Below are positions 1 through 20,219 of a stretch of DNA of 20,219 nt, in pieces. The stretch lies in IMG/VR virus record IMGVR_UViG_3300009159_000425, positions 1 through 20,219 of that record; one strand, 5' to 3'. Numbering within the stretch: the first letter of the stretch is position 1; the number at the start of each line of letters is the position of its first letter. Source of the stretch: a virus. The notes under the pieces are model-generated. The model was not told the origin of the DNA and did no database searches. It worked only from the letters and a program-made list of their open reading frames with translations. The position numbers were made by a program, and so were the translations under genes.

Positions 1-248
1 GTTTTCATTTGTGCGTATTCATTTGGTTTTCTTGATGCATCTAAAGCATCTAAACCTTTACCATATATCATATTAGATATACCTGTAATAATAGCACCAT
101 TTGTAGTTGAATATAAGAACCTATCAATTAAAAACTGAAAGTAGTTATTATCATCACCATATTCAATGTAACCTTGCTTTTTATTTTCTTGTATTTTAGG
201 ACTTGTGTAAGCACTTAAATTTACAATAGAAATATTTGAATTATTCAT
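1..248 (-). CDS. Phage portal protein, N-terminal part (cut by window edge)
   Basis: Reading the minus strand from the ATG at 248 gives 82 codons that stay open to the window edge. The product begins MNNSNISIVNLSAYTSPKI, followed by an acidic YGDDNNYFQFLIDRF segment and then TNGAIITGISNMIYGKGLDA. This order (short leader, SP motif, D/N-rich patch, then a helix with N-x-I-I-x-G-I-x-x-x-I-Y-G-x-G-L) is what I know from portal proteins of Bacteroidota phages. Portals form the dodecameric ring at the capsid vertex through which DNA is packaged. The start overlaps the end of the preceding gene by 8 bases. The rest of the protein lies outside the window, so the family call rests on the N terminus and on its place after the capsid gene. 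Confidence 0.75.
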   Translation of the reverse strand, partial: MNNSNISIVNLSAYTSPKIQENKKQGYIEYGDDNNYFQFLIDRFLYSTTNGAIITGISNMIYGKGLDALDASRKPNEYAQMK

Positions 249-570
249 AAACTATAAAATCATTAGTTGTTTGATTTGCTACGTATTCATCTTTGTTAAT
301 TGTATAATCAGCAATAACTTGATTTGTGCAAAATATTTTGTCTTTATAAACTACATCAGTATTATTTAAAATAGATAACGTATAAAAGTTTCCTTCTTTT
401 AAATCAAATGTAGTTGTTGTGTATAGATAATAACCATCTATATAAAAATCAGATGTTATAGTAGTACTTTCATTTGTCATTTCATTTATTAAAACTATTG
501 ATGTAGCACTATAGGTTCTTGGAATGAATTTCAAAGATTGTTCTTCTACTTGCTCTTTTAAAATTATCAT
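241..570 (-). CDS. Conserved hypothetical phage protein, 109 aa
   Basis: A 109-residue protein with no Cys, no signal peptide and no membrane segment. It looks mostly beta-stranded, with alternating hydrophobic and polar residues throughout and a central FDLKEGNFYTLSIL segment, followed by KIFCTNQ (one Cys near residue 81). It lies between the putative tail tube gene and the portal gene and overlaps the portal start by 8 bases, so it is probably co-translated with the portal. I recall similar small proteins beside the portal in Bacteroidota phages, but I cannot assign a function. A virion connector or minor structural role is inference from position only. A terminator separates it from the upstream gene, and its leader carries the A/T-rich block shared with other late genes. 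Confidence 0.7.
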   Translation of the reverse strand: MIILKEQVEEQSLKFIPRTYSATSIVLINEMTNESTTITSDFYIDGYYLYTTTTFDLKEGNFYTLSILNNTDVVYKDKIFCTNQVIADYTINKDEYVANQTTNDFIVYE

Positions 571-614
571 TATCTTTTTATTTAAAAATAAAAGTATATT
601 AAAATTGTTTTAAA

Positions 615-643
615 ATAAAAAAGGGACACTTAAAGTATCCCTT
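615..643 (-). terminator. Rho-independent terminator after the putative tail tube gene
   Basis: On the minus strand, AAGGGATAC and GTGTCCCTT form a 9-bp stem (one G-U pair) around a TTTAA loop, followed by a T-rich tract. The hairpin lies about 25 bases beyond the stop codon of the gene at 668-1198. Confidence 0.85.
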
Positions 644-667
644 AATTAAAAAACAAAAAAACAATTA

Positions 668-1198
668 TTAATCTGTATAAATAACATTAAAATCATTTAA
701 ACCATTCAACAAGAAGTTTGCTGGTACTGGTTCCATTCCTGTAAGTGTTAATGTATAACCACTTAAATCACCCATAGCTGCACCAGTTACAATAGTTCCA
801 CCTGTTACATCCATTCCGTGTTCTAATCCACAAAAGAAGAAATTACCATTGTTATCTTCAACAACTACTTGTGGTCTACCATAAGCCAAAAGTTTAATTT
901 GTTTATTATCTACAATAGATAATTTTTTCAAAGTCAATGCCAATTCTTGTTGAAAGAATGTAGTTCCATTTTCTCTTGAAGATGTAATTGTTTGAGTAAA
1001 AGATGATGTACCTTTTAATTCATATCTGTAAGTGTTTGGATTTCCAGTTATTTCATCAATAGCATCTGTTTGGTCTCCACTACCATAAACAATAGTGTTA
1101 TAACCTATATCACCCCAATTTACAAAGTAAACTGCTTTTAATCCACCATTGCTGTCCTTGCAAGGTTCTAATCTGCCTAAACTAATATCACAAGCCAT
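668..1198 (-). CDS. Putative major tail tube protein, 176 aa
   Basis: A 176-residue protein starting MACDISLGRLEPCKDSNGG, then LKAVYFVNWG. The middle has a strand-rich SSFTQTITSSRENGTTFFQQ segment, a Lys/Leu stretch and GRPQVVVEDNNGNFFFCGLEHGMDVTGG in two adjoining motifs. It ends with GAAMGDLSGYTLTLTGMEPV. Size, beta content and the closing GDLSGYTLTLTGxE motif fit tail tube subunits, which polymerise into the hollow tube, and similar proteins are known to me from Bacteroidota phages. It lies right after the capsid gene, far from the tape measure. Terminators on both sides (1218-1246 and 615-643) suggest a discrete, abundant transcript. The alternative is another capsid-associated protein. 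The tube call is inference without structure comparison. Confidence 0.6.
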   Translation of the reverse strand: MACDISLGRLEPCKDSNGGLKAVYFVNWGDIGYNTIVYGSGDQTDAIDEITGNPNTYRYELKGTSSFTQTITSSRENGTTFFQQELALTLKKLSIVDNKQIKLLAYGRPQVVVEDNNGNFFFCGLEHGMDVTGGTIVTGAAMGDLSGYTLTLTGMEPVPANFLLNGLNDFNVIYTD

Positions 1199-1217
1199 AT
1201 TTATATATATTTAAAGT

Positions 1218-1246
1218 TAAAAAAAAGGTGGTGTTTTTGCACCACC
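1218..1246 (-). terminator. Strong rho-independent terminator after the major capsid gene
   Basis: On the minus strand, GGTGGTG pairs with CACCACC (7 bp, G+C-rich in an A+T-rich genome) across a short loop and is followed by eight T. It starts about 25 bases past the capsid gene stop codon. Confidence 0.93.
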
Positions 1247-1270
1247 CTTAATTTGATTAATAATTAATTA

Positions 1271-2233
1271 TTAGTTAGCAGCGTTAGTAATTCCGTATGT
1301 AGTAATATCTTCTACAATTCCGTATTGTACACCAGCCGTAAATCTCATTACAACTCTAACATTTTGTGAACCATCAATGTCAGACATATCAATTAATTTC
1401 ACTTCTTGGTTATCAGCTAATAAACCAGTACCAAAATACAAGTTAGATTTTTGAGCAGCAATAGCAACTGTTGGAGCTAAACCATTTGCAACAAATATTT
1501 TAATTCCATCAAAAGAAAGTGAACCATTATTCCACCATTGTGTTCCCATTGCATTAGTACCATTAGCACCTAAACCTGATGCACCAAAACCACCCAAAGC
1601 CCTTACGTATGCACGTGCTGTGGCTTGACTAACGTATAAATACAGGTCTTCTTTTCCATAAAGTGTTGCTGGGATAGCATCAACTAATTTCCCTAATTCA
1701 GCAATAACTGTTGCAGAAGCAGTAATGTTAGTTGAAGTAGCAGCAACTTCTTGAGCAGCTGGTAATCCAGCATCTAAAGTTAACAATCTTGTAAATCCGT
1801 TAAATTCTCCAGCGTTAGCAGTAACACCAGCCCAAATATTTTTTTCTGTTTTATCAGCAACTTTAGCAGCTACGTGAGCTAATAAGAAATCAGCAAATGA
1901 AGGTGGTAAGCTATCAAAAGCTGAATATCCCATTTGAACTGCTTCCCAATCGCTGTGAAAATCTTTCTTGCATAATTGCAAATTTACTTGGAATTCTTCA
2001 GGTTGTAAAATTTTCTCTGTAAGTGTTACAGTTGAAGTTGCATCGAAGTCACAAGTTGCATCTTTTACGATTGCATCAGTAGAAATTTTCTTGATTACTT
2101 CTTTGTATTTTACATTTGGTTTTACTTCAATACCACCATTTTCGATAGTTGAAGCAGAAAGTAAAGCTGCTGAAATATATTTTCCTGCAAACTCACCAGC
2201 ATAGGTTGTTGTAATACTTGTTGTTGTAGCCAT
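1271..2233 (-). CDS. Major capsid protein, 320 aa
   Basis: A 320-residue protein that forms the icosahedral head shell. It has the usual length of small HK97-fold capsid proteins without a fused scaffold. It begins with a Thr/Ser-rich N terminus (MATTTSITTTYAGEFAGKY), has VCDFDATST-like central strands around residues 60-75, a helical domain at about 85-140 (HSDWEAVQMG, LAHVAAKVADKTEKNIWAG), a Gly-rich turn region at about 215-235 (GGFGASGLGANG), and a closing strand-rich stretch with VRVVMRFTAGVQYGI. It is preceded by a scaffold-like gene and protease, as in most head modules, and followed by a strong terminator. The A-rich leader directly before ATG lacks a Shine-Dalgarno sequence. The assignment rests on size, composition and context rather than one diagnostic motif. 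Confidence 0.85.
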   Translation of the reverse strand: MATTTSITTTYAGEFAGKYISAALLSASTIENGGIEVKPNVKYKEVIKKISTDAIVKDATCDFDATSTVTLTEKILQPEEFQVNLQLCKKDFHSDWEAVQMGYSAFDSLPPSFADFLLAHVAAKVADKTEKNIWAGVTANAGEFNGFTRLLTLDAGLPAAQEVAATSTNITASATVIAELGKLVDAIPATLYGKEDLYLYVSQATARAYVRALGGFGASGLGANGTNAMGTQWWNNGSLSFDGIKIFVANGLAPTVAIAAQKSNLYFGTGLLADNQEVKLIDMSDIDGSQNVRVVMRFTAGVQYGIVEDITTYGITNAAN

Positions 2234-2256
2234 TTTTTATTTAATTTTTATTTTTA

Positions 2257-2829
2257 TTATTTGTTTAATTTACTCAATACTACATCAAATGTTGTAGCTT
2301 GTCTTTTTTTAGAATATAAATTCATTTTAACTTCAGTTTTTGCATCTGGATTGTGTGATAAAACTTCAATGTTATCATTTGACAATTCAACCGCTTCTAC
2401 TACTTCAGTTTTTGATAATTTTAATTCAGCAATTTCTGCTCTTAATTTTTCAATTTCTGAAAAGAACATTTCTTTAGTTACACTTTCAACAACTCTTTTT
2501 GGCGTTGCTACCTCAGCAGTCATTTCCATTTCAGCTGGACTTGGTGTTGTTTCTTCATTAACTGGCATTTCTTCTGCTGGAGTTTCAATAGCAGCAATAA
2601 TACCTTCAACATCTACTTTTAACACATTACCATCTTCAAGAATATACTCTCCAACTGGCACCGGTACTTTTTCCTCACCATTTAAAATAAATACAGAAGG
2701 TTTAGTTTCTGTATAATCTCCAACTTCGAATGTGTCTGCTTCAATAACAGTAACACCATCTTGTAATTTCATTTGAGCAAGTTTAACTTCCATACCCAAA
2801 AGTTCTTTAATTTGATTTACTACGTTCAT
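2257..2829 (-). CDS. Scaffold-like capsid assembly protein, 190 aa
   Basis: A 190-residue acidic protein just upstream of the capsid gene. The N-terminal 85 residues look beta-rich and contain a VPVPVGEYILEDGNVLKVD motif, which I recall from proteins at this position in Bacteroidota phages. Residues about 85-110 form a Glu/Pro/Thr-rich linker (AEEMPVNEETTPSPAEMEM). Residues about 117-145 form a charged helix suited to a coiled coil (EIEKLRAEIAELKLSKTE). The C terminus is basic and Leu-rich (VVLSKLNK), as is common in scaffolds whose end helix binds the capsid subunit. Function as an internal scaffold, or a decoration protein carrying the N-terminal beta domain, is inferred from position and layout. 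Confidence 0.6.
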   Translation of the reverse strand: MNVVNQIKELLGMEVKLAQMKLQDGVTVIEADTFEVGDYTETKPSVFILNGEEKVPVPVGEYILEDGNVLKVDVEGIIAAIETPAEEMPVNEETTPSPAEMEMTAEVATPKRVVESVTKEMFFSEIEKLRAEIAELKLSKTEVVEAVELSNDNIEVLSHNPDAKTEVKMNLYSKKRQATTFDVVLSKLNK

Positions 2830-2846
2830 ATTTACTTTTTTATTTA

Positions 2847-3227
2847 TTATCCGTTTCTTAAAGCTATTTTATTACCTTTTAATTTAGTAACATAATAATC
2901 TATATCTTTAGCATAAAGTTTTAATGCTTCACCTTGATTTTTAATTTGTGCAGGTAATTCAATTCCTAAATCTTTTGCTGATTTTAATACATCTTCAAAT
3001 CTTTTATTTGCACTTAATAAAATCTGACCTACTGAATTAAAATCACTTGAAATTTTATTTGCTAATTCATTATAATCAACTACATTTGTTTCTGCTTTAA
3101 AAAAAACATCATTAAGTTTTTGATAATCTTTATTAAAATCATCAACTAAAGCTAATTCAATTCTTTCAGATGCCAATTCTACTTTTTCAAATAACTTATT
3201 ACCAATCTTTGTTACTTCTGGGTTCAT
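2847..3227 (-). CDS. Helical head-module protein of unknown function, 126 aa
   Basis: A 126-residue, Lys- and Glu-rich protein that appears almost wholly alpha-helical, with heptad-like spacing of Leu, Val and Ile through residues 10-110 and a basic C terminus (KLKGNKIALRNG). It has no Cys or Trp and no membrane segment. It lies between the Cys-rich protein and the scaffold-like gene, inside the protease-to-capsid interval. That place would suit a minor scaffold or an internal head protein, but I do not recognise the family. Its leader has the same TTTTTAAATAAAAA-type block as other late genes. Confidence 0.7.
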   Translation of the reverse strand: MNPEVTKIGNKLFEKVELASERIELALVDDFNKDYQKLNDVFFKAETNVVDYNELANKISSDFNSVGQILLSANKRFEDVLKSAKDLGIELPAQIKNQGEALKLYAKDIDYYVTKLKGNKIALRNG

Positions 3228-3275
3228 CTATTTTTTATTTAAAAATTAATACTATTTATATTTGTTATAAATTTG

Positions 3276-3464
3276 CTATCCGTTTGTTCTAACTATTGTT
3301 TTAACTCCATCTACAACTGTTACAGTTGAAGTGCCTTGTGCAACTGTTGAACCAATACCTTGATTTATTAATTCACCTTTGCAACATTCATTTGAATATG
3401 TGCTATCATCACATAAACAACCTCTTTTTCCATCTTTTGGACTTGTGTACTTGTTTTTTCCCAT
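3276..3464 (-). CDS. Small Cys-rich head-module protein, 62 aa
   Basis: A 62-residue protein starting MGKNKYTSPKDGKRGCLCDD. It has four Cys in a compact CLC-x9-CC arrangement, then a Gly/Ser/Thr/Val-rich tail. I recall proteins beginning with this YTSPKDGxRGCLC signature in capsid regions of Bacteroidota phages. The closely paired Cys could bind a metal or form disulfides, which is inference. An in-frame ATG nine codons earlier (3491) would overlap the preceding gene by 23 bases. I chose the ATG at 3464 because the family signature begins there and it sits 4 bases after the preceding stop. Function is unknown; a minor virion protein is the best guess from context. Confidence 0.65.
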   Translation of the reverse strand: MGKNKYTSPKDGKRGCLCDDSTYSNECCKGELINQGIGSTVAQGTSTVTVVDGVKTIVRTNG

Positions 3465-3468
3465 TATT

Positions 3469-3762
3469 TTAGTTATTAAATATTTTACCAATTTTTCCTA
3501 ATTGTTTAATTACATTTTCATTATTATCATAATGCTGTTCAATTTTTAAACTTTTAATCTTGTATATTTTATTTATATTACTTCCTGTTGCATAAACTCT
3601 ACTTACTGGAATACCTAATGCATTTGCTTTGTTAATCATTCCTTGCTTTAAATGCCTTGCTGATATTATATAAACATCATTTCCTTCAGCTAAAAATTTA
3701 GTTGCCATTTCAGTACCTTTTGCAGTACTTAATGTGCCATCATAATCAAAACTAATTTTCAT
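3469..3762 (-). CDS. Small HAD-like phosphatase, 97 aa
   Basis: A 97-residue protein with the HAD-superfamily signature FDYDGTLS at residues 5-12, where the first Asp would be the nucleophile and the second the acid/base. A motif-II-like IISAR lies at about residues 33-37. Lys-containing and Asp-containing stretches near residues 68-80 (KSLKIEQHYDNNENV) could supply motifs III and IV. It lacks room for a cap domain, so it resembles minimal phage HAD proteins. Substrate is unknown. It overlaps the end of the protease gene by 11 bases and precedes the Cys-rich gene, so it is translated with the head-assembly genes. A phosphatase here is not a standard morphogenesis part; a role in end processing during packaging is only a speculation. 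Confidence 0.75.
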   Translation of the reverse strand: MKISFDYDGTLSTAKGTEMATKFLAEGNDVYIISARHLKQGMINKANALGIPVSRVYATGSNINKIYKIKSLKIEQHYDNNENVIKQLGKIGKIFNN

Positions 3763-4345
3763 TTTTAAGAATGATTTGTTTTATCTTTTCAATCAATTCT
3801 TGTTCTGCATCTTGTTGTAGATTTAATTCTGCTTTCTCAGAAAAATATCCTTCAATAGAATAACCTTGATATTTACCTTCTTTAACATCATTCCAAACTT
3901 CATCATTGTCTATTCTTTGAACTACAACCCAAGCACCTTCAACAGCATTTAAATTGTAAATAGCTGATTTATCTTTTTTAACATCTTCAACTATCCAACT
4001 TTCTATTGTATAAACACCTTCTGTTTTCTTGTCGTGTTCTAATGTTGAATTATGTATTTTAAGTTTCTTTAAATATAGTTCTGATGCTTTTCTAACTGTT
4101 TCTTTTGAAAAACGAATGTTATATTCATAATCACCATTTCTTCTATAAATATCTTTTTCAGGTATTAAAGCTAAACCTATAACTATTCTTTTATCTTCAT
4201 CAATAGTTTTAAGTTCAACTTTGTGTTCATTTAGTGCAACCCAATTTTCTTCTATGGCTGGAAATTTAACTAAACTAATGGCATCAATTCCATCTTGAAT
4301 ATTTTCTTCGTCAATATCTAAATAAATAGTTTCTAACTTCTTCAT
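3752..4345 (-). CDS. Prohead protease, XkdF-like, 197 aa
   Basis: A 197-residue protein that matches the layout of XkdF-like phage serine proteases, which trim scaffold and capsid proteins during head maturation. Residues 53-65 form a core strand (RIVIGLALIPEKD). KIHNSTLEHD at 96-105 holds the candidate catalytic His residues (98 and 104), VYTIESWIVED follows at 111-121, then GAWVVVQRID at 137-146. YQGYSIEGYF at 159-168 carries the candidate nucleophile Ser163. The C-terminal 25 residues are a charged helix. It is the first gene of the head module, upstream of scaffold and capsid as usual. The precise catalytic residue assignment is by pattern, not alignment. Confidence 0.8.
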   Translation of the reverse strand: MKKLETIYLDIDEENIQDGIDAISLVKFPAIEENWVALNEHKVELKTIDEDKRIVIGLALIPEKDIYRRNGDYEYNIRFSKETVRKASELYLKKLKIHNSTLEHDKKTEGVYTIESWIVEDVKKDKSAIYNLNAVEGAWVVVQRIDNDEVWNDVKEGKYQGYSIEGYFSEKAELNLQQDAEQELIEKIKQIILKNEN

Positions 4346-4393
4346 TGTACTTTTTTTTAAAAATTAAATTATTTACATTTTGTTTTAAATAAC

Positions 4394-4426
4394 TAACATT
4401 AAATATCTTTTTAATACTTAATGTTA
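4394..4426 (-). promoter_or_regulatory. Long A+T-rich hairpin between tail and head modules
   Basis: A 13-bp inverted repeat (minus-strand arms TAACATTAAGTAT and ATATTTAATGTTA, one G-U pair) with a 7-base loop lies 7 bases after the tape-measure stop. It lacks an immediate U tract, so it is not a standard terminator. It could be a weak or leaky terminator, an RNA-processing site or a 3'-end stabiliser. I see no clear -7 box between it and the protease gene. Confidence 0.5.
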
Positions 4427-4433
4427 CTTATAA

Positions 4434-6446
4434 CTATCCTAAACTTGCGTTACTAACAATGTTTCTATTTAATGATTGTGCTGATGTTACATTTTGTGCA
4501 ACTACATAAGCTTGTATTGGCGATTGATTTTTATTGTTAATACTTTCTGCTATTTGATTAGCACCACCTTGACCAACTACATTGAAACTTGGAGCAGCAG
4601 CACCACCACCAGAAGGTACGCCAGCACTACCACCACTACCACCAGGCACTTTTACTGACATAATTTTTTGTACATTGGCAATTCCTTGAGCAGCAACAAT
4701 AGCAGTAGATGCAATTTTAACAGCCATATCTACAACAGGGTTGCCCATAGATTTAGCAGCCCAAACTTCAGAAATACCTTTATAAGTATTAATAGTTGCA
4801 GCAGCAATCGCTAATGCTTTTCCAGCAGCAGTTTTTTCTCCAGCTATTTTAGATAATCCTTCTAATGCATTAGACACTGCTCCCATTTGAGCCATTTGTG
4901 CTGACTTTTCTGCTTCACTTATTTTAATTCTTGCTTCAGCATTTTCTTTTAGTAATTTTGTACGTTCTTCTTCTGATATATTAGTAGCTTCAGTAATTAA
5001 TCTTTCTTGTTCTGTTATTGCTTCTAATTTTGCTTCAAAAGCTAAAGCATCATTTTCAATTATTAATTGTTGTTTTTCTAATTTTTTATCAAATCTATAA
5101 GTATCTATTTCATCTTGTGCAGTTGTAATTTGATTTTCTATTTCTTGCTTTTTAGCAGCATATTCATTTTCAGCATCTATTCTTGCTTGTGTTCCAGCTT
5201 TAGTTGTTTCAATTACATTTTGTAATCTTTCTAATTCTTGTGTTTTAGCAAATTCTAATGCTGATTTTTTAGCCAATAAAATAGCTTCTTCATCTTTTAA
5301 TCTTTCAGCATCAAATTGCTTTTGGTCTATTGCTAATTGTGTTTCAGCTTCTTGTTTAGTTTTTGTTAAATCTAATAGTTCTTTATTGAGTGCTAAATCA
5401 TTTGCTTTTTGTTCTGACCTTAAACCCTCAATTTGTGCTAATACACCTTCTCTATTTGCTAAAGCATTTGTTACAGCAACTTGGTTTTCTATACTTTTAT
5501 TTTGTTGTAATGTAGCATTGGCAGCAGCTATTTGAGCATCAGCAGCTCCAAGCATAGCTTTTTCTTGATTGTTTAAAACATTTTTTAAATCATCATTTGC
5601 TTTTATTCTATCAGTAACACTATTTCTTTCTTCATCTCTAACCTGTCTTAATTTTTCTGCTTGTCTATCATATTGTTCAACTAACCTTGCTTGATTTGCT
5701 TCTGCTAATTTTGCATTATTTTGTAATTGTGTATTTGCTTTAGCTTGTTCATAAGCACCTTTAATTGATATTTTACTAACACCATCTATTGTTCCTTCAA
5801 CAACTGCTCCTACTTCACTTATAGCTGAACCAATATTATTTGCAACTTTTTTACCAGCTTCTAATGCATCTTTACCAACCTCAACAATATTATCTTTTGT
5901 AGTTGAAATTCTTTTATTTAATTTTTCTATTGTTTTTTCATCACCATCACCAAAGAAACTTTCTTCCCAAGCAAGTTTTGCTTCATCAATAGCTAAAGAT
6001 ATTGCATAGAAACTTAATTTTAAAGGTGCTAAACTTATTGTAATTAAACCACTTATAGTATTTGTTAATCCTTTAAACCCATTACTTGATTGATTTACTT
6101 TTTCAACAACAGAAACAACTACATCAACAACTTTAGTAAATACATTTGTTACAGTTCCCATAGCAGTAGCCATAGTATCAGCAACTTTTTGATTGCTCAT
6201 AAATATTTCTTTTAAAGTACCAAGAGCACTAATCACAAGACCAATACCCATAGCTTTAATAGCTAAACCAGCACCTTTAAAACCTTCGGCTAAAGTCTTT
6301 GTATTTTTCTCAACTTCTTTTGTACTTTTACCAACATCCTGTACTACATCAGTTGTTTTTTCTAAATTTTTATTTAAAGATTTAATTTCTTTAGTTACAT
6401 TATCAATGTTACTATTTACCTTTAAATTTATTTCCTTGTTTTCCAT
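4434..6446 (-). CDS. Tail tape measure protein, 670 aa
   Basis: A 670-residue protein that sets tail length and fills the tube before DNA ejection. Residues 1-55 are polar and helical, 57-80 are hydrophobic (FKGAGLAIKAMGIGLVISAL), and about 230-510 form long Lys/Glu/Ala/Gln-rich coiled-coil helices. A second hydrophobic Ala-rich stretch follows at about 535-590 (GKALAIAAATINTYKGI, STAIVAAQGIANVQ). The Gly/Ser/Ala-rich tail ends in an Asn/Gln-rich segment. This mix of coiled coil plus two membrane-like stretches is typical. The final segment (AYVVAQNVTSAQSLNR) resembles the C-terminal ends of tape measures in Bacteroidota phages. The gene is the longest helical one in the window and overlaps the end of the 49-aa gene by 19 bases. 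Its length implies a tail of roughly 100 nm by the usual 1.5 angstrom per residue rule. Confidence 0.88.
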   Translation of the reverse strand: MENKEINLKVNSNIDNVTKEIKSLNKNLEKTTDVVQDVGKSTKEVEKNTKTLAEGFKGAGLAIKAMGIGLVISALGTLKEIFMSNQKVADTMATAMGTVTNVFTKVVDVVVSVVEKVNQSSNGFKGLTNTISGLITISLAPLKLSFYAISLAIDEAKLAWEESFFGDGDEKTIEKLNKRISTTKDNIVEVGKDALEAGKKVANNIGSAISEVGAVVEGTIDGVSKISIKGAYEQAKANTQLQNNAKLAEANQARLVEQYDRQAEKLRQVRDEERNSVTDRIKANDDLKNVLNNQEKAMLGAADAQIAAANATLQQNKSIENQVAVTNALANREGVLAQIEGLRSEQKANDLALNKELLDLTKTKQEAETQLAIDQKQFDAERLKDEEAILLAKKSALEFAKTQELERLQNVIETTKAGTQARIDAENEYAAKKQEIENQITTAQDEIDTYRFDKKLEKQQLIIENDALAFEAKLEAITEQERLITEATNISEEERTKLLKENAEARIKISEAEKSAQMAQMGAVSNALEGLSKIAGEKTAAGKALAIAAATINTYKGISEVWAAKSMGNPVVDMAVKIASTAIVAAQGIANVQKIMSVKVPGGSGGSAGVPSGGGAAAPSFNVVGQGGANQIAESINNKNQSPIQAYVVAQNVTSAQSLNRNIVSNASLG

Positions 6447-6577
6447 TCTCTTTTTATTTGTTTAAATGTTCTTGACCAAGTTGTTGGTAATTCATATTTA
6501 CCTTTTGCTATTTCTATTGTTTCTGATTGTCCGTAATGCTCATCTAATTGTAGCATTTCTAATATTAACTTTATCAT
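6428..6577 (-). CDS. Small tail-module protein, 49 aa
   Basis: A 49-residue ORF fills the gap between the 843-aa tail protein and the tape measure. Its ATG overlaps the upstream stop as TAATG at 6577, and its own stop lies 19 bases inside the tape-measure gene, so it is bracketed by coupling signals on both sides. The product starts MIKLILEMLQLDEHYGQSE and ends in a basic stretch (SRTFKQIKREWKTRK). No family recognised. TAATG joins at 9108, 11224, 12731 and 16020 show that this phage uses such overlaps for real genes, which supports translation. It may be a small tail assembly factor; that is inference. Confidence 0.65.
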   Translation of the reverse strand: MIKLILEMLQLDEHYGQSETIEIAKGKYELPTTWSRTFKQIKREWKTRK

Positions 6578-9108
6578 TATGGTTGTTGTGTTATTGGTAT
6601 TTCTACTGTTATACTATTATCATTATAATCTAAAAAACCAATAGATATATTTTCACTTCTTTCTATTCCACTTGTATTTGCATCTATTGTAACTATCATA
6701 CTTGTATCTTCATATTTAACTCCAAATGTTGGTGATGAAATAAAATTTTCAAGTTCTTTAATTGAAAATTGTTTAAACATTCCTTTGTATAAATCTATTT
6801 GAACTTCTTGCGATGTATTATCTACATCTAACATTTCTATATTTGAATATCTATAACCTACTGAATTATAATCTAAATTTCTATAATCATTTATTAATTC
6901 AAATGTTGCCTCACCGTTTGTTAAATCAGTAGTAAAAGAATTAATTATATATCTATTGTCTCTAATTATAACCCTATCATTTAATTTTAAATTTGTTAAG
7001 TTTCTTGGTTCTAATTTTGCTTTAACTTTTAAAACTCTAGTCTTTTGATTATAAAGATTATCAATATATTGTTTATAATGTCTAAAATATAAACCTTGTG
7101 GTGAATTAACTAAATACCAACTTGAAACTTCATTACCCCAATTCAAAGAATACAAATAACTCAAATCAGTTGCACCTGTATTTATTTCATTGTTAAATCT
7201 TATATAATTATTTATTGTTGTATAACTAGTTCCATTATAAATTTTAATAGGGAAAGTAGAAACACTAGTTAATCCATTATTATACATTAATATTGGTTTT
7301 GGTGTATAACTTTGAAAATCTTTGTTTAATAATGTAGCAGTTTGAAAATTAGTTTCAACTGTTTTTTCCCACATTATATCTTCAAATGGAAGTTTAATTT
7401 CATATTTACCACTTTCTGAATTTGAACCACTATCATAAACTAAATCACCATATTGTCTACTGAATAAACCAGCAAAAGCATTATTTAAAATGTTATCTGA
7501 TTTTTCATAAGTAAATTCTATTTTTTTAAATAGTTTTGGCTTTTCAATATCTAATTCATCAGCATAAATAAATGGTGTTAAATCTTTTATTTGTCCAGCT
7601 TGATAATATAATTCTAATGGTTCTAATTTAAAAGTAGTAGCGTCAATTGGTGTTACTATTAAATTAAACATTTTAACTAATCCCATAAAAAAATCTGCAA
7701 CTTTAATATCTGGAACATAATCACGAACAGATAATATTGAATTAAATGTTTGACCTACACCACCAGTAAAATAATTATTAGCATCAGTATTTCCCTGACC
7801 AAAACTATTTATTCTTTTATAAGTTAATGTTGATTTAAAAGTAAATGAACCTGATGGAGAAACTTTAATTTTATATTGATGACTTATATCATCATCTGAT
7901 TGTCTAATATCTAATAATGTAGTATTTGTAGTTCCAACTAAATTATCAATAGTATTAATTAAAATATTATCTTGATATAAATCTATTTTATAAGTTGTTG
8001 TTGCACTTGCGGTTGCTGGTTGTATATTAACATTAATTACTATTCTTTTATTAATACCCATTTCACCTAAACTATTAGACCTAAAATAAATGCTATTCCA
8101 ATTAGTAGTAATAGTATCATTTATTGAACTATATTCTGGGAAAGGAGTACTAATTGTAAGAAAATGTAAAAATCCACCAGCATTATATGACCTTGGTAAT
8201 TCACTATTTTTCATTAACATATATAAATTAATAAATTGTTGATAGTTTAAAAAATTACCTGTAAATGTTATTCCATATTGTTGTTGTATTAAATCTAAAA
8301 TGGTTGTAATTTTTACTGCTGGAAATAAATCATTCCAATTAATAGCACCTGTATTTGTAGTTATATCATAAGCACCACCAGTATTATAATAAAATTTTCT
8401 TGTATTTCCTATTAAAGGATATTTTAAATCATAACTATTAGAAGTTATCCTATTAATGACTTCAGTTGCATTATAAATATGATTTAAATCTGAATAATCT
8501 AAAATATTTAATTTATCTTCACCAAATTTATCTTTTAATTGTGTAAGATTTCCATAAAATGTAAGTGTATAACTTTCAATATAACCATTCTTTTTATTTG
8601 CTTTTTCTAATTGTACATTACCTTCTCTAAATGGTATTGTATCTACTTCAATATATGCATTATATCTTATTCTTGCATCATATCCATTATCAACTGCATT
8701 ATCGTACCAATGTGAAAATATACGATTGTTTATAGAAGATGCTGGTATTGTAAATGATTGTGAATAATCAGTAAACAATTTTCCAATATCTGAATAGTTT
8801 TGTAATGTAGAAGTAACTGAAACTTTTTCATCTTGGAACATTTCAACTCTTTCATAAGGAAAAGACATTATTTGATAAACTGTTGTACTATCTAAATCTT
8901 TTATTATTGAATTAAAATATAAAGTTGTTTCATCGTTTGATGTAATTTTAATAAGTAAACCAGCACCTGTTCCTGATAAAATATAAATATAATAATTTAT
9001 CCATTGTTCTGTTACCCAACTTTTAGTGGTATCAATTATATAATAATCTTTACCACTTGTTGCAGTACCATTATCAAATATTTTTTCTTTTTGAATATAT
9101 AACTCCAT
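6577..9108 (-). CDS. Large tail protein (tail tip or host-contact), 843 aa
   Basis: An 843-residue, Tyr/Asn/Thr-rich protein. The N terminus has a strand-rich region, then a FQDEKVSVTSTLQNYSDIGK segment near 95-115. FTIPASSINNRIFSHWYDNA lies near 124-143, followed by PFREGNVQLEKA and FYGNLTQLKDKFGEDKLN. I recall this block order from tail proteins that follow a distal-tail-like gene in Bacteroidota phages. The middle has many short strands, and residues about 690-730 include a RNLTNLKLNDRVIIRDNRY turn region. The last 45 residues (MIVTIDANTSGIERSENISI to IPITQQP) resemble a BACON/Ig-like fold, which often binds glycans. It starts on the upstream stop (TAATG at 9108). Tail-tip or adsorption function is inferred. 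Confidence 0.7.
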   Translation of the reverse strand: MELYIQKEKIFDNGTATSGKDYYIIDTTKSWVTEQWINYYIYILSGTGAGLLIKITSNDETTLYFNSIIKDLDSTTVYQIMSFPYERVEMFQDEKVSVTSTLQNYSDIGKLFTDYSQSFTIPASSINNRIFSHWYDNAVDNGYDARIRYNAYIEVDTIPFREGNVQLEKANKKNGYIESYTLTFYGNLTQLKDKFGEDKLNILDYSDLNHIYNATEVINRITSNSYDLKYPLIGNTRKFYYNTGGAYDITTNTGAINWNDLFPAVKITTILDLIQQQYGITFTGNFLNYQQFINLYMLMKNSELPRSYNAGGFLHFLTISTPFPEYSSINDTITTNWNSIYFRSNSLGEMGINKRIVINVNIQPATASATTTYKIDLYQDNILINTIDNLVGTTNTTLLDIRQSDDDISHQYKIKVSPSGSFTFKSTLTYKRINSFGQGNTDANNYFTGGVGQTFNSILSVRDYVPDIKVADFFMGLVKMFNLIVTPIDATTFKLEPLELYYQAGQIKDLTPFIYADELDIEKPKLFKKIEFTYEKSDNILNNAFAGLFSRQYGDLVYDSGSNSESGKYEIKLPFEDIMWEKTVETNFQTATLLNKDFQSYTPKPILMYNNGLTSVSTFPIKIYNGTSYTTINNYIRFNNEINTGATDLSYLYSLNWGNEVSSWYLVNSPQGLYFRHYKQYIDNLYNQKTRVLKVKAKLEPRNLTNLKLNDRVIIRDNRYIINSFTTDLTNGEATFELINDYRNLDYNSVGYRYSNIEMLDVDNTSQEVQIDLYKGMFKQFSIKELENFISSPTFGVKYEDTSMIVTIDANTSGIERSENISIGFLDYNDNSITVEIPITQQP

Positions 9109-10202
9109 TATATTACATTATTAATTTGATTGTAATCGTATTCAAAATCTATTTGGTAATTTATCATCTTATCTTGTAAAGAAGTTTTTAAATCAGTTGT
9201 CATTGTTTTTAATTTAACTGGTTTAGTATCTAACAAAATAGTTTCTGAAGTCATTAAGTCTTTTATAAGTTCATTATAATATTCATCAACCCAACCTGTA
9301 TTTATTTTAATAGTTTGTTTTGCTTCATAATTAAATGCTTTGCTTTCACCTCTTAATGGATAATAATTTACTCTATCTGGTAATAATTGATATTCTTTAT
9401 TTTTAACTTCCCAATTTTGTGTTCTTGCTTTAAAGAATGTAATAAAATCCCAACCACCTAATCTATTAATATATGAACATAGTAATGGCTTATATTTATT
9501 TTCACATTCTAAAATAAATTTTGTAGTAAAAATTACTTCATCATTTTTTAATATTTCAAATATATTTCCATTAGCAAATCTTTCAATAGTTGGTTTTGTA
9601 GTAGGTATTTTTAATAAAAATTCTTCATCTGGTCTATTTATAATTGTAGTAGTTATAGAAGAACCTGAACCAGATAAAACACTAATTCTATATTTATATT
9701 CATTATCACTTATGCCAATTAAAAAATTAATATACTGAGAACCAGCATACCTTGTATCATCAACATAAAATTTATAATTTTTATTTTGTTGCAATGATGT
9801 TAAAATTACTTGGTCTTCATTTATTAAATTATTATAACCATCTAAATAATTTGTGTAACCATTTAAAGCTACATAAGTTGTAGTATTTATAAATTCATAA
9901 GAATTAATATCATCAGAAGTATATCGCTTTACTTTAACATAACACCAGTTGTTTAAATTTTCTTCTTGAATAGCAGTAATTAAAACAGGATTAATTATAT
10001 CAATATATTCTTTAACATAATTAGATATATTATATATATTTTTTGTTTGTGTTATTGATGCAGCATTTTTACTTAATGTATAAGTAGGTAATGTTGGTTC
10101 AGTTTCATTTTTATGCCACATAAATAATTCAACCTTACTTCCTACTTGATTTGCTACATCTACTTCTATAAAATATGGACTTCTTATAAATATTGTTTTC
10201 AT
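9108..10202 (-). CDS. Putative distal tail protein, 364 aa
   Basis: A 364-residue protein starting MKTIFIRSPYFIEVDVANQV, then a strand-rich N-terminal region with VELFMWHKNETEPTLPTYTL. Later come a RFANGNIFEILKNDEVIFTT strand block and a LGGWDFITFFKARTQNWEVK motif near 245-265, where Trp and aromatic residues cluster. The C terminus ends in a YQIDFEYDYNQINNV segment typical of beta structures that read '...Y.i.feyd'. It lies between the gp10-like protein and the 843-aa tail protein, overlapping the latter by one base. Position and pattern fit a tail-tip hub component joining tube to fibre or tip. I recall this family in Bacteroidota phages but do not know a defined function. Confidence 0.6.
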   Translation of the reverse strand: MKTIFIRSPYFIEVDVANQVGSKVELFMWHKNETEPTLPTYTLSKNAASITQTKNIYNISNYVKEYIDIINPVLITAIQEENLNNWCYVKVKRYTSDDINSYEFINTTTYVALNGYTNYLDGYNNLINEDQVILTSLQQNKNYKFYVDDTRYAGSQYINFLIGISDNEYKYRISVLSGSGSSITTTIINRPDEEFLLKIPTTKPTIERFANGNIFEILKNDEVIFTTKFILECENKYKPLLCSYINRLGGWDFITFFKARTQNWEVKNKEYQLLPDRVNYYPLRGESKAFNYEAKQTIKINTGWVDEYYNELIKDLMTSETILLDTKPVKLKTMTTDLKTSLQDKMINYQIDFEYDYNQINNVI

Positions 10203-10203
10203 T

Positions 10204-10767
10204 TTATTTATTTGTTATTGTGTAATCTATTAACATTTCTATGTCGTCTCCAAACGCTTTTATTAAATCTGTATCTATGTATTTCTTATATCCATCTTCA
10301 AATGGTTTTGTAAAAAATAAACTTGGTTTAATACCTCTTGCCCAAATGTTCTTTGCTATTATTATTCCTATTGATTTATAATTGCCTTTTTTATATTTTC
10401 CTTTTTCATCACGTAATCTTATATTTCTTTGTTTTGCCCAAACTTCTATTAATGATGATGGTGGTCTTTTAGTTTTAAATTTAAATCTGCTGTTTGGTGC
10501 TTGTTGCCCTTTTATCTTTGCGTTCTTTGATACTTGACTTGGGTCTGCACCTTTAACTCCTTCATCTTGATAAAAGCCATAATCAGGCATAGAAAACCCT
10601 AATAAGAAATAATCATTTTCAGATAGTATTTCACCTTTGATATTATTATAAAGTTGTTTAGAAACATTCTTATTGCCTTTAGACAAATTACTTCTTGCTT
10701 GTTGAATAACATATTTTTTATATGCTTCTAAAACTTCTTTTGTACTTGTTAAATTATTAGCATTCAT
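10204..10767 (-). CDS. HK97 gp10-like neck or tail-completion protein, 187 aa
   Basis: A 187-residue basic protein. Residues 1-50 are helical, then GFSMPDYGFYQDEGVKGADP at about 58-77 resembles the 'Y..yqeeGt.g' loop of the gp10-like family. FKFKTKRPPSSLIEVWAKQR follows, and GIKPSLFFTKPFEDGYKKY lies near the C terminus, matching the family's usual 'p.p.fl.p.f..' element. Such proteins join head to tail or complete the tail end. It overlaps the preceding terminator-like gene by 11 bases and precedes the distal tail protein by one base, as in a normal tail module. The exact neck role is inferred. Confidence 0.6.
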   Translation of the reverse strand: MNANNLTSTKEVLEAYKKYVIQQARSNLSKGNKNVSKQLYNNIKGEILSENDYFLLGFSMPDYGFYQDEGVKGADPSQVSKNAKIKGQQAPNSRFKFKTKRPPSSLIEVWAKQRNIRLRDEKGKYKKGNYKSIGIIIAKNIWARGIKPSLFFTKPFEDGYKKYIDTDLIKAFGDDIEMLIDYTITNK

Positions 10768-11224
10768 TATCGCAACTTGTCATTTCATTAGCAACCATTA
10801 CATCAAATGTAACTGTCCATCCAGCTATTCTATTTTCAAATCTATCTGTAAATGGTTCACAATTAGGTGTACCTTGTAATTGGTATAAATCATCATATAA
10901 AGTTCCACGTCTTAATACTTCTAATAATCTATTAATAACCATTAATTGAGTATGCAATACATCTTGTTCATTATCATTTGTTACAAACTGGTCTATTTGT
11001 TCTGTCTTGCTAAAATCTACAACATCCATACATAATACTGATATATTAAATATCCAAGTGTTACCATTGTATTGAGCATTGTTTACAATTATATGCGATA
11101 AAGGAAATATAGTTTGTTTGTTTAAATCAACTTCAAATATATCACCAGCTGATACTGTGTTTACAAATATATCTTTATATAGTTGGTCTTTTATTGCAGT
11201 TGTTATTTGGTAAAATCCTTTCAT
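10757..11224 (-). CDS. Putative tail terminator or neck protein, 155 aa
   Basis: A 155-residue acidic protein of alpha/beta composition. It has an N-terminal helix (YQITTAIKDQLYKD), a FPLSHIIVNNAQ segment, two long strands around VNNAQYNGNTWIFNISVLCMDVVD, a helix with LMVINRLLEVLRRG, and a closing strand GWTVTFDVMVANEM followed by a short Cys-ending tail. Helix-strand-strand-helix-strand with a 'gw.v.f.v.v.n' end is the usual shape of siphovirus tail terminator proteins, which cap the tube. Its start codon overlaps the TAA of the -1 reading frame of the preceding gene (TAATG at 11222-11226). Function is from pattern and place only. Confidence 0.55.
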   Translation of the reverse strand: MKGFYQITTAIKDQLYKDIFVNTVSAGDIFEVDLNKQTIFPLSHIIVNNAQYNGNTWIFNISVLCMDVVDFSKTEQIDQFVTNDNEQDVLHTQLMVINRLLEVLRRGTLYDDLYQLQGTPNCEPFTDRFENRIAGWTVTFDVMVANEMTSCDNEC

Positions 11225-11963
11225 TATTTACTTCTTATTAATTCAGTTTCTATTTGGTTCTTTTCTTTCTCAAATGTTAAATATGTTAATGCAACTGATA
11301 ATCTAAGTTTGGAAATATCGTCAAATCTTCTAACGTCTCCTTGAGCAATAGCATAGAATGATGAATACCAACCCCATTTACTTCCAAATTGTGATTGTTT
11401 ACTATATTCTGAAATTCCCGATTGTTCTCCAAAAAGTGTATCGTAGACTTCAACAATTCGTTGCCTAAATTGTAAAAAAAAACCACAGCACCTAATACAA
11501 CATCAACAGGTGCAAACTTCATAGCATCACAATATGTATAGCTTCCGTTATATTCTTCTATTTGATATTTATCTTTTAATTTCTTTGTTACTGGTCTATA
11601 CAATACTGCCATAGCATTATGCATCATATCCCAATCACTTATGTATTTATCTAAGTCTGTATATTCACCTAATGTAATTTCATCAAGGTTAGTTATAAAA
11701 CCAAACTCAGTATTACCTAATTTAAATGTTTTTTTAAGTTCATACTTTTGTGCAAATAAATTTGATAGGTTAGTTGTTATTTCGTTTACATCTTTATAAC
11801 TTATTTTAGCAGCATCTTTTAAATCTATGTTGCAAAATATTTCAATCATTTTATGTTGCATAAATTCACCATCAGGATTATCTTTAGCAATAGATAAAAA
11901 CTTTTGATATTGTTCTAATGTTATTTCTGATAAACTTGTTGGTATTGTAATCTGTAACTTCAT
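11224..11963 (-). CDS. Tail assembly chaperone-like fusion made by -1 frameshift, 246 aa
   Basis: The gene starts at 11963 and in frame 0 reads 163 codons up to VVFF at a run of nine T (minus strand, 11482-11474). Shifting back one base there gives 83 further residues without a stop, including FGSKWGWYSSFYAIAQGDVRRF and LTYLTFEKEKNQIETELIRSK. The sequence looks protein-like, with Trp, charged residues and a helical C terminus. The -1 frame ends with TAA at 11224-11226, overlapping the next ATG as TAATG. The heptamer T TTT TTT is in the correct phase for canonical -1 slippage. Siphovirus tail assembly chaperones use -1 shifts to make a longer form that binds the tape measure. The alternative is a one-base homopolymer sequencing error. 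Confidence 0.75.
11286..11963 (-). CDS. Tail assembly chaperone-like, unshifted form, 225 aa
   Basis: The unshifted frame encodes 225 residues. The N-terminal part is a MKLQITIPTSLSEITLEQYQ opening, followed by a helical region, then FGFITNLDEITLGEYTDLDK near residues 87-106, and MMHNAMAVLYRPV near 113-125. I recall this series from tail chaperone-like genes of Bacteroidota phages. After the T-run the frame stays open for 62 codons (YNLGNELLKSTIHFLENNRE and on) and stops at 11286, leaving a 62-base gap before the next gene, unlike its neighbours. Both frames are open downstream of the slip, so the short and long forms would share 163 residues. The normal frame may be the abundant product. Confidence 0.6.
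   Translation of the reverse strand: MKLQITIPTSLSEITLEQYQKFLSIAKDNPDGEFMQHKMIEIFCNIDLKDAAKISYKDVNEITTNLSNLFAQKYELKKTFKLGNTEFGFITNLDEITLGEYTDLDKYISDWDMMHNAMAVLYRPVTKKLKDKYQIEEYNGSYTYCDAMKFAPVDVVLGAVVFFYNLGNELLKSTIHFLENNREFQNIVNNHNLEVNGVGIHHSMLLLKETLEDLTIFPNLDYQLH
11474..11482 (-). other. Slippery T9 sequence for -1 ribosomal frameshifting
   Basis: Minus-strand sequence G-GTT-TTT-TTT-TAC in frame 0 contains the canonical slippery heptamer T TTT TTT. Slipping back one base gives TTA CAA TTT and opens the frame that ends at the next gene's start. No Shine-Dalgarno stimulator was seen; I did not fold the downstream RNA. Confidence 0.7.
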
Positions 11964-12007
11964 TGTTTTTTATTTAAAAATAAAATAAAGTCTAAATTGT
12001 ATTAAAC

Positions 12008-12038
12008 AAAAAAAAGAGCTACATTTCTGTAACTCTTT
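12008..12038 (-). terminator. Rho-independent terminator with GAAA tetraloop
   Basis: On the minus strand, AAAGAGTTACA and TGTAGCTCTTT make an 11-bp stem (one G-U pair) closed by a GAAA tetraloop of the stable GNRA class, and eight T close the unit. It lies about 24 bases past the stop codon of the 56-aa gene, upstream of the chaperone gene. Confidence 0.93.
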
Positions 12039-12061
12039 ATTCAACCATTATTAACCAAAAT

Positions 12062-12232
12062 TTAAACTAACTCTCTTATGTTATCTATTTTTTTATAAAC
12101 TAATCTTTTATCTAAAAATTGTTTCATAGCATCTTCTTCGTTAAATGCTTCTATGATTACTTCTACATCTGTACTTTCATCATTACGTTCTGTCCAATAG
12201 GTTATGCAATACTTTGTCATATATGTTTTCAT
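12062..12232 (-). CDS. Small orphan protein in a single-gene unit, 56 aa
   Basis: A 56-residue ORF beginning MKTYMTKYCITYWTERNDES, then TDVEVIIEAFNEEDAMKQF and a basic tail (DKRLVYKKIDNIRELV). The pattern of an N-terminal strand followed by a helix with 'F.eedA..f' resembles small single-domain phage proteins of the beta-alpha type. It stands alone between its own TATATTTG -7 box (12250-12257) and a strong terminator (12008-12038), which argues for a separate and perhaps early or strongly expressed transcript. Flanking late genes are on the same strand. No function recognised. Initiation relies on an A-rich leader only about 10 bases long if the promoter call is right. Confidence 0.75.
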   Translation of the reverse strand: MKTYMTKYCITYWTERNDESTDVEVIIEAFNEEDAMKQFLDKRLVYKKIDNIRELV

Positions 12233-12249
12233 TTGTTTATTATTTGATA

Positions 12250-12257
12250 CAAATATA
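12250..12257 (-). promoter_or_regulatory. Bacteroidota-type promoter -7 box (TATATTTG)
   Basis: TATATTTG on the minus strand matches the Bacteroidota -7 consensus TAnnTTTG and lies 17 bases upstream of the 56-aa gene's ATG. The -33 element is weak here: TTTTATTT lies near the right distance but no clean TTG is present. An identical -7 box heads the operon at 18192. Confidence 0.6.
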
Positions 12258-12321
12258 ATTACATTGTTTTAAATAAAATACATTTTAACATTTCTTTAAC
12301 ATAGTAACTTATAAGTTACGT

Positions 12322-12555
12322 TTAAAAGTTTTCATCATACATCATTCCAATATGCAAATCAATTAAAGCTAAACACTTTCTTCTTATTTCTTTAATCTTA
12401 TACGTATCTTCTTTTGAAGTCATACCTGTATCAAAACCTTCAACTGAATTTAATGCTTGATTACACATAGATATTATTTCATATCTTGTATCGCATTGTT
12501 CAAACTCCATATTCTGAAATATATCTTCTTCTTCTGTCATTACTTTTTGTGTCAA
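12322..12555 (-). CDS. Hypothetical protein, 77 aa
   Basis: A 77-residue, acidic and Met-rich protein (MTQKVMTEEEDIFQNMEFEQ at the start). It has two Cys early (residues 21 and 31) and one near residue 60 in a helical KIKEIRRKCLALIDLHIGMM segment. A second in-frame ATG at codon 6 (12540) would also fit. It lies 29 bases after the 48-aa ORF and about 65 bases before the -7 box of the 56-aa gene. No recognised family. It sits between the terminase and tail modules, so a packaging-associated or unrelated accessory function are both possible. Confidence 0.65.
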   Translation of the reverse strand: MTQKVMTEEEDIFQNMEFEQCDTRYEIISMCNQALNSVEGFDTGMTSKEDTYKIKEIRRKCLALIDLHIGMMYDENF

Positions 12556-12584
12556 TATAAACCTTAATTTTAATACTTATGTTA

Positions 12585-12731
12585 CTACGAAAGGTAAGCA
12601 CTTGCTACATTATACATCTGTTGCATCTTTTTAATTTCACCTACATTTCTTGGTAAATTAATTTGAACTTCAACACCTTTAACGTGATGTATATAACATT
12701 GTATTGCTGCTATTATTTGTCCGTAACTCAT
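12585..12731 (-). CDS. Small protein coupled to the large terminase, 48 aa
   Basis: A 48-residue ORF starting on the terminase stop codon (TAATG at 12729-12733). The product begins MSYGQIIAAIQCYIHHVKG, then VEVQINLPRNVGEIKKMQQM and a short tail ending in YLS. One helix-strand-helix unit seems likely. The one-base overlap with the terminase gene, the same join used elsewhere in this genome, implies that it is translated by reinitiation. No family recognised. Being made with the terminase makes a packaging accessory role conceivable. Confidence 0.65.
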   Translation of the reverse strand: MSYGQIIAAIQCYIHHVKGVEVQINLPRNVGEIKKMQQMYNVASAYLS

Positions 12732-13897
12732 TAGTATATAAAATAATTACCTTTGTGTGGGTTTTCTAATTGACTTGTTATTGCATAACGCATAGCATCT
12801 ATTGCGTGGTTATATGCATCTATTGGTCTATTCATTTTAATTCCTGTTTTATCAGTTTGCCAAATGTAGTTTCTTAATTCATTTATTAAGTTCTTGCTTC
12901 TTGATGTTACGTAAACTTTGTTTTGATTAATTAAATTAAGACCGAATAAGATACTATCTTTTCCTTTTGTAACTGGTAATACATTATGACCATAACTATT
13001 TAATTCAGCTATTGATTTTGGTTCAGCACTATCAGCGTAAACAAAATTGTTTACATTATTTGCTTTTAATAGATTTGATATTTCACTATTCAATAAACCT
13101 TTCTTATAAATCACTTCATCAAATATATAAGCATCATTATATTTGTACATTGTTACTAAACTTGTTGGGTCATTACTATAACCAAAGTCCATTCCGTAAC
13201 ATAATATTCTTGCATCTTGTGGTAAATCTATTTCTTGCCAGTCTGTAATACATACACCTTCTAAACTACCTGTTTGACCTAAACCATAAACTTGCCACCA
13301 GTTTGCCCAATATGTAGATGTTAATGCTTTTACTTTTGCTGCTTCTATTTCTTGAACTATTGTTTCTGATAATGCTTCATTATCTAAATAAGTCAATGTA
13401 ATAAAATCAACATCTGATTGTGTTAGTATTTCTTTATCAACCCAAAATGCTGATGTAGGATTATAATCTAACCATATATCACCTGATGTTCTAATTGCTA
13501 ACTGATAATAACTTTCGAAATCTATATTGTTACACTCATTAACATAAAGTATATTTCTTCTTGCACCTCTTAATTTATCAGGCTGGTCAACACTAAAAAA
13601 CTCAATATAACTTCCATTTGTAAATGTATATTTTAAAGTAGACTTATTAAACTGTGCATCATTATACCTACCTAATGCCATTATAATCTTTAAGAAGTCT
13701 TTTAATGCACCTCTACGTAAATGTGGTATGCTTTCAGATACAACACTTATTTCTAAATTAGGTTCTTTAATTGCTTTGTCAATTAGTAAAGGCAGAATAC
13801 CAAATGTTTTACCAGCTGATGTTCCACCTCTAATAACTTTAATACGTTGCTTTAAACGCAATAACTTTCTGATTGCAGTAGTTAATATAAACTCCAT
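12731..13897 (-). CDS. terL: Large terminase subunit, 388 aa
   Basis: The ATP-driven DNA-packaging motor and endonuclease. RGGTSAGKT at residues 23-31 is the Walker A motif of the ATPase. ILYVNE at 116-121 is Walker B with catalytic Glu121. SGDIWLDYNPTS at 138-149 is the coupling region. The nuclease domain starts near GMDFGYSNDPTS (D237), with further acidic metal ligands at YADSAEPKS (D289) and at AYNHAIDAMRYA (D367). The length is at the small end of the terminase range but all motifs are present, so it looks functional. The preceding gene is a small-subunit candidate 11 bases upstream. This phage-type terminase with 'RGGTSAGKT' is one I associate with Bacteroidota phages. Confidence 0.97.
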   Translation of the reverse strand: MEFILTTAIRKLLRLKQRIKVIRGGTSAGKTFGILPLLIDKAIKEPNLEISVVSESIPHLRRGALKDFLKIIMALGRYNDAQFNKSTLKYTFTNGSYIEFFSVDQPDKLRGARRNILYVNECNNIDFESYYQLAIRTSGDIWLDYNPTSAFWVDKEILTQSDVDFITLTYLDNEALSETIVQEIEAAKVKALTSTYWANWWQVYGLGQTGSLEGVCITDWQEIDLPQDARILCYGMDFGYSNDPTSLVTMYKYNDAYIFDEVIYKKGLLNSEISNLLKANNVNNFVYADSAEPKSIAELNSYGHNVLPVTKGKDSILFGLNLINQNKVYVTSRSKNLINELRNYIWQTDKTGIKMNRPIDAYNHAIDAMRYAITSQLENPHKGNYFIY

Positions 13898-13908
13898 AAA
13901 ACTATTGC

Positions 13909-14163
13909 TTAAACCTCATCTAAATCAATATTAAATATAGGTTGTTCATTACTTACTGTTATGTCTTTTGTTTCTCTTGGTTTACCAGCATAGTAATTAT
14001 AAAATAATTGTGTGAATTTAAAATCACCAGCATCTAATCCAGCTTCTAATGCTTTAAATGCTTTTTCTTCTAATGGTTTTAATCTTTCAATTAGTTTTAT
14101 TTCTTCTGCTTTTGATGGTCTACCAGCACCTTCTCTTTTGCCACCATAGTTATTATTACTCAT
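13909..14163 (-). CDS. terS: Putative small terminase subunit, 84 aa
   Basis: An 84-residue protein beginning MSNNNYGGKREGAGRPSKAE. The GGKREGAGRPSK element is a common N-terminal signature of small terminase-type proteins in Bacteroidota phages. The rest is a helical bundle (ERLKPLEEKAFKALEAGLDA), then KFTQLFYNYYAGKPRETKD and an acidic tail. It lies immediately upstream of the large subunit with an 11-base gap, the usual place. The length is short for this family (commonly well over 100 residues), so DNA recognition may be by a reduced domain. The small subunit normally binds the packaging-start site; no cos or pac site was identified. Confidence 0.7.
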   Translation of the reverse strand: MSNNNYGGKREGAGRPSKAEEIKLIERLKPLEEKAFKALEAGLDAGDFKFTQLFYNYYAGKPRETKDITVSNEQPIFNIDLDEV

Positions 14164-14204
14164 CTTGATATAATTTGTTTATTCAATTATAAAAATAATA
14201 GTTT

Positions 14205-14357
14205 TTATTTATTGTTTTCATTAATGTGTTTAGTATAAATCCAATTAACAAGTATATCTACATCTTTATTTTCTAATCCAGTTTCAACAACTGATGCTTG
14301 TTTAAATCCAGCTTCAAATGCTAAAGTCATTAATTTTATAACTTTATATTTTTTCAT
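14205..14357 (-). CDS. Small hypothetical protein, 50 aa
   Basis: A 50-residue ORF in the space before the small terminase gene: MKKYKVIKLMTLAFEAGFKQ, then SVVETGLENKDVDILVNWIY and a polar end. Mostly helical; the 'lvnwi..' segment is amphipathic. The ATG lies 3 bases after the stop of the 47-aa gene, in the same tight run. No recognised family. Its stop is 41 bases before the terminase start. I see no promoter box in that gap. Confidence 0.6.
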   Translation of the reverse strand: MKKYKVIKLMTLAFEAGFKQASVVETGLENKDVDILVNWIYTKHINENNK

Positions 14358-14360
14358 ATC

Positions 14361-14504
14361 TTATTGTTTATATAATTTACCTAATTCAATAGCTATTTGT
14401 TTCCATTCATCTAAACCTTGTTTAATACAACCTTTTACAACAAATCTATTATATTCTTTGCTATACTTATTGTAAAGTATGTTTGCTCTTTGTTTTGGTG
14501 TCAT
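14361..14504 (-). CDS. Small protein with MTPKQRA start, 47 aa
   Basis: A 47-residue ORF starting at an ATGA overlap with the upstream gene's stop (14501-14504). It begins MTPKQRANILYNKYSKEYNR, then FVVKGCIKQGLDEWKQIAIE. Its first 15 residues are similar to those of the next upstream gene (MTAKEKANELYSKYDDLL), so the two may be paralogues or share one binding helix. Function unknown. The same N-terminal 'MTxKxxAxxLYxKY' start is known to me from small Bacteroidota phage proteins. Confidence 0.65.
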   Translation of the reverse strand: MTPKQRANILYNKYSKEYNRFVVKGCIKQGLDEWKQIAIELGKLYKQ

Positions 14505-14701
14505 AAGTTTTCTATTTCTTTTTTTACTTTATTATAAAAATATTCTGTTGTTGAAAATATATCAGTATTTAATATCTCATCAACTGCTATTAATGCACAT
14601 TGTTTTATTTGATTATCAAATACAATAGGATTAATAAAATCTTTGTTTAATAAATCATCATACTTGCTGTATAATTCATTTGCTTTTTCTTTTGCTGTCA
14701 T
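14501..14701 (-). CDS. Small protein with MTAKEKA start, 66 aa
   Basis: A 66-residue protein: MTAKEKANELYSKYDDLLNK, then NQIKQCALIAVDEILNTD, then a basic/acidic end (YNKVKKEIENL). It seems entirely helical. It shares its N-terminal helix with the 47-aa protein that follows. It is coupled to both neighbours by 4-base ATGA overlaps (14698-14701 upstream, 14501-14504 downstream). I recall proteins of this type, with a 'qCAli.vdeil' centre, in Bacteroidota phages, but no function is established to my knowledge. Confidence 0.75.
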   Translation of the reverse strand: MTAKEKANELYSKYDDLLNKDFINPIVFDNQIKQCALIAVDEILNTDIFSTTEYFYNKVKKEIENL

Positions 14702-14790
14702 TCTGTTCCTTTTTTAATTAAGTAATACCATAACCATATTATTTTTTTTCTTATAAATTCATAAGCTATTAATGCTAAAATATATTTCAT
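14698..14790 (-). CDS. Very small, partly hydrophobic peptide, 30 aa
   Basis: A 30-residue ORF: MKYILALIAYEFIRKKIIWL, then WYYLIKKGTE. It starts 2 bases after the upstream stop and its TGA overlaps the next ATG (ATGA at 14698-14701). The N-terminal hydrophobic stretch is interrupted by charged residues at 11-16, so a single short membrane-associated helix is more likely than a true span. Too short for a family call. The perfect fit between two coupled genes is the main evidence for translation. Confidence 0.55.
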   Translation of the reverse strand: MKYILALIAYEFIRKKIIWLWYYLIKKGTE

Positions 14791-14792
14791 AA

Positions 14793-15041
14793 CTATTTCT
14801 TTTTAAATTGTTCAAATAAATTTTTAACTCCTTTGGAATGTGTTAATAGAGTATGTTTAAATATAAACTCTCCAAATGCTATCACTTCTTCCTCACTATA
14901 ACTTCTTTCTTTATACCTTTCAGCAGCATTTTTAAGCGCTTTATTTGGTTCAGATGGGTTGTTTATTTCATCAATAAACTTTTTAATATTCTCTTTTTTA
15001 TCATCATTGAATACTTCTTCTAATTTAATTTCTTGTTTCAT
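14793..15041 (-). CDS. Hypothetical helical protein, 82 aa
   Basis: A charged, helical 82-residue protein starting MKQEIKLEEVFNDDKKENIK, with KNAAERYKERSYSEEEVIAF and GEFIFKHTLLTHSKG later, ending in a Lys-rich tail. An ATG ten codons upstream (15071) would overlap the preceding gene by 34 bases. The ATG at 15041 gives the exact ATGA overlap used by its neighbours, so I prefer it. No function recognised. The 'ysEEEV..' element with a C-terminal KNLFEQFKKK is also seen in small phage proteins of unknown role. Confidence 0.65.
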   Translation of the reverse strand: MKQEIKLEEVFNDDKKENIKKFIDEINNPSEPNKALKNAAERYKERSYSEEEVIAFGEFIFKHTLLTHSKGVKNLFEQFKKK

Positions 15042-15268
15042 AAGTTCACTTGTATTTTCATTGTTGGACAACTCATTTTGTGATTATCATTTTCTAAATG
15101 GCAACACTTACATTTACCATTTGCCCAAAACATATCACAATTATCTGCATCACTTTCTCTATTAAACATTCCATACGATTGACATATTTCTGATGCTGGT
15201 ACTGTAAACCTGTAACAGTATTCTTTTGATGGGCATAAACTATCTAAACACTTTGCTATATCTGCCAT
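15038..15268 (-). CDS. Cys-rich probable zinc-binding phage protein, 76 aa
   Basis: A 76-residue protein with nine Cys at residues 7, 12, 18, 29, 44, 53, 55, 56 and 67, starting MADIAKCLDSLCPSKEYCYR. The 'CPsKeyCYRF' element and following IxQSY resemble a conserved Bacteroidota phage protein I recall. The dense Cys spacing (C-x4-C-x5-C, later C-x-C-C) fits one or two metal sites; a role in nucleic-acid or protein binding is inference. It follows the DnaA-like gene with a 3-base gap and overlaps the next gene by 4 bases. Confidence 0.7.
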   Translation of the reverse strand: MADIAKCLDSLCPSKEYCYRFTVPASEICQSYGMFNRESDADNCDMFWANGKCKCCHLENDNHKMSCPTMKIQVNL

Positions 15269-15271
15269 AAT

Positions 15272-15808
15272 TTAAAGTTTAATGTTTTTATTCATTCTAT
15301 AAACTGCTTGTAAACGTTCTAATATTATTTCTTGTTGTTCTTTACCTTCTGTATCTAATAGTAATGCTTCTATGTTGTTTACTATTTTGTAATTGTTTCT
15401 TGATGTTTGTAGGTTTATAATCTTTTCTTGCAAGTTTATATTTTCATCAGTTAGTTTCATTATTTCTATTTGTAAACTTTGTATCATTTCATCTTTAGAC
15501 AAATTTATTGATTGTTCTTCAGGTGTGTAGTTTAATCTTTGCAGTATTTCTTTTCTAAATAGTTTTAATGTTGGGTTAAACTTTTCAAACATATCATAGT
15601 TTTTTAATGAATGTAATACAGTTGCGTGGTCTTTTCCTACTGATGCACCAATAGATTGCAATGATTTCTTTTTATCTATTTGTTTTAATATCTTATAATA
15701 GATTGCTCTTGCTTCTATTATTTCTCTTTTACGTGATACCTTGTTTATATCTGCTCCTGTTATTTCTTTTATTATTTGTTTTAATTGTAATGTTATTTGC
15801 GTTTCCAT
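15272..15808 (-). CDS. Stand-alone DnaA domain IV-like DNA-binding protein with coiled coil, 178 aa
   Basis: Residues about 5-72 match the DnaA C-terminal DNA-binding domain: EIIEARAIYYKILKQ (helices before the turn), then KKSLQSIGASVGKDHATVLH. The GKDHATVLHS element (58-67) corresponds to the DnaA-box recognition helix region of bacterial DnaA. No Walker A or AAA+ core is present. Residues about 105-140 form a heptad-rich helix (LQIEIMKLTDENINLQEKI) that could dimerise it. Domain IV binds DnaA boxes at bacterial origins; here it might bind host or phage origin boxes to recruit or block initiation. It overlaps the preceding gene by 16 bases and lies in the replication/recombination block. Biological role is inferred; the domain call is firm. 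Confidence 0.85.
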   Translation of the reverse strand: METQITLQLKQIIKEITGADINKVSRKREIIEARAIYYKILKQIDKKKSLQSIGASVGKDHATVLHSLKNYDMFEKFNPTLKLFRKEILQRLNYTPEEQSINLSKDEMIQSLQIEIMKLTDENINLQEKIINLQTSRNNYKIVNNIEALLLDTEGKEQQEIILERLQAVYRMNKNIKL

Positions 15809-16020
15809 CTTATTTTTATTTTTTGTTTTTTACTTTCTTTTATTAGTTGTGTTAAAATATTGAATGATACTATTTCTACTACTAAATGTATTCCCTGACA
15901 TTCTTCATAAAGTTGTTCAGCTTCATATTCTTTTAATATTAATCTTATTTGTTCAATAGAAGTTCCTTGTTCTATTTCATATAAGGTAATATTATAATGT
16001 TCTGTTGCTATATCATTCAT
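15793..16020 (-). CDS. Hypothetical protein, 75 aa
   Basis: A 75-residue protein beginning MNDIATEHYNITLYEIEQGT, followed by a helical EQIRLILKEYEAEQLYEECQ and IHLVVEIVSFNILTQLIKES. The C terminus is strongly basic (KKQKIKIRWKRK), fitting nucleic-acid contact. Its ATG overlaps the upstream stop as TAATG (16018-16022), and its 3' end overlaps the DnaA-like gene by 16 bases. No family recognised. The coupling suggests a partner of the DnaA-like or nuclease-like neighbours, which is inference. Confidence 0.7.
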   Translation of the reverse strand: MNDIATEHYNITLYEIEQGTSIEQIRLILKEYEAEQLYEECQGIHLVVEIVSFNILTQLIKESKKQKIKIRWKRK

Positions 16021-16478
16021 TAGAATTCAAATCTTAATTTTTCTTTTATTTTGTTGTGTGTTTCTTGCTGAAAGAATAATTTTAATTGTTCATCATTTGT
16101 TGTTTTAAATATACCTTTTATAAAATCTGTTTTATTTTTTTTATTTATAACATTGTTTATATTTTTAATTTCATAAATCATTGTTATACCATCTATTGTT
16201 TCGCGAGTTTCAGTATTTACAGTTGAACGCACTATGAAACATTGTATTTTAGATTTATTATTTAATTGTACATCAGCATAATTAGATAAGTTTAATAAAG
16301 TATTTAATGATGTTTCATCTCCATTTTTTTTATGGTCAATCATAAATGTATTGAAAGTAAATTTAGTTATTACACAATCAATATCAATTATTGAACGTTT
16401 TACATCTGTTAATTCACTTATTAAATAATTAAATTCGTTGTTATGATAACTTGAATTAAATTTGTTTCTTGTTTGCAT
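16020..16478 (-). CDS. Possible PD-(D/E)XK-type nuclease-like protein, 152 aa
   Basis: A 152-residue protein. Residues 31-51 contain IDIDCVITKFTFNTFMIDHK plus K, giving a D34...D48-x-K50 layout that resembles the PD...(D/E)xK core of small phage nucleases. A following helix (TSLNTLLNLSNYADVQL) and a strand IQCFIVRS fit the alpha-beta-beta arrangement. It sits 2 bases after the thymidylate synthase-like gene and is joined by TAATG to the next. I recall phage proteins with 'diD.v..kf....i.ie.Kk.gd', but this one is divergent and the nuclease call is uncertain. Alternatives are an inactive nuclease-fold protein or an unrelated one. Confidence 0.6.
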   Translation of the reverse strand: MQTRNKFNSSYHNNEFNYLISELTDVKRSIIDIDCVITKFTFNTFMIDHKKNGDETSLNTLLNLSNYADVQLNNKSKIQCFIVRSTVNTETRETIDGITMIYEIKNINNVINKKNKTDFIKGIFKTTNDEQLKLFFQQETHNKIKEKLRFEF

Positions 16479-16480
16479 TT

Positions 16481-17113
16481 TTAAACATTTAAATTAAATT
16501 TAAAATTATTACCTTTTAATAAATTTTTAGTGTTTTCTATATTATTTTCATATATATGTGCATTGCCAATAAAAAATGTAATATTATTTAATTTTATATT
16601 TATTAATTTACTAATTAAATATATTTGATATAAATCACTTGGCAAACCTAAATTTGAATCAGCTAAGCGTTGATAAACAGTAATATTTAATTTATTTTCA
16701 AAAATTTGAAATTGTATTAAACTTAAACAAGGCAGTTGATTAGTTTCCGCTGTTGTATTACCAATAAATAAAATATAATTTTTTGATGGCTTTAATGTAT
16801 TAATTTTTTTTACTAAATTAGGTAAATCTTTAAAATAAGTAGGATAAGAATTTATAAGTTCAGGTTTACAATAATCCCACCACATAATTCCATTATTATT
16901 ATATTCTTTAATATTTGTAACACCATTAAAATATAATTCTAATTCTTTTGATAATTTTTGTTTTGCAACTGTATGTATTTTAAATAAATTTTCTAATTCA
17001 TTTTTATTAAAAGATAATTTTTGATTTAATAAAGCATAGCTATTTGCTTTTTTTGCTGTTTGTAATTTACCTTTATTTATTATTTTTTCAAGTAATTTAT
17101 AATATTTATTCAT
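16481..17113 (-). CDS. Divergent thymidylate synthase-family protein, 210 aa
   Basis: Aligns along its length with ThyA-type enzymes, which add a one-carbon unit to dUMP or, in hydroxymethylase relatives, dCMP. Visible matches: KELELYFNGVTN (residues 56-67, ELLWFLxGDTN in ThyA, catalytic Glu at 57); GIMWWDYC (75-82); LPCLSLIQF with the nucleophile Cys129; YQRLADSNLGLPSD (147-160), equivalent to YQRSxDxxLGxPFN; GNAHIYENN (183-191). Unusual: Asp160 replaces the base-selecting Asn, as in T4-type dCMP hydroxymethylase; PSKN (109-112) replaces the PDSRR phosphate-binding pair; L130 follows the catalytic Cys where His is usual; and the N-terminal RTGT loop is absent. At 210 residues it is shorter than ThyA (about 264). 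It may modify a pyrimidine nucleotide for phage DNA, or be inactive. Confidence 0.8.
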   Translation of the reverse strand: MNKYYKLLEKIINKGKLQTAKKANSYALLNQKLSFNKNELENLFKIHTVAKQKLSKELELYFNGVTNIKEYNNNGIMWWDYCKPELINSYPTYFKDLPNLVKKINTLKPSKNYILFIGNTTAETNQLPCLSLIQFQIFENKLNITVYQRLADSNLGLPSDLYQIYLISKLINIKLNNITFFIGNAHIYENNIENTKNLLKGNNFKFNLNV

Positions 17114-17131
17114 TTTTTTATTTATTGATTG

Positions 17132-17896
17132 TTAAAGTATTCCTCTTAATACATATTGATTTAAATCCATATTTTCTTCACCAAAAAAATATTTATAGTT
17201 AGATATTGCTTGTTCTAACTTTGCTTTACCTTTAGCATAAAATTCATCACTACATTCAAAAATTGCTATATCTAAACTTCCTTTGTCTATTGCAACAAAA
17301 ATAAAGTCATCAACACCAAACATCTTTTTATAAAGATATGCTTGTAAATCATAGCTATATTTGTCAGCACTATATCTAAATTCTTTTACACCACTTGTAG
17401 TTTTCAAATCAATTATCATATTTGGCTTTAAGATATCTGCTTTTGCTCTAAATGCAATGCCATCTATCATTTCTACTGCTGGTATTTCTGTTTGTGATTT
17501 ACTCATTAAAGAAACTACTTCGTGGTTTTTCATTAGTGCATCAGTTAATCTTTCAGCATCGTTGTATTCTTTTCTTGTGTATACTTCTAAACCTTGTTCT
17601 TTTGCTAATTTGTATTCTTTTCCAGCTTTAGTTGCTACATCTACAATTACTAAATCATTTAACTTATGTGGCTCTAATATCATTGTGTGGAATAGTTTTC
17701 CATCACGTAATGCTTGGCTTTCATCTGAACCATATTGTGTAACGTATTTATAAGTTTTAGGTGAAGATATAAGCATTTTTGCTGATGAACTACTTAAAGC
17801 ATTTTTACTTAAGTATCCATAATAGAAACTATCATCATACATATTATCTAATAGTTCTTGTTTATCCCATTGTTTATTATCAAATGTTGTTATCAT
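17132..17896 (-). CDS. RecE/DUF3799-like PD-(D/E)XK exonuclease, 254 aa
   Basis: A 254-residue putative double-strand DNA exonuclease of the phage recombination type. LSKNALSSSSAKMLISSPK (29-47) is the family N-terminal motif, and ALRDGKLFHTMILEP (62-76) carries the conserved Gly/His. IPAVEMIDGIAFRAKADIL (138-156) leads into the catalytic strand IIDLKTTS (161-168) with the Asp163-x-Lys165 pair, and DLQAYLYKKMF (183-193) matches the QxxxY element. Such enzymes resect ends for annealing by a RecT-like recombinase. No recombinase gene is visible in this window. It is the second gene of size after the operon promoter and lies next to the thymidylate synthase-like gene. Confidence 0.88.
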   Translation of the reverse strand: MITTFDNKQWDKQELLDNMYDDSFYYGYLSKNALSSSSAKMLISSPKTYKYVTQYGSDESQALRDGKLFHTMILEPHKLNDLVIVDVATKAGKEYKLAKEQGLEVYTRKEYNDAERLTDALMKNHEVVSLMSKSQTEIPAVEMIDGIAFRAKADILKPNMIIDLKTTSGVKEFRYSADKYSYDLQAYLYKKMFGVDDFIFVAIDKGSLDIAIFECSDEFYAKGKAKLEQAISNYKYFFGEENMDLNQYVLRGIL

Positions 17897-17897
17897 A

Positions 17898-18101
17898 TTA
17901 TCTAATTTTAATGTTGTTTAATAAATCATAAGTGTTATCCATATCTAAAACTTCCCTGATTTGTTGTGTATAATTATCTGATGCATTCCATTCGTTAATC
18001 AAATCTTGCTTAATTGAATTAATTAAATTTATTTGATATGTATTATCTTCACTTTGTAAATCTAAAAGGATATCTAATTTTCTAATAACTTCTATTTTCA
18101 T
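17898..18101 (-). CDS. Hypothetical protein, 67 aa
   Basis: A 67-residue acidic helical protein: MKIEVIRKLDILLDLQSEDN, then INLINSIKQDLINEWNASDN and a short tail with LDMDNTYDLLNNIKIR. Starts 1 base after the stop of the 29-aa peptide and ends 1 base before the exonuclease start, so the three genes are a compact string. No family recognised. Small partner proteins often accompany phage exonucleases; this one has no diagnostic motif. Confidence 0.65.
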   Translation of the reverse strand: MKIEVIRKLDILLDLQSEDNTYQINLINSIKQDLINEWNASDNYTQQIREVLDMDNTYDLLNNIKIR

Positions 18102-18102
18102 C

Positions 18103-18192
18103 TTAAATAAGTTTTAAAATTAATACTGTACAAGTAAAAAATCCTACCCATAATAATAATGCTAATGCAAATTCTTTTAATAATGTTTTCAT
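18103..18192 (-). CDS. Single-span membrane peptide at operon start, 29 aa
   Basis: A 29-residue ORF: MKTLLKEFALALLLWVGFFT, then CTVLILKLI. Residues about 8-27 form one hydrophobic span, preceded by Lys at 3 and 6, so it is likely membrane-inserted with the N terminus inside. It is the first gene after the promoter at 18225-18256, and its TAA is 1 base before the next ATG. Length, hydrophobicity and place in an early operon make a holin improbable; a small membrane-acting or exclusion peptide is conceivable. A leader-peptide role is also possible. Confidence 0.6.
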   Translation of the reverse strand: MKTLLKEFALALLLWVGFFTCTVLILKLI

Positions 18193-18224
18193 AATGTTTC
18201 TTTTTTAAATTGTTAATTGTTTAG

Positions 18225-18256
18225 CAAATATAAACATTATTTTTAATTATAAACAA
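18225..18256 (-). promoter_or_regulatory. Bacteroidota-type promoter for the replication operon
   Basis: Minus strand: TTG (18256-18254) and TATATTTG (18232-18225) separated by 21 bases, matching the Bacteroidota -33/-7 consensus (TTG and TAnnTTTG). The likely start of transcription lies about 25 bases before the ATG at 18192. A terminator sits just upstream (18284-18311), so this is where a new transcript would begin. Confidence 0.75.
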
Positions 18257-18283
18257 CTTATTAAAACTTTAACTTTTGTTTAA

Positions 18284-18311
18284 CAAAAAAGGATAGCTGT
18301 TAAACTATCCT
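18284..18311 (-). terminator. Rho-independent terminator closing the early block
   Basis: Minus strand: AGGATAG and CTATCCT pair (7 bp) around an 8-base loop, followed by six T. It lies 7 bases beyond the stop codon at 18318 and separates the early block from the promoter at 18225-18256. Confidence 0.9.
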
Positions 18312-18317
18312 AATTTG

Positions 18318-18461
18318 CTATTTTCGATTTGCAATTTGTGTTCTACATACTGTATAGCGTTGGTCTGTGTCTGGATATTCACTTACCATTTTGTCATCAG
18401 TCATACATCTTTGTATAAACTCTTTTTCGTGTTCTCCTGAATTAGGTGTTGGTATTGGCAT
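18318..18461 (-). CDS. Small conserved protein, MPIPTPNSGE type, 47 aa
   Basis: A 47-residue ORF: MPIPTPNSGEHEKEFIQRCM, then TDDKMVSEYPDTDQRYTVCR and a short basic end. The 'MPxPxPxxGExxxxFxxRCMxDxxMxxEYPDxxQRxxVC' layout with Cys19 and Cys39 is one I recall from Bacteroidota phages, where it also occurs as the N-terminal part of larger proteins linked to head genes. Here it is free-standing. It starts inside the preceding 57-aa gene (20-base overlap) and ends 7 bases before the terminator stem. Role unknown; the two Cys may pair or bind a metal. Confidence 0.75.
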   Translation of the reverse strand: MPIPTPNSGEHEKEFIQRCMTDDKMVSEYPDTDQRYTVCRTQIANRK

Positions 18462-18615
18462 AATTTCTAATTTTAGTTTGTATTAATCTTATCTTATCAT
18501 TTATCTTTTCATCATTTAAACCTTTTAAATATAATGATTGTCTTTTCTTAATTAAATGCATTAAAGTATATTCTAATTCTAATGTATCAAATACTATTTG
18601 TTCTGTTCTATCCAT
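18442..18615 (-). CDS. Small helical protein nested by overlaps, 57 aa
   Basis: A 57-residue ORF: MDRTEQIVFDTLELEYTLMH, then LIKKRQSLYLKGLNDEKIND and a basic helical end. It overlaps the upstream DUF3310 gene by 22 bases and the downstream 47-aa gene by 20 bases, in other frames. A coiled-coil-like helix is likely, but no family is recognised. Translation is supported by its filling the only gap between two well-supported genes. Confidence 0.55.
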   Translation of the reverse strand: MDRTEQIVFDTLELEYTLMHLIKKRQSLYLKGLNDEKINDKIRLIQTKIRNYANTNT

Positions 18616-18815
18616 TGTTCTTGTTCTTGTCTTAAATGTTGTAATTCTCTTTCTAAATAATCTATTGCTTTTTCTAAGTCTTTTATATGTGTGCCTTTGT
18701 GTTTTGCTCTTGCTACATATTTAATTACATTTCCTTCATTAAAGTTTAAATCATAGTCTTTAATAAAGTCTATAACATCATATTCTTTTTGGTTGTCATA
18801 ATGTACTGGTGTCAT
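18594..18815 (-). CDS. DUF3310-like protein, 73 aa
   Basis: A 73-residue protein matching the DUF3310 pattern: VHYDNQKEYDVIDFIKDYDL at 4-23 with an HY start, GNVIKYVARAKHKG at 28-41, and DLEKAIDYLERELQH at 46-60. These proteins are common in phages and sometimes called nucleotide kinase-like, but no reaction is firmly assigned. The family's GN-x-x-KY-x-x-R and DL-x-KA-x-x-YL elements are all present. The start overlaps the upstream stop by 4 bases (ATGA at 18812-18815). It belongs to the early block. Confidence 0.85.
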   Translation of the reverse strand: MTPVHYDNQKEYDVIDFIKDYDLNFNEGNVIKYVARAKHKGTHIKDLEKAIDYLERELQHLRQEQEQWIEQNK

Positions 18816-19075
18816 TGTTTAAATCTTTTAGCGTGTAACTTATATAATTCCATTGTTTTTTTTAATCCTTCATATTCTGTAAATTCTACATTTACATTGT
18901 TTTCTTTATAATAAAATATTTCATTGTAATTGCTGATTTGATATTTTATAACATTATACTTATTTTTAGTTTTAGTTGGTTTAATAACATAAGCTAAATC
19001 ATTTTTCCAACATAAACTCATTGCATCTACTTCATCAGGTTTAGGTACAAATTTTTGTTCTTTAACTTTAACCAT
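18812..19075 (-). CDS. Hypothetical protein, 87 aa
   Basis: An 87-residue basic protein: MVKVKEQKFVPKPDEVDAMS, then LCWKNDLAYVIKPTKTKNKY, a strand-rich middle (NVIKYQISNYNEIFYYKEN), and a helical Lys/Leu end (KKTMELYKLHAKRF). It overlaps the upstream gene by 8 bases and the DUF3310 gene by 4. I do not recognise the family. The mix of short strands and one end helix suggests a small globular fold. Confidence 0.7.
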   Translation of the reverse strand: MVKVKEQKFVPKPDEVDAMSLCWKNDLAYVIKPTKTKNKYNVIKYQISNYNEIFYYKENNVNVEFTEYEGLKKTMELYKLHAKRFKQ

Positions 19076-19427
19076 CTATTCTTAAAAATTCAGCATTAGC
19101 ATTTTCCATAAACCATTCTTTGTTTTCTTTGTATTTATCTATAACTGCATCAATCATAACTAATTCATCTATTGTTGATGTTTGCAATTTATCTATAATG
19201 TTATCTATTGAATTTAAAATGTTTGTAGTCATTTCTGGATCTGTTTTATAAATCTTTGTATATTCTTCAAACACTACCTGTTCAAGTTCTTTGTTAAGTC
19301 TATTAATTAAGTTCTTAATAGTTTGTCTGTATTGTGTTGTAAAGATTAAACTTTCATTTGCTTCAAGTAAAAGCTGTGCTAATAATACAGATTTTAAGTA
19401 TTCTAATTGTATTGGATTGTCCTTCAT
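19068..19427 (-). CDS. Hypothetical helical protein, 119 aa
   Basis: A 119-residue protein, almost wholly helical: QLEYLKSVLLAQLLLEANES, then YRQTIKNLINRLNKELEQVV and later ILNSIDNIIDKLQTSTIDE. Hydrophobic residues follow a heptad-like pattern, so a helical bundle or coiled coil is likely. No Cys and one Trp near the C terminus. Its start overlaps the upstream nuclease-like gene by 4 bases (ATGA). I recall similarly patterned proteins in Bacteroidota phages but no function. Confidence 0.7.
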   Translation of the reverse strand: MKDNPIQLEYLKSVLLAQLLLEANESLIFTTQYRQTIKNLINRLNKELEQVVFEEYTKIYKTDPEMTTNILNSIDNIIDKLQTSTIDELVMIDAVIDKYKENKEWFMENANAEFLRIDG

Positions 19428-19816
19428 AATTGTTTTGCTTTTGTTATTTCTAAATATGTTACTTCTTTTTCTATTTTTTCTCTATTATTAAAATATGTTG
19501 TTGCTGGATTTTTATTGTTTATTTCCCAAATTGGCTTAATCAAATGTAGATTAAAACTATAAATACCTTTAGGTGTTGAATTAATATATACAGGTGTATC
19601 TAAATGCTTTTCACATTCTTGCATCATAGCATCATATTTTGCTTTTTCAAGTAGTAAAGTTTTATAATGTGCTTGTCTACATTTTAATTCAATCCTATGT
19701 GAAGTTGATGGACTGTAACAATCCCATCTACTCATTTGATTTTTTGCTTTAACTAAATCTGGATAAATATTTTTCACTAAATAGTTAAATAAATCAATTT
19801 CTTTCCACTTATTCAT
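19424..19816 (-). CDS. Probable PD-(D/E)XK nuclease-like protein, 130 aa
   Basis: A 130-residue protein. SRWDCYSPSTSHRIELKCRQ (29-48) has D32, then E43-L-K45, the (D/E)xK core of a PD-(D/E)XK fold. The following helix is HYKTLLLEKAKYDAMMQE (50-67), and YINSTPKGIYSFNLHLIK (78-95) gives the closing strands. I recall related phage proteins with '(R)ELKCR..HY..L..E..KYD'. It may act in recombination, host DNA degradation or resolution of branched DNA. It overlaps both neighbours (8 and 4 bases). No cysteine cluster or HNH motif is present. Confidence 0.7.
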   Translation of the reverse strand: MNKWKEIDLFNYLVKNIYPDLVKAKNQMSRWDCYSPSTSHRIELKCRQAHYKTLLLEKAKYDAMMQECEKHLDTPVYINSTPKGIYSFNLHLIKPIWEINNKNPATTYFNNREKIEKEVTYLEITKAKQL

Positions 19817-20189
19817 TTACTTCATAGGTATCATAAACCTTTCGTAAATCACTTAAAATAGTTCTCCAGCAACTTGAGCAATTACTGTTATCTAACTTTT
19901 CATTAAAAACATTAAAGTAAATTTCTTTAATTGTGTGTTGCTGTTTAGGTGTTAATTGATTTGTTCTATTGTCGTATAATACTTTTAAAAACAAATATTC
20001 ATTTTCTTTTAAGCAGTTTACATTTCTTCTGTAAGATATTAAATTGTTTAATTTAGCTTTACGTTCTTCACATCCACAATCTATTCCTGTTGCTTTGCTG
20101 AATAATTCAACTACCGCTTTAATTCCAGTTGCTTCTGTGATTTGTTCAATAGTATCACCTAATCCTATTGCTTTCTTTTTTCTTCCCAT
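19809..20189 (-). CDS. Conserved phage protein with Cys pairs, 126 aa
   Basis: A 126-residue protein: MGRKKKAIGLGDTIEQITEA, then IKAVVELFSKATGIDCGCEE and RKAKLNNLIS. Later come TPKQQHTIKEIYFNVFNEKL and NSNCSSCWRTILSDLRKVYD. Cys are at about 38, 40, 59, 104 and 107. The 'GLGDTIE.itkaTGIK..v' start followed by 'CGCeeRk.kLN' is a pattern I know from Bacteroidota phages, where it is widespread and unassigned. CxC and CxxC pairs suggest a zinc site. It is the first gene in the window; only 30 bases lie upstream and no promoter box is visible there. Confidence 0.8.
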   Translation of the reverse strand: MGRKKKAIGLGDTIEQITEATGIKAVVELFSKATGIDCGCEERKAKLNNLISYRRNVNCLKENEYLFLKVLYDNRTNQLTPKQQHTIKEIYFNVFNEKLDNSNCSSCWRTILSDLRKVYDTYEVNE

Positions 20190-20219
20190 TAGTATATGTT
20201 GTTATAATCGTTATTAATA

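Follow-up and report, generated by a model that had tools for sequence, protein, structure and literature searches.

In tail assembly chaperone pairs of the lambda G/GT type, G is in excess over GT, is absent from virions, and binds the tape-measure and tube proteins. For -1 slippage on the ribosome, a bare heptamer of seven Ts is enough and a C is tolerated at its last place, and some known -1 sites need no stimulating structure. The frameshift in tail assembly chaperone genes is conserved, as for lambda gpG/gpGT (Xu, Hendrix and Duda 2004, as cited in PMC5009743). RNA polymerase can also slip in vivo at runs of 9 A or T (PMC5009743; PMC1088944), and transcriptional slippage at 9 A or 9 T was described for Thermus dnaX and Shigella mxiE (Baranov 2005, PMC1088944).

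Here, a locus with features of both was analyzed in a virus record of 20,219 bases, the whole of which is called the window. On the comparative evidence below, one gene very probably yields two proteins, a majority 225-aa protein (G) and a minority 246-aa fusion (G-T), through a -1 change of frame at a run of nine Ts (T9).

Organization of the locus

The two frames, the T run, and the downstream gene all lie on the minus strand, which the preliminary description of this DNA did not give (Table 1). The T9 run is preceded by GTGG and followed by ACAATTTAGG, and it is the sole A or T run of at least 9 within the window. Frame-0 codons 161 to 164 read GTT TTT TTT TAC across it, confirming the earlier claim that the run stands in phase for T TTT TTT. 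An in-frame TGA at 11505, just before the run, closes the -1 frame upstream. Past the run, this frame is open for 83 sense codons, as had been described; its stop overlaps the start of the next gene, and frame 0 ends about 62 bases short of that start, also in agreement. The TAATG join, said to recur at four other gene pairs, was found as an exact one-base overlap at only two (9108 and 16020), and others overlap by 4 to 16 bases (list of ORFs of at least 60 aa). The predicted fusion of 246 aa consists of 163 shared residues and the 83-residue T part.

Table 1. Features of the G/T locus and its neighbors in the window
Feature	Position	Strand	Remarks
Frame-0 ORF (G)	11286..11963	-	225 aa, ATG at 11963 to TAA at 11288-11286; phrog_32199, a family without assigned function; conserved in ~280 loci
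T9 run, slip site	11474..11482	-	T TTT TTT in phase with frame 0
-1 frame (T part)	11224..11475	-	83 aa, TAA at 11226-11224; no ATG, GTG, or TTG start
Dual-coding stretch	11289..11475	-	~62 codons in frame 0 and -1, from codon randomization and conserved frame-0 residues
Next gene	10757..11224	-	155 aa, phrog_30964; ATG overlaps the -1 frame stop, not the frame-0 stop
Tape-measure protein gene	4434..6446	-	phrog_3336, E 1e-16; downstream in the same tail module, four genes between
Large terminase gene	12731..13897	-	upstream of G; Terminase_3C, Terminase_3

Conservation of the T run in relatives

Viral contigs, bacterial genomes, and phage records were scanned for relatives. The gene was present in many uncultivated phages, in Nonlabens phages P12024L/S, in Bacteroidota assemblies (one assembly of this set being binned as Epsilonproteobacteria), and in the isolate genome of Flagellimonas onchidii. 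Among 214 distinct loci, the run was T9 in 208 and T10 in 6, and the T part occupied the -1 frame in 305 of 308 loci, with truncation accounting for the remaining 3. In 69 further distinct contexts, with identity to the Nonlabens query down to ~25%, the run was T9 or T10 throughout; because this set partly overlaps the first, the total is given as ~280 distinct relatives, which are not phylogenetically independent, so that the counts carry shared ancestry. No run shorter than 9 occurred among the distinct relatives with the site. A scan with one member, L345, as the query recovered only L345 itself and one fragment.

The run was kept in three codon phases, namely, the usual GTT TTT TTT TAC, ATG TTT TTT TTT CTG in L315, and GCT TTT TTT TTG in L414 (a relative at E 4e-13, in a locus of 44% GC). 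The -1 part measured 81 to 87 codons across relatives; the frame-0 tail past the run was mostly 53 to 65 codons and at most 25 in the Nonlabens group. In 170 of 211 loci, the start of the next gene overlapped or just preceded the -1 frame stop and not the frame-0 stop.

Homopolymers are error-prone, and it could be supposed that the gene really has 8 or 10 Ts in a single frame, disrupted here by a sequencing or assembly error or by decay. The relatives refute this: a single frame with 10 Ts or a loss of the -1 frame was absent from the ~280 loci except in contig L128, which has T10 and a fused frame, whereas T9 with both frames open recurred in many samples (~280 distinct loci), in two finished isolate phages, and in an isolate bacterial genome, and the frame-0 tail is itself conserved. 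Thus, sequencing error is ruled out by the relatives, and an error or decay of any kind has a negligible chance of explaining the locus. The hidden -1 product put forward in the preliminary description is strongly supported, T9 or T10 and the -1 frame being kept across these loci. L128 (about 3215 to 3235) is the only relative in which T10 fuses both frames; its near kin L126, L127, and L129 have T9, and its T10 may be either an assembly slip or a true variant.

Selection on both frames and on the run

Codon randomization was used, in which the peptide of one frame was fixed and codons were drawn at random from the codon usage of the window. In the window, the -1 frame stayed open in 0 of 2000 randomizations that preserved the frame-0 peptide, and the openness of frame 0 given the -1 peptide had p=0.003. 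The same was done for 29 divergent members (<72% identity), with one codon table and related sequences: the probability of frame 0 being open as far as observed was <0.025 in 26 of the 29, and that of the -1 frame was <0.01 in 27. The frame-0 tail also had conserved residues of its own, G199 and L214 being invariant in 48 sequences. Since the openness of each frame is unexplained by the other, ~55 to 65 codons are selected in two frames. Neither frame thus arises as a by-product of the other.

For the run itself, expected numbers were obtained by synonymous shuffling of the other coding sequence in these loci, 671 kb in all. Runs of at least T9 were observed 0 times against ~6 expected, T8 3 times against 23, and A9 3 times against 35. 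At the slip site, one T/C position is synonymous in both frames, and C was found there in 2 of 208 cases, both after a T10 run; elsewhere in the overlap, such doubly synonymous sites had C in 125 of 508. Judged by these counts, the T run is under selection at a length of 9 or 10. Against this reading, part of the T run is dictated by the hydrophobic and aromatic residues encoded there.

The T part could also be a separate protein, made from its own start or by termination and reinitiation at the frame-0 end, as the annotation of the Nonlabens phages implies, where the end of T is entered as gp41 (55 aa) with a start overlapping the frame-0 stop. However, the -1 frame of the window has no ATG, GTG, or TTG, so an independent start is ruled out there; 159 of 211 relatives likewise have none, and the conserved T sequence starts right at the run. 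In general, a separate T is improbable. An immediate +1 stop past the run, considered as a fail-safe, was given no weight, because the conserved residues of the two frames already dictate it.

With a conserved run, two selected frames, and no start codon for T, a -1 transition that gives G and G-T is well supported. Most products would be the 225-aa frame-0 protein, and a minority would switch frame at T9 and end as the 246-aa fusion. Since the T stop and the start of the next gene overlap, ribosomes shifted to the -1 frame may feed that gene as well, and its translation may thus be coupled to them.

Ribosome or RNA polymerase as the slipping machine

One hallmark of each of two mechanisms was found at the site: a T TTT TTT heptamer in phase, as for -1 ribosomal frameshifting, and a conserved run of at least 9 A or T with a conserved shifted frame, as for transcriptional slippage. 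The "frameshift" of the preliminary description is well supported as a frame change at T9, but its ribosomal sense is just one of two mechanisms that fit the run.

If RNA polymerase slips, as it does in Shigella mxiE or Thermus dnaX, transcripts with an extra U at T9 would lead straight into the T frame. Every distinct relative has an unbroken run of at least 9, which occurs in three codon phases, and long T runs are avoided in the other genes of these loci; C is avoided at the last heptamer position despite its synonymy in both frames and although it leaves a legal ribosomal heptamer. However, the amino acid constraint by itself explains a large share of the length, ribosomes may simply slip more readily on U UUU UUU than on U UUU UUC, and the scarcity of long runs in other genes might also stem from slippage during replication. 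In addition, the tail-gene frameshifts described so far are ribosomal (PMC5009743).

Frameshifting by the ribosome, as in lambda G/GT, would take place on U UUU UUU and agrees with the canonical heptamer being in phase in every listed locus. It is a known device of tail genes (PMC5009743), and 6 to 7% was reported for two tail-chaperone genes (PMC3711429). Nevertheless, a heptamer of 7 Ts would be enough, yet every run is at least 9, and no conserved stimulating structure was found among the 29 members. This absence of a conserved downstream RNA structure, which also fits polymerase slippage, was judged from pseudoknot-free folding of 50 to 120 nt past the run, where no consistent excess appeared; z-scores for the first 50 nt were near 0 in nearly all 29 members. 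L147 alone among the sampled members folded strongly right past the run (z of -5.4).

Overall, polymerase slippage has close to an even chance of being the mechanism, and ribosomal frameshifting is a serious contender at somewhat under even. RNA polymerase is therefore about as likely as the ribosome to be the slipping machine and is slightly preferred because the T run is uninterrupted.

Relation to the tail module

The order terminase, G/T, genes of 155, 187, 364, and 843 aa, and tape measure was kept in Nonlabens phage P12024L, and the order from G/T onward was kept in the Flagellimonas locus. The Nonlabens counterpart of the 187-aa gene was weakly similar to "tail completion or Neck1." From this conserved gene order, the G/T pair belongs to the tail module. 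In the window, the pair was not found directly upstream of the tape-measure gene and after a major tail protein gene; it is placed after the terminase gene, with four genes (~4.8 kb) separating it from the tape measure. The arrangement of head and tail genes is unusual, in that protease, capsid-like, and portal genes follow the tape measure (positions 1 to 4345 of the window).

No named tail-chaperone family was matched significantly in profile and fold searches. Sequence searches of Pfam, PHROG, and PDB with both parts returned nothing informative beyond phrog_32199, Pfam matching neither part; in relatives, the best match to phrog_166 ("tail protein") had an E of 0.001. The model of G was fair (mean pLDDT of 79), and its fold matches were proteins of uncultured phages and Nonlabens, the only one named a tail assembly chaperone being weak (E 0.69). 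The model of T was all helical and less sure (pLDDT of 70). Four fold-library proteins matched both models, which hints, as far as the models go, at in-frame fusions.

One fold relative, R9VW65, was equated by protein length with gp10 of Flavobacterium phage 6H (NC_021867.1, 10352-10927). This gene has T TTT TTC at its end, and its -1 frame meets TAG at once, which is neutral for the hypothesis. After the TAG, an unannotated ORF follows in the -1 frame, in the gap to 10047.

The interpretation in the preliminary description is upheld in part, and "tail chaperone" is a putative name within it. The role is plausible from the architecture, two overlapping frames joined at the sequence level by a frame change at a slippery site, and from the conserved tail module. 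Membership in the lambda type is not established, because the tape-measure gene is not adjacent and no profile or fold match to the family was significant. In such a role, G and the fusion would act like lambda G/GT, holding the tape-measure protein as chaperones and recruiting subunits of the tail tube.

Comparison with known systems

Tentatively, we propose that a large group of Bacteroidota phages, almost none of them cultivated, would set the ratio of two tail-morphogenesis proteins by polymerase slippage at T9 and not by ribosomal frameshifting, with ~60 codons in two selected frames. No prior report for this phage group was found in the literature searched, most subscription journals lying outside it; "tail assembly chaperone" and "transcriptional slippage" were joined only in a review, a prediction tool, and a genome survey. 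The comparative case is strong for a hidden product that annotation misses throughout a phage group, and the stretch under two-frame selection is long. The case also serves as a natural experiment on whether polymerase slippage can take the place of ribosomal frameshifting in phages as a means of fixing a protein ratio, and the cultured members (Nonlabens phages P12024L/S and the Flagellimonas onchidii genome) make it testable.

Gp40 and gp41 of Nonlabens phages P12024L/S are the same gene pair, with the same T9, the same gene order, and phrog_32199. Unlike in the window, their frame-0 tail is only 25 codons, and they are annotated as two separate hypothetical proteins; they are better read as G and G-T. 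The annotated 55-aa gp41 (NC_018272.1, 24473-24640) is the C-terminal part of T, and its length fits phrog_38404.

Like Thermus dnaX and Shigella mxiE, the locus combines a run of 9, at the slippage threshold, with two conserved frames and avoidance of such runs in other genes; here, however, the gene belongs to a phage structural module. With lambda gpG/gpGT, it shares two products with a common N-terminal part, a second frame at -1, the tail module, and, as proposed here, a minority fusion. It differs in that the slip site is a T9 run, frame 0 continues for ~55 to 65 selected codons past the slip (at most 25 in the Nonlabens group), and the gene follows the terminase gene, four genes before the tape measure. 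The frameshift in tail genes has long been known; what is new here is a variant of the lambda G/GT arrangement with a T9 site and a long overlap selected in both frames.

Follow-up and report, generated by a model that had tools for sequence, protein, structure and literature searches.

A compact branch of the thymidylate synthase family in viruses of Bacteroidota, with replaced substrate-site residues

Described relatives of the thymidylate synthase fold

The described proteins compared here were thymidylate synthase (TS) ThyA (PF00303, TIGR03284), dCMP hydroxymethylase T4 gp42, CMP hydroxymethylase MilA, and dUMP hydroxymethylase SPO1 gp29. Positions 177 and 147 best separated TS proteins of cytosine-modified contigs from those of unmodified contigs (PMC8670742). 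In T4 gp42, Asp179 was the dCMP determinant and the D145N variant was inactive, and the hydroxymethylation signature further included Asp/Glu three residues before the catalytic Cys and Ser (or Thr) two residues before the catalytic Tyr (PMC6400193). MilA, which serves mildiomycin synthesis, used CMP with Lys133 at the Arg126 position (PMC5175136), and it had Asp186 at Asn177 and Ala176. SPO1 gp29 had an altered Arg pair (Arg-Gln) and an altered His147 (Asn), while it kept Asn177 (uracil type) and Asp three residues before Cys.

Hankyphages are common in human gut Bacteroides. Hankyphage (Bacteroides phage p00) encoded DAC76694.1, a member of the same subfamily as the TS-like protein analysed here (about 52% identical, with the same K-N, D, C-L, and Q signature); the genome was Mu-like, and the gene lay at its right end, next to one for an N6 adenine methyltransferase. 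Among public phage records, two fecal contigs lacking annotation were the only carriers of close relatives apart from Hankyphage-type Bacteroides phages, and the annotated relatives bore the name "thymidylate synthase". The literature search found no paper on the TS-like protein, and the Hankyphage literature that it retrieved made no mention of thymidylate synthase.

Genomic setting of the TS-like gene

The window (the whole stretch of DNA analysed, 20,219 nucleotides) was a 20.2-kb viral fragment with 26% G+C, and it was assigned to a tailed phage because of its terminase large subunit gene (12731..13897, minus strand; domain match). The TS-like gene (16481..17113, minus strand) encoded 210 amino acids; these coordinates and the translation agreed with the sequence-only reading, and the TS-family membership proposed there was borne out by PF00303 (E = 8e-20; 71.4 bits versus the curated cut-off of 24.3), which was matched by 47 of 47 family members tested. 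PHROG 160 (thymidylate synthase) was also matched. The gene was flanked by a DUF3799/exonuclease VIII-like PDDEXK nuclease gene upstream (17132..17896, minus strand; domain match) and by a downstream gene (16020..16478, minus strand) that started 2 bases past the TS-like stop codon and was present in L003, too. A DnaA C-terminal-domain protein gene lay farther downstream (15272..15808, minus strand; domain match), and the window gene, unlike that of Hankyphage, lay in a replication/recombination region. Across the window's lineage, the TS-like gene was free-standing with changing neighbours, and replication regions were frequent.

No domain fusions were detected among TS-like family ORFs, and no MuA relative was found within the 20 kb of the window. 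An anti-phage defence family was rejected for the TS-like protein, which had no match to such families in PADLOC. A 73-aa DUF3310 protein was encoded at 18594-18815 of the window; PHROGs put this domain at the end of phage proteins with a nucleotide kinase annotation, and the 73-aa protein was too short for a kinase itself.

Predicted fold, active site, and conservation

Structure prediction, one of the checks proposed in the sequence-only reading, was performed with AlphaFold2 on 47 members (pLDDT 95, pTM 0.92), and the best solved matches to the predicted model were ThyA structures (TM 0.83-0.86 by query length). The predicted fold was a complete TS core with shortened loops and without the C-terminal tail: the TS-like proteins stopped about 40 residues short, and the TS tail that closes the active site was absent.

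Residue equivalences were taken from a profile-profile alignment with 22 ThyA sequences (E = 7e-22), which placed D160 on Asn177 and S110-K111-N112 on Ser125-Arg126-Arg127; plain MAFFT alignment displaced the latter motif by one residue. Conservation was scored over 80 distinct sequences (the best 80 of 294 IMG/VR relatives), whose identity to the window protein ranged from about 50 to 98%. The residues invariant in these best 80 were E57 (codon 16943..16945; E. coli TS Glu58), Tyr93, K111-N112 (16778..16783; phosphate position Arg126/Arg127), Q126 (16736..16738; three residues before Cys), C129 (nucleophile; Cys129-Leu130 codons 16724..16729), R149 (Arg149-Leu150 codons 16664..16669), D152, D160 (16634..16636; Asn177 position), G183-N184, H186, and Y188, all codons being on the minus strand; position 130, equivalent to His147, was L in 78/80 and I in 2/80. 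The QRxxD element and the HxY motif corresponded to residues 148-152 and 186-188, respectively. Every residue named in the sequence-only reading (Glu57, Cys129, QRxxD, HxY, Asp160, Lys-Asn, and Leu after Cys) was found as described there; that reading had also named an alignment of homologs carrying the Arg pair and Asn as a possible refutation, and both were absent from the best 80 relatives. A sequence error behind K111, N112, D160, and L130 was ruled out by their (near-)invariance in that set.

Two features were added to that residue list, namely the absent C-terminal tail and Leu150. The latter was the only tested active-site residue private to the window: the other 79 sequences had Ser there (QRSAD motif), and the window codon (TTA, 16664-16666) was TCA in the 98%-identical L003. 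Either true variation or an error in the consensus may account for Leu150.

Comparison with ThyA and gp42

The TS-like family shared with ThyA the fold and the equivalents of Cys146, Glu58, Tyr94, Gln165-Arg166, Asp169, His207, and Tyr209, but it displayed the replacements Asn177 to Asp, His147 to Leu, Arg126-Arg127 to Lys-Asn, Leu143 to Gln, Trp83 to Cys, and Arg21 to Lys, lacked the C-terminal tail, and was about 50 residues shorter. It resembled T4 gp42 in having Asp at 177, a non-His residue after Cys, Lys in place of Arg21, and no TS-type tail, but gp42 had Asp145, Ser94, and Arg123-Arg124, while the family had Gln, Pro, and Lys-Asn, respectively. All of 21 gp42-like proteins kept Asp145 and Ser94 at the places of Gln126 and Pro91 in the family (Pro91-Tyr93 lay at Ser94-Tyr96 of gp42, where the loop alignment was less certain); position 126 was Asp/Glu in dCMP hydroxymethylases, Leu in TS, and Gln in the TS-like family. 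By the sequence features tested, the subfamily was neither ThyA nor gp42.

The double loss of the Arg pair, always to Lys-Asn, was the striking feature. The sequence-only reading took this loss to argue against ordinary nucleotide monophosphate binding, which over-read it: MilA used CMP with Lys at that place (PMC5175136) and SPO1 gp29 had Arg-Gln, so that single Arg-pair losses were compatible with nucleotide binding. The family, moreover, kept the equivalents of Arg166 and Ser167, and Lys21-Lys22 lay near the phosphate site.

Proposed function and mechanism

The reading put forward here, at about an even chance of being right, is that the TS-like gene encodes a folate-dependent TS-fold enzyme, a C5 methyl- or hydroxymethyltransferase that takes a cytosine nucleotide and contributes to phage DNA modification; a deoxycytidine nucleotide would be the most likely substrate. 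In the proposed mechanism, Cys129 would attack C6, Asp160 would pair with the N3/N4 edge of cytosine, and Glu57 and Asp152 together with the pterin pocket would transfer the one-carbon unit of methylene-tetrahydrofolate. With no C-terminal lid and a polar Gln instead of the shielding Leu, water would then attack the exocyclic methylene to give, most likely, 5-hydroxymethylcytosine; the alternative product would be 5-methylcytosine. Hydroxymethylation would be likelier than hydride transfer because the tail was absent and Gln was polar, as reasoned from the TS mechanism. The product would protect phage DNA from host nucleases, and the gene would act as an accessory one, often paired with an adenine methyltransferase.

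The cytosine reading was favoured by Asp at 177 and non-His at 147, which are markers of cytosine-modified contigs (PMC8670742). The proposed function as a whole was favoured by (i) the PF00303 membership and full TS core, with the tail absent as in T4 gp42, (ii) the retained catalytic and 3'-OH-binding residues under strong purifying selection, and (iii) the D12 methyltransferase adjoining the gene and the second ThyA-like match in a host carrying the family. It was weakened by (i) Gln126 for Asp145 and Pro91 for Ser94, given the inactive T4 D145N (PMC6400193), (ii) the absence from 50 records of a dNMP kinase or dCMP deaminase for taking modified dCMP to the dNTP, and (iii) the lack of a D12 neighbour in the window's lineage and the greater nearness of the family to ThyA than to gp42. 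The sequence-only reading had suggested a dCMP-type methyl- or hydroxymethyltransferase for modified phage DNA; its cytosine part gained from Asp160, the loss of His147, and the operon-like methyltransferase neighbour, while the case for a plain dCMP hydroxymethylase was weakened by differences at two of three published signature positions (PMC6400193).

Methyltransferase neighbour and mobile context

Neighbour clustering and a direct search placed a D12-class adenine methyltransferase gene (PF02086; PADLOC type II MTase, E = 6e-57) beside the TS-like gene in 31 loci, many of them in Mu-like phages. The two genes shared a strand in every case, with the methyltransferase gene upstream in 18 and downstream in 13, and in most of them they overlapped or were separated by no more than 40 bases. 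No D12 neighbour was detected in the lineage of the window. L064 and L085 had a different, Dam-like D12 gene in the methyltransferase place. The labels none, upstream, and downstream needed 14 changes on a quick tree with many weak branches, and the pairing therefore appeared to have been gained or lost several times. A transposase related to Hankyphage MuA was carried by 19/50 records, 0 of them from the window's lineage; in Hankyphages, the TS-like gene lay near the right end and the methyltransferase gene was the last one.

Other observations were made around these loci: (i) the D12 methyltransferase gene at L049:10623-11449 consisted of two ORFs that overlapped, through either a frameshift or an assembly error; (ii) in 13 loci (e.g., L063:6853-8163), RVT_1 reverse transcriptase genes preceded the TS-like gene at a distance of 3-6 genes on its upstream side, and Hankyphages had a diversity-generating retroelement at this place; and (iii) in the sister lineage, a 139-aa protein was encoded directly after the TS-like gene (L018:10633-11052 and L020:4527-4946), and its QIKTT stretch may point to a restriction-endonuclease-like fold.

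Helper genes and the level at which cytosine would be modified

A T4-type dNMP kinase was found in 0/50 family records versus 8/26 gp42-type records (Fisher p = 8e-5) and dCMP deaminase in 0/50 versus 13/26 (p = 7e-8), in a comparison where many records were fragments, several were related, and the gp42 phages were larger. PF08761 (dCTPase) was matched in 0/50 records, by a model whose ability to detect T4 gp56 was not established. A T4-like pathway, for which the kinase and the deaminase were sought in the 50 records, was rejected on their absence, this absence being suggestive in pointing away from it. With helpers lacking, the modification would, in one of three ways, rely on host kinases, take a di- or triphosphate as substrate, or act on DNA itself.

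It is possible, albeit doubtful, that a folate-using TS-fold enzyme would modify cytosine in DNA or dCTP directly, with a hydroxymethyl or methyl group. If true, this would be a one-gene cytosine modification without nucleotide kinase or dCTPase, available to small Mu-like and other Bacteroidota phages. Were cytosine modified without T4 helpers, Hankyphages, which are small and temperate, would have a simpler modified-DNA route than TS relatives described so far, and their Bacteroides host would make helper-free cytosine modification directly testable.

An unlikely version would limit the substrate to cytosine that is part of DNA or sits at its end, with the folate-dependent TS-fold transferase acting after replication like its methyltransferase neighbour. 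Such a substrate would agree with Lys-Asn for Arg126/Arg127 in every member (best 80 of 294), the lack of kinase and deaminase partners, the operon-like pairing with a DNA methyltransferase, and a mean net charge of +4 versus -5 in ThyA, a difference confounded by low G+C and the absent tail. It was opposed by the equivalents of His207 and Tyr209, binders of a free 3'-OH, which were invariant, and of Ser167, which was invariant outside the window; the retention of all three fitted a nucleotide with a free 3'-OH. To our knowledge, no TS-fold enzyme acts on a polynucleotide.

Other substrates

An enzyme of the MilA kind, acting on CMP or a related cytosine compound in the service of a nucleoside or signalling compound instead of DNA, was considered improbable. 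Lys at Arg126 and Asp at Asn177 were both as in MilA (PMC5175136), but the position of MilA Ala176, equivalent to 167, was the deoxy-type Ser in 79/80 of the best 80 members (Leu in the window), and the neighbours were DNA-modification and replication genes instead of nucleoside pathways.

There was still less to recommend a degenerate or non-canonical thymidylate synthase making dTMP for the phage, which was rated quite improbable. ThyA was indeed the nearest profile (E = 7e-22, versus 3e-6 for gp42), and public records used that name, but Asn177, His147, Arg126/127, Trp83, and the C-terminal tail were all replaced or absent, and the scores fell far below the NCBIfam TS cut-offs (TIGR03284: 57.3 bits versus 108.35; NF002497: 60.9 bits versus 327), while a genuine ThyA control scored 456-494 bits on these models. 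When 396 Bacteroidota genomes were searched with the profile, members scored below E = 1e-105, and ordinary ThyA did no better than 1e-17; two of the 396 carried a member (one being the centre genome of the search), and host genome G256, which carried one, also had a second, ThyA-like match. The gene represented a compact TS-family branch in viruses of Bacteroidota, not separated before, and the Hankyphage "ThyA" is probably misnamed.

An inactive relative retained for binding or regulation, as allowed for in the sequence-only reading, was very improbable: several substrate-site residues differed and the window copy also lacked Ser150, but Glu57, Tyr93, Cys129, Arg149, Asp152, His186, and Tyr188 were invariant in the best 80 of 294 and dN was much below dS (0.008 versus 0.20, window versus L003). 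The TS-like gene was under strong purifying selection, and a pseudogene was ruled out by the same comparison.

TS relatives outside the subfamily

The TS relative at L133:574-1329 (AP013540.1, marine Votkovvirus) had Asp instead of Asn177 (PYD), Tyr following Cys, and an intact Arg pair, and its gene adjoined those for dCMP deaminase and dTMP kinase; it resembled a cytosine-type TS of its own, accompanied by nucleotide partners, and a search for relatives of this Asp177-bearing TS gave 3 loci only. In Bacteroides phage B40-8 (L126:108-1398), a DNA N6-adenine methyltransferase gene directly preceded a TS gene of the ordinary Asn177 type, outside the TS-like subfamily. The solved proteins PDB 9iqu_A and 9iqc_A (234-238 aa), named thymidylate synthase, weakly matched T4 gp42.
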